Notes under the pieces: generated by a model
The model's input: the letters and a program-made list of their open reading frames with translations, nothing else
Database searches by the model: none
What the model was told of the DNA's origin: nothing
Made by a program: the position numbers and the translations under genes
Shown here: positions 1 to 45,189 of the stretch, in pieces
Layout of the letters: every line of letters starts with the position of its first letter
Numbering within the stretch: position 1 is the first letter of the stretch
Source: Megasphaera massiliensis
GTDB taxonomy: Bacteria; Bacillota; Negativicutes; Veillonellales; Megasphaeraceae
Direction of reading: 5' to 3'
Length of the DNA: 45,189 nt
Assembly (NCBI RefSeq): GCF_000455225.1
Contig: NZ_HF954537.1
Location: 165,027-210,215, forward strand

Positions 1-205
1 CTCTCGGATGCACTCTCGGATACGGCTGTCTGCGATATCCATGCTCTGTAACGGGAGTTCCCGTGTCGGCCTACTTTGTTCAGCGTCTCCGCTCGGCAAT
101 GAGTTCGGTTCGGCTCCTGTACTGCCTTGCACCGGCCGGCAGCTCTCTGAAAACGAGGGGTTCGAACGTACTATTTTGCGTCGTCGCGTTTATGGCGTTT
201 TTTGT
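1..205 (-). promoter_or_regulatory. T-box leader (5' part), gene beyond left edge
   Basis: Read on the minus strand, this stretch has the hallmarks of a T-box riboswitch. An AGAGAG run is followed by a GC-rich stem closing on GGTGCAAGG (about 128-148). A second arm carries GAACTC...GAGC (about 88-105), and an AGTAGG...CCGTTACAGAG block (about 43-74) matches the usual stem II/III region. T-boxes sense uncharged tRNA and control aminoacyl-tRNA synthetase, amino-acid biosynthesis or transport genes. The antiterminator (TGG-containing bulge) and the controlled gene would lie to the left of position 1, so the amino acid cannot be named, and I did not assign the specifier codon. A strong promoter sits just upstream at 216-244, consistent with a transcribed leader and not with the short plus-strand open frame here. 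Confidence 0.72.
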
Positions 206-215
206 TGATGTGGCT

Positions 216-244
216 ATGATATCACCGAGAACTTAAAAAGTCAA
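216..244 (-). promoter_or_regulatory. Sigma-A promoter of the T-box leader
   Basis: On the minus strand, TTGACT (239-244) and TATCAT (216-221) are separated by 17 bases. Transcription would begin near 208, immediately before the T-box leader. Confidence 0.65.
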
Positions 245-299
245 GGAAGAAAAATAAAATTTTTTTGAAAATATATAGATAAACGTTTAAGTTTAAAGA

Positions 300-330
300 A
301 AAAGAAAAGACCGCCCATGACGGACGGTCT
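300..330 (-). terminator. Rho-independent terminator of the permease gene
   Basis: An 8-bp inverted repeat, GACCGTCC / GGGCGGTC (309-329), is followed on the minus strand by a T-rich run. It lies just downstream of the permease stop codon. Confidence 0.8.
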
Positions 331-335
331 CGGTA

Positions 336-1790
336 TTACTTATCACGCGACAGGTCGACCTCTTTCAGGGGAATGAGGTGTGTCTTGTGTTTAAATTTAT
401 GATAGAGGAAGACTGCCAGGAAGACAGGAATGCCGATGTAGGCGACGCTGGCACCGTACCAGTCGATTTCGGCACCGGTAAAGGCCGAGTAGTTCTGACC
501 GGCCGTGACGATGATACACATGATCAATGCCAAGAGGGGGCCGAAGGGGAACCAGGTTGCTTTATACGGCAGGTCTTTCAGATCCTTGCCTTGGGCGATA
601 TAGGCCCGGCGGAAGCGATAGTGGCAGATGGCGATGCCAATCCAGGTGATGAAGCCGGCCATGCCGCTGATGTTAACCAGCCAGTCATAGGCCTTGCCTT
701 CGCCGATGAGGGACGTGAGGAAGGCGGCCAAGCCGAAGACGACCGTTGCAAATAAGGCATACGACGGGACGCCGCGCTTATTCAGCTTGAGGAAGCATTT
801 CGGAGCCTGACCCGTTTCAGCCATGGCGTAGAGCATACGTGTGGAAACGTAGAGGCCCGAGTTGCCGGCCGAAAGGACGGCCGTCAAGATGACAGCGTTC
901 ATGATCGAAGCGGCGGCGACTAAGCCGAACCGTTCAAAGACCAGCGTAAAGGGGCTGATGGAAATGTTGACGATATCCGTATTGAGCAGGTTCGGATCGG
1001 TATAAGGAATGAGGAAGCCGATGACCGTAAAAGCGCCTAAGTAGAAAATGAGGATACGCCAGAAAATCGAATGGACCGCACGGGGGACATTCTTTTCCGG
1101 ATCTTCACTTTCACCGGCGGCAATGCCGATCATTTCCGTCCCTTGGAAGGAGAAGCCGGCGACCATGAAGATACCCAACATAGCCGTGAAGCCGCCGACG
1201 AAGGGCGCTTCATCGACGGTCCAGTTGACGAAGCCCGGTGACGGTTCAGAGCCGAGGCCCAAGATCAAGAGGGTCCCTGTAAACAGGAAGATCAAGACCG
1301 TCAGGACCTTGATACCGGCGAAGATGAATTCACTTTCGCCGTACGACCGGGTTGACAGGTAGTTGAGGGCGAATAAGATGACTAGGAACAAGCCGCTCCA
1401 GAGGGCTGCCGGTACGTCGGGGAACCAGTACTTCATGATGAGGGCGCCGGCGACGAGTTCGGCCGCAACGGTAATGGCCCAGTTGAACCAATAGTTCCAG
1501 CCCAAGGCAAAGCCCAAGGACTTGTCGACGTAGCGGTTGGCATACGTTTCAAAGGAGCCGCTGACCGGAAGGTATGAAGCCATTTCACCCAGTCCTGTCA
1601 TAAGAAAATAGACCATGATGCCGATGAGGGCATAGGCGACGAGTGCCCCACCCGGCCCAGCAGTGCTGACTGTTTCACCGCCGGCGACGAACAAGCCGGT
1701 ACCGATTGCACCGCCGATGGCGATCATGTTCATATGGCGGGCTTTCAGACTGCGGCGCAGCTTTTGCTGCTGCTGTTGAGTTTCTTCCAT
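336..1790 (-). CDS. APC-family amino-acid permease (LysP/GABA-permease type)
   Basis: This 484-residue protein has about 12 hydrophobic segments and the amino acid-polyamine-organocation superfamily start: a short polar N-terminus, then GGAIGTGLFVAGG at residues 26-38, the unwound substrate-binding helix 1. The later GESEDPEKNVPRA loop is typical of the LysP/GabP/AroP amino acid transporter subfamily. It should import one or a few amino acids by proton symport across the inner membrane. Substrate cannot be read from the sequence; lysine-type transporters are the closest in feel. The gene is monocistronic, with its own promoter (1853-1881) and terminator (300-330). The start is the ATG at 1790; the ribosome site (AAGG, about 12 bases upstream) is weak. 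The N-terminus has an odd run of glutamines. A T-box-controlled gene lies downstream in the same direction but has its own promoter. Confidence 0.9.
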   Translation of the reverse strand: MEETQQQQQKLRRSLKARHMNMIAIGGAIGTGLFVAGGETVSTAGPGGALVAYALIGIMVYFLMTGLGEMASYLPVSGSFETYANRYVDKSLGFALGWNYWFNWAITVAAELVAGALIMKYWFPDVPAALWSGLFLVILFALNYLSTRSYGESEFIFAGIKVLTVLIFLFTGTLLILGLGSEPSPGFVNWTVDEAPFVGGFTAMLGIFMVAGFSFQGTEMIGIAAGESEDPEKNVPRAVHSIFWRILIFYLGAFTVIGFLIPYTDPNLLNTDIVNISISPFTLVFERFGLVAAASIMNAVILTAVLSAGNSGLYVSTRMLYAMAETGQAPKCFLKLNKRGVPSYALFATVVFGLAAFLTSLIGEGKAYDWLVNISGMAGFITWIGIAICHYRFRRAYIAQGKDLKDLPYKATWFPFGPLLALIMCIIVTAGQNYSAFTGAEIDWYGASVAYIGIPVFLAVFLYHKFKHKTHLIPLKEVDLSRDK

Positions 1791-1852
1791 GCAAAATCAC
1801 AACCTTTTGTATTAAATTGATAACTAGAATCTAAAAAAACTCATACGAATAT

Positions 1853-1881
1853 ATTATATAGGATGACAGCGATAATGACAA
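1853..1881 (-). promoter_or_regulatory. Sigma-A promoter of the amino-acid permease
   Basis: On the minus strand, TTGTCA (1876-1881) and a perfect TATAAT (1853-1858) are 17 bases apart, about 60 bases before the permease start. Confidence 0.7.
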
Positions 1882-1928
1882 ATAAATATTCTGCAATTAT
1901 GCAAGAATTATATAGGGAAGCGAATCAT

Positions 1929-1960
1929 TTGTAGCCTTTTAGCGGCTTTTCGGCTATAAT
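1929..1960 (+). promoter_or_regulatory. Probable promoter of the chorismate mutase operon
   Basis: A perfect TATAAT lies at 1955-1960, 36 bases before the chorismate mutase start. The only -35 candidate, TTGTAG at 1929-1934, is 20 bases away, so the -35 element is weak. Confidence 0.45.
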
Positions 1961-1996
1961 GGTAGTGTTATCATGCGTAATGGGAAAGGATAGATT

Positions 1997-2269
1997 ATGG
2001 AATTAGAAGAATGCCGCCGGGAGATTGACTTATTGGACCGGGACTTGGCCAAGATACTGGAACGGCGCATGCAGGTCGTGGCTGCTGTCGCCGCTTATAA
2101 AAAAGAGCATCACATGGAAGTCTATGATCCGCGAAGGGAGCGTCAAGTGCTGGATAAAATTTCTAATTTGACGGAGCAGAAAAATTTGGCCCCTTATTTG
2201 CGCCGCATCTACCAGTGCATCATGGATGAAAGCAAAAAATACGAACGGGAACACATGGGGATGGGATGA
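1997..2269 (+). CDS. Chorismate mutase, AroQ class (monofunctional)
   Basis: This 90-residue all-helical protein has the chorismate mutase type II (AroQ) fold, which converts chorismate to prephenate for phenylalanine and tyrosine synthesis. Aligned by eye to the E. coli P-protein mutase domain with a constant offset of four, the active-site residues are kept: R7, R24, K35, D44, R47 and E48 (E. coli R11, R28, K39, D48, R51, E52). The length is that of a free-standing mutase with no prephenate dehydratase or DAHP synthase domain. The gene follows a TATAAT box and ends in an ATGA overlap with recD2, so the two are probably translated together. That partner is unrelated in function, so the coupling looks like simple operon packing. 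Confidence 0.85.
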   Translation: MELEECRREIDLLDRDLAKILERRMQVVAAVAAYKKEHHMEVYDPRRERQVLDKISNLTEQKNLAPYLRRIYQCIMDESKKYEREHMGMG

Positions 2270-4428
2270 TGGAAGAACTTATTGTACGAGGCATTGCCGA
2301 ACGCATCTTATTTGAGGCCTCTGATTCGGATTACCGCGTCTTTCGCCTCCACGATGAAAGCGACGATACGACGTATACCGTAACCGGTCACGGAACGAAG
2401 CCCCTCGTCGGCGATCGGCTGGAAGTAAAAGGCCATTGGGTACAGCATAAGCGCTATGGACGCCAGTTTGCGGCCGATGGTTGGAGCCGCGTCATTCCCG
2501 AATCGGTCGACGGCATTGAACGCTTCCTCGGAAGCGGCGCCGTCAAAGGCATGGGACCGGCTTTGGCCCACCGCGTCGTCGCCCGTTTTGGCAAGGATAC
2601 GATGAAAATTTTGGAAAAGGATGCTCAGCGCTTACTTGAAATCGAAGGCATCGGCCCTAAAAAATTGGCCGTCATAACGGAATCTTTCTATGAAGAAAAA
2701 CAAATCAACGACATCGCCTACGATTTGGAACAGCACGGCGTCGCCGGACGCTATGCCGGTCGGCTCCTGCAAAAATACGGTGACGATGTGAAATACGTCT
2801 TGACCGAAGAACCGTATCGGATGATTCAGGAAATCGACGGCTTCGGCTTTAAGACGGCCGACCAGATCGCCTTGGCGTACGGCATGGACCGTCAGTCGCC
2901 GCAGCGTCTCGGTGCCGGTTTGGCCTACGTCCTCCAGACCATGACCCAAAACGGCCACGTCTGCATTCCCGATTCCGAACTGGTGCGGCGGGCGGCCTTT
3001 CTCCTGCAGGCCGATGCCCTGGGCCTCCACGATATCTTACAGGATACCGTCGATATGGGGCAATTACGGACGGCGGATTTTGAGGGGACGGTCTACGTCT
3101 ATACGCCGGAAGCCTATGAAGAGGAAGAAGCCATTGCCGGCCGGATCCGTGAGATGGCTGCCATGAAGCCTCTTTCTATGAAAACGCATGTCCAACTGTT
3201 TCTCGACCGCTGGCAGGATTCCTGTCATTTTGAACTGGCGGACAAACAGCGGGAAGCCGTCGAAAAGTCCCTTCAATCGGGGATGACCGTCATCACCGGC
3301 GGTCCCGGGACGGGGAAGACGACCGTCGTTCAGACCATCATCCGCCTGGCCGAACAAGAAGGCCTGCGCATCCTGCTCTGTGCGCCGACGGGGCGAGCTG
3401 CTAAGCGTCTGGCTGAAACGACGCAGCGCAAGGCGAAGACCATCCATCGACTCCTTATTCCCGACGGCCATGTCGGCAAAGTCCAGTCCTTTGAATACAA
3501 TGAAACGAAGTTATTGCCGGCCGACTTAGTCATCGTCGACGAAGTGTCCATGCTCGACATGGAAATGATGTACCACTTACTGAATGCCTTGAAGCCCCAG
3601 TGCCGTTGCATCCTCGTCGGTGATGCCGACCAGCTGCCGTCGGTCGGAGCCGGTGCCGTCCTCCACGATGTCATCGCCTCGGAAACGGTCCCCGTCGTCC
3701 GCTTGGATACGATTTTCCGCCAAAAAGAAGGGGGCCGCATCGTAACCAATGCCCACCTCATCAACAACGGCCGCCTGCCGGTGGTCAACGAAGACCTGGA
3801 ATTCCGCTTCGTCGAAATCGAGACCGAAGCCGACGGGGCGACGAAGATCAGCGCCTTGTACCGCAGTGAAGTTGAGGAAACAGGTGACGAATTTGCCGTC
3901 CAGGTCTTGTCTCCCATGTACAAGGATCCCTGCGGCGTCGACAACCTCAATCAGCTTATTCAGGAACGGCTCAATCCGCCCGTTCAAGGGAAGGGTGAAT
4001 TGAAGGGCCGCCACATGATTTTCCGCGTCGGCGACAAGGTCATGCAGAAGCATAATGATTACGAAAAAGGCGTCTTCAACGGCGACATCGGTCAAATCTT
4101 TGCCGTTCAGCATGACATGGTCTACGTTCGTTATCCCGAACAGGACGTCAAGTATGAAGGCGCGGAAATCGACGAAATCACCCTGGCCTATGCCATTACT
4201 GTCCATAAGAGCCAGGGGAGTGAATACCATACGGTCATCATGGCCCTGGTCAACAGCCATTCCATCATGCTCCAGCGAAACCTCTTCTATACGGCCGTTA
4301 CTCGGGCTAAACGAAAAGTCATCTTAGTCGGTACTAAACGAGCTGTCCAAACGGCCGTCCAAAATCAGCGGACGAGCCGGCGATTTACGCTGCTCATCCC
4401 GCGGCTCCAAGGAGAGCTGCTTACGTAA
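2266..4428 (+). CDS. recD2: RecD2-type ATP-dependent DNA helicase (RecD-like)
   Basis: A 720-residue superfamily 1B helicase that unwinds DNA 5' to 3', acting without RecBC in replication-fork repair. The N-terminal third has the OB-like and helix-hairpin-helix region typical of RecD2 (GIGPKK near 128). It is followed by Walker A GGPGTGKTT (345-353), Walker B VIVDE (D425, E426) and the C-terminal UvrD_C_2 motif with TVHKSQGSE. The long N-terminal extension distinguishes RecD2 from the RecBCD subunit RecD. The start overlaps the chorismate mutase stop as ATGA at 2266; a second in-frame ATG at 2269 is equally possible. comF follows after 24 bases. Confidence 0.93.
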   Translation: MMEELIVRGIAERILFEASDSDYRVFRLHDESDDTTYTVTGHGTKPLVGDRLEVKGHWVQHKRYGRQFAADGWSRVIPESVDGIERFLGSGAVKGMGPALAHRVVARFGKDTMKILEKDAQRLLEIEGIGPKKLAVITESFYEEKQINDIAYDLEQHGVAGRYAGRLLQKYGDDVKYVLTEEPYRMIQEIDGFGFKTADQIALAYGMDRQSPQRLGAGLAYVLQTMTQNGHVCIPDSELVRRAAFLLQADALGLHDILQDTVDMGQLRTADFEGTVYVYTPEAYEEEEAIAGRIREMAAMKPLSMKTHVQLFLDRWQDSCHFELADKQREAVEKSLQSGMTVITGGPGTGKTTVVQTIIRLAEQEGLRILLCAPTGRAAKRLAETTQRKAKTIHRLLIPDGHVGKVQSFEYNETKLLPADLVIVDEVSMLDMEMMYHLLNALKPQCRCILVGDADQLPSVGAGAVLHDVIASETVPVVRLDTIFRQKEGGRIVTNAHLINNGRLPVVNEDLEFRFVEIETEADGATKISALYRSEVEETGDEFAVQVLSPMYKDPCGVDNLNQLIQERLNPPVQGKGELKGRHMIFRVGDKVMQKHNDYEKGVFNGDIGQIFAVQHDMVYVRYPEQDVKYEGAEIDEITLAYAITVHKSQGSEYHTVIMALVNSHSIMLQRNLFYTAVTRAKRKVILVGTKRAVQTAVQNQRTSRRFTLLIPRLQGELLT

Positions 4429-4452
4429 TATTTTGCGACAGGAGGCATTTTT

Positions 4453-5100
4453 ATGTCACTGCTCACCCTTATGACCAACCTTTTCTATCCGCCGACCTGC
4501 CCGGCCTGCGGCGTCCTGATGAAACGGGACGGCGACTGGTGCCCGTCGTGCCTCGCTCGAGTGTGGCATCCGCGGCGCATCAACCGCTCCCGACAATTGA
4601 AGGCCCTCGACGCCTGTTACTGTTTGGCCGACTACGACGGGGCCATGCGCCGTCTGATTCATGATATCAAGTACAAGGGCAGAGAGGGAAAATGCCGATC
4701 CTGTCGGGTATTGCTGGACCGATTTCCCTGGCCCGAACGACTGAAAGCCATCGACATGGTCGTTCCCGTGCCCTTAGCACCGGAGAAAATGAAAAGCCGC
4801 GGCTTCAACCAAGTCGAAAGCCTTTTCAAAACATGGGCTGACGATCATTATCGCTGGGCCGACATCCTCCAGCGTTTGCGTCCCACCGATGCTCAGTGGC
4901 ATCTTCCCAGAAGTCAGCGTTCCGAAAACGTCCACCGCGCCTTCGGCCTTCGGGAAACAGCCGATGTCAAGAATAAGCATATCCTCCTTGTAGACGACAT
5001 CTTCACCACCGGTGCGACCCTTGAAGCCTGCGCCAAAGTCTTGAAGCGAAACGGGGCAGAAGAGGTAATCGGTCTGGTCATGGCCAGTGGGGCGCCGTGA
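4453..5100 (+). CDS. comFC: ComF-family phosphoribosyltransferase-like protein
   Basis: A 215-residue ComFC/GntX-type protein. The N-terminus has a four-cysteine zinc finger (C16, C19, C30, C33) and the C-terminus a type I phosphoribosyltransferase fold with the PRPP loop VDDIFTTGAT (D181, D182). In naturally competent bacteria ComFC works with the ComFA helicase in DNA uptake or single-strand handling; in others it is kept without competence. Its exact biochemical role remains unsettled. A strong ribosome site AGGAGG lies 7 bases before the ATG. It sits 24 bases after recD2, also a DNA-processing gene, and is probably cotranscribed with it. ComFA is not in the window. Confidence 0.88.
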   Translation: MSLLTLMTNLFYPPTCPACGVLMKRDGDWCPSCLARVWHPRRINRSRQLKALDACYCLADYDGAMRRLIHDIKYKGREGKCRSCRVLLDRFPWPERLKAIDMVVPVPLAPEKMKSRGFNQVESLFKTWADDHYRWADILQRLRPTDAQWHLPRSQRSENVHRAFGLRETADVKNKHILLVDDIFTTGATLEACAKVLKRNGAEEVIGLVMASGAP

Positions 5101-5156
5101 TATGGAATTATAATATAATACCTGAGATACCTACAATTACTAAGGTAATGAAATGG

Positions 5157-5204
5157 CCTCTTAGAGTCAGCTTTTAGTCTGATTTTAGGGGGTCTATTTT
5201 TATG
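5157..5204 (+). terminator. Probable terminator after comF (GU-rich stem)
   Basis: A 14-base arm (5157-5170) can pair fully with 5179-5192 if G-U wobbles are allowed, across an 8-base loop, followed by TCTATTTTTAT. Because several pairs are wobble pairs the stem is weaker than a typical terminator. Confidence 0.45.
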
Positions 5205-5806
5205 TTAATGGATCTAAGATAATTGACTTGGACATAATCTGACTACCTGAAAGTGTATAATAATAAATAGCCTGAATGATTGCAAATTAGTAAATTTAAG
5301 TATACAATAAAAGTATTAAAAGACGGTGAATAAAAACAATGCAAAAATATTAGAGATAAATCCCCTTATACCGTTTAAAGTACTTGAAACCATCTAGAAG
5401 CAATTTTTGCGTTCGAATGAGAGTATATATCTTTTACGAATAATGGAATGAAATTACTCTGAGAGATGCAATATGTGGACTGGTGACCTCAAAGGTGAAG
5501 AAATGATGCCAACATTATAAATACTTTTTGGTCGAGAGTTTCTGGTCTTTATGTGTAAATCGATTGGCTTTCCGTTAAATTGGATAAACTAATATTGGCA
5601 CTTAATCGTGATTCATTGGGTGGATTTAATATTTTAGTTTTTATATACTCCCATAATATTGGATTCCAAAAATGGAAACAAGATGGGTTGTCTTGTGAAG
5701 AAAAAGGAAACTGTATTAACAGACTATCCTGATGAATTAGCCCCTGAGAGAAGGGGTATAGCGGTCTTAAGGAGTGAGAATCAATCAATTAAGGGAGGAA
5801 GCTGTT
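5205..5806. other. AT-rich spacer at the left edge of the accessory island
   Basis: About 600 bases with no convincing gene. Base composition shifts abruptly from the GC-rich comF to AT-rich DNA. From about 5573 onward it matches, with indels, the stretch before the second PIN-kinase gene (about 7716-7949), so the right part is the upstream end of a tandem duplication. A possible -10 box TATAAT lies at 5256-5261 without a well-spaced -35. The short minus-strand open frame at 5549-5788 is not supported. Confidence 0.5.
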
Positions 5807-7408
5807 ATGGCATATGATATCAGTCAGGATAGTAAAGAAAATTACGCCCGAAATAAATTGGACAGCTATGCTAAGGATTGGAAGATTTTCATAGATACCT
5901 GCAGTATCCTACATTTTGCAGCGGGAAAATTTTGGGTGAACATCATTCCTCTTCTTCAGAGATATCAAAATAGAGTGATTATCCCACAACGAAGCATCGA
6001 AGAACTGCAAAAAATTGGGAATAACAAAAGCAAGCCTGAACTTGCAAATAAGGCAAAAGACTGTTTAAAAGTATTAACATGGCTAATCGGGAAAAATTTT
6101 GTAGAAAGGCGGGGTGAAAAAAACGATAGTTTTGTAGATAATCTTTTCCAAGTGGTATTTACTAAATTTCGAATGACACATAAATTACTACTTATCACAC
6201 AAGACGGTGATTTAGCTAAAGATATTTTAGCTCTGAATAGTACTCGATCGGTTAACGCGAACTCTGTTGCGGTTAAAAGAATCAATCAGTACGGTTTTTT
6301 AAGTAATTTTAATTTTAATATTGGTAATACTAATAATGATAGAACTAAGCAGCAAGGAAACAACGTGAAGGAAAATGAAGTTTTTAGAATCTGTAAAACT
6401 GTAACGTCATTGACGGATTCACGCCTTAAGGTAACTCATATTCCGACAGAAAATGAAATCGTATATACGGCATTACGAAAGGGCATAAAATTAAAATCCA
6501 AAGTTGCAGCGGGGGGAGAAGGCATTATATATACGACTAATACCCCATATGTTGCCAAAATATATAAAAAGGAAAATAACACTAGAAGAAGATATGAAAA
6601 AATAAAACTTATGCTTAGTAAAAATCTAAAATGCGAAGGCGTGTGTTATCCGGTTTCAGCATTGTATAATTCTCAGCAAGAGTTTGTTGGGTATATGATG
6701 CCCCAAGCGAAAGGGAAGGAACTTCAAAAAAGCATCTTTATTAAGCAATTATTTTTGAAAAATTTTCCACGCTGGAAAAAGCGCGATACTGTAGAATTGT
6801 GCATTACGATCTTGGAAAAAATTAAGTATCTTCATGACCGAAATATCGTGATGGGAGATATAAATCCTGCTAATATTTTAGTCGTGTCTCCTAAGGAAGT
6901 TTATTTTGTTGATACGGATAGCTATCAGGTGGAAGATTTTCCTTGCCCGGTGGGCACAATTAATTATACGGCACCAGAGATTCAAAGACAGCGTTTTTCA
7001 ACTTTTCTACGAACAATGGGCAATGAAAATTTTGCAGTAGCTACACTTCTTTTTATGATTATGCTTCCCGGGAAACCTCCTTATTCACAACAAGGTGGAG
7101 AGGATCCAATCAATAATATTATCAGGATGGATTTTTCTTATCCCCTTGGAGATAGCTCAAACAAAAAAACACCAGATGGGCCGTGGCGATATATCTGGAG
7201 CCATTTGACATATGATTTAAAAAATGCATTTTACAATACGTTCAGACAAGGTGGGGAATATTCGACGGAAAGTAAGCGACTTACAGTTAATGATTGGCTT
7301 TCTCTTTTTTCATACTACCTTGATTTGCTGGATAGTGGAAAATTCGGAGAACAAGATAAAATGTCAGAAGAGTTATTTCCTACTCGCTATAAAAAAATAC
7401 AAAGGTAG
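5807..7408 (+). CDS. PIN domain-protein kinase fusion, copy 1 (TerY-P-like kinase, tail lost)
   Basis: A 533-residue protein with two domains. Residues 25-150 look like a PIN nuclease domain: FIDT (D30), an EEL helix (E65/E66), D107 or D111, and ITQDGDLA (D133) supply the four acidic positions. Residues 230-500 are a Ser/Thr-type protein kinase: glycine loop AAGGEG (234-239), lysine in VAKIYKK (K251), catalytic GDINPAN (D351, N356), DTD in place of DFG (D369) and APE (389-391). The DTD variant and the neighbours match kinases of the TerY-P triad. Start chosen at 5807, 8 bases after GGAGG; the GTG at 5774 lacks such a site. It ends early at TAG 7406 compared with copy 2, after a run of seven A where copy 2 has eight. 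Function is inferred: a phosphorylation-controlled RNase or RNA-sensing kinase is possible. Confidence 0.8.
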   Translation: MAYDISQDSKENYARNKLDSYAKDWKIFIDTCSILHFAAGKFWVNIIPLLQRYQNRVIIPQRSIEELQKIGNNKSKPELANKAKDCLKVLTWLIGKNFVERRGEKNDSFVDNLFQVVFTKFRMTHKLLLITQDGDLAKDILALNSTRSVNANSVAVKRINQYGFLSNFNFNIGNTNNDRTKQQGNNVKENEVFRICKTVTSLTDSRLKVTHIPTENEIVYTALRKGIKLKSKVAAGGEGIIYTTNTPYVAKIYKKENNTRRRYEKIKLMLSKNLKCEGVCYPVSALYNSQQEFVGYMMPQAKGKELQKSIFIKQLFLKNFPRWKKRDTVELCITILEKIKYLHDRNIVMGDINPANILVVSPKEVYFVDTDSYQVEDFPCPVGTINYTAPEIQRQRFSTFLRTMGNENFAVATLLFMIMLPGKPPYSQQGGEDPINNIIRMDFSYPLGDSSNKKTPDGPWRYIWSHLTYDLKNAFYNTFRQGGEYSTESKRLTVNDWLSLFSYYLDLLDSGKFGEQDKMSEELFPTRYKKIQR

Positions 7409-7680
7409 GATATACTGCTGTAAGTTGTGCCATAATGAAGTTCCTAGAAATCAATTGCGATGTCTGTCTTGAGTGTTTTGAACACGGAAATCCGGTATGG
7501 CGTATGCGTACATGAATTGATTGTGGTCGGCAATTTGATATAACAAATTATGAATATGAGTCTTATGAAGAAATGGACTTTGATCTTTCAAAACATTGCA
7601 AATCATGCCGTGAGGCTAAAAAGACTCATTCGTATAGTTCTTCTAGCGGGTATTCATCTCGAATGAGAGATATACTTTAA
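7409..7680 (+). pseudogene. Decayed zinc-knuckle tail of PIN-kinase copy 1
   Basis: This stretch is clearly homologous to the zinc-knuckle region of copy 2 (about 9550-9945) but is broken. The first CxxC pair is in another frame, about 130 bases are missing where copy 2 has its second knuckle, and a TGA stands where copy 2 has a cysteine codon in the third knuckle. Pieces reading CLECFEHG, IDCGR and CKSCREAKKT are still recognisable. The homology stops in the serine-rich linker, so the CFI-box tail is absent altogether. Confidence 0.85.
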
Positions 7681-7715
7681 ATGTGTAAAGAGATTAGCTC
7701 TTATTACATGCGATA

Positions 7716-10301
7716 TTAAATTGGCAAACAAATATGGGCACTTAATAGTGATTCATTGGGTGGATTTAATATTTTGTGTTGAGATACTTTAAAGATAGTG
7801 GATTCCGAAACTGGGAACAAGATATTTTATCTTATGAAGAAATAAGGGAAACTGCATTAACAGACTGTACTGATGAATTAGAAGCTGAGGGTAGGAAGGG
7901 GGCTGGTGCTCTTAAAGGGGGAATCGATCGATTAAGGGAGGAAGCTGTTATGTCCTATGAAAGTAATCAGAATAGTAAAGAAACCTACGCCAAAAACAGA
8001 TTGGACGATTACACTAAGGATTGGAAAATCTTCATAGATACCTACAGTATGTTGCACTTTGCTGCAGATAAATTTTGGATGAATATTATTCCTTTTCTTC
8101 GTAAATATCAAAATAAGGTGATTATTCCACAGCGAAGTGTCGAAGAATTGAAAAAATTGGGGAATAATAAAAGAAATCCTGAACTTGCAGAGAAGGCAAA
8201 GAATTGTTTAAAAGTATTAACGTGGCTAATTGGGGAAAATTTTGTGGAAAGGCGGGGTGAAAAAAACGATAGTTTTGTGGACAATCTTTTCCAAGTAGTA
8301 TTCACTAAATTTCGAATGACACATAAATTACTACTTATTACACAAAACGGTGATTTGGCTAAAGATATTCTAGCTCTGAATAACAATAATTCGGGTAGAG
8401 TGAATTCTGTTCATGTTAAAAGAATTAATCGGTACGGTTTTTTAAGTAATTTTGATTTGGATGTTGGCAATACCAAGTGTGATAGAATTAAGCCGCAGAA
8501 AGAAAATAACGTGGATAAAAATGAAGTTTTTAGAATCTGCAAAACTGTAACGTTACTGACGGATTCACTCCTTAAGGTAACTCATATTCCGACAGAAAAT
8601 GAAATCGTATATACAGCATCACGAGAGACCATAAAATTAAAATCTAAAGTTGCAGCGGGTGGAGAAGGCATTATATATACGACTAATACTCCATATGTTG
8701 CTAAAATATATAAAAAGGAAAATAACACTAAAAGAAGATATGAAAAAATAAAACTTATGCTTAGCAAAAATATAAAATGTGAAGGTATATGTTATCCGGT
8801 CTTCGCATTATATAATTCCCGGCAAGAGTTTGTTGGGTATATGATGCCCCAAGCGAAAGGGAAGGAACTTCAAAAAAGTATCTTTATTAAGCAATTATTT
8901 TTGAAAAATTTTCCACGCTGGAAAAAGCGCGATACTGTAGAATTGTGCATTACGATCTTGGAAAAAATTAAGTATCTTCATGACCGAAATATCGTGATGG
9001 GAGATATAAATCCTGCCAATATTTTAGTGGTATCTCCTAAGGAGGTTTATTTTGTTGATACGGATAGCTACCAGGTGGAAGATTTTCCTTGTCCTGTAGG
9101 AACAAATAATTATACGGCACCAGAGATTCAAAGAAAGCATTTTTCTGATTTTCTACGAACAATGGGCAATGAGAATTTTGCAGTAGCTACACTCCTTTTT
9201 ATGATTATGCTTCCCGGGAAACCACCTTATTCACAACAAGGTGGAGAGGATCCAATCAATAATATTATCAGGATGGATTTTTCTTATCCGTTTGGAGATA
9301 ACTCAAACAAAAAAACTCCAGATGGTCCGTGGCGTTATATTTGGAGCCATTTGACATATGCTTTAAAAGGAGCATTTTACAATACGTTCAGAAAAGGTGG
9401 GAAATATTCAACGGAAAGTAAGCGACTTACAGTTAATGATTGGCTTTCTCTTTTTTTACACTACCTTGATTTACTGGATAGTGGAAAATTCGGAGAACAA
9501 GATAAAATGTCAGAGGAGTTATTCCCTACTCGGCATAAAAAAAATCCGAAGATAGAGTACGTCGTCTGTCGGTTGTGCCATAATGAAGTGCCTAGAAATC
9601 AATGTCAGCAGGGGATGTGTCAAGCTTGTTTGAAGAGAGGTGAAGTATACCGATGTAAAAGATGTAACAAAGAAATGTTATATACGAATTATCAAAAATA
9701 TATCAAAAAGTCTAAACGCTATGATGTTTGTCATGAGTGCTTTGAATACGGGCAGCAGGTATGGCGTAGGTGTGCATGTATTGATTGTGGTCGTCGATTT
9801 AATATAACAAATTATGAATATGAGTATTATGAAGAAATGGGATTTGATCTGCCCAAACGTTGTAAATCATGTCGTGAGGCTAAAAAGACTCGCTCGTATA
9901 GTTCTTCGGGAGGATATTCTTCTCGAACAAGAAGACATACTTCATCTTCTCATAGCAGCAGTTCTTCTGGAAGTAAAGGCTCATCCTGTTTTATTTCAAC
10001 GGTAGTATGTGAGTATTTTGGTAAATCGGATGATTGTATAGAACTTAATATATTACGTGGGTACAGGGATAATTGGTTAAATAATCAGCCGGATGGACCA
10101 AGGTTGATTGCAGAATACTATAATAATGCACCGCTTATTGTAAGCAAATTAAAAGTATCGGCGGACTATGAAGTTTGCTGTAATTATCTTTGGGATTATT
10201 ATCTACATCCCTGTCTTATGCTTATTGAAAACCAACAATATGAGTTATGTAAAAAACTATATATGGAGATGTATCAATATCTAAAAGACAAATTAACTTA
10301 A
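7716..10301 (+). repeat. Tandem duplication unit 2 (PIN-kinase)
   Basis: Second unit of the tandem duplication that begins at about 5573. It holds the full-length version of the gene. Its upstream part (7776-7949) stays open in the frame of the kinase for 58 codons, which the matching part of unit 1 does not, so it may be the remnant of an upstream coding sequence. Confidence 0.82.
7950..10301 (+). CDS. PIN domain-protein kinase-zinc knuckle-CFI-box protein, copy 2
   Basis: A 783-residue multidomain protein. Order: PIN-like domain (about 25-150), protein kinase (about 230-500, with AAGGEG, VAKIYKK, GDINPAN, DTD and APE motifs as in copy 1), three CxxC...CxxC zinc knuckles (about 540-665, first pair C540/C543), a serine-rich linker, and a C-terminal CFI-box domain starting at C680 (CFIST, then a RDNWL helix and an EYYNNAP segment). 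The kinase plus zinc part fits the TerY-P triad kinase, and the VWA and PP2C partners follow directly. One PIN acidic residue is changed: ITQNGDLA has N133 where copy 1 has D133 (codon AAC at 8346-8348). Start chosen at 7950, 8 bases after GGAGG; an upstream TTG at 7776 stays in frame but lacks support. The VWA genes follow after 68 bases. Confidence 0.82.
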   Translation: MSYESNQNSKETYAKNRLDDYTKDWKIFIDTYSMLHFAADKFWMNIIPFLRKYQNKVIIPQRSVEELKKLGNNKRNPELAEKAKNCLKVLTWLIGENFVERRGEKNDSFVDNLFQVVFTKFRMTHKLLLITQNGDLAKDILALNNNNSGRVNSVHVKRINRYGFLSNFDLDVGNTKCDRIKPQKENNVDKNEVFRICKTVTLLTDSLLKVTHIPTENEIVYTASRETIKLKSKVAAGGEGIIYTTNTPYVAKIYKKENNTKRRYEKIKLMLSKNIKCEGICYPVFALYNSRQEFVGYMMPQAKGKELQKSIFIKQLFLKNFPRWKKRDTVELCITILEKIKYLHDRNIVMGDINPANILVVSPKEVYFVDTDSYQVEDFPCPVGTNNYTAPEIQRKHFSDFLRTMGNENFAVATLLFMIMLPGKPPYSQQGGEDPINNIIRMDFSYPFGDNSNKKTPDGPWRYIWSHLTYALKGAFYNTFRKGGKYSTESKRLTVNDWLSLFLHYLDLLDSGKFGEQDKMSEELFPTRHKKNPKIEYVVCRLCHNEVPRNQCQQGMCQACLKRGEVYRCKRCNKEMLYTNYQKYIKKSKRYDVCHECFEYGQQVWRRCACIDCGRRFNITNYEYEYYEEMGFDLPKRCKSCREAKKTRSYSSSGGYSSRTRRHTSSSHSSSSSGSKGSSCFISTVVCEYFGKSDDCIELNILRGYRDNWLNNQPDGPRLIAEYYNNAPLIVSKLKVSADYEVCCNYLWDYYLHPCLMLIENQQYELCKKLYMEMYQYLKDKLT

Positions 10302-10369
10302 AGGTAGTTAAAAAACGATTTATTTTAATTACTATAAATCTAAATAAATAATATAAGGAGGAATCTCAA

Positions 10370-11056
10370 ATGGATGACAATTTATTGGTAAGACTAGAAG
10401 ACTTAGTAAACAATCCTACGGCAAGAGTACCGGTGTGCCTTTGTCTGGATACAAGTGGTTCAATGGATGGAGATCCTATTGATGAATTAAATGGGGGCGT
10501 ACGTTTGTTTTATGAAGCTATTCGTGAGGATGAGACTGCAATGTATTCTGCTGAAATCAGTATTGTTACTTTTGGCGGAGATGCACAATGTATTGCCGAT
10601 TTTGCAAGTCTGGAAATTCAGCCGGATGCACCACTTTTGACTGCTAATGGAATGACCCCTATGGGAGAAGCTGTAAATATAGGGTTGGATTTACTTGAAC
10701 GGCGTAAGAATGAGTATAAAGAGCGAGGTGTTGATTATTATCAACCTTGGCTAGTCCTTATGACTGATGGTGCTCCCAATGGAGATTCCGCAGAACTATC
10801 TCGTGCAATAGACCGAACTGTGGATTTGATTAATCAGAAAAAACTCCATATATTTCCTATTGGTATAGGATCGGAAGCTGATATGAAGGTTCTTGCTCGA
10901 TTCTCGCCTAAAAAGCATCCATTGAAACTACAAGGATTGAAATTCCGTGAGTTCTTTTCTTGGCTTAGTAAGAGTGTATCGAAAACGTCTCAATCGAGCC
11001 CGGGGGAAAGTGTAAAACTTGATCTAGAAGGAATCCAAGACTGGGGCGAATTATAA
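10370..11056 (+). CDS. TerY-like VWA domain protein, copy 1
   Basis: A 228-residue von Willebrand factor A domain protein of the TerY type. The metal-ion-dependent adhesion site is intact: DTSGS (D27, S29, S31), the threonine in GMTPMG and the aspartate in LMTDG. TerY-like proteins bind metal and are thought to act as scaffolds in a phosphorylation module with a PP2C phosphatase and a kinase, all of which are here. There is no signal peptide or membrane segment, so it is cytoplasmic. A perfect ribosome site AAGGAGG lies 9 bases before the ATG. It is followed after 13 bases by a paralogue with nearly identical N- and C-terminal ends, so this is a tandem duplication. Confidence 0.88.
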   Translation: MDDNLLVRLEDLVNNPTARVPVCLCLDTSGSMDGDPIDELNGGVRLFYEAIREDETAMYSAEISIVTFGGDAQCIADFASLEIQPDAPLLTANGMTPMGEAVNIGLDLLERRKNEYKERGVDYYQPWLVLMTDGAPNGDSAELSRAIDRTVDLINQKKLHIFPIGIGSEADMKVLARFSPKKHPLKLQGLKFREFFSWLSKSVSKTSQSSPGESVKLDLEGIQDWGEL

Positions 11057-11069
11057 GGAGGAGAATAAT

Positions 11070-11834
11070 ATGGAGAGTAATATGCTAGTAAGAATTGAAG
11101 ACTTAGTAAACAATCCAACACCGAGAGTGCCGATATGTTTATGTTTAGATACCAGTGGTTCGATGGGGGCTGTAGAGGGTGAATGCGAAGCAACCGGAGA
11201 GACGGTTTATGAGGACGGCCGTACTTGGAATATCGTAACGGGTGGAACGAGCAGAATTGATGAACTTCAAAAGGGCGTTGAACAGTTCTATGAAGCGATT
11301 CGTGAAGATGAAATCGCCGTATATTCCGCTGAAATATGTATCGTTACTTTTGATAGTAAAGCTACGTGCGTATTGGATTTTGCAAATATCGAAAGACAAG
11401 AAACAATTCCTGAATTGCAGCCAGTAGGAGATACTTCAATGGGAGAAGGCGTTAATCTTGCCCTTGATTTATTAGATAGAAGAAAGCAGGAATATAAGGA
11501 TAAAGGGGTTGATTATTATCAGCCGTGGCTTGTCTTAATGACAGATGGGGTGCCTAATGGAGATGAAGGTGAATTGAATCGAGCCATGCGCCGTACTACA
11601 GAAATGGTTAATCAGAAAAAGCTAACCGTATTTCCTATTGGCATAGGTAATGAAAGTGATATGTCGACACTTAATCGTTTTTCACCGAAGCGTCCGGCTT
11701 TAAAATTACAGGGACTGAAATTCCGTGAGTTCTTCGCTTGGCTTAGCAAGAGTGTATCGAAAACATCTCAATCGATCCCCGGTGAAAGTGTACCGCTTGA
11801 TGTGGATGGAATTAAAGGGTGGGCAGAATTATAA
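11070..11834 (+). CDS. TerY-like VWA domain protein, copy 2
   Basis: A 254-residue paralogue of the preceding VWA protein. It has the same N-terminal block (LVRIEDLVNNPT), the same metal site (D27, S29, S31; TSMGEG; LMTDG) and the same C-terminal block (LKLQGLKFREFF). Right after DTSGSM it carries an insertion of about 25 residues rich in acidic residues and glycine, at the edge of the metal site, where a partner or ligand would bind. The two VWA proteins may therefore recognise different partners, perhaps the two different kinases. Ribosome site AAGGAGG lies 8 bases before the ATG. Confidence 0.88.
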   Translation: MESNMLVRIEDLVNNPTPRVPICLCLDTSGSMGAVEGECEATGETVYEDGRTWNIVTGGTSRIDELQKGVEQFYEAIREDEIAVYSAEICIVTFDSKATCVLDFANIERQETIPELQPVGDTSMGEGVNLALDLLDRRKQEYKDKGVDYYQPWLVLMTDGVPNGDEGELNRAMRRTTEMVNQKKLTVFPIGIGNESDMSTLNRFSPKRPALKLQGLKFREFFAWLSKSVSKTSQSIPGESVPLDVDGIKGWAEL

Positions 11835-11841
11835 ACTAGAG

Positions 11842-11872
11842 ATGTCTGACAAACTTTATGTTTGTCAGACAT
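11842..11872 (+). promoter_or_regulatory. Perfect 13-bp hairpin between VWA2 and PP2C genes
   Basis: ATGTCTGACAAAC (11842-11854) and its exact complement (11860-11872) flank a 5-base loop. No T run follows, so it is not an ordinary terminator. It lies 8 bases after the VWA2 stop and about 10 bases before the PP2C ribosome site, where it could stabilise the upstream mRNA end, attenuate PP2C expression, or bind a protein. Confidence 0.6.
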
Positions 11873-11892
11873 TGCTATATGGAGGTGCTTTT

Positions 11893-12909
11893 ATGTGGAA
11901 TGCAATTCAATGTGCGGTTCAAGGTCGAAGTCATATAAAGTCAGGCATACCTTGCCAAGATAAAACCTATTCAGTTGTTGATGATAACATACAGGTAATT
12001 GCTCTAGCTGATGGAGCAGGGTCAGCCAAATTCTCCCATTACGGAGCGGAGGCTGTTACAAAGTTCATATGCTTGGAATTGGTCGAGAAATTTGATACTT
12101 ACTTTGCTACTGAGAATGGTGTTGCTGTAAAACAAGAAATTTTGGAGCGTGTGCTAAAAAATCTCAGTACAACAGCAAAAAAATTAGAGTGTGAAATAAA
12201 AGAATTGGCTTCTACTCTCTTGTTAGTAGCAATTAAGGACGATAAATTTATAATTGCACATATCGGAGATGGTGTAATTGGGTATCTTAAAAATAATGAG
12301 ATGAAAATAGCTTCTCAACCAGAAAATGGTGAGTTTGTAAATACAACCGTATTCACGACGTCAAAGGATGCTATTATGACCATGAAGTTAATCAAAGGCT
12401 TTTTAGGGACAATTCAAGGTTTTGTTTTAATGTCCGATGGACCTGAAGCACGTTTATATAGTAAGCAAGAGAATAAATTAGCGGATGTTTTAAAAAAAAT
12501 AATGCATATGTCTACGATCATCTCTATTGATAAAATACAGGAACAAGTTAGGCAGAGTTTTGAAAGTACCATCATTAAAGAGACAACGGATGATTGTAGC
12601 ATGGCTATGTTGGTAAAGACAAATGATAGCTTTAAAGGTTATTTGAAATTATCTAATAAAGGTAAACGTGAATTATTGAAAATTAAATTCGCTTCACCGA
12701 AAAAGATAATAAGGAGATATGATGATCTTTTGGTATATTTACAGAATAAACGATCTATCCATCAAATTGCACGGAAAATTCATCTGAAACCGAAATATGC
12801 ACAAAGATATATTGATAAATTACGTATGCTCAATTTTATTGAGAAAAATAGTGGCTATTATCACACAATATTAATTATGGACATAGAGAACGGAATGACT
12901 GATGAATAA
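11893..12909 (+). CDS. PP2C-type protein phosphatase with C-terminal winged helix
   Basis: A 338-residue protein. Residues 1-255 form a PP2C (PPM) phosphatase related to those of TerY-P triads. The metal-binding aspartates are in ALADGAGSA (D40, G41), HIGDG and the late DDCSMA motif. It should reverse phosphorylation made by the neighbouring kinases. Residues about 270-330 look like a winged helix-turn-helix (RSIHQIARKIHLKPKYAQRY then a basic helix), suggesting DNA or RNA binding or a role as the output. Start chosen at ATG 11893 behind GGAGG; the frame stays open further upstream but would overlap the VWA gene. The next gene begins 35 bases later. Confidence 0.83.
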   Translation: MWNAIQCAVQGRSHIKSGIPCQDKTYSVVDDNIQVIALADGAGSAKFSHYGAEAVTKFICLELVEKFDTYFATENGVAVKQEILERVLKNLSTTAKKLECEIKELASTLLLVAIKDDKFIIAHIGDGVIGYLKNNEMKIASQPENGEFVNTTVFTTSKDAIMTMKLIKGFLGTIQGFVLMSDGPEARLYSKQENKLADVLKKIMHMSTIISIDKIQEQVRQSFESTIIKETTDDCSMAMLVKTNDSFKGYLKLSNKGKRELLKIKFASPKKIIRRYDDLLVYLQNKRSIHQIARKIHLKPKYAQRYIDKLRMLNFIEKNSGYYHTILIMDIENGMTDE

Positions 12910-12943
12910 ATATATTCTTTTAGAAAAGGAGCGGAACTTTACT

Positions 12944-13306
12944 ATGAGAAGAAAATTATCATTGTCTGCTAAATCTATGGCTGTAAGCCTATTGCTTGCC
13001 GGTGGAATTGCCATTGGTGGTGTCTCGACATCGGAAGCTGCAACTTTTTATGGAGGGTACAATAATAGTACGGTAGTGGTTACTGATGACAGTAGTGTTG
13101 TTTATCCAGGTGATGGTACTGCACGGATGTATCTTACTCAAAGTTATGGCGGAAATTCATTCTATTATCTGGTTGAAGTAAATCCCAATGATAAGCGAGT
13201 ATATATTCTTGATAATAATGGGCATAAGAAACTGGATGGACATGGACGGTATATTATGATCGGTGATTACGATATTGTTAAACAGATGATGAACTATTAT
13301 TTTTAA
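12944..13306 (+). CDS. Small exported protein of unknown function
   Basis: A 120-residue protein with a clear signal peptide (basic MRRKLSLSAK, hydrophobic core, cleavage probably after SEA at residue 32). The mature part of about 88 residues is rich in Tyr, Asn, Gly and Asp, has no cysteine, and looks like a small beta-rich domain. I recognise no family. The start at 12944 gives the signal peptide and has AAAGGAG about 12 bases upstream; an ATG at 12902 overlapping the PP2C gene would bury the signal sequence. It is probably cotranscribed with the VWA/PP2C genes, so it could be an exported partner of the module, or a passenger at the island edge. Confidence 0.6.
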   Translation: MRRKLSLSAKSMAVSLLLAGGIAIGGVSTSEAATFYGGYNNSTVVVTDDSSVVYPGDGTARMYLTQSYGGNSFYYLVEVNPNDKRVYILDNNGHKKLDGHGRYIMIGDYDIVKQMMNYYF

Positions 13307-13312
13307 GGTGAG

Positions 13313-13609
13313 ATGATGAAGTTGAACAAGGCTGCTGATAGGCTTCTGGACGCTACTACTGAGACACTGACCTACATGAATTTCCCGGAAGAACACTGGA
13401 AGAAAATCCGTACGAACAACATGATTGAGCGACTCAATCGAGAGATTCGTCGTCGTACTCGTGTCGTTGGCACATTCCCTGACGGCGAGAGTGCCTTGAT
13501 GATGGTATGCGCCCAGCTCCGCCATGGCGTCAGCACTAAGTGGGGCCCGAAGAAGTACATGGATATGAAACAACTCTACGGATTTGATATGGATAATCTT
13601 CTTGACTGA
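13313..13609 (+). pseudogene. IS256-family (mutator) transposase, C-terminal fragment
   Basis: About 98 codons equal to the C-terminal quarter of an IS256/mutator-type transposase, with the typical EEHWKKIRT, ERLNREIRRRTRVVG and ALMMVCA signatures. A full transposase is about 400 residues, so the N-terminal three quarters, including most of the catalytic core, are missing. The fragment starts 7 bases after the stop codon of the exported protein, so the deletion or insertion junction lies there. Confidence 0.88.
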
Positions 13610-13659
13610 TTTTACTTACGTCGAGACTCAGACATTTGCGAAAAATATTTGACAGTACC
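13313..13659 (+). mobile_element. Truncated IS256-family element, right end
   Basis: The transposase fragment is followed by about 50 bases ending in TTTGACAGTACC (13648-13659), which looks like the terminal inverted repeat of an IS256-family element. No matching left end is visible before 13313. It marks the right edge of the AT-rich island. Confidence 0.6.
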
Positions 13660-13705
13660 AATATAATAAGATGAGCACGATATCTGCGTATATTTACGTA
13701 ATAAA

Positions 13706-13753
13706 CAGACCTCCTAATCGTTTGCCTTTGAGCGGACGGTAGGAGGTCTGTTT
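13706..13753. terminator. Strong stem-loop, probably a bidirectional terminator
   Basis: CAGACCTCCTA (13706-13716) pairs exactly with 13740-13750, and three more pairs form inside. TTT follows on the plus strand and TTTATT on the minus strand. It sits between the IS remnant and the convergent end of the LysR gene. Confidence 0.6.
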
Positions 13754-13826
13754 CATATTGCAGTGGTGACTGCGTCGCATGTTGTAATATTTATCGTAGG
13801 GGAGACGTGACTCCTTTGGGGAAAGA

Positions 13827-14708
13827 CTATGTTTTGGACAATTCCATCACTTTTTCTTTTAATAATCGGGCGGCCTCTGAAAAGAGTTGATTCTTTTTCC
13901 AGATAAAGAAGATGCGGCAGATGTTTTGGGGTTCTAACGCCCGGAATATGAGCTTTCCGTCTTTCGGGAGGTGGACGAGTCGATCAAGGCACAATACGTA
14001 GCCGACACCTTCCTCGGCCAAGAGAGAGGCGTTGTAAATCAAGGTGTACGTGGCAATGATATTGAGTTCGCTTTCATCCTTGTCAAACCATACGCCAAGT
14101 TCTTTGGCGGTAAGGGCCTGTCGGGAAGCGATTAAGGGGAGCCCCTCAAGGTCAGCGGCCCGAATGGTCGTGTGTGCGGCCAGCGGGCTGTCTTTTCGCA
14201 TCAGGACGCCCCAGATGTCTTCGTGGGCCAGCTCGATATGGGGATAATCCTGTGGGGGTTCAGGCTGTATCAATACGCCAAAATCCAAGGTGCCTCTCTT
14301 TAGCTGCTCTTTTACGACCATACCGTCCATGCTTTGAAACTGATAGTGGATGTTGGGATACTCTTTTCGCAAATCTTGAATTGCGCGGGCTACGACCCTC
14401 ATGCCGGCCGTTTCGCCGCAGCCGATGCGAACGCTGCCGCTTACGCCTTCCTGGGCGTGGGACAGTTCATCTACGGTTTTATCGACGAGTTGGGCAATTT
14501 CTTCAGCTCGTTTTTTGAGCAGGAAACCGGCCTCTGTCAGCGTAGTATTCCGATTGCCTCGGATTAGGAGCTTCACGCCGAGCTCTTCTTCTAAATCCAT
14601 GAGCTGCCGGGACAATGCCGGTTGGGACACATGCATGGCTTCTGCGGCGTGGGAGATATTTTCCGTTCTGGCGACTGCCAAAAAGTATTTCAGGACACGA
14701 AATTCCAT
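13827..14708 (-). CDS. LysR-family transcriptional regulator
   Basis: A 293-residue LysR-type regulator. The N-terminal winged helix-turn-helix is typical (SHAAEAMHVSQPALSRQL at about residues 19-36) and is followed by an effector-binding domain of the usual length. It is divergent from the MFS gene at 14842 and very probably regulates it and perhaps the exported hydrolase behind it; the inducer is unknown. Start chosen at ATG 14708, 6 bases after GAGGTG; an ATG two codons earlier is possible. The promoter at 14728-14756 would give a very short leader. Confidence 0.9.
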   Translation of the reverse strand: MEFRVLKYFLAVARTENISHAAEAMHVSQPALSRQLMDLEEELGVKLLIRGNRNTTLTEAGFLLKKRAEEIAQLVDKTVDELSHAQEGVSGSVRIGCGETAGMRVVARAIQDLRKEYPNIHYQFQSMDGMVVKEQLKRGTLDFGVLIQPEPPQDYPHIELAHEDIWGVLMRKDSPLAAHTTIRAADLEGLPLIASRQALTAKELGVWFDKDESELNIIATYTLIYNASLLAEEGVGYVLCLDRLVHLPKDGKLIFRALEPQNICRIFFIWKKNQLFSEAARLLKEKVMELSKT

Positions 14709-14727
14709 TTCCATCACCTCTGCCACT

Positions 14728-14756
14728 ATTATAGCAGAACCAGGTATGTAATCCAA
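14728..14756 (-). promoter_or_regulatory. Promoter of the LysR gene
   Basis: On the minus strand, TTGGAT (14751-14756) and a perfect TATAAT (14728-14733) are 17 bases apart. A short inverted repeat, ATAAC (14759-14763) / GTTAT (14786-14790), lies in the same divergent region and could be part of the regulator's site. Confidence 0.6.
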
Positions 14757-14841
14757 TTATAACCAGATAAATATTATAGGTATTAGTTATTTGAGATGGT
14801 CTGTGATATCCTTAATCCATCAACAAGAAAGGAGTGATGCT

Positions 14842-16020
14842 TTGCAGGTGAACAAGCGTCTTTTGATCTTTATTCTAATGACAGGGGTGTTCGGCATCCT
14901 CAATACGGAGATGGGCTTTATCGGGATTTTGCCCTATATTGCCCAGCGTTACGATGTGACCATCGTTCACGCCGGGTTGCTTATCAGTCTCTTTGCCTTG
15001 GGTGTTGCCCTTTCCGGTCCCGTTATGCCCCTTGTTTTCTCCCGGTTCAACCGTAAGTATGTCATGCTGTTGGTGCTGGGACTCTTTACGATATGCAATA
15101 CCATTTCTGTTTTTGCTTCGAATTTCAATCTGCTTTTGGCCGTGCGGATCATTCCGGCCTTTTTCCATCCGGTCTACTGCTCCATGGCGTTTACGATGGC
15201 AGCGGAGGTAGCCGGTGTGAAAGCGGCGCCGAAGGCGGTGGCAAAAATAAACATCGGAGTGTCAGCGGGCATGGTCGTCGGGGTTCCGATCAGTAATTTT
15301 CTGGCGGAACATATTTCTCTATCCGTTTCCATGTCTTTCTTTGCCCTTACGACGTTTTTCGTCATGATGGCGACAGCCTTCTTTGTGCCTTCTATGCCGG
15401 CAGTCGGGCGTTTGTCTTATGGAGAACAATTGGCTGTGTTGAAAAAGCCTATGGTTTGGGCCTCTATCTTTGCCATCCTTTTCCTAAACGGCTCTGTCTT
15501 TGGTGTTTTCAATTATTGGGCCGCCTATCTGGCAAGTGTAGTCGGGCTGGCTCCAAACCTTGTCAGTCTGCTCTTGTTTGGTTACGGTCTTTGCAATATC
15601 TTTGGCAGCATGGCGGCCGGACACCTTCTTTCCAGCCGGGCCGAACAGACGGTGAAAGCATTTCCCTTCTTGCTGGGAGCTGTGTATCTCCTGCTTCTTA
15701 CGGGAGGGGACAGCGGCGTGATGGTGGCCGCCCTTACGATTTTTTGGGGAGTCCTGGCCGGCATCAATGCCAACATCAACCAATTCTGGCTCTCCCACGC
15801 GGCGCCGGAGGCTCCTGATTTTGCTAACGGCCTTTTCCTTACGGCCGTCAATCTTGGAACGATGGCCGCTACGACCGTAAGCGGCATGTTTATTGATTCT
15901 TTTGGCGAAAAATTCGTCGTTTACGGCGGATTACTATTTCTGGCGGCAGCGGCCGTTCTTTTCTGGGGGCAATGTCGGAAACGCAACATGAATCCGGTCC
16001 TAGGAATCGATGTATCATAA
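14842..16020 (+). CDS. MFS transporter (DHA1/AraJ-like efflux family)
   Basis: A 392-residue protein with about 12 membrane segments of the major facilitator superfamily, closest in style to the AraJ/YdhP sugar- or drug-efflux group (TEMGFIGILPYIAQ in helix 1, LFALGVALSGPVMP in helix 2). Probable export of a small molecule by proton antiport at the inner membrane. Start chosen at TTG 14842, 7 bases after AAGGAG; GTG 14848 is an alternative. It is divergent from a LysR regulator and is followed, after its own promoter, by an exported hydrolase, an arrangement typical of small-molecule response cassettes. Confidence 0.87.
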   Translation: MQVNKRLLIFILMTGVFGILNTEMGFIGILPYIAQRYDVTIVHAGLLISLFALGVALSGPVMPLVFSRFNRKYVMLLVLGLFTICNTISVFASNFNLLLAVRIIPAFFHPVYCSMAFTMAAEVAGVKAAPKAVAKINIGVSAGMVVGVPISNFLAEHISLSVSMSFFALTTFFVMMATAFFVPSMPAVGRLSYGEQLAVLKKPMVWASIFAILFLNGSVFGVFNYWAAYLASVVGLAPNLVSLLLFGYGLCNIFGSMAAGHLLSSRAEQTVKAFPFLLGAVYLLLLTGGDSGVMVAALTIFWGVLAGINANINQFWLSHAAPEAPDFANGLFLTAVNLGTMAATTVSGMFIDSFGEKFVVYGGLLFLAAAAVLFWGQCRKRNMNPVLGIDVS

Positions 16021-16067
16021 GTAATAGATATAATTACAAAACATATCAAAATATAAGATAAAGGTAT

Positions 16068-16097
16068 TTGTTATACTTTGAGGCTTCCGTTTATAAT
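16068..16097 (+). promoter_or_regulatory. Promoter of the exported hydrolase gene
   Basis: TTGTTA (16068-16073) and a perfect TATAAT (16092-16097) are 18 bases apart, so the hydrolase can be transcribed apart from the MFS gene. Confidence 0.6.
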
Positions 16098-16162
16098 GGA
16101 GCCAAGATATCTTATTTGAATAATACATGAAGCTAATTTTTGATGATAAAGGAGACAATACT

Positions 16163-17296
16163 ATGTTGAAAAAAGTAATTCAAACGACTTCGATGGCAGC
16201 TCTGTTGGCTGCTGCTATTACGGCTACTTCTTTGGCAGCCTTACCTGAAAATGCAACGACCGTATCTGTACCGGGGCAAACGATCCAGTTGGAACAGAAA
16301 TGGGATAAGATATTCCCCCAGTCTGATAAGGTGGATCACCGTAAAGTAACCTTTCAAAACCGTTATGGATTTACCCTGGTAGGGGATCTGTATGTGCCGA
16401 AAAACGCCCAGGGAAAATTAGCCGCCATTGCCGTAAGCGGTCCTTTCGATGCCGTAAAAGAACAGGTCAGCGGTCTCTATGCACAGACCTTGGCCGAACG
16501 TGGTTTTGTGACCTTGGCTTTTGACCCTTCCTTCACCGGTGAAAGCTCCGGTAATCCGCGCAATACGGCGTCTTCCGATATTAACACGGAAGATTTCAGC
16601 GCCGCTGTCGACTACCTGGGGTCCTTGGATATGGTAGACCGTGATAAGATCGGTATCTTGGGCGTTTGCGGCTGGGGTGGTTTTGCTTTGAATGATGCCA
16701 TCCAGGATACCCGCGTCAAAGCCGTAGCTACCAGCACGATGTATAATATGACCCAGGTCATGGCCAATGGCTATGAAATTACCATGGATCCCCAGGGGCA
16801 ATACGATCGTGTAGCCCCGCAGAGTGCAGATGCACGGTACCAGATGAAGGAACAGTTGAATAATGCCCGCTGGGAAAGCTCGAAACACGGTTATACCGAC
16901 TTAGCTCCGGCCAATAATCTGGATCCGGAAAAAGATATTACGTCGGAAACGCCGAAGTTTATCGCCGAATATGCTAATTTCTATCGGACCAGCCGCGGCT
17001 ATCATCCGCGTTCGGTAAACTCCAATCCCAATGGTTCCTGGGCGACGATCATGCCCCTTGGCCTTATCAATATGCCCATCATGGAATACGCCAAGGAAAT
17101 GCGTACACCGACGCTGATTGTGGCCGGTGAAAAAGCCCATTCCCGTTATTTCAGCGAAGATGCTTATAACGCCATCGGTTCCAAGGATAAGGAACTCTAT
17201 ATCGTTCCCGGTGCCAACCATACGGACCTCTACGATAATACCCAGAAGATCCCCTTTGATAAATTCGAACAGTTCTTCAAAGATCATTTAAAATAA
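16163..17296 (+). CDS. Exported alpha/beta hydrolase (dienelactone-hydrolase-like)
   Basis: A 377-residue alpha/beta hydrolase with an N-terminal signal peptide (basic LKK, then an Ala-rich core to about residue 27), hence periplasmic or membrane-anchored. The nucleophile elbow reads GVCGWGG (167-173), with Cys169 where most relatives have Ser in GxSxG; dienelactone hydrolases also use Cys, though with different spacing. The histidine is probably H353 in GANHTD and the acid lies in the AGEKAHSR region. Such proteins cleave esters or lactones; the substrate is unknown. Start at 16163 follows AAAGGAG. The upstream MFS gene and LysR regulator suggest one response cassette. Confidence 0.82.
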   Translation: MLKKVIQTTSMAALLAAAITATSLAALPENATTVSVPGQTIQLEQKWDKIFPQSDKVDHRKVTFQNRYGFTLVGDLYVPKNAQGKLAAIAVSGPFDAVKEQVSGLYAQTLAERGFVTLAFDPSFTGESSGNPRNTASSDINTEDFSAAVDYLGSLDMVDRDKIGILGVCGWGGFALNDAIQDTRVKAVATSTMYNMTQVMANGYEITMDPQGQYDRVAPQSADARYQMKEQLNNARWESSKHGYTDLAPANNLDPEKDITSETPKFIAEYANFYRTSRGYHPRSVNSNPNGSWATIMPLGLINMPIMEYAKEMRTPTLIVAGEKAHSRYFSEDAYNAIGSKDKELYIVPGANHTDLYDNTQKIPFDKFEQFFKDHLK

Positions 17297-17310
17297 TAGT
17301 ACCGTAAGTG

Positions 17311-17344
17311 AAAGGCCTGATTCCCTAAAATCAGACCTTTTTTG
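17311..17344 (+). terminator. Rho-independent terminator after the hydrolase
   Basis: A stem of about 11 bp (AAGGCCTGATT / AATCAGACCTT, one mismatch) is followed by TTTTTT, 15 bases after the stop codon. Confidence 0.8.
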
Positions 17345-17652
17345 CGCAAGGGAAATCTTACTGAGATGGCGTATCCGTAATGGAATGCATTTTCTTGCCG
17401 GAGATAGGCTATTAAAGAAAATTTTCCATACGATCGAAGTGTCTGGGGATTATGAGTCGTCGGCAGGAATGGGCGTCAGGGATAGGTTTTTTTTCGCTGC
17501 CATACGTCTGGTTCAGGCGTGATATAGTCGACATTTGTCTGTGACGGTCTATTCCTTCTGAAAAGAGAAGGTTATGGTCATACCGGAACGGTATCTGTTG
17601 TCGAAAGGCGGGAAACTTTGTATAATGGATATAAAAGAAAGGTGATGCTTAG
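17345..17652 (+). promoter_or_regulatory. Spacer with promoter of the Rpn nuclease
   Basis: About 300 bases without a gene. Near its right end TTGTCG (17598-17603) and a perfect TATAAT (17621-17626) are 17 bases apart, 27 bases before the nuclease start. I see nothing else in it. Confidence 0.65.
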
Positions 17653-18522
17653 ATGCCTACGAATGAAACGATTACCGCGGCGCAAAACGCCAAACGCCAT
17701 CAGCGGGCATTGAACATTATCAAGCGATGGCGGCTTATGGATGACGATTTCATGAAGCGCTGCTTCAAGGATAATATTCCGGCTGTCGAATGTATTTTGC
17801 GTATCATCATGGAAAAGCCGGATTTACAGGTACAAACGGTGCAGATTGAGGATACGATCCCCAACCTTTCCGGCCATGGGATACGGATGGATGTGCATGC
17901 CACCGATTCGACGGGAACGGAATACGATATCGAAGTGCAGCGTGCCGACAAAGGCGCGGGAACGAAGCGGGCCCGTTTCAACAGCAGCCTGCTCGATCTC
18001 AACAGCTTGAGAAAAGGCAGCGATTATGAAAAACTGCCGGAAAGCTACGTCATCTTTATTACCGAAAACGATGTTTGGCAGTATGGCTTGGCCCGCTACC
18101 ATGTCAACCGGATCATCGAAGAATTGAACCGTCCCTTTGAAGACGGCAGTCACATCATCTACGTCAATGGCAATTATAAGGGAAATGATGACATGGGCAA
18201 ACTGATGAATGATTTTCGCAGTGAAAACGTAGAAGATATGCTGTTAGATCCCTTGAAAGAAACGGTACATCGTTACAAAAATAACCCAGAGGAGGTGGCT
18301 GTTATGTGCGCAGAACTTGAAAAATGGAGCCTTGAAGAACGTCAGGAAGGGCGCCTGGAAGGTCGCCAGGAGGGACTACAGGCAGGACGCCAAGAAGGCG
18401 AAAGCCGGCTGACGACGTTGTTAAGACTGCTGAAAGCCGATGGCCGTCTGCAGGATCTGGAATTGGCCATCGACGATGAAAAGGCCAGAGAAAAACTGTA
18501 TCGGGAATATCACATTAACTGA
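17653..18522 (+). CDS. Rpn-type PD-(D/E)XK nuclease (transposase-like)
   Basis: A 289-residue protein of the Rpn / PD-(D/E)XK 'transposase' family. The nuclease core is at about residues 45-150: an aspartate in GIRMDVHA, then YDIEVQ, the E-x-Q variant of the E-x-K motif. The C-terminal part holds a charged helix with 4-residue repeats (RQEG, RLEG, LQAG) and a final helical domain. Rpn proteins cut DNA and have been linked to recombination and phage defence. A Shine-Dalgarno site (AGAGGAGG, 18288-18295) and ATG (18304) inside the gene could start a C-terminal product. The gene has its own promoter. Incomplete copies of it fill the next 1.8 kb. Confidence 0.85.
   Translation: MPTNETITAAQNAKRHQRALNIIKRWRLMDDDFMKRCFKDNIPAVECILRIIMEKPDLQVQTVQIEDTIPNLSGHGIRMDVHATDSTGTEYDIEVQRADKGAGTKRARFNSSLLDLNSLRKGSDYEKLPESYVIFITENDVWQYGLARYHVNRIIEELNRPFEDGSHIIYVNGNYKGNDDMGKLMNDFRSENVEDMLLDPLKETVHRYKNNPEEVAVMCAELEKWSLEERQEGRLEGRQEGLQAGRQEGESRLTTLLRLLKADGRLQDLELAIDDEKAREKLYREYHIN
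18304..18522 (+). CDS. Possible nested C-terminal product of the Rpn nuclease (72 aa)
   Basis: In frame within the nuclease gene, ATG 18304 (Met218) is preceded by AGAGGAGG with an 8-base gap, one of the best ribosome sites in the window. Its product would be the RQEG-repeat helix plus the final domain, without the nuclease core. In E. coli, C-terminal products made from internal starts of Rpn genes are reported to block the full-length nuclease. The same SD-ATG arrangement recurs in the two partial copies at 18599 and 20098. Whether it is used is not shown by sequence alone. Confidence 0.5.
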   Translation: MCAELEKWSLEERQEGRLEGRQEGLQAGRQEGESRLTTLLRLLKADGRLQDLELAIDDEKAREKLYREYHIN

Positions 18523-18544
18523 AGCAAGATGAGTTAATGCACAG

Positions 18545-18829
18545 TCACTGAAAGAAACGGTCCATCGTTACAAAAACAACCCGGAGGAGGTGGCTGTTAT
18601 GTGCGCAGAACTTGAAAAATGGAGCCTTGAAGAACGTCAGGAAGGACGTCTGGAAGGCTTACAGGCAGGACGTCAGGAAGGCTTACAAGCAGGACGCCAA
18701 GAAGGCGAAAGTAGGCTTACGACGTTATTGAAGATGCTGAAAGCCGATGGCCGTCTGCAGGATCTGGAATTGGCCATCGTCGATGAAAAGGCCAGAGAAA
18801 AACTGTATGAGGAATATCATATTAATTAA
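18545..18829 (+). pseudogene. Rpn C-terminal copy; free-standing small gene at 18599-18829
   Basis: Twenty bases after the nuclease stop, the 3' third of the nuclease gene is repeated from LKETVHRYKNN on. With no nuclease core it is a fragment, but its internal start is intact: GGAGGAGG (18583-18590), 8 bases, ATG 18599, giving 76 residues. It has five 4-residue repeats (RQEG, RLEG, LQAG...) against the differently arranged set of the parent. The final domain differs from the parent at only a few residues (KMLKA for RLLKA, IVDEK for IDDEK), so it may be a functional antitoxin-like gene and not debris. A terminator follows. Confidence 0.7.
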
Positions 18830-18842
18830 AGAAAATCATAGT

Positions 18843-18881
18843 ACAGCCGGATACGTTTGGTGACGCAGCCGGCTGTTTTTC
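18843..18881 (+). terminator. Terminator after the Rpn C-terminal copy
   Basis: ACAGCCGG (18843-18850) and CCGGCTGT (18869-18876) form an 8-bp stem followed by TTTT. A closely similar hairpin follows the last partial copy (20307-20338), so it is the native 3' end of this gene family. Confidence 0.75.
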
Positions 18882-18893
18882 TAGAACTGTCTA

Positions 18894-19095
18894 TAGAGTT
18901 TCAACCGTCCGAAAAAGGGAAGCGATTATGAACAACTGCCGGAAAGCTACGTCATCTTTATTACAGAAAACGATGTCTGGCAGCATGGCTTGGACCGCTA
19001 CCATGTCAACCGGATCATCGAAGAATTGAACCGGCCTTTTGAAGACGGCAGTCACATTATCTACGTCAATGGCAATTACAAGGGCCATGATAAAA
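18894..19095 (+). pseudogene. Rpn nuclease fragment (central part)
   Basis: This matches the middle of the nuclease (SDYEKLPESYVIF to YVNGNYKG), with a short deletion near its left end and several substitutions (QHGLDRY for QYGLARY). It has no start and stops matching at 19092. It is debris of a further copy; its homology ends exactly where the last fragment's begins. Confidence 0.82.
19050..19091 (+). repeat. 42-bp direct repeat, left copy
   Basis: This matches 19942-19983 in 38 of 42 bases. The two copies encode SHIIYVNGNYKG of the nuclease and bracket the SnoaL-like gene. Confidence 0.75.
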
Positions 19096-19286
19096 CGGCA
19101 CAGCGCCAGAAGCCGGCAGATGGACAGCCTCATCAAGAATTTATAAGCGCAGGAACTCATCAGAAATCTTGATGAAAGGTTATGGTACAGCCTAATATCT
19201 TTTATTATAGTATACAGCAAAGAGAATATCAGGGTAATCTTTAAAGACGGGACGGAACTCAAGGGGGAATTAAGGGATTTTTTTAC

Positions 19287-19317
19287 TTGACTAGTCTCTG
19301 TATATAAGTGATAAAAT
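19287..19317 (+). promoter_or_regulatory. Possible promoter of the SnoaL-like gene
   Basis: TTGACT (19287-19292) and TAAAAT (19312-19317) are 19 bases apart, 51 bases before the start codon. The spacing is slightly long. Confidence 0.4.
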
Positions 19318-19367
19318 AATAAAGAATAAATCAACGATAAATACTTTAATAAAAGGAGGAATAATAG

Positions 19368-19931
19368 ATGAAAAAGTCGTGTTTTTTAATGATGACCGCG
19401 ATGATTATCGCCAGTGGTATGGGGATTCAGCCAGCAATTGGAGCAACCGTGGAGGCTGTAAAGCCGGCTATTGCTGTGCCAGATACCGATCGGAAGAGCA
19501 TTGCGGATAAAATAGCTATCCGTGAACTTATAGATACGTTTTCAATTGAGGCGGATAATAAAGATGGCATATCGCAGATTGACCTTTTTACGAAAGATGC
19601 TGTTGTGGAGAATTACAACAATGGCAAGCTGACGCAAACTTTAAAAGGCAATGAAAATATTGGCAAGGCCTTTGACGACTTTTTAAAGACACAGGATGTT
19701 GTTTATCATATAAATGGACAGCAGGTCATACATCTAAATGGGAATAAAGCAGACGGTATCAGTTATTGCTTTGTTACTCTTATTTATACGGATAAAGAGG
19801 GCAAAACTATGAAACGTCAGACAGGCGTCCGCTATGTAGATGATTATGTATTCCAAAATGGTCGTTGGCTGATTGCGCATCGAAAAGCCTATTTTAATTG
19901 GAGTGAACAGGTCCCGTATCAAGGCGGCTGA
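19368..19931 (+). CDS. Exported SnoaL/NTF2-like protein
   Basis: A 187-residue protein with a signal peptide (MKKSCFLMM..., cleavage probably after AIGA near residue 26). The mature part has the NTF2/SnoaL cone fold signature: a helical start with IADKIAIRELIDTFSIEADN, then DLFTKDAVVE, and a final strand WLIAHRKAYFNW. Members of this group bind or transform small hydrophobic molecules; no catalytic pair can be assigned safely here. A strong ribosome site AAAAGGAGG lies 8 bases before the ATG. The gene lies between two fragments of an Rpn nuclease copy, so it arrived by insertion or rearrangement. Confidence 0.75.
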   Translation: MKKSCFLMMTAMIIASGMGIQPAIGATVEAVKPAIAVPDTDRKSIADKIAIRELIDTFSIEADNKDGISQIDLFTKDAVVENYNNGKLTQTLKGNENIGKAFDDFLKTQDVVYHINGQQVIHLNGNKADGISYCFVTLIYTDKEGKTMKRQTGVRYVDDYVFQNGRWLIAHRKAYFNWSEQVPYQGG

Positions 19932-19941
19932 AAAAGCCAAT

Positions 19942-19983
19942 AGTCACATCATCTACGTCAATGGCAATTATAAGGGAAATGAT
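19942..19983 (+). repeat. 42-bp direct repeat, right copy
   Basis: Partner of 19050-19091, with 4 mismatches. The differences mean it is not a fresh target-site duplication. Confidence 0.75.
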
Positions 19984-20292
19984 GACATGGGCAAGCTGAT
20001 GAATGATTTTCGCAGTGAGAACGTAGAAGACATGGTGTTGGAACCCTTGAAAGAAACGGTCCATCGTTACAAAAACAACCCGGAGGAGGTGGCGGTTATG
20101 TGCGCAGAACTTGAAAAATGGAGCCTTGAAGAACGTCAGGAAGGACGTCAGGAAGGACGTCAAGAAGGCGAAAGCCGGTTGACGACATTGTTAAGACTGC
20201 TGAAAGCCGATGACCGTCTGCAGGATCTGGAATTGGCTATCGACGATGAAAAGGCCAGAGAAAAGCTGTATCAGGAATATCATTTTAATTGA
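19942..20292 (+). pseudogene. Rpn nuclease fragment (C-terminal part)
   Basis: This matches the parent nuclease from SHIIYVNGNYKG to its stop codon. The nuclease core is absent. The internal start is kept: GGAGGAGG about 8 bases before ATG 20098 would give a 64-residue product with three RQEG repeats and the final domain. Together with 18894-19095 it makes up the middle and end of one disrupted copy. It may still express the C-terminal product. Confidence 0.75.
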
Positions 20293-20306
20293 AGAAAATC
20301 ATAGCA

Positions 20307-20338
20307 CAGCCGTTTACGTTTTGTGACGCAGACGGCTG
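20307..20338 (+). terminator. Hairpin at the end of the last Rpn copy
   Basis: CAGCCGT (20307-20313) pairs with ACGGCTG (20332-20338). It is homologous to the terminator at 18843 but has lost the T run. Confidence 0.45.
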
Positions 20339-20350
20339 GTTACATGCTGA

Positions 20351-20390
20351 AAAGCCTGACTTCTCGTAACAAGAAATCAGGCTTTTTCGC
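20351..20390. terminator. Terminator between convergent genes
   Basis: AAAGCCTGA (20351-20359) pairs with TCAGGCTTT (20378-20386) and is followed by a T run on the plus strand; a shorter T run follows on the minus strand. It can serve both the Rpn fragment and the convergent membrane-protein gene. Confidence 0.75.
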
Positions 20391-20423
20391 ATTATCGAGT
20401 TACTATTTTTTGTCCCTTTGATG

Positions 20424-21323
20424 TCAATCTTCTTCGTCTCTGGTCCGTTTCGGTCCGGGATCGGCGACGAGGGTGCTGTCGGCAATGGGATCCGTCGGCG
20501 CCGCAGGAGCATTTCCGGCAGGCGATGTACCATGGCCCCCGTAAGCGTGTCCGGAATGGGGGACAGATTGTCCGTGATAGGAGTAGTTATTAGTGACGAT
20601 GCCGTCGGGATTGGTCGCTTCATAGCCTCTGACGTGGTGCATGGTGCCGTCCGCTCCGGTGCGGTAATAGTCGTGGGTATAGTGAGTGCCCGGGGCCGGC
20701 GTGACGGCATCGGAACCGCCGTGGATGTCGCCGCCGTGATGGGCTGTATCGACGGCCGTGTCGGCAGCATCGGCGATGGCGTCAAAGCCTCCAAAAGCCT
20801 TGATGAAGGGCAGACAGATGAGGATGATGAGCAGCGGCGCGACGCCCATAATGGGCAGGGCCCGCTCCAGCGTATACTGATGGGTATAGAGCCAGGTCAG
20901 GATGAGGTGGAAGCCGGCAGCGGCGACGAAGCCCGTGAGCAGGGCTGGAATCATTTCGACGGTCGTACTGCGAAGAACTGCAAAGTAGAAACCTACGCCG
21001 TACATATAGAATCCGGCCAGAACGGCCCGCCAATTGGCCGCAATATATTTCAGGCGCAGGAAGAAGATGACCACCATGATAATAAAGGCGATGGGGGCTA
21101 AAAAGGGAAAGATACTGATAAGGAGCATCGTAACGGCCGCCGTGATGACGATGTACATGATGCGCCGCCAGGTAAAGGTGATGAATAAGATGACGACACC
21201 TACGATGGAAGCGATTTGATAATCGAGGGTCACCATATTGATGAAAACATAAAGCCAGGTAATGAGTAAGATTGTCAGGTGAGCTGCACGGTCCGCACGC
21301 TGGGGGGCCAGGTTCAATATCAT
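20424..21323 (-). CDS. Membrane protein with His/Gly-rich tail, unknown function
   Basis: A 299-residue protein. The first 185 residues hold about 6 or 7 membrane segments with few charged residues. The remaining 115 residues are hydrophilic and low-complexity, rich in His, Gly, Thr, Tyr and Pro (HHGGDIHGG, HYTHDYY, YGGHG), ending in an acidic DEED. The tail could bind metal or be disordered. I recognise no family. Start chosen at ATG 21323, 4 bases after AAAGGATG; an earlier TTG at 21338 is in frame but lacks a ribosome site. It is convergent with the Rpn fragments. Confidence 0.65.
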   Translation of the reverse strand: MILNLAPQRADRAAHLTILLITWLYVFINMVTLDYQIASIVGVVILFITFTWRRIMYIVITAAVTMLLISIFPFLAPIAFIIMVVIFFLRLKYIAANWRAVLAGFYMYGVGFYFAVLRSTTVEMIPALLTGFVAAAGFHLILTWLYTHQYTLERALPIMGVAPLLIILICLPFIKAFGGFDAIADAADTAVDTAHHGGDIHGGSDAVTPAPGTHYTHDYYRTGADGTMHHVRGYEATNPDGIVTNNYSYHGQSVPHSGHAYGGHGTSPAGNAPAAPTDPIADSTLVADPGPKRTRDEED

Positions 21324-21473
21324 CACATCCTTTAGCAAAATTAGCCGTGAATAAGCCGTATAATTACATTTAATTATATCATATATTTTCTATGGACGAG
21401 GGGGATAATAGAGGCTTTTCTTCTTTTTTACGAAAGGATATGTTACCGGTTTTCCGGCTATCCGCAGGTAACG

Positions 21474-21533
21474 ACAAAAAGCGCCGCTGTCCGGCAGGAG
21501 ATGCTGTCAGACAACGGCGCTTTGCATATGCTT
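21474..21533 (-). terminator. Terminator of the speD-like / HD-GYP operon
   Basis: A 9-bp perfect outer stem, AAAGCGCCG / CGGCGCTTT (21478-21486, 21525-21533), with further pairing inside, is followed on the minus strand by TTTTTG. It lies 5 bases after the HD-GYP stop codon. Confidence 0.75.
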
Positions 21534-21537
21534 TTTA

Positions 21538-22140
21538 TCAGCCTAAGATTTCGATGAAGGCCTTGACCACTTCCGGGTCAAAGAGGAGGCCGGATGAACT
21601 GAAGAGTTCGCGGACGGCCTGTTTTTTTGTTTTCGCCCAAAATTCAGTCGACGGATTGATAATCATATCGTAGTAGTCAGCTACGGCAATGATTCGCGCC
21701 CCTAAGGGGATGTTGGCTCCGCGCAGGTGTTTGGGAAAGCCCGAACCGTCCCAGTGTTCATGGTGATAGCGGATGTAAGGCACGATGTCCTGGCAGCAGG
21801 GGATGTTTTCCAACATATTGCCGCCGGCTGCTGCATGGCGCTTGTACTGGGCCATTTCCGAGCGGTTGAGATAGGGTATCTTGACTAAAAGTGTATTAGA
21901 TACGACCAAAAGACCAACGTCATGGAGGAGAGCAGCGTATTTTATCTGTTCGATTTCGCTCTTTGGCAGCATGAGTTTGGCGGCGATACTGACGCTGTAG
22001 TTGGCAACTTGCAGGGAGTGCATATATAAGCGCTGACTTTTTAGCTGTATGAAGTTAAGCAACTCTGCCGTAATGCCGTCAAGAGACGTCATTTCTTCAC
22101 GGGCAATGCCCGCTGCTTGATTTAACGATACCATATACAT
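21538..22140 (-). CDS. HD-GYP-like phosphohydrolase
   Basis: A 200-residue HD-superfamily protein of the HD-GYP group, which hydrolyses cyclic di-GMP or related signals. Metal ligands are present in order: MHSLQVANY, LLHDVG, KRHAAAGG, YHHEHWDGSGFP and VADYYD. The GYP triplet is GFP here. There is no receiver, PAS or membrane domain; the N-terminal 35 residues are short and helical, so activity would depend on expression or partners. Start chosen at ATG 22140, 10 bases after AAAGGG. It lies 30 bases behind the speD-like gene and shares its promoter and terminator. Confidence 0.85.
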   Translation of the reverse strand: MYMVSLNQAAGIAREEMTSLDGITAELLNFIQLKSQRLYMHSLQVANYSVSIAAKLMLPKSEIEQIKYAALLHDVGLLVVSNTLLVKIPYLNRSEMAQYKRHAAAGGNMLENIPCCQDIVPYIRYHHEHWDGSGFPKHLRGANIPLGARIIAVADYYDMIINPSTEFWAKTKKQAVRELFSSSGLLFDPEVVKAFIEILG

Positions 22141-22170
22141 GACAAACAAACCCTTTCATCTGCAACCATA

Positions 22171-22674
22171 CTATTCGTTCGTCGTCCGATTCGACTGGCG
22201 TACTTTTTTTGGATGACGAAGGATATTGAACATTTTGGCACTCGTTTTTTTGATGCGCGCGCCTGTATTTTTCATACGCCGTGCTGTCGTAATCTTGGAC
22301 TTGCGCTTCGGGCGCATGTCGCGGATTGAGCCGAAATCACCGCGGCGGATACTCGTCGCCTTGATGCGGTCGGAACGGAGGTTTACTTTTAATGCGTTCA
22401 TGATTTGGCTCGTCTTAAGGTCGATGTTAAAACTGTAGATATCTACTGCCACGTAGGAGAGGAGAGGATAGGCATGGATGCTGATATGGGCGTTGCCCGA
22501 TACGGCCATGCACGTCAGTTCGTCATCAATATGGAAGAAGGTAATGCCCTCAGCAGGTGCGCCGACCAAATGGAATGCGCGTTCTACCAAGGGCTGCAAG
22601 TCTTCGGCTTCGGTGAAAGAAGCTTTGCAGTTATAAAAATCGATCAGTACATGATTTCCTAATGTATTATTCAT
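22171..22674 (-). CDS. SpeD-like (AdoMet decarboxylase fold) protein lacking the processing serine
   Basis: A 167-residue protein. Residues 4-115 align by eye with bacterial S-adenosylmethionine decarboxylase: LGNHVLIDFY at the start, HISIHAYP, then VAVDIY. In active SpeD a Glu-Ser bond just before HLxIH is cut and the Ser becomes the pyruvoyl cofactor. Here those positions are N61-A62 (Ala codon at 22489-22491), and the catalytic Cys of FTCG is replaced by Phe82. It should neither self-process nor decarboxylate AdoMet by the known route. The last 50 residues are a very basic tail (KRKSK, RRMKN, RIKK), suggesting nucleic-acid or ribosome binding. Start at 22674 follows GGTGGAG. It is cotranscribed with the HD-GYP gene. 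Confidence 0.8.
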   Translation of the reverse strand: MNNTLGNHVLIDFYNCKASFTEAEDLQPLVERAFHLVGAPAEGITFFHIDDELTCMAVSGNAHISIHAYPLLSYVAVDIYSFNIDLKTSQIMNALKVNLRSDRIKATSIRRGDFGSIRDMRPKRKSKITTARRMKNTGARIKKTSAKMFNILRHPKKVRQSNRTTNE

Positions 22675-22704
22675 AAATCTCCACCCGTTACTTAGTTACA
22701 ATTA

Positions 22705-22733
22705 ATTATATACTGTTTTTGGGAACTTGTAAA
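22705..22733 (-). promoter_or_regulatory. Promoter of the speD-like operon
   Basis: On the minus strand, TTTACA (22728-22733) and a perfect TATAAT (22705-22710) are 17 bases apart. Confidence 0.7.
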
Positions 22734-22735
22734 CT

Positions 22736-22776
22736 AAAAAGGGCCCCATGGGATATGTTAAAACCCCATGAGGCTC
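22736..22776 (-). terminator. Terminator of clpB
   Basis: A 12-base arm (22765-22776) pairs with 22741-22752, with mostly Watson-Crick pairs and one mismatch, followed on the minus strand by TTTTT. It begins 7 bases after the clpB stop codon. Confidence 0.8.
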
Positions 22777-22783
22777 GTTTTAG

Positions 22784-25372
22784 TTATGCTTTGTGCTCAC
22801 GAATGGGCGTGAAGGTAAAATCCGTTCCGTCAAAGCCGATGCTGACCGTATCGCCTTCGCGGATGGTGCCGGCGATGATGCTGCGGCTCAAGGACGTTTC
22901 GACGGTATGGGTGATCAAGCGGCGCAGGGGACGGGCACCGAACTGAGGATCGAATCCTTTGTCGGCCAATTCCTGCAGGGCTTCATCAGTCCAAGTGAGT
23001 TTAATCTTGATCTGTTTTTCCAGACGCTGACCGAGGCGTTCCAAGAGGATGGCTGCAATACTCTGTACCTGGTCTTTCTGCAGGGCCTTGAAGACGACGA
23101 TGTCGTCGACACGGTTGAGGAATTCCGGACGGAAGTACTGTTTGAGGAGGTCACGGACCTTCTGGTTGGCCTGTTCGTAATCCGGCGTTTCCAAAATTTC
23201 ATGAGAGCCCAGGTTACTGGTCATGATGATGATGGTGTTCTTGAAGTTGACGACCCGGCCCTTGCCGTCAGTCAGGCGGCCGTCATCGAGGATTTGCAGG
23301 AGGACGTTGAAGATGTCGGGATGGGCCTTTTCGATTTCATCGAGGAGGATGACGCTGTAGGGACGGCGGCGAACGGCTTCGGTGAGCTGACCGCCTTCGT
23401 CATAGCCGACGTATCCCGGAGGCGCCCCAATCAGGCGCGATACGGTATGTTTTTCCATGTATTCTGACATGTCGATGCGGATGATGTTCCGTTCGTCATC
23501 GAAGAGGGATTCCGCTAAGGTCTTGGCAAGTTCGGTCTTGCCGACGCCGGTCGGCCCCAGGAAGATGAAGGAACCGATGGGACGGTTCGGGTCTTTGATA
23601 CCGGCACGGGCGCGGATGATGGCGTCGCTGACGACTTGGACGGCTTCGTCCTGGCCGACGACGCGTTTATGGAGGGTTTCGTCGAGGTGGAGCAGTTTTT
23701 CCCGTTCGCCGGTCATCATCTTAGTGACGGGGATGCCCGTCCAGCGGCTGACGACCTGGGCGATGTCTTCTTCGCCGACTTCTTCTTTCAGGAGCTGCGA
23801 ATCCTGTTTCTGTGCCAGGTGAGCTTCCTGTTCCGCCAGTTGTTTTTCCAGTTCCGGCAGCTTGCCGTACTTCAGTTCTGATGCTTTCGCCAAGTCGTAG
23901 TTGCGTTCGGCCTGAGCCATTTCGCCCTTGACGGCGTCGATTTCTTTTTTCAGTTCCTGGGTGTGCAGGATGGACTGTTTTTCCGTATCCCACTGGGATT
24001 TGAGCTGGTTTTCTTTTTCTTTCAATTCCTGCTTCATAGCCGTGATCTTAGCCAGTCGTTCTTTGGAAGCGTCGTCCGTTTCCTTGGTCAGGGACTGTTC
24101 TTCGATTTCGAGCTGCATGATCTTATGGCTCAATTCGTCAATGGGCGTCGGCATGGATTCGATTTCCGTGCGCAGCTTGGCAGCGGCTTCGTCGACGAGG
24201 TCGATGGCCTTGTCGGGCAGGAAGCGGTCCGAGATGTAGCGGTCCGAAAGGACGGCAGCCGCAACCAGGGCCTTATCGCGGATGCGGACGCCGTGATGGA
24301 CTTCATAGCGTTCTTTCAGGCCGCGGAGGATGGTGATCGTATCTTCGACGGACGGCTGGTCGACCATGACCGGCTGGAAACGCCGTTCGAGGGCAGCGTC
24401 CTTTTCGATGTATTTCTGGTATTCGTTGAGGGTCGTAGCCCCGATGCAGCGCAGGTCGCCGCGGGCCAGCATCGGTTTCAGGATATTGCCGGCGTCCATG
24501 GAGCCTTCGGACGCGCCGGCGCCGACGACGGTGTGGATTTCATCGATGAAGAGGAGAATCTGACCGTCTGATTTGGCGATTTCATTGAGGACCGATTTCA
24601 GCCGTTCTTCGAATTCACCGCGGTATTTGGCCCCGGCAATGAGAGAACCCATGTCGAGGGAGTAGAGGGTCTTGTTCTTTAAGGATTCGGGAATGTCTCC
24701 GCTGACGATGCGGCGGGCCAATCCTTCGACGATGGCCGTTTTACCGACGCCCGGTTCCCCGATGAGGACCGGGTTGTTCTTGCGGCGACGCGACAAGATT
24801 TCGATGGTCCGGCGGATTTCGTCGTCACGGCCGATGACGGGGTCGAGCTTATTCTGGCGGGCAGCTGCCGTCAGGTCGCGGCCGTATTTTTCCAAGGCCT
24901 TGTAGTTGCCTTCGGGGTTGTCGGTATTGACGTTGGCCTTGCGGTTGGCCTTGATGGTACTCATGATCTTGTCCTGGTGCAGGCCGAATTCACGGCACAG
25001 TTCCTGGACGTCGCTGCTGCTTTCGCTGACGATGCCGAGGAGCAGGTGTTCTGTACTGATGTAGTCATCGTGCATGGAGTCGGTTAATTGCTGGGCTTTG
25101 CCGATGACCCGGACCATTTCCGTCGACATCGACATCTGGCTCGAACCTTGGACGGAAGGGATTTTCTTCAGCAGCTGTTCCAGACGTGCCTGGAGCATGG
25201 GGACGTCGGTCTGACATTCCGTAAGGATGGTGCTCAGCAGGCCTTCAGGCTCTTTGAGCAGGCCCATGAGCATGTGGACCGAGGAGATTTCTTGGTTGTA
25301 ATGGAGGGCGGCAATCTGCTGGGCAGACTGGAAGGCTTCCATGACTTTCTGTGTATATTTTTCGTTTCCCAT
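22784..25372 (-). CDS. clpB: Disaggregase ClpB (AAA+ chaperone)
   Basis: An 862-residue ClpB of full length. Order: N-terminal double Clp repeat (1-145), first AAA+ domain with GEPGVGKT Walker A, a long coiled-coil M domain (about 410-525, rich in Glu/Lys), and second AAA+ domain with GPTGVGKT and the arginine-finger region, ending in the D2 small domain. It works with DnaK to resolubilise aggregated proteins after heat or other stress; the M domain separates it from ClpC and ClpA. Ribosome site AAGGAGG lies 8 bases before the ATG. It is monocistronic, with its own promoter and terminator. Confidence 0.97.
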
Positions 25373-25438
25373 AAGTAAGACCTCCTTATTATGGCGATTG
25401 TATTCAGGATTAGGAGCTTTTCGCTAGCTTCTAGTATC

Positions 25439-25477
25439 ATTATAGCTATAAAAGTCAAAAAGTCAATATGTCAAAAA
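25439..25477 (-). promoter_or_regulatory. clpB promoter with three 8-bp direct repeats
   Basis: On the minus strand, TTGACT (25461-25466) and TATAAT (25439-25444) are 16 bases apart. The motif GTCAAWAW, as read on the plus strand, occurs three times in a row (25454, 25462, 25470), overlapping the -35. The 8-base period differs from the 10-base period of CtsR boxes. Confidence 0.6.
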
Positions 25478-25510
25478 GGAAAATTTGTAAATCTTTTGGA
25501 AAAGACTTTG

Positions 25511-25539
25511 TTGACAGTCCTCATCCTTTCCCCTACAAT
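25511..25539 (+). promoter_or_regulatory. Promoter of the Sel1-repeat gene
   Basis: A perfect TTGACA (25511-25516) and TACAAT (25534-25539) are 17 bases apart, divergent from the clpB promoter. Confidence 0.75.
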
Positions 25540-25595
25540 CGAGGCAGTATAAAGATTGTCTTCCGTCATGGGAGACCGATGAAAGGAGTCCGACG

Positions 25596-26402
25596 ATGGA
25601 CGAAACAGAACGACTGGCCTTTAGCGGCGATGCAGCGGCTCAATGTGCCATGGGAGACGATTATTTCTTTGACGCTTTTGACGCCGATATAGAAGATAAA
25701 GATGATTTATATAGGAAGGCTTTTTACTGGTACAGCCGTTCGGCCAAGGGCGGTTATGCTGCCGGTCAGTATAACTTGGGCTACCAGTATGAGCATGGGT
25801 TAGGTACGGAGCGCGATATCGAACAGGCTGTCCTTTGGTACGGTGCGGCCGCCAGCCACGGCTATGGAGCTGCTGAGAATAATTTAGGCCATCTCTATGA
25901 AATAGGGGATGATCTCCCTCAGGATTACGAAAAGGCCCTGTACTGGTACCGGCGGGCTGCCGAACACGACGACGGCGACGGCCAGTGCAATGCGGCCATC
26001 ATGTATCAGTTCGGCTACACCGGGGAGCCGGATTATGAAAAAGCCGCCTATTGGTATGCTAAGGCGGCAGATCAGGGAAATGTCATTGCCGGAAACAATC
26101 TCGGCTATCTCTATGAAAAAGGATATGGCGTTCCTCAAGACTGGGAACTGGCTGCGCACTGGTACTATGAAGCGGCCATGGCCGGCGACGGGCCGGCGCA
26201 GAACAACTTGGGCGTCCTCTACCGTGACGGCCACGGCGTCGCTCGTGACAGCATTCAGGCGGCTTACTGGTTTGCCCAGTCTGCAGCGTCAGGCTATAAA
26301 GAGGGCATGAAAAATTACGCCACCGCCCTGGAAACAGGCGATGGCGTAGAGATGGATCGTGATGAAGCTCGATATTGGCGAAATAAAAGCCGGGACGATT
26401 AA
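25596..26402 (+). CDS. Sel1-like repeat protein
   Basis: A 268-residue protein made almost entirely of about six Sel1-like (TPR-related) repeats of 36 residues, for example AQYNLGYQYEHGLGTERD-type units with the AxYWYxxAA helix. Such solenoids bind other proteins. It has no signal peptide, so it is probably cytoplasmic. Start follows AAAGGAG by 7 bases. It has a strong promoter of its own, divergent from clpB, which could place it among stress-linked adaptors, but that is only a guess from position. Confidence 0.88.
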   Translation: MDETERLAFSGDAAAQCAMGDDYFFDAFDADIEDKDDLYRKAFYWYSRSAKGGYAAGQYNLGYQYEHGLGTERDIEQAVLWYGAAASHGYGAAENNLGHLYEIGDDLPQDYEKALYWYRRAAEHDDGDGQCNAAIMYQFGYTGEPDYEKAAYWYAKAADQGNVIAGNNLGYLYEKGYGVPQDWELAAHWYYEAAMAGDGPAQNNLGVLYRDGHGVARDSIQAAYWFAQSAASGYKEGMKNYATALETGDGVEMDRDEARYWRNKSRDD

Positions 26403-26454
26403 TGGAGAATATTAATAAATACCGTAATGATCGTGGCATTGACCGGGTCGATGA

Positions 26455-27660
26455 TTAGGAGCCGATGAGGGGAATGACGAAGAAGGCCGTCGGTGCCGGG
26501 CCGAAGATTTCCGTCATGGCCGTCATGTTGGCGATGGCGTTGGGCGTAGCCCCTAAGCCGAAGCCGCAGACGCCGCTGGTCATGACGGCAGCTTCGTAGT
26601 CGCGGCCCATGATGCGGAAGACGATGAAGTAGGCGAAGATGGCCATGAACAGGGCCTGGCTGAGGAGCATGACGACCAGAGGTACGGCAAGGTCTGCCAG
26701 CTGCCAGAGCTTGAGGCTCATGAGGACGCAGGTCAAAAAGACGGTCAGGCTGAGGTTGCCCAAAACTTCACTTTCATGCTGGTAGACTTTAAAGCTGTGC
26801 GTAAAGTCGGCGATGTTGCGGATGACGGCAGCGACGATCATCGAGCCGATATAGCCCGGGAAGACAAGGCCGATGCTGCTGAAGAAACCGCTGACGATCG
26901 TTCCGAGACCCATGGCCAGGAAGAGGTGGGCCATGGCGTTCATGAAGCGGTAGTTGTCGATGGTCTGGCCGATTTTGTTTTCAATCTTGATGGCGTTTTC
27001 GGCCCGTTCCTTATCGCCGGCTACGGCTTTTAACCGCGATACGGCGTCGGCGTTGGCCGAAGGATCGAACCGTTCCGATTCAGCCGAGCTGACCAGATGG
27101 TGTTTGTGAATCAGTCCTTCCCCAATCGGACCGCCGATGACACCGCCGGCGACGAGACCGAAGGTAGCGGCGGCGACGGAAATGGTGACGCCGCTGTCAA
27201 GGCCGATGTCTTCCAACAAGGGACCGAAGGCCGCTGCCGTGCCGTGACCGCCGACCATGGGAACCGATCCCGTTGCCAGTCCCATGAGAGGACTGAGGTC
27301 GAAGACTGTCGCGAGGCTCACCCCGATGATATTCTGTAAGGTGATGAGAATCGTCGTGACGATGGCCATTTTAAAGACCATGATGCCGCCTCGTTTGATA
27401 AGGCTGATGCTGGCCGTGTAGCCGACACTGGTGAAAAAGAGCATCATACAGATGTTTTGCATAATCGTATCCTGCTCGTACTGCCAAAGACCCTGTGTAT
27501 AGAGAATGCAGTTGATGATAGCGAATAAGATGCCTCCGACGACCGGAGCGGGGATACAGTACTTGCGCAGGACGTCGAATTTTGCACGCAAGAATACGCC
27601 GGTATAGTAAACGACAATCGCTGCGGCTAATGTTTGATAAATATTAAGATTTACAGCCAC
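26455..27660 (-). CDS. gltS: Sodium/glutamate symporter GltS
   Basis: A 401-residue membrane protein of the GltS (ESS) family, which takes up glutamate with sodium. It has two inverted halves of about five helices. The re-entrant loop regions are visible as GSVPMVGGHGTAAAFG in the first half and GFGLGATPNAIANM in the second. The start is GTG at 27660, about 8 bases after AAGGGGG. The C-terminus, ending PLIGS, is the usual one. It is convergent with the Sel1 gene; I saw no clear terminator between them. Confidence 0.92.
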   Translation of the reverse strand: MAVNLNIYQTLAAAIVVYYTGVFLRAKFDVLRKYCIPAPVVGGILFAIINCILYTQGLWQYEQDTIMQNICMMLFFTSVGYTASISLIKRGGIMVFKMAIVTTILITLQNIIGVSLATVFDLSPLMGLATGSVPMVGGHGTAAAFGPLLEDIGLDSGVTISVAAATFGLVAGGVIGGPIGEGLIHKHHLVSSAESERFDPSANADAVSRLKAVAGDKERAENAIKIENKIGQTIDNYRFMNAMAHLFLAMGLGTIVSGFFSSIGLVFPGYIGSMIVAAVIRNIADFTHSFKVYQHESEVLGNLSLTVFLTCVLMSLKLWQLADLAVPLVVMLLSQALFMAIFAYFIVFRIMGRDYEAAVMTSGVCGFGLGATPNAIANMTAMTEIFGPAPTAFFVIPLIGS

Positions 27661-27794
27661 AAATAAGCCCCCTTCATATTTTATCGATTATGGATGAAAT
27701 CGACGAAATAGGTTATGAAAAAATAAAAAATACAGTACTTATGATAACAGATTTTGGGCTGTAAAACAAATATGCGGATAAAAATAACCAGGTG

Positions 27795-29006
27795 TCATCC
27801 TTCGCCGTCCGCTTGGGAAAGATAGCTGGGGGAGGTATAATAGTCCCTTCGTCCTTGGCGGCAAGAAGCGCTGCGGAAACAGAGGGCTTGAATGTCGTTG
27901 GCCCGGATATCAAGGGTAAGCTGTGCCTGTCCGAGAGGGGACAGGATTTTTTTTGCCTGCGCCGGTTTGGTTATGATGGGGAAGGTTCCCTTTGCTTCTT
28001 TCAAGAAGGCGGCGCCGCGCTCGTTGAAGGCCAGGATGCGGCCGTATTGAGGCCCTTCACGGTAGGATTCATTGAAGAAATCTTGTGACGGCTGCAGGAC
28101 CGTATAGGCGCCCATGCGGGACAGGCGGCTGAATGCATAGCGCTTGGTCTTGACGGCGGCCAGGGCTTCTTCATACGTCGAAAGGGGAGAGAAGGCTCGG
28201 TGCCAACGGTTTTCGAGGCCTTCGGTAAAGGCCGGCAGGCAGCGGAGCTGTTCCGGCGTCAAGAGGCGGCCTTCAAGGCTGACGAAGTCGCCGTAGCGGT
28301 CGTAGTCAGTGAAGGCGCCTGCTTTCAGCAGGGCTTCGATGTCGCTGCGGCTGGCCAGAGGCAAATAGGCGGCGACGCGGGACGTGAATCCCTTTTTCAG
28401 TTCCCGGCGGAGGGCCGAGGCACTGGTGAAAGGCTGGTCGAAGCTGTTTTCAGCATGGCTTCCGCGGCGAGGAACGGTTTGCATCGCAAGGGGAGACGGC
28501 AGGGCGAGGATGGCTTTTGCATATTCAAGGGCCAAGAGGGCATTGGGCTGATCCAAAAGGCCGGCCAGTTCCGGCAGGGCCTTTGCCAGGTCGTCTGTCT
28601 GATTCCGACCGGCCGTGGCCGTCTTTGTCGATCCATCGTACGAGAGGCTCAAGGCGGTTTTTCCCAGGCGGAGAAAGTCGGCAGCCGTCCCCTCTTCGAC
28701 GCCGCAGGCAAGGGAGGTGCAGCCAAGGCGATAGGCTAAACGGATGCCGCCTGAGGCAAATCCTTCAGCACTCGAGAGGGCATAGACGGCAGGCAGTTCA
28801 AAGACGGCATCGGCTCCGCTGCGGACGGCCCAACGGGCGCGGTGCCACTTGTCGAAGAGTGCCGGTTCGCCGCGCTGGACGAAGGCGCCGCTCAGGATGA
28901 CGATGACGGCCGTATCGGGCGGACTTTGGCGGCGGATTTCCGACAGCAAGTAGGCGTGGCCGGTGTGAAAGGGATTAAATTCGGCGATGACGGCAATGGC
29001 TTCCAT
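27795..29006 (-). CDS. tmcAL: tRNA(Met) cytidine acetate ligase TmcAL
   Basis: A 403-residue nucleotidyltransferase-fold protein of the TmcAL (YlbM) family, which uses acetate and ATP to make N4-acetylcytidine in the anticodon of elongator tRNA(Met). The (H/T)xGH motif is at residues 14-17 (FNPFHTGH), followed by ILSGAFVQRGEPA, as in characterised members. Length is normal. Ribosome site AAGGAGG lies 5 bases before the ATG. It is divergent from the lipoprotein-acetate kinase operon. Its substrate acetate is the product of the neighbouring AckA, but no shared control is visible. Confidence 0.9.
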   Translation of the reverse strand: MEAIAVIAEFNPFHTGHAYLLSEIRRQSPPDTAVIVILSGAFVQRGEPALFDKWHRARWAVRSGADAVFELPAVYALSSAEGFASGGIRLAYRLGCTSLACGVEEGTAADFLRLGKTALSLSYDGSTKTATAGRNQTDDLAKALPELAGLLDQPNALLALEYAKAILALPSPLAMQTVPRRGSHAENSFDQPFTSASALRRELKKGFTSRVAAYLPLASRSDIEALLKAGAFTDYDRYGDFVSLEGRLLTPEQLRCLPAFTEGLENRWHRAFSPLSTYEEALAAVKTKRYAFSRLSRMGAYTVLQPSQDFFNESYREGPQYGRILAFNERGAAFLKEAKGTFPIITKPAQAKKILSPLGQAQLTLDIRANDIQALCFRSASCRQGRRDYYTSPSYLSQADGEG

Positions 29007-29246
29007 AGCAGCCTCCTTACGTTCTAAATTTCACAATATCTGAACGGGACGAAGCCGCAGTGTCTGGCGGCACCGTCCGGAAAAGGCCGTATTTCACGAA
29101 GAAACACAGTATAAGTTGTTTATAAGTATACGGAAGGTAAAGAAAATCGTCAATGGAGGCCGTTCATTCTTTTTGGCTGTTTGGGCGGATAGCTAAAGTA
29201 TTTCCAATTCCTGCTTTTTTTAGATGACGCTATAAGGCTTTTATGC

Positions 29247-29252
29247 TATAAT
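29247..29252 (+). promoter_or_regulatory. -10 box of the lipoprotein-ackA operon
   Basis: A perfect TATAAT lies 37 bases before the lipoprotein start. No good -35 sits at the usual distance. Confidence 0.45.
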
Positions 29253-29288
29253 GAACCTAGTCTGTAGAAAGCATAAATAGGTGATTGT

Positions 29289-29825
29289 ATGAAGGGATTG
29301 AAAGGACTTGCAGCTGCGGCCATGGTCTCAGCTGCCGTATTGTTAGCCGGCTGTGGCAGCAATACGATGCTTGAAGAATACAGTTTCGGCTATGTCCAGT
29401 TGAAGGCCGGAAATTCGGAAGTGTACGTCATGACCCCGTTTGACCTGGCACATGTGAATCGCCAGGACGGCGAAGGCATGATGTATATTAACAATGACAA
29501 ACACATCAATGTCGTCGCTGTTTCTGAAACAGCCGGCGAAACGACGCCTGTTGCCATGGCAGATAAATACGTTGCCATGCTGAAACAGACACCGGATGTA
29601 TCTGATCTGCAAACGAAGATTACCGAAGCCGAAGAGAGCGGGCGCAAGGCCACCGTCGTCGACGCCTCCTATACGGAGCCGTTGAACGGCCAGCCGGCGA
29701 AGCTCACCGTGCGGAGTTTCTTCTTTGAAGATAATGGCCAGATTTGGCACGTCATATACATGTACAAAGACGGTGACGAACTGGCGAAGGAAGTAGTTGA
29801 CCACGTATTTGGCCAGCTAAAGTAA
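29289..29825 (+). CDS. Lipoprotein of unknown function
   Basis: A 178-residue protein with a lipoprotein signal peptide: MKGLKG, a hydrophobic core, and lipobox LLAGC with the acylated cysteine at residue 22. The mature domain of about 155 residues is mixed alpha/beta with no cysteine apart from the lipidated one, no repeats, and no family I recognise. It should be anchored on the outer face of the inner membrane or on the outer membrane. Weak ribosome site AGGTGA. It lies 31 bases before ackA and is probably cotranscribed with it. Confidence 0.75.
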   Translation: MKGLKGLAAAAMVSAAVLLAGCGSNTMLEEYSFGYVQLKAGNSEVYVMTPFDLAHVNRQDGEGMMYINNDKHINVVAVSETAGETTPVAMADKYVAMLKQTPDVSDLQTKITEAEESGRKATVVDASYTEPLNGQPAKLTVRSFFFEDNGQIWHVIYMYKDGDELAKEVVDHVFGQLK

Positions 29826-29856
29826 TTTTAAAACACACGAAAGAGGGTAAAATTTC

Positions 29857-31053
29857 ATGATCGTATTGGTTGTAAACTGCGGAAGCTCATCTTTGAAGTA
29901 TCAGCTCGTCAACATGGATAATGAAGAAGTAATGGCAAAAGGTTTGGTCGAAAAAATCGGCCTCACCGATTCGCAGCTGACCCACAAATGGAATGGCCAG
30001 AAAAAAGAAATCAAACAGTCCATTCCGGATCACCAAGTAGCCGTCAAGTTAGTCCTCGACATTTTGACCGACGCTGAATGCGGCGTCATCAAATCGATGG
30101 ATGCCATCGATGCTGTCGGCCACCGCGTCGTCCATGGCGGTGAAGAATTCGCTGCTTCCACGCTCATTACGGACGAAGTCATGAAAGCCTTGGAAAAATG
30201 CTCGGCCATGGCTCCGCTTCACAATCCGCCGAACATCATCGGCATCAATGCCTGCAAGGCTATTATGCCCGGCGTACCTCAGGTCGGCGTCTTCGATACG
30301 GCCTTCCATCAGACCATGCCGGCAAAAGCCTTCATGTACGGCCTCCCGTACGAACTCTATAAGGAAGATCATATCCGCCGTTACGGCTTCCACGGCACGA
30401 GCCATCGCTATGTCGCCGGTGAAGTCGCTAAAGTCATGGGCAAACCCGTTGAAGAACTGCGCATCATCAACTGCCATCTCGGCAACGGCTCTTCCTTAGC
30501 TGCCATCAAATACGGCAAATGCGTCGACACGACGATGGGCTTTACGCCGCTGGCCGGCGTCCTCATGGGTACGCGCTGCGGTGATATCGACCCGGCTATC
30601 GTCCTCAACGTCATGGACAACCATAACCTTTCGACGAAAGATATGGACAAATTGATGAACAAACAGTCCGGTGTCCTCGGCATCTCCGGCGTTTCCAGCG
30701 ACTTCCGCGATCTCGGTAAAGCTGCCGGCGAAGGCAATGAACGCGCTCAGCTCGCCCTCGACATGTTCCACTATCAGGTCCGCAAGGAAATCGGTGCCTT
30801 TGCTGCTGCCATGGGCGGTGTCGATGTCATCACCTTTACGGCCGGTGTCGGCGAAAACGGCATTGAAGACCGCGCCGCCATTGCCGAAGGCCTCGAATAC
30901 CTCGGTGCCAAACTCGATCCGCAGCGCAACGACGTCCGCGGCAAAGACGCTTTGATCAGCACCGACGATTCGACGGTTAAGATGTATGTCATTCCGACGA
31001 ATGAAGAAATCATGATTGCCCGCGATACGAAGGACATCGTATCCAAACAGTAA
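29857..31053 (+). CDS. ackA: Acetate kinase
   Basis: A 398-residue acetate kinase that makes ATP and acetate from acetyl phosphate, the last step of fermentative acetate production. Family signatures are intact: [11 protein letters not shown] (residues 6-16), HRVVHGGE near 89-96, and FHGTSHRYV and GNGSS in the middle. Phosphotransacetylase is not in the window. It fits with the pyruvate:ferredoxin oxidoreductase 2.5 kb downstream, which supplies acetyl-CoA. Ribosome site GAGGG lies about 10 bases before the ATG. Confidence 0.97.
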
Positions 31054-31078
31054 TAGTGCCTCGGATGGAGTGAAGACC

Positions 31079-31765
31079 GTGAAATTATTATACTGGGATA
31101 TTGACGGAACCTTATTGAATACCGGCCATGCTGGATTGAATGCCATTAAAGAGGTCCTCCGCGATTTAAAAGGGGAGGATACACCGGTGCCGAAAATCGA
31201 TGCCGGCGGCAGGACCGATAACTATATTTGTCAGCAGCTGCTCTATAAATCGACGGGCGTCATGCCGACGGATGAAGAAGTCTTTGCCTTTTGCCGCAAC
31301 TATGAACAAAAGCTCTTGAAATGGCTGAAACGCAAGGCTCATGAAGGTGTCATCCTGCCGAATGCAGCAGAAAACCTGGCATTCTTCCATGGAAGGGAAG
31401 GTTACTGCCAGCTCCTCCTGACGGGGAACAGCCGCGTCGGTGCCAGCCTGAAGATGGATTTCTTCGGCTTGTCTCAGTATTTTGATTTCGACCATTCCGG
31501 CTTTACTTTCGACTACTACTACCGCGACGACTTGGCCCGCAATGCCCTGGCCATTGCCAAACGGACTTGGGGCGATGACATTGAAGCCATGTATGTTATC
31601 GGTGACACGCCTCATGACATTCAGTGTGGAAAAGCCATTGGCGCCCGGACTATCAGCGTCGCTACCGGAAGGCATTCCTACGATGATTTGGCCAAGTGCG
31701 AACCCTGGAAAATCATTTCATCCCTTCCGGAACCGGAAGCCTTCGAAGCGCTTCTTGAATTGTGA
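31079..31765 (+). CDS. HAD-family phosphatase
   Basis: A 228-residue haloacid dehalogenase-type hydrolase similar to phosphoglycolate phosphatases. Motif I is DIDGT (D7, D9), motif II the LLTGNS region, motif III the lysine in LKMDFFG, and motif IV GDTPHDIQ. A helical cap lies between motifs I and II. The substrate is unknown. Start chosen at GTG 31079, 8 bases after GGAG; the frame is open further left into ackA but without a ribosome site. It lies 25 bases after ackA, so it is in the same operon, and is closed by the terminator at 31787. Confidence 0.87.
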   Translation: MKLLYWDIDGTLLNTGHAGLNAIKEVLRDLKGEDTPVPKIDAGGRTDNYICQQLLYKSTGVMPTDEEVFAFCRNYEQKLLKWLKRKAHEGVILPNAAENLAFFHGREGYCQLLLTGNSRVGASLKMDFFGLSQYFDFDHSGFTFDYYYRDDLARNALAIAKRTWGDDIEAMYVIGDTPHDIQCGKAIGARTISVATGRHSYDDLAKCEPWKIISSLPEPEAFEALLEL

Positions 31766-31786
31766 TAAATCCCTAATAAAAAAAGG

Positions 31787-31824
31787 AAACCCAGACTCAT
31801 CACATGGAGTCTGGGTTTTTTTTC
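31787..31824. terminator. Terminator between convergent operons
   Basis: A 12-bp arm (31787-31798) pairs with 31807-31818 across an 8-base loop, with T7 on the plus side and a T-rich run on the minus side. Its right arm overlaps the last codons of the convergent small membrane gene. Confidence 0.85.
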
Positions 31825-32195
31825 GGTTCTTCGATGCGCCACGTGTTTTCAAGGACACGGAAGTTCAACGAATGCCATTTTTTTTCTATATCGTTTAAGG
31901 TGACCGATGCTGAGTAGAGCAGGTTATTCTGTCTTTGAGCCTGTTTCTCCAGCTGGGAGATGCGGACTTGTTGGAGCGCGACGGTCTTAGACAGCGTAAG
32001 AATCTGGACCTGCAGCACCAGGTTCCATGCCAAGAGAAGAACCGCAGCGGCAGTTAGGTATCTTTGCGTCTTAGACAGACCCTGCCAAGTCTTGAGCAGG
32101 CGGCGATACTGATTGAGCAAACCGTTTCTGCCGCGCTGTATCCGGCTTTTCAGGGAACCGGCAGGAGCGGCGGGGCCTTGTCTTTCCCCGGCCAT
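31800..32195 (-). CDS. Small single-span membrane protein with coiled coil
   Basis: A 131-residue protein: a basic cytoplasmic N-terminus of about 45 residues, one membrane helix (about 46-66), then a heptad-like coiled coil (KTVALQQVRISQLEKQ) and a polar C-terminus. The layout resembles a type II anchored protein such as divisome- or secretion-associated small proteins, but I recognise no family. Its ATG shares one base with the stop codon of the LysR gene (TAATG), so translation is coupled. Its stop codon lies inside the terminator stem. Confidence 0.65.
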   Translation of the reverse strand: MAGERQGPAAPAGSLKSRIQRGRNGLLNQYRRLLKTWQGLSKTQRYLTAAAVLLLAWNLVLQVQILTLSKTVALQQVRISQLEKQAQRQNNLLYSASVTLNDIEKKWHSLNFRVLENTWRIEEPKKNPDSM

Positions 32196-33106
32196 TATAA
32201 GTTGGAAATGACGCGGGCCTTATTGCGGACGAAGTCGAGCCATAATTGAGCCGCATGGGACAGGTAGTGGCCGCGTTTCCAGATGACATAGAGGACGTGC
32301 ATGATTTCCGGTTCGACCAAGGGACGGACGACGACCGATTCCGAGACGCGGGGGTTGGCTTCCTTCGTCGGGCACAGGCGGCTCGGCAGGAGGGCGACGC
32401 CGAGGTTGGCGACGACGGTCTGGATCATGAGGTCGCGCTGGCTCGTTTCAAAGATGATTTTCGGCTGGAAGCCGATTTTCTTACAGTGTTGGATGATTTC
32501 GTCGTGCAGGTTGAAGTCATCGCGGTAGAGGACCAGCGATTCGTTGGCCAGTTTCTTCAAGGGAATCGTCTTTTCCTTGGACAGGATGTTGTCGCGGTGA
32601 ATGATGACGTTCATCGGATCCTGGGTGAGGAAGAACGATTCAAAATCCTTTTCCTTCGGCTGGGTGCAGACGATGCCGAGGTCGATGAGGCCTTCTTGGA
32701 CGCTGATTTCGACCTTCTTCGAGCCGTGTTCGTACAAGTCCAGTTCAATTTGAGGATATTCCTGCTTGAAAGCCCCTAAGAGGTTGGCGAAGATCGGCGC
32801 CCCGGTAATGGGGGGCAGGCCGATGAGAATCGTGCCCTGTTCCAATTTGAATTCATTTTCGAAGTCGGTCTTCAAATGTTCGAACATGAAGACGACCCGT
32901 TTTGCATGGGACAGGAAGATCGTGCCGGCATCGGTCAGTTCGACGGCCTTCGCATTTCGCATGAAAAGGACGACGCCCAGTTCTTCTTCCAGGGCTTTGA
33001 TGGTACGGCTGATGGCGGACTGAGAAATATGCAGTGTTCGCGCTGCTTTGCTGAATGACTTCTTGTCTGCTACTTCGACAAAGTATTTAAGATGATGAAA
33101 ATCCAT
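32195..33106 (-). CDS. LysR-family transcriptional regulator (CidR-like)
   Basis: A 303-residue LysR-type regulator with the helix-turn-helix at about residues 17-36 (SKAARTLHISQSAISRT) and an effector domain of normal length. In style it is close to the CidR/YwbI group, which responds to overflow metabolism (acetate, pyruvate). That would fit its position: divergent from pyruvate:ferredoxin oxidoreductase and next to the acetate kinase operon. This functional link is an inference. Ribosome site GGAGG lies 7 bases before the ATG. It is translationally coupled to the small membrane protein downstream. Confidence 0.88.
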   Translation of the reverse strand: MDFHHLKYFVEVADKKSFSKAARTLHISQSAISRTIKALEEELGVVLFMRNAKAVELTDAGTIFLSHAKRVVFMFEHLKTDFENEFKLEQGTILIGLPPITGAPIFANLLGAFKQEYPQIELDLYEHGSKKVEISVQEGLIDLGIVCTQPKEKDFESFFLTQDPMNVIIHRDNILSKEKTIPLKKLANESLVLYRDDFNLHDEIIQHCKKIGFQPKIIFETSQRDLMIQTVVANLGVALLPSRLCPTKEANPRVSESVVVRPLVEPEIMHVLYVIWKRGHYLSHAAQLWLDFVRNKARVISNL

Positions 33107-33130
33107 GCTAACACCTCCACTAACTAATCG

Positions 33131-33182
33131 TGTATATCAAAAATAACGCTACAATATACACTACTTCGGTATACGTTTACAA
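33131..33182 (-). promoter_or_regulatory. LysR gene promoter with inverted repeat
   Basis: On the minus strand, TTGTAA (33177-33182) and TATATT (33153-33158) are 18 bases apart. An inverted repeat, TGTATAT (33131-33137) / ATATACA (33154-33160), overlaps the -10 and could be the regulator's own site. Confidence 0.45.
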
Positions 33183-33603
33183 AATAGCACTGAACGATGC
33201 ATAAACTAGCATCACATTCCTATTGAATTTAACATTGCTTAGGCATATAATTAACTTGTAAGAAAAAGTTACAAAGTCGTTCGGTTTGTGATGGTCAGCA
33301 ATTTCTGAAAAGAGATATGGTAATGTGCAAATCTGTAATACCACTATAATAGTAGTACAGATTGAGAATATTAGCAATACTTTTTTTTGAATATTGTCAG
33401 ACCTTCCCGCGTTTTATTGCATTTTTTTCAATTATGGGACGTGTATAGTCGATACGTGAACAGAATGCATCATTGGAACCTTTGCGTGCTGTTCGCGCCT
33501 TCTGTATGAGATACAGCGGGACGTCTTTATAGCTATCTTAAGCCTATCAGTATGGAATCTTCCATATTGTGTATAACATTCAATTAAGGAGCGTGTTTTA
33601 TCT
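33183..33603 (+). promoter_or_regulatory. Long regulatory region before pyruvate:ferredoxin oxidoreductase
   Basis: About 420 bases without a gene. A 7-bp inverted repeat, TATGGAA-TC-TTCCATA (33551-33566), lies 37 bases before the start codon; directly after it comes TATAAC (33572-33577), a possible -10. The element GTGTATA recurs at 33441 and near 33570. No well-spaced sigma-A pair stands out. Confidence 0.4.
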
Positions 33604-36600
33604 ATGAGCAAATTTAAAACCATGGATGGTAACGAAGCAGCTGCATGGGTGTCCTATGCATTTACTGAAGTTGCCGCAATTTATCCGATCACGCCGTCTT
33701 CTCCTATGGCAGAACATGTCGATGATTGGTCCGCCACTGGCATGAAAAACCTCTTCGGTCACAAAGTTCACGTTGTTGAAATGCAGTCCGAAGCTGGCGC
33801 TGCCGGCGCATTCCACGGTTCCTTACAGGCTGGTGCTTTGACCACGACGTACACTGCATCTCAGGGCTTCCTCCTCATGATGCCGAACATGTACAAAGTT
33901 GCCGGCGAACTCCTTCCGGGCGTATTCCACGTAGCTGCGCGTGCTTTGGCTAACCATGCACTGAGCATCTTCGGTGACCATCAGGACGTCATGGCTGCTC
34001 GTGCAACGGGCTGCTGTCTCTTGGCCGAATCCAATGTTCAGGAAGTCATGGACCTCGCTGGTGTCGCTCACTTATCGGCAATTAAAGGTTCCTTGCCGTT
34101 CATCAACTTCTTCGACGGTTTCCGTACGTCTCACGAAATTCAGAAAGTTGAAGTCATGGATTTCGAAAACTACAGAAAACTCGTTGACTGGGAAGCTATC
34201 GACAAATTCCGTAAACGTGCTCTTAACCCGGATAACCCGCAGGTTCGCGGCACGGCTGAAAACCCGGACGTATACTTCCAGCACACAGAAGCTGCCAACA
34301 AGTTCTATGATGCTATGCCGGATATCGTAGCTGACTACATGGACAAGATTTCTGAAATCACTGGCCGCTCCTACAAACCGTTCAACTACTACGGTGCTCC
34401 TGACGCTGAATACGTCGTCGTTTCCATGGGTTCTCTCTCCGACGTCGCTAAACAGACCGTCGAATACTTGCAGAGCCAGGGCGAAAAAGTCGGCGCTATC
34501 AACGTTCACCTCTATCGTCCGTTCTCCAACAAATACCTCCTCAACGTTCTTCCGAAAACGGTCAAGAAGATTGCTGTCATCGACCGCACGAAAGAACCGG
34601 GTTCCCTCGGTGAACCGCTTTACCTCGATATCACGGGCTTCGTAAAAGAAGAAGGTCTTAACATTGACGTCATCGGCGGCCGCACCGGTATGGGCTCCAA
34701 AGACGTTCTTCCGGAAGACTTCCTCGCTGTCTTCAAAGAATTGAAGAAAGATCATCCGCTCAACGGCTTCACCCTTGGCATCGTCGACGACGTTACCAAC
34801 CTCAGCCTTGCTCGCGAACCGAAAATGCCGGTTGATACGACGGGCCTTACGTCCTGCAAATTCTGGGGCTTCGGTTCTGACGGTACTGTCGGTGCTAACA
34901 AATCGGCTATCAAGATCATCGGTGACCACACGGATATGTATGCACAGGCATACTTCGCTTATGACTCCAAGAAATCCGGCGGCGTAACGATTTCTCACCT
35001 GCGTTTCGGTACTCGCCCGATCGATATGCCGTACCTCATCGACGCAGCTGACTACATCGCCTGCCATCGTCAGTCCTATGTAGGTCGTTTCGATGTTCTC
35101 CGCGGCATCAAAGACGGCGGCACGTTCATGCTGAACTGTACCTGGACCGATGAAGAACTGGAACACGAACTTCCGGCTCGCATCAAACGCGCTATCGCTA
35201 AACATCACGTTAAATTCTACACCTTGAACGGTGACGCTATCGGCCAGAAACTCGGCCTCGGCACCCGTATCAACATGGTCATGCAGGCTGCATTCTTTGC
35301 CCTCGCTAAGATCATCCCTGTAGAAGACGCTGTTAAATACTTGAAAGACTCCATCATCAAGAACTACGGCAAAAAAGGCCAGAAGATCATTGACATGAAC
35401 AATGGCGCCGTTGATGCTGGTATCAAAGAATTCCATGAAGTTAACTATCCGGCTTCCTGGGCTGATGCCGTTGACGAAGTCGTCGAAGGCCGTCCGGCTA
35501 CGAAATACTTCACGGAAGTTGCAAAACCGATGCTCGAACAGGTTGGCGACGATCTCCCGGTTTCCGCATTTGTCGGCCGCGAAGATGGCACCATGCCTTC
35601 CGGCACTTCGAAATTCGAAAAAGCCGGCCCGGCTCTGCACGTTCCTTCCTGGGATAACGAAAAATGTATCGGCTGCCTCCAGTGTTCCTTCGTTTGCCCG
35701 CATGCTACGGTTCGTCCGTGCTTGACGACCAAAGAAGAAACGGCTGCTGCTCCGGCTGGTTACAAAGTCGCTGTTAAAGCTAAATCCGGTAAAGAATACG
35801 ATTTGGCTATCGTCGTCGACCAGCTCGACTGCCTCGAATGCGGCTCCTGCGTAAACGTCTGCCCGGTCCAGGCTCTGACCATGGTTCCGAACACCGACGA
35901 AGAACGCAAGAAGATGGAATTCTGGTACTATGCTACGGAAAAGGTTGCTCCGAAAGCTAACCCGCAGAACAAGAAGACCGTTATCGGTTCTCAGTTCGAA
36001 CAGCCGCTCCTCGAATTCTCCGGCGCTTGCGCAGGCTGCGGTGAAACTCCGTATGTCAAACTCGTTACACAGCTCTTCGGCGACCGCATGATGATCGCTA
36101 ACGCAACAGGCTGCTCCTCCATTTGGGGTGCATCGGCTCCTGTTTCCCCGTACACCATGAACGCTGCCGGCCACGGTCCGTCCTGGGCAAACAGCCTCTT
36201 CGAAGATGCTGCTGAATTCGGCCTCGGCATGTTCCTCGGCGTAGACAAAGTCCGTAAAGACTTGGTCGAAAACCTCGACGCTGCAAAAGCTGTCGCTTCT
36301 CCGGAACTCCAGGAAGCACTCAGCGATTGGGCTGCTCATGCATACGAAGGCGAAGGCACTCGTGAACGCGCTGACAAATTGACGGCTCTCCTCGAAAAAG
36401 AAGCTGCCGGCAAACCGGTTCTCGAAGACTTCCTCGCTAAGAAACAGTTCTTCGTAAAACGCAGCCAGTGGATCATCGGTGGTGACGGTTGGTCCTACGA
36501 TATCGGTTACGGCGGTGTTGACCATGTCCTCGCTTCGGACAACGACATCAACGTCCTCGTCCTCGATACGGAAGTTTACTCCAACACCGGCGGTCAGTCC

Positions 36601-37119
36601 TCTAAAGCTACCCCGACTGCAGCTATCGCACAGTTCGCTGCTGCCGGCAAACGCACCAAGAAGAAGGACCTCGGCATGATGGCTATTTCCTACGGCTATG
36701 TTTACGTAGCTCAGGTAGCTATGGGCGCTGACAAGAACCAGCTCCTCAAAGCTATCACCGAAGCTGAAGCTTACCATGGCCCGTCCTTGGTTATCTGCTA
36801 CGCTCCTTGCATCAACCATGGTATCCGTAAGGGCATGGGCAAGAGCCAGACAGAAGAAAAACTCGCTGTCGAATGCGGTTACTGGGATCTCTTCCGCTAC
36901 AATCCGGAACTCAAAGAACAGGGCAAGAACCCGTTCAGCCTCGATTCCAAAGAACCGGATTATGGCAAATTCCAGGAATTCTTGCAGGGTGAAGTTCGTT
37001 ACGCATCCCTCAAGAAGAGCTTCCCGGAAGAAGCCGAAGCTCTCTATGCTAAGACTGAAGCTGACGCTAAGAATCGTCGTCATTCCTACGTCCGTCTGCA
37101 GAAGGGTTTTGAAGACTAA
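33604..37119 (+). CDS. nifJ: Pyruvate:ferredoxin (flavodoxin) oxidoreductase
   Basis: A 1171-residue single-chain enzyme that oxidises pyruvate to acetyl-CoA and CO2, reducing ferredoxin. All domains are fused as usual. The N-terminal pyruvate-binding domain has YPITPSSPMAE. Two ferredoxin-type [4Fe-4S] motifs lie at C688/691/694/698 and C743/746/749/753. The proximal cluster includes CAGCGE (C809, C812), and the thiamine diphosphate site contains GDGWSYDIGYGG (about 960-971). It is the central catabolic enzyme of this anaerobe and feeds acetate kinase. Ribosome site AAGGAG is 12 bases from the ATG. Codon use is strongly biased, as in a very highly expressed gene. Confidence 0.97.
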   Translation: MSKFKTMDGNEAAAWVSYAFTEVAAIYPITPSSPMAEHVDDWSATGMKNLFGHKVHVVEMQSEAGAAGAFHGSLQAGALTTTYTASQGFLLMMPNMYKVAGELLPGVFHVAARALANHALSIFGDHQDVMAARATGCCLLAESNVQEVMDLAGVAHLSAIKGSLPFINFFDGFRTSHEIQKVEVMDFENYRKLVDWEAIDKFRKRALNPDNPQVRGTAENPDVYFQHTEAANKFYDAMPDIVADYMDKISEITGRSYKPFNYYGAPDAEYVVVSMGSLSDVAKQTVEYLQSQGEKVGAINVHLYRPFSNKYLLNVLPKTVKKIAVIDRTKEPGSLGEPLYLDITGFVKEEGLNIDVIGGRTGMGSKDVLPEDFLAVFKELKKDHPLNGFTLGIVDDVTNLSLAREPKMPVDTTGLTSCKFWGFGSDGTVGANKSAIKIIGDHTDMYAQAYFAYDSKKSGGVTISHLRFGTRPIDMPYLIDAADYIACHRQSYVGRFDVLRGIKDGGTFMLNCTWTDEELEHELPARIKRAIAKHHVKFYTLNGDAIGQKLGLGTRINMVMQAAFFALAKIIPVEDAVKYLKDSIIKNYGKKGQKIIDMNNGAVDAGIKEFHEVNYPASWADAVDEVVEGRPATKYFTEVAKPMLEQVGDDLPVSAFVGREDGTMPSGTSKFEKAGPALHVPSWDNEKCIGCLQCSFVCPHATVRPCLTTKEETAAAPAGYKVAVKAKSGKEYDLAIVVDQLDCLECGSCVNVCPVQALTMVPNTDEERKKMEFWYYATEKVAPKANPQNKKTVIGSQFEQPLLEFSGACAGCGETPYVKLVTQLFGDRMMIANATGCSSIWGASAPVSPYTMNAAGHGPSWANSLFEDAAEFGLGMFLGVDKVRKDLVENLDAAKAVASPELQEALSDWAAHAYEGEGTRERADKLTALLEKEAAGKPVLEDFLAKKQFFVKRSQWIIGGDGWSYDIGYGGVDHVLASDNDINVLVLDTEVYSNTGGQSSKATPTAAIAQFAAAGKRTKKKDLGMMAISYGYVYVAQVAMGADKNQLLKAITEAEAYHGPSLVICYAPCINHGIRKGMGKSQTEEKLAVECGYWDLFRYNPELKEQGKNPFSLDSKEPDYGKFQEFLQGEVRYASLKKSFPEEAEALYAKTEADAKNRRHSYVRLQKGFED

Positions 37120-37152
37120 TTTAAATGCACTTGCTGCATAGATAAATAGCGG

Positions 37153-37195
37153 AAAGGCTCTGCACGGTGGTTTCCACCATGCAGGGCCTTTTTGT
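37153..37195 (+). terminator. Terminator after pyruvate:ferredoxin oxidoreductase
   Basis: A long stem (37153-37170 with 37174-37190, a few mismatches) around a TTT loop is followed by TTTTT. Confidence 0.85.
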
Positions 37196-37198
37196 TGT

Positions 37199-37227
37199 TT
37201 GTTATTTATGGGGAAGTAGTGTATAAT
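37199..37227 (+). promoter_or_regulatory. Promoter of the EamA-kinase fusion gene
   Basis: TTGTTA (37199-37204) and a perfect TATAAT (37222-37227) are 17 bases apart. Confidence 0.68.
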
Positions 37228-37296
37228 GAATCGTGATTGAATTATTAGTTTTTTATTCTCTATCATAATAATTAGATGAACTAGGGGGCCTCTTTC

Positions 37297-38928
37297 ATGT
37301 CATCTAAAATGGGTACGCTTTGTATTGTCCTGGCAGCCCTTGCTTTTGGGACCATGGAAATTTCGCTGAAGATTGCCGGTACGGCTTTTACACCTTTTCA
37401 GCTGACCTTTCTCCGCTTTCTCGTAGGCGGCATCCTGCTCATGCCGCTGGCCGTTCGCGATATGAAGAAGCATCAGATTCGTCTCAGACGGACTGATTGG
37501 GGGTATTTGGCCGTCTTGGGACTGGTCAATATCTGCTTCAGCATGATCCTCTTCCAGATCGGCGTCAACATGGCCAATGCCAGCCTGGCGGCCATCGTCT
37601 TTTCCAGCAATCCTATCTTCGTCATGATTTTTTCCTATTTTCTCATCCACGAAGCCTTTACGCGCAAGAAGGCTATCACCTTGGTATTGAGTCTCATCGG
37701 CCTGATCATCGTCGCCAATCCCGTGGATATCATCCAGAACGGAAATGTAGGACTTCTGGTGTCCTTGGCAGCGGCTATTTCCTTTGCCTTTTACACGACC
37801 TTGGGGAAACTGCGAATCGGGAAATTGGGGGGCAACGTCGAAAACGCCTTCAGTTTTCTCATCGGCTGCCTCTTCCTCTTGGTCATCTTGATTTTCCACG
37901 GCGATCCGATCATTGCCGGTATCAATTCCCGCACCATTTGGCCGCTCCTGTATTGCTCCTTGGTTGTCACCGGCTTTGGCTACCTGTTCTTCATGAAGGC
38001 CATTGAACTGACGGGTCCGTCCAATGCGTCCTTTGCTTTCTTTATTAAGCCTATCATCGCCCTCATCTTGGCCTCGATTATCTTATCGGAACCAATTACG
38101 GCCAACGCCGTCATCGGCCTGGTACTGATCCTTTTAGGCTGTACCATGGCAGGGCCCATTGAACGTCTGATTTTCTCTCATCGGGCTATCGGCGAAATCG
38201 CCGGCCGTACCAACCATCCGGCTTGGATGAAGGAAGATACGGACAGCCCCTTAGTCATTACCATTTCGCGTGAATTCGGCAGCGGCGGCCGGAATATCGG
38301 GAAACTCGTGGCCCGTAAATTAGGCGTTCCGTACTACGATACGGAAATTTTCAACCGGACCCAGAAAGAACATCCGCAAACTGTCATCGCCTGGTGCAAG
38401 GACCAGAAGCGCCGCTTGGGGCCGCTCCTGTCTAAGGTATACGAAGATTACGTCCACTATGCGTCGGGATATGAATCGAATCAGATGGAAATGTTCCGCG
38501 ATGAAGCTGAAGTCATTGAAGCCCTGACGACAGGGCATTCCTGCGTCATCGTCGGCCGTTTGGCAAACTACGTCCTGCGCAAACGACCGAACACCTTCAA
38601 TGTCTTCATTTCGTCCGATCCTGATTGGGCCGTCCAGCGCATCATGCTCCGGGAACACATCGACGCCGACCGGGCGCGTAAACTCCGCAACCACGTCAAT
38701 CGTGAACGGCGGGATCACTGTATGTACTGCACCGATTCCTATTGGGGTTATGGGGCCAACTACGATTTGAGCCTCAAATCCAGCGACTACGGCATCGTCA
38801 AGACGGCCGACCTCATCTTAGAAGCGGCCCGCCATCGCCTGACCATTTCTCAAGACGATATCAATCCCACAGAGAAGGAAAGGGAAACGGCGAAGGCCGG
38901 GACGACTTCGGAAGCATTGTCGTCGTAA
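37297..38928 (+). CDS. EamA transporter fused to a cytidylate-kinase-like domain
   Basis: A 543-residue fusion. Residues 1-290 form a drug/metabolite transporter with ten membrane helices in two EamA repeats (helix 1 contains ALAFGTMEISLKI). After a 35-residue linker, residues 318-505 form a cytidylate-kinase-like domain: ITISREFGSGGRNIGKL, a P-loop-like segment, then PYYDTEIF and a helical core. The frame is continuous, and the kinase domain's first Met (MKEDTD) has no ribosome site, so this is one protein. Free-standing cytidylate-kinase-like proteins are common in Firmicutes, but their substrates are unclear. The kinase half would lie in the cytoplasm and might phosphorylate or sense what the transporter moves. 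Own promoter and terminator. Confidence 0.85.
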   Translation: MSSKMGTLCIVLAALAFGTMEISLKIAGTAFTPFQLTFLRFLVGGILLMPLAVRDMKKHQIRLRRTDWGYLAVLGLVNICFSMILFQIGVNMANASLAAIVFSSNPIFVMIFSYFLIHEAFTRKKAITLVLSLIGLIIVANPVDIIQNGNVGLLVSLAAAISFAFYTTLGKLRIGKLGGNVENAFSFLIGCLFLLVILIFHGDPIIAGINSRTIWPLLYCSLVVTGFGYLFFMKAIELTGPSNASFAFFIKPIIALILASIILSEPITANAVIGLVLILLGCTMAGPIERLIFSHRAIGEIAGRTNHPAWMKEDTDSPLVITISREFGSGGRNIGKLVARKLGVPYYDTEIFNRTQKEHPQTVIAWCKDQKRRLGPLLSKVYEDYVHYASGYESNQMEMFRDEAEVIEALTTGHSCVIVGRLANYVLRKRPNTFNVFISSDPDWAVQRIMLREHIDADRARKLRNHVNRERRDHCMYCTDSYWGYGANYDLSLKSSDYGIVKTADLILEAARHRLTISQDDINPTEKERETAKAGTTSEALSS

Positions 38929-38959
38929 ACTCGATGTTTTCGATATCGACATGATACAG

Positions 38960-38996
38960 AGGGCTATTCGTGATTTTTCATGAATAGTCCTTTTTC
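38960..38996 (+). terminator. Terminator after the EamA-kinase fusion
   Basis: A stem of 12-13 bp (starting GGGCTATTC, pairing with GAATAGTCC) is followed by TTTTT. Confidence 0.78.
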
Positions 38997-39166
38997 GCTA
39001 TCCTCGAAAAGGGAGGCGAAGTGGAGACTGTAAAGAAATGGTAAAATCCATTTCTAAGATGAGAATCTTGCTAAGTGCATATTAATTTAGTCTTTATTTT
39101 GAGAATAGAAAGTGATAAAATAATAATTGATTTATTGATAGTGATTATTCCTGAGAATGAGTTGTG

Positions 39167-41149
39167 ATGCAAATGGAGAAACGATGGCAGTTTGCCCCCT
39201 TCGAAGAGGGCCTTACGTCCGCCTTAACCGAACAACTGCATATATCGCCGATTTTGGCCCAAATACTGGCTAATCGCGGCATTGCCGATGTCGAAGAAGG
39301 GCGTCACTTTCTCCAGGACACATTGAACGACATGGCCGATCCGTTCTTGATGGACGGGATGGAAACAGCCGTCCGTCGGCTGAAGCAGGCCGTAGAAGAT
39401 AAAGAGCGCATCGTCATCTATGGTGACTATGACGTCGACGGGATTACGTCGACGTCACTTGTTTATTCAGTTCTTCGGGATCTGGGGGCGTCGCCGCAGT
39501 TCTATATCCCTGAGCGGCAGAGTGAAGGCTATGGCCTGAACGAAGAGGCCCTGCAGCACTTAGAGCATGAAGCCGATGTTCTCATTACCGTCGACTGCGG
39601 TATTTCATCGTATGAGCTGGTTCGTGAGTTTTCACCTCATCTTGATATCATCATTACCGATCATCACGAGCCGCCGGAACAGATACCGCCGGCCTTGGCC
39701 GTCCTCAATCCCAAGAAACCCGGCTGTCCCTATCCCTTTAAGGAGCTGGCCGGTGCCGGTGTGGCCTACGTCCTTTGCCGGGCCCTTTGGCAGCGCTGCT
39801 GTAACGAAGATCTGGCAGGCTATTCGGATCTTTCGGCCTTGGGAACCATTGCCGACCTGGTGCCTTTAATCGGAGAAAACCGCATCATTGTCCGCCAAGG
39901 GCTGGAATTGATGAAAAAGGGGCAGCGCACGGGATTGTACGCCTTGCTCCGGGCTTCGGGGCTTGTCGATAAAGAAATCACAGCCGGCCGCATCGCCTTT
40001 ACGGCAGCGCCGAGATTGAACGCTGCCGGCCGCATCAGCCATGCGACAAAGGGCGTCGAACTGCTCTTAGAGACGGACGACGAAAAAGCGGCAGCTGCGG
40101 CCGCGGAGCTCAGTGAACTCAACGCCGAGCGTCAGGACATTGAGCACACCATTGCCAAAGAGGCCATCGCCCAGATCGAAAGCCGGCAGCAGGGAAGGGA
40201 CGGCGTCCTCATTGCCAGTCATGAAGGCTGGCACGTCGGCGTCATCGGCATTGCCGCATCGCGCCTCGTCGAAAAATACTACCGCCCGGCCTTGGTCATT
40301 ACCATCAGCGACGGCATCGGCAAGGGCTCGTGCCGGAGTATCAGCGGCTTCAATATGTACGAAGCCCTGCAGTCGGCGAAAGACCTGCTCATCCAATTTG
40401 GCGGCCATACGATGGCAGCCGGCTTTTCCATCAAGGCCGAAAACATCGAAGGCCTGCGCGAAAGGCTTTTGGACTATGCCAAGGAGCACATGACGGCCGA
40501 CGACTACATTCCCTTGGTCCATTTAGATAAAGAGCTGGAAACACCGGACGTCTCGCTGGACATGATTGCCGAGTTGTCTTCACTAGAGCCTTACGGCATG
40601 GGAAACAGCCGGCCCGTCTTTTCCCTGCGGAATCTGACCGTCGAAGAAATCCGGCCCATCGGACGGGATAAGCAGCACGTTCGCATCGTTGTCTGCGGTC
40701 CTCATAAGATTCGTCTGAGCGGCGTTGCCTGGTCCCGGCCGGACCTGTGCGATGCCATCGTCGAAGGCGATATCATCGACGTCGCCTTCCAGCTCGAACG
40801 CAATGATTTTAACGGAACGTCGTCGCCTCAGCTGGTCGTTCAGGACGTCCACGTCTTGAATAAGGAGGTCACCCTCAACCGGACGGTCATGGTCGATATC
40901 TACATGGCCCTGAAGAAACTCCTGCCCGAATGGGGTATGCCCGTTTGGCAGGTCCGGCGCCGCATGGCAGCCTCTCAGGCCGACCGCTACGACGTCCATA
41001 CCATTTACGCGGCCATCGTCGTCCTTCGGGAAATCGGCGTCCTCAAAGTGCGCCAAGATGACGACGGCCCGGTCTATTATTTTCCTATCCTTGCAGGGAA
41101 AATGAATCTTCATATGTCCCCGACGTATGAATTGTATTGCAGGGAGTAA
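39167..41149 (+). CDS. recJ: Single-stranded-DNA exonuclease RecJ
   Basis: A 660-residue RecJ that degrades single-stranded DNA 5' to 3' in recombination and mismatch repair. DHH-family motifs are intact: GDYDVDGITS near residue 83, TVDCGIS, and DHHEPP. They are followed by the DHHA1 domain with GGHTMAAGFS and an OB-like domain. A C-terminal extension of about 100 residues with a winged-helix look is present, as in many Firmicutes. The start is uncertain: GTG 39164, ATG 39167 and ATG 39173 lie close together and none has a good ribosome site; I took the first ATG. It opens the recJ-rel-dtd cluster. Confidence 0.93.
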   Translation: MQMEKRWQFAPFEEGLTSALTEQLHISPILAQILANRGIADVEEGRHFLQDTLNDMADPFLMDGMETAVRRLKQAVEDKERIVIYGDYDVDGITSTSLVYSVLRDLGASPQFYIPERQSEGYGLNEEALQHLEHEADVLITVDCGISSYELVREFSPHLDIIITDHHEPPEQIPPALAVLNPKKPGCPYPFKELAGAGVAYVLCRALWQRCCNEDLAGYSDLSALGTIADLVPLIGENRIIVRQGLELMKKGQRTGLYALLRASGLVDKEITAGRIAFTAAPRLNAAGRISHATKGVELLLETDDEKAAAAAAELSELNAERQDIEHTIAKEAIAQIESRQQGRDGVLIASHEGWHVGVIGIAASRLVEKYYRPALVITISDGIGKGSCRSISGFNMYEALQSAKDLLIQFGGHTMAAGFSIKAENIEGLRERLLDYAKEHMTADDYIPLVHLDKELETPDVSLDMIAELSSLEPYGMGNSRPVFSLRNLTVEEIRPIGRDKQHVRIVVCGPHKIRLSGVAWSRPDLCDAIVEGDIIDVAFQLERNDFNGTSSPQLVVQDVHVLNKEVTLNRTVMVDIYMALKKLLPEWGMPVWQVRRRMAASQADRYDVHTIYAAIVVLREIGVLKVRQDDDGPVYYFPILAGKMNLHMSPTYELYCRE

Positions 41150-41160
41150 GGAGGTTTTTT

Positions 41161-43365
41161 ATGGGAGAAAGAATTCAAGATGCCGAATTCAGGCACCTCA
41201 TCGATACGATACACTCGTACCTGCCACAGGCAGACTGCGAAGATGTAACGAAAGCATATCATGCGGCAGAAGAAGCCCATAAGGAACAGCATCGCGTCAG
41301 TGGGGAACCTTATATCCTGCACCCCCTGGCGGTGGCCCAAATTTTGGCCGACATGAAAATAGATACGACGACGATTACGGCAGCCTTGCTCCATGACGTC
41401 GTAGAAGACACAGCCTGTACCCTTGAAGACCTGCGCCAGGAGTTCGGCCGGGAAGTCGCCTTCCTCGTCGACGGCGTCACCAAGTTAAGCCGTCTCAATT
41501 ACCGAACGAAGGAAGATCAGCAGCTCAACAGCATGCGCAAAATGTTTTTGGCTATGGCCAAAGACGTCCGCGTCGTCGTCATAAAGCTTGCCGACCGCCT
41601 GCACAATATGCGGACCCTGCGCTATATGCGCAGCGACAAGCAGAAGCGGATCGCCCAGGAAACCCTGGAAATCTTCGCGCCCTTAGCGCATCGCCTGGGT
41701 ATTTTTAACATCAAATGGGAGCTCGAAGACCTGTCCTTCCGCTACCTTGAACCGGATAAATACTACGACCTCGTCGATCAGATGAAACAGAAGCGGCACG
41801 TCCGCGAAGAAATCGTCAACGAAGCCATCGACGTCCTGCGAAAAGCCCTCGACGACGCCCACATCCACTGCGAAATCAACGGCCGGCCCAAGCATTTTTA
41901 CAGCATTTATAAGAAAATGAAAAAAGATAACCGCGACTTGAGCCAGGTCTATGATCTCTTCGCCATCCGGGTCATCGTCGACGACGTCAAGGACTGCTAC
42001 GGCGTCTTAGGTATCGTCCACAGTTTGTGGAAACCCTTGCCGTACCGCTTCAAAGACTACATCGCCATGCCTAAGCCCAATAACTACCAGTCCCTGCACA
42101 CGACGGTTATCGGGACCCGGGGACAGCCCGTTGAAATCCAGATCCGCACCTGGGAAATGCACCACATCGCCGAATACGGCGTCGCCGCCCATTGGCGCTA
42201 TAAAGAAGGCAACCAGACGGCGAATAAGGACGCCTTCGATGAAAAGATGGGTTGGCTGCGCAACCTCCTGGAATGGCAGGATACGAGCAACCCCCAGGAA
42301 TTCGTCAACGCCTTAAAGCTCGATGCCTTTTCGGACGAAGTCTTCGTCTTTTCTCCGCGAGGTGACGTCATCGACCTGCCCCAGGGGGCCATTCCCATCG
42401 ACTTTGCTTACCGCATCCATACCGACGTCGGCCACCGCTGCGTCGGCGCTAAGATCAACGGCAAGATCGTGCCCCTCGATTACCGTCTGAAAAACGGCGA
42501 TATCGTTGAAATCATTACGTCCAAGACGGGGAAACCGAGCCTCGACTGGCTCAATATCGTCGGCAGTTCTGAAAGCCGTTCGAAGATCCGCAACTGGTTC
42601 AAGAAAGAAAACCGTGAGGAAAATATCGAAAAAGGTCTCGAAGCCTTAGAGCGAGAATGCAAACGCCTCAATCACGACTGGAAGACCTTAAACGTCGGCG
42701 GACGGCTGGGCCGGGTAGCCAAGCAGATGAACGCCGGCTCGGAAGACGATTTGGCAGCGGCCGTCGGTTACGGCGGTTTTGCCGTCAATACGGTCCTCAT
42801 CAAGCTCCTGGAGCTGCAGAAGAAAGATTTGCAGAAGCAGGAAGAACAGAACACCAGCCTGGTCATGCTGGAAAAACTGAAACCCCGCAAGCCGGTCAAA
42901 CACAGCGGCACGGGCATCTTGGTAAAAGGGGAGCCGGGTCTTCTCGTGCGCCTTGCCAAATGCTGCAGCCCCGTGCCGGGCGATCCCATCATCGGATTCA
43001 TCACCCGCGGCCGCGGCGTGTCGGTCCACCGGGCCGATTGTCCCAATGTTACCCACGGCCAGAGTGACGTCGATCGCTTGATCGATGTCGAGTGGGATTA
43101 CGAAGGCGATGAACGCTTTGAAGTCAACATGGAAATCGTCGCCTACGACCGCACGGGCATCATGGCCGAAATCATGGCCGCCTTGGCAGAAATGAAAATT
43201 TCCATCTTAAGCATCAATGCCAAGACCAGCGATACGAAAAACGTCGTCATCCACATGGGCATCAGCATCAAGGACTTGGCTCAGTTTGAATTCATTACGA
43301 CCAAGATCCGCCGCTTGAAGGATGTCTATGCCGTAGAACGTTATACAGGAGGAAGCATGCAATGA
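41161..43365 (+). CDS. rel: Bifunctional (p)ppGpp synthetase/hydrolase Rel
   Basis: A 734-residue long RelA/SpoT homologue. Order: HD hydrolase domain with intact HDVVED (H78, D79, E82, D83), synthetase domain (YQSLHTTV substrate motif), TGS domain, zinc-finger-like region (CCSPVPGD...RADC) and C-terminal ACT domain. With both catalytic domains intact it should both make and destroy (p)ppGpp, as expected for the only long Rel in Firmicutes. Start at ATG 41161, 6 bases after AAGGAGG. It lies 11 bases after recJ and overlaps dtd as ATGA. Confidence 0.96.
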
Positions 43366-43811
43366 GAGCCGTCGTACAAAAGACGCTGACATCATCGGTC
43401 ACCTCAGACGGCGTCCTCGTCGGAAAAGCGGCCGAAGGCCTTACGGTCCTCCTCGGCGTTTCCGTCGAAGATACTGAAAAGGACGCCCTGTACCTGGCCG
43501 ATAAGATCGTTCACCTGCGGATCTTTGAAGATGAAGCGGGGAAACTGAACGACTCCCTTCTCGATAAAGGCGGTGACATGCTGGTCATCTCTCAGTTTAC
43601 CCTCTATGGAGATGCCCGCCACGGCCGCCGCCCGAGTTATACAGAAGCTGCTAAACCAGAACAAGCCGAAGCCTTATACACCCGATTCGTCGAAGCTGTC
43701 CGCGCCTTTGGCGTAGAGGCAGCGACGGGGCGCTTTCGGACCCATATGGTCGTATCCCTCGATAACGACGGGCCGGTTACCATTTTATTGGACAGCCAGA
43801 AAAATTTTTAA
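43362..43811 (+). CDS. dtd: D-aminoacyl-tRNA deacylase
   Basis: A 149-residue DTD that removes D-amino acids (and glycine from mischarged tRNA-Ala) from tRNA. The two active-site signatures are intact: SQFTLYG (near residue 77) and the GPVTI cross-subunit motif (near 137). The length is that of the family. The start codon overlaps the rel stop as ATGA, so the two are translationally coupled, a widely conserved pairing. Confidence 0.95.
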
Positions 43812-43823
43812 GGAGGAATCGAC

Positions 43824-44459
43824 ATGAGTATGCAATATATCAGCATGGAACTCGGACCGATCATGACCAACTGCTACGTCGTCTATGACAGCGACACGAA
43901 AGAAGCGATGGTCGTCGATCCGGCCTGGGATTACAACGCCATCGACCGGGCCCTGTCCCGCTATGAGCTGAATCTGAAATTCATCTTCCTGACCCATGGT
44001 CATGCCGACCACATCGGAGCCTTACAGGAGCTTCGCCAACGCAAGAACGTACCGGTCTACGTCGGTGCCGGCGATGCCGGGCTCATCTCTAATTCGCATC
44101 ACAACCTGTCCATGTTCATGGGACAGCCCATTGAATGCACGTCGGCCGATCACTTAGCCAAAGACGGCGACGTCATCAGCCTGGGAACGCTGCGCTTCAA
44201 GGTCCTGGAAACACCGGGCCATACGCCGGGCGGACTCAGCCTCTATGGAGAAGGCGTCGTCTTTTCCGGCGATACTTTGTTCCGCTATTCCGTCGGCCGG
44301 ACCGATTTATACGGCGGCTCGTCCGATATCTTATTGGACAGCATCGAAAAGAAACTCTTGACCCTTCCTGACGATACGGTCGTCCTGCCCGGCCACGGCC
44401 CGGCGACGACGATCGGCGACGAACGGATGGGCAATCCCTTCTTGGATGGAGGCTGGTAA
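43824..44459 (+). CDS. Metallo-beta-lactamase-fold hydrolase (glyoxalase II-like)
   Basis: A 211-residue single-domain metallo-beta-lactamase protein of the small glyoxalase II-like (YcbL) group. Zinc ligands lie in THGHADH (57-63), then ETPGHTPGG, the GDTLF aspartate and the final LPGHGP histidine. The substrate is unknown; relatives hydrolyse thioesters. Ribosome site AAGGAGG lies 7 bases before the ATG. It follows dtd by 12 bases in the same operon, a common arrangement in Firmicutes. Confidence 0.9.
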   Translation: MSMQYISMELGPIMTNCYVVYDSDTKEAMVVDPAWDYNAIDRALSRYELNLKFIFLTHGHADHIGALQELRQRKNVPVYVGAGDAGLISNSHHNLSMFMGQPIECTSADHLAKDGDVISLGTLRFKVLETPGHTPGGLSLYGEGVVFSGDTLFRYSVGRTDLYGGSSDILLDSIEKKLLTLPDDTVVLPGHGPATTIGDERMGNPFLDGGW

Positions 44460-44462
44460 GCC

Positions 44463-45189
44463 ATGATTACCTATAAGGAAGCAGAATTTTGGATGCGGGT
44501 TACCCTGGCTGTCCTGGCATTGGCCCTGTTTTTAACGGTCCATGCCATCTACTGGCCGGCCATCGTGTCTCTCATTCTGACCTTTATCCTTATGCCCATA
44601 CGCGATGGCATCATCAAAGTGTTCCTGCGCCTTACAGGGCGCAAGATGCCGGTGAGCATTGCCATCCTTATCTCCTTTGTGGTCTTTATTTTCCTGGTGA
44701 CGGTCATTACCAACATCATCGTCAAGCCTTTAGTGGTCCAGACGAATTTGTTGGCTGCCAACTTCAGCAACTTAGTCAATCGGACGGCAGATTTGGTCAT
44801 GCAGCTTGAAAATGAACAGACCCAGCTTTACATTCCGGACCAGGTCAAGCGGATCATCAACGATGCCTTCGCTAAGGTCAGCAATTACGGTATCGACGGC
44901 ATTACCAATCTCCTGCAGTCGGTCTTCGTCATTGCCGGCACGGTCGTCGAATTCTTCGTCGTACCCATCATTACCTTCTACTTCATGAAAGACGGCAGCC
45001 GCATGGTCCGGACCTTTGTCGGCATCTTTCCGGCAGGCTACCGCGACCACTTGGCGTCCCTCTTTCTGGAAATCCAGCACGTCCTGAGCCGTTACATCCG
45101 CGGCCAGATCCTCATGAGCTGCATCATTGCCGTCCTGACCTTTATCGGCATGTGGGTCCTGGGCGTGCCCTATCCGATGGTCATCGCCC
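44463..45189 (+). CDS. AI-2E family transporter (cut by right edge)
   Basis: The first 242 residues of a membrane protein of the AI-2E/PerM family. Two early membrane helices, a third helix, a soluble stretch of about 60 residues (NRTADLVMQLE...) and then PIITFYFMKDGSRM are typical. Family members export small molecules or exchange ions; autoinducer export is proven for few. The start lies 3 bases after the hydrolase stop, with GGAGG 10 bases upstream, so it belongs to the same operon. The frame is open to the end of the window, so the C-terminus is missing. Confidence 0.85.
   Translation, partial: MITYKEAEFWMRVTLAVLALALFLTVHAIYWPAIVSLILTFILMPIRDGIIKVFLRLTGRKMPVSIAILISFVVFIFLVTVITNIIVKPLVVQTNLLAANFSNLVNRTADLVMQLENEQTQLYIPDQVKRIINDAFAKVSNYGIDGITNLLQSVFVIAGTVVEFFVVPIITFYFMKDGSRMVRTFVGIFPAGYRDHLASLFLEIQHVLSRYIRGQILMSCIIAVLTFIGMWVLGVPYPMVIA

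Follow-up and report, generated by a model that had tools for sequence, protein, structure and literature searches.

A TerY-P-Like Phosphorylation Module with PIN-Kinase Fusions and a Predicted Endoribonuclease Output in Megasphaera massiliensis

The window, that is, the whole stretch of 45,189 nucleotides of Megasphaera massiliensis DNA that was analysed, contains an operon of kinase, VWA and PP2C genes in which the kinase carries a PIN domain, making up a TerY-P-like module. We read it as a mobile TerY-P-type phosphorylation module with a predicted endoribonuclease output, at a probability of about 0.6. The PIN-kinase module is a new form of TerY-P, and an upstream regulator that joins an HTH to a degenerate PIN domain is a new feature. 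In the window the locus is a tandem duplicate, partly decayed, in which copy 1 retains the PIN site and copy 2 retains the C-terminal tail. The original prediction recognised the PIN-kinase/VWA/PP2C module and placed its genes where we find them, and it overlooked both the partly decayed duplication and the HTH-pseudo-PIN gene, which is a relic here and intact in relatives.

Gene Layout and State of the Window Locus

The features are as follows.

about 5343-5789, + strand: relic of the HTH-pseudo-PIN regulator gene of copy 1, interrupted by stop codons and frameshifts (tblastn)
5807..7408, + strand: PIN-kinase 1, 533 aa, starting with ATG and ending with TAG at 7406-7408, without zinc/CFI tail
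5879..6310, + strand: PIN domain of PIN-kinase 1, covering roughly residues 25-168 by alignment with PIN structures
6494..7387 (approximate limits), + strand: Ser/Thr kinase domain of PIN-kinase 1, located by catalytic motifs
about 7418-7668, + strand: remnant of the treble-clef zinc segment that PIN-kinase 1 no longer has (direct repeats, tblastn)
about 7676-7919, + strand: C-terminal relic of the HTH-pseudo-PIN gene of copy 2, across three frames
7950..10301, + strand: PIN-kinase 2, 783 aa, with PIN, kinase, treble clef and CFI-box C-terminal domain
9543..10298, + strand: tail of PIN-kinase 2, a Cys-rich treble clef and a helical CFI-box domain
10370..11056, + strand: VWA protein 1, 228 aa, TerY-like, MIDAS DTSGS / MTPMG / LMTDG
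11070..11834, + strand: VWA protein 2, 254 aa, MIDAS DTSGS / DTSMG / LMTDG
11842..11872, no strand: hairpin with 13-bp arms between VWA2 and PP2C
11893..12909, + strand: PP2C phosphatase, 338 aa, tail with weak HTH-like matches

Homologues back the ATG starts at 5807 (kinase 1), 7950 (kinase 2) and 11893 (PP2C), which rules out the upstream GTG starts of the open reading frames of both kinases and PP2C. It is the in-frame part of the copy 2 regulator relic that falsely lengthens the 841-aa reading frame at its 5′ end. Both kinase domains score above the Pfam cut-off for PF00069 (E 8.5e-11 and 3.1e-10), and an alignment of seven rows shows no variation at the catalytic residues of the kinase. 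PIN-kinase 1 has the GGEG loop, the AKIY lysine, the GDIN motif with Asp351, the following Asn and VDTDS, and keeps all four PIN acids (D30, E66, D111 and D133, the last encoded by GAC). The residues D30, D133 and D351 of copy 1, singled out earlier for mutation, are indeed two PIN acids and the aspartate of GDIN in the kinase. In PIN-kinase 2, PIN motif 4 is Asn133 (AAC, 8346-8348) instead of Asp, the other three acids being kept. Its tail matches zf_Tbcl (E 4.4e-07) and CFI_box_CTERM (E 6.8e-14), and the tail model has a pLDDT of 86 with a best PDB match at E 0.072. The earlier description of kinase 2 was right about the PIN and kinase domains, and left the treble clef, the CFI-box tail and the lost PIN acid unnamed. 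Behind kinase 1, the treble-clef relic shares direct repeats with copy 2 at 84-92% and, at 7459-7623, shows 58-60% amino acid identity to the relatives L060 and L062. When the two copies in the window are compared, pairwise dN/dS comes to 0.21 in the PIN domain, 0.13 in the kinase and 0.83 in the linker.

Both VWA proteins and PP2C are intact with full motifs. The two VWA proteins were called TerY-type from the letters of the sequence, which agrees with scores above the PF00092 cut-off and with the MIDAS motifs DTSGS, T and LMTDG. L060 and L062 have hairpins like that between VWA2 and PP2C in the corresponding position. The phosphatase matches PP2C_2 (E 1.8e-46) and has the metal-site motifs DGAGS, GDG, SDG and DDCS; its D40, also proposed for mutation, is the Asp of DGAGS when numbered from the ATG at 11893, and we take it to be a metal ligand. 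It had been described as a PP2C with a winged helix, of which the first part stands and the second is plausible only, all tail matches being sub-threshold (DUF3791 E 0.0005, HTH_45 E 0.039, MarR E 0.041). The small exported protein had been counted as a member of the module. A single match at E 0.84 was found for it in the fetched loci and none in 14 same-genus genomes, and on this evidence from sequence comparison it lies outside the module.

Relics of the regulator precede both window kinases. The relic of copy 1 shows 42% identity over 128 aa (5427-5789, E 1.9e-16, tblastn) to the intact protein of L060, and DNA similarity to that locus begins at 5343. The GC content is 34-41% in the module DNA, lower than the 51-55% of the left side and the roughly 48% of the right, and the module was found in 0/14 other genomes of the same genus. 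The window flanks consist of housekeeping genes and a transposase-like fragment. This fragment, recognised by eye, lies at the right edge of the window.

Evidence for the PIN Domain

The N-terminal PIN domain proposed for both kinases is borne out by profile matches of homologues and by a structure model. PIN_4 is below the cut-off in the window kinases themselves (E 0.0034 and 0.015), and 46 of 49 aligned homologues match it at E up to 0.01. An AlphaFold model of residues 1-190 of kinase 1 reached a pLDDT of 89, and its best matches in both structural comparisons were PIN structures. Foldseek gave seven matches with E up to 0.001; among its first 15 rows, where the TM-score by query length was moderate (0.40-0.50), nine are titled PIN domain (EST1A/SMG6, Utp24, Utp23, AF0591), and the other six (processome, snoRNP and uncharacterised chains) we presume to be PIN as well. 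In the second comparison, Z was 10.9 for the top row, a 90S pre-ribosome chain, and 10.3 for both Utp24 (5yz4) and SMG6 (2hww_A). A sequence-profile search of the PDB gave no match below E 0.001, the best rows being designed proteins followed by MJ1533 (0.064) and EST1A (0.25). The acids are near-invariant among 58 fused homologues: D30 in 58/58, E66 in 55/58, D111 in 54/58 and D133 in 57/58. The PIN domain of the kinase very probably is, or was, a metal-dependent nuclease domain. A VapBC toxin-antitoxin system was considered and rejected, since a small stand-alone PIN toxin would be expected there and the PIN domains here lie inside kinases of 533 and 783 aa.

Relatives of the Module

A genome scan gave 203 pattern matches and 92 relatives, of which the best 80 were kept and 79 loci counted; all locus counts below come from these best 80 of 92. 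The PIN-kinase fusion is found in 57/79 loci, a figure that overstates the frequency of PIN among TerY-P kinases because the scan query includes PIN. VWA and PP2C are both present in 72/79 loci, as the association proposed at the outset would have it, and in 53/57 fused loci. Neither of the two refuting outcomes named in the original prediction, a non-PIN fold by structure prediction or a kinase never linked to VWA and PP2C genes, was thus observed. The kinase-to-VWA gap is within 200 nt in 73/79 pairs and the VWA-to-PP2C gap in 70/72. Relatives occur in many bacterial groups covering eight or more phyla, some copies being on plasmids, and the same gene order in dozens of distant genomes excludes chance. 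In eight loci a separate PIN reading frame stands just before the kinase, overlapping the kinase frame as called in seven of them; two of the eight come from a single genome, and L116 probably represents a fusion that has broken. The CFI-box tail is present in 20/57 fused loci, and an HTH-pseudo-PIN regulator lies upstream in 17 fused loci. In 19 HTH-PIN proteins the PIN acids are degenerate (E66 in 5/19, D133 in 7/19).

Defence neighbours are seen at the four loci inspected closely. L065 has a CARF-HEPN gene on either side and is adjacent to type III-D genes and a 12-copy CRISPR array; L117, in which no PIN was recognised in the kinase, comes after a CARF gene and RAMP genes of a type III CRISPR locus; L060 is beside type III restriction genes; and in L149 the PIN-kinase, VWA and PP2C genes have phage/GTA-like tail genes on one side and a retron-like reverse transcriptase of type VI on the other. 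In 122 flank proteins PADLOC found 99 families, and in 121 control proteins it found 43, a crude comparison with redundant families, with 122 of 224 selected flank proteins used and, among the first 25 families listed, PD-T4-6 kinase models forming most control rows. The window kinases match PD-T4-6, mad6 and MkoA, which are kinase-bearing models and by themselves no proof of defence. One relative was found in a viral collection, and one record in a phage collection, matching the kinase alone. According to the available text of one source (PMC10889362), TerY-P in which no PIN is described gives protection against phages, and such protection is also stated, citing Gao 2020, in that of another (PMC11090510). 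The phage-responsive role suggested in the original prediction gains support from gene context, namely type III CRISPR, type III restriction and a phage/GTA-like contig with a retron-like reverse transcriptase, and the ordinary job of the module is reasonably likely to be anti-phage.

Comparison with Known Systems

The module shares with TerY-P the same three protein classes in one operon, a C-terminal zinc segment of the kinase (kept in copy 2, lost from copy 1), and a patchy distribution, with restriction or CRISPR genes close by at some loci. It differs in the N-terminal PIN domain of the kinase, or PIN gene ahead of it, and in the CFI-box tail and HTH-pseudo-PIN regulator of some fused loci. 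The TerY-P accounts, as far as their text was available, describe no PIN in the triad. The original prediction knew of no described PIN-kinase version, and none was found in the largely open-access full-text literature searched, to which the founding TerY-P paper does not belong.

The window kinase is a YegI-like Ser/Thr kinase. E. coli YegL-PphC-YegI likewise comprises adjacent VWA, PP2C and homologous kinase genes, with 26% identity over the kinase, in the order VWA-PP2C-kinase, unlike kinase-VWA-PP2C in the window. YegI, which sits on a very long branch in a quick tree, has no recognised PIN and no treble-clef or CFI match, and no report of a phage role for YegI, PphC or YegL was found in the literature searched. 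SMG6/EST1A and Utp24 have the PIN fold in common with the kinase (Z about 10) and presumably the acidic site. They are eukaryotic RNA decay or ribosome-processing proteins, unlike the bacterial kinase module, and are not known as kinase fusions.

YegI is reported to be membrane-bound in the available part of PMC13232886. In CoCoNuT types II and III-A, the TerY-P triad is coupled to predicted RNA-targeting effectors, accompanying McrB-like GTPases and HEPN proteins (available text of PMC11090510), whereas here the nuclease is within the kinase chain. UAS-7 and other CRISPR-linked vWA systems have vWA, kinase and phosphatase near CRISPR loci; a PIN-kinase is not mentioned in the text available (PMC10910872), and overlap with L065-like loci is possible. 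IRE1 and RNase L resemble the module by analogy, in that kinase and RNase share one chain and the RNase would be expected to follow the kinase state. Membership in their class was rejected, since their KEN/HEPN RNase is C-terminal to the kinase (PMC3710099, in part) and the nuclease here is an N-terminal PIN. The VWA and PP2C operon partners also set the window module apart from them.

Proposed Mechanism and Alternatives

In the proposed mechanism, the kinase, together with its zinc/CFI tail or a partner, would sense infection or stress and autophosphorylate. Phosphorylation on assemblies organised by VWA proteins would release the PIN domain from restraint and make it active, and the active PIN would cut RNA and halt phage production, for which the cell would pay some price, until PP2C resets the switch. 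In some relatives the HTH-pseudo-PIN protein probably represses the operon, and it may pair with the PIN domain of the kinase. Control of the PIN nuclease by the kinase/PP2C state is predicted as likely.

The sign of this control might be the opposite: phosphorylation would hold the fused PIN RNase off, and PP2C would free it when infection disturbs the kinase or VWA. The anatomy fits both directions and the computed data give no sign. However, the kinase frame is broken in five loci (L106, L116, L130, L131 and L135), with a whole or nearly whole PIN frame open before the break in L106, L130 and L131, and a PIN freed in this way should be toxic if the kinase were its sole restraint. This argument is weak, sequencing errors being possible, and we regard the reversed sign as distinctly improbable. 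It is also rather improbable that PIN acts as a nucleic-acid sensor, binding RNA to activate a kinase that is itself the effector and phosphorylates host or phage proteins. Copy 2 has lost one PIN acid while its pairwise dN/dS is still low, and a C-terminal OB-fold or zinc ribbon in other TerY-P kinases was suggested to bind nucleic acid (available text of PMC11090510), but a pure binder would not need all four of the acids that are near-invariant in the fused proteins.

A further alternative is that the module regulates metabolism or the response to stress in general, as YegI-PphC would, and that PIN acts on a selected set of transcripts rather than specifically against phages. The E. coli triad carries no defence label in its record; YegJ, whose gene lies within this E. 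coli locus in K strains, is a binding partner of RNase E (PMC13232886, in part); and a DnaJ/TPR-type family lies near five loci (Pfam confirms DnaJ in L076, the one member scanned), with a sub-threshold DnaJ match in a Lysinibacillus operon. We consider such a regulator improbable in view of the patchy presence, AT-rich DNA and plasmid copies, and of the CRISPR, restriction and retron-like neighbours of some relatives. A separate matter is the state of the window copy, which may be failing because copy 2 has N133, copy 1 is without its tail and the regulator is lost. The two PIN-kinases could both be remains, no longer working, of an island gained by horizontal transfer, a reading in keeping with the truncated kinase 1 and its tail relic, N133 in kinase 2, two broken HTH-PIN copies and the transposase-like fragment seen by eye. 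Yet dN/dS between the copies is well below 1 in PIN and kinase, though 0.83 in the linker, the VWA and PP2C genes are intact, and short kinase forms without the zinc tail exist elsewhere (L088, L095, L101). We regard complete loss of function as unlikely, and it is somewhat doubtful that both copies still work.

Significance

In the available accounts of phage-protective triads, it is unstated what TerY-P phosphorylation controls. With the mobile PIN-kinase module, a candidate effector, a predicted endoribonuclease, sits in the kinase chain, so that the output of the triad is directly testable with point mutants. As for the regulator, it seems to have been made out of a degraded copy of PIN, the very domain that it would target. 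Tentatively, and by analogy, the family may be a convergent bacterial counterpart of IRE1 and RNase L, an anti-phage system of eight or more phyla in which the kinase state would switch an endoribonuclease in the same chain, with PP2C as the reset, VWA proteins as scaffolds and an HTH repressor derived from a degenerate PIN copy, and in which CARF signalling or another PIN subtype could fill the input or output position. It would thereby offer a kinase-RNase switch from bacteria for comparison with IRE1 and RNase L.

Gene content and setting of the islet

The assembly that contains the window (2.74 Mb, 28 contigs) carries an AT-rich islet between comF and a LysR gene. Its GC content is 34-41%, which is below that of the left (51-55%) and right (about 48%) flanks. 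On its + strand the islet encodes a pair of long kinases, two VWA proteins, one PP2C phosphatase and a small exported protein:

5807..7408, + strand, kinase copy 1 (533 aa)
7950..10301, + strand, kinase copy 2 (783 aa), with a zinc/CFI tail
10370..11056, + strand, VWA1
11070..11834, + strand, VWA2
11893..12909, + strand, PP2C
12902-13306, + strand, small exported protein

The coordinates of the earlier gene map were right, while several of its gene starts were wrong. That map also counted the exported protein as a part of the module, and this assignment was abandoned: of the loci fetched by then, it matched a single one, at E 0.84, and it occurs in 0/14 other genomes of the same genus. The right margin of the islet carries a fragment (13313-13609) that, by eye, resembles an IS256-type transposase C-terminus. 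An Rpn/PD-(D/E)XK-transposase-like ORF lies at 17653-18522 with a shortened second copy at 19873-20292, both also recognized by eye. A hairpin at 11842-11872, between the VWA and PP2C genes, is not followed by a T run on the coding strand. Similar hairpins stand at the corresponding place in the homologous loci L060 and L062 (L numbers denote such loci, fetched from other genomes or collections), and in L067 and L071 a hairpin with different arm sequences is possible by eye at the same place. No RNA family reached the gathering score in the window, and its promoter-like matches did not exceed those in shuffled sequences (31 vs 34.1).

In the closest relative, L150, the same comF-LysR site holds unrelated genes (by eye, aminotransferase, PhzF-like, LysR, MerR-like and transporter genes), so that the site is variable. 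Fragments of the comF 3' end are repeated there. The operon of Peptostreptococcus russellii shares about 77-82% DNA identity with that of the window over the main blocks, and this identity, together with the GC contrast of the islet, points to acquisition of the module by horizontal transfer.

Evidence for the PIN domain

Pfam PIN_4 stays under its cut-off in both window kinases, and a sequence profile of the N-terminus did not convincingly recover PIN from the PDB. However, 46 of 49 aligned homologous N-termini match PIN_4 at E up to 0.01. In this 49-sequence alignment D30 and T131 are invariant, and E66, D111 and D133, which complete the PIN acidic site with D30 (copy 1 numbering), belong to 11 positions conserved in at least 90%. 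The AlphaFold2 model built from the alignment (pLDDT 89.3) gave seven Foldseek matches at E up to 0.001. Nine of the first 15 matches are titled PIN domain, including EST1A/SMG6, Utp24, Utp23 and AF0591, with moderate TM-scores over the 15 (0.40-0.50 by query length). In a second structural comparison, Utp24 (5yz4, 126 residues) and SMG6 (2hww_A, 127 residues) both scored Z 10.3. Among 58 fused homologues (56 from the genome scan plus L042 and L043, with L044, L149 and both window copies outside the count), D30 is kept in 58, E66 in 55, D111 in 54 and D133 in 57. In nine separate PIN proteins, D30 is kept in 7/9 and E66, D111 and D133 in 8/9 each; the acidic site of the separate protein of L115 is degenerate. 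The original prediction of an N-terminal PIN fold is thus borne out by the profile matches, the structural matches and the conserved acids, and structure prediction, which had been proposed as its check, returned a PIN fold matching EST1A/SMG6 and Utp24. Judged from sequence and model, the predicted PIN domain is real.

Distribution and operon structure

When 84,980 species genomes were scanned with a seven-sequence alignment containing PIN, there were 203 pattern matches and 92 relatives, the best 80 of which correspond to 79 loci. Because these are the best 80 of 92 relatives of a PIN-containing query, the following counts do not measure how frequent each arrangement is in TerY-P generally: 57/79 loci encode a PIN-kinase fusion by profile, eight have a separate PIN ORF ahead of the kinase, and in 14 PIN is unrecognized by profile. 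VWA was recognized in 76 of the 79 loci, PP2C in 73 and the two together in 72; 53/57 fused loci have the pair. Here, a locus counts as fused when PIN matches its kinase ORF at E below 1e-4, even if that ORF is partial or frame-broken (L086, L106, L108, L130, L131, L135). Near-copies were retained: L092/L093/L131 and L078/L085 each come from one genome, L102/L128 from close species, and L124/L125 are near-identical. L067, L069, L086 and L101 are on the same contigs as L047, L048, L050 and L049, respectively, three of which were profile seeds.

Within these 79 loci, the kinase-VWA gap is at most 200 nt in 73/79 pairs and the VWA-PP2C gap in 70/72. All eight pairs of separate PIN ORF and kinase lie within 200 nt, and seven overlap as called. 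The spacings are operon-like, and the predicted link of the kinase to VWA and PP2C genes was confirmed by the neighbourhood scan. No accessory family stands beside the core in more than nine of these 79 loci.

Fused or separate PIN was found in Bacillota, Spirochaetota, Campylobacterota, Pseudomonadota, Actinomycetota, Planctomycetota and Fibrobacterota, and also in Candidatus Zymogenaceae, a Saccharimonadota bin and Fusobacterium vincentii, where it sits on a replicon recorded as a 2.1 Mb plasmid. The Saccharimonadota locus (L080) is placed among Selenomonadales in the kinase tree, and its contig may be mis-binned. Plasmids of Lysinibacillus capsici and Paenarthrobacter show the same gene order, and the Paenarthrobacter kinase is annotated as 'PIN domain-containing protein'. 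The distribution is patchy: the operon occurs in 0/14 other genomes of the same genus, and strong-similarity matches were obtained in 5/398 genomes of the phylum, the window's own included.

Several loci show further arrangements. In L102, L103, L109 and L128, a second divergent PIN-kinase and VWA follow the first operon, and then a DnaJ/TPR-type cluster gene. The kinase frame is broken in L106, L116, L130, L131 and L135, by decay or sequencing error. A PIN and treble-clef protein without kinase is encoded in L052 (8055-9005) and L053 (7199-8014); that of L052 adjoins a histidine kinase, a response regulator and a RelA/SpoT-domain gene, and the neighbours in L053 are similar in size. An AIPR nuclease suspected by eye ahead of the kinase in Treponema (L124-L126) was rejected, with PF10592 in 0/3 genomes and an empty PDB search for the L124 protein. 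The N-termini of L129 and L136 look PIN-like by eye, PDB sequence searches with them gave no PIN, and both are counted among the 14 loci without PIN.

Duplication, regulator and kinase tree

The two window kinases are sister copies in a quick tree, and relics of an HTH-pseudo-PIN gene, a helix-turn-helix with a degenerate PIN, precede both. As read from the sequence, they arose by tandem duplication of a relic, kinase and zinc segment. Copy 1 has a TAG stop after the kinase domain and a broken zinc relic behind it; copy 2 is full length and has N133 in the PIN site. Comparing the two copies pairwise gives a dN/dS of 0.21 over PIN, 0.13 over the kinase and 0.83 over the linker, and because of these values at least one copy, and probably both, was under selection after duplication. 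Since dS is lower in the kinase (0.22) than in PIN (0.56), gene conversion in the kinase part is suggested. The VWA1/VWA2 pair seems to consist of older paralogues, because short and long types co-occur in L060, L062, L068 and L071.

In relatives, 17/57 fused loci and 0/22 others (from the best 80 of 92 relatives) have, upstream, a gene of 267-477 codons that matches the HTH-PIN profile, and it is immediately next to the fused kinase in 16/17, with a gap of at most 28 nt. Pfam HTH_3 is above cut-off in 2/3 proteins scanned. The acidic site is degenerate among 19 proteins: E66 is kept in five, D133 in seven and D111 in at most one. This regulator, undescribed in the literature searched, looks like a repressor derived from a decayed copy of the effector domain.

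The kinase phylogeny is this same quick tree, from which six of 88 rows (L067, L069, L085, L086, L093, L101) were left out. The three PIN states (fused, separate, none) cluster on it, with 12 changes vs a shuffled mean of 23.2, and YegI, L046 and L058 have very long branches. The model of the CFI/zinc tail has pLDDT 86 and pTM 0.43, with a best PDB structural match at E 0.072; its sequence profile gave weak PDB matches only, mostly to zinc fingers. No paper naming the CFI-box was found among the open-licence papers searched.

Defence neighbourhoods

Some relatives lie among defence genes. In L065 (263-16379), the PIN-kinase operon is within a type III-D CRISPR locus, and a CARF-HEPN (Csm6/Csx1) gene flanks it at either end. 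Genes for Cas6 and Csm3/Cas7 lie to one side and a 12-copy array of 37-nt repeats to the other, downstream. In L117 (1171-8389), a CARF gene (Cas_APE2256, E 4.2e-34, plus PDB matches) directly precedes a kinase without recognized PIN, and RAMP genes are on the same contig; a small VapC-like ORF was seen by eye near the RAMP and CARF genes. L060 has type III restriction genes on one flank and, by eye, HsdM/HsdS-like genes on the other. L149 (5467-11738), a contig of the virus collection, encodes VWA, PP2C and a kinase with PIN_4 above cut-off (E 8.8e-07). A type VI retron-like RT (E 2.1e-76) lies to one side of these genes, and GTA/phage tail genes together with endolysin genes lie to the other. 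The record gave no match to terminase family PF03354 and could therefore represent either a fragment or a gene-transfer-agent cluster. L149 is the sole relative found in the viral collection, and the phage collection gave one record, with a kinase match only. A PADLOC scan found 99 families in 122 flank proteins vs 43 in 121 control proteins, a difference that is suggestive only. A large ATPase with a small partner gene stands beside the operon in L068, L072 and L075, and PADLOC calls it HerA/mad8-like in L068 and L072.

Relation to known systems and proposed mechanism

According to excerpts of the papers cited here, TerY-P combines VWA, PP2C and a kinase with a zinc ribbon or OB fold (PMC11090510); it is anti-phage in P. 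aeruginosa (PMC10889362), is presented as such in a comment on Gao 2020 (PMC7699616), and is carried as an island by H. pylori (PMC4978471). Excerpts also mention an actinobacterial zinc-ribbon kinase that has PP2C and vWA as neighbours (PMC7159879), vWA-MoxR systems in which PIN occurs with a zinc domain (a separate remark in PMC7159879), CRISPR-near vWA systems with kinase and phosphatase (PMC10910872), and a TerY-dependent system with CARF-nuclease proteins (PMC3710099). The window module has the anatomical features of the triad, and its anti-phage activity is putative. No description of a PIN-kinase version was found in the open-licence papers searched, and within that literature the earlier claim of novelty holds.

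Domain content, intact motifs, operon linkage and low dN/dS form the observed part of the model. Phosphorylation would switch the PIN activity on or off, PP2C would reset this switch, the VWA proteins would act as its scaffold, and phage may be a usual trigger. Such a switch would share its design with IRE1 and RNase L, but the PIN-kinase module falls outside that family. The PIN-kinase operon is real and widespread. It represents a new variant of TerY-P, and its candidate effector, the PIN domain, makes the output of the system testable.
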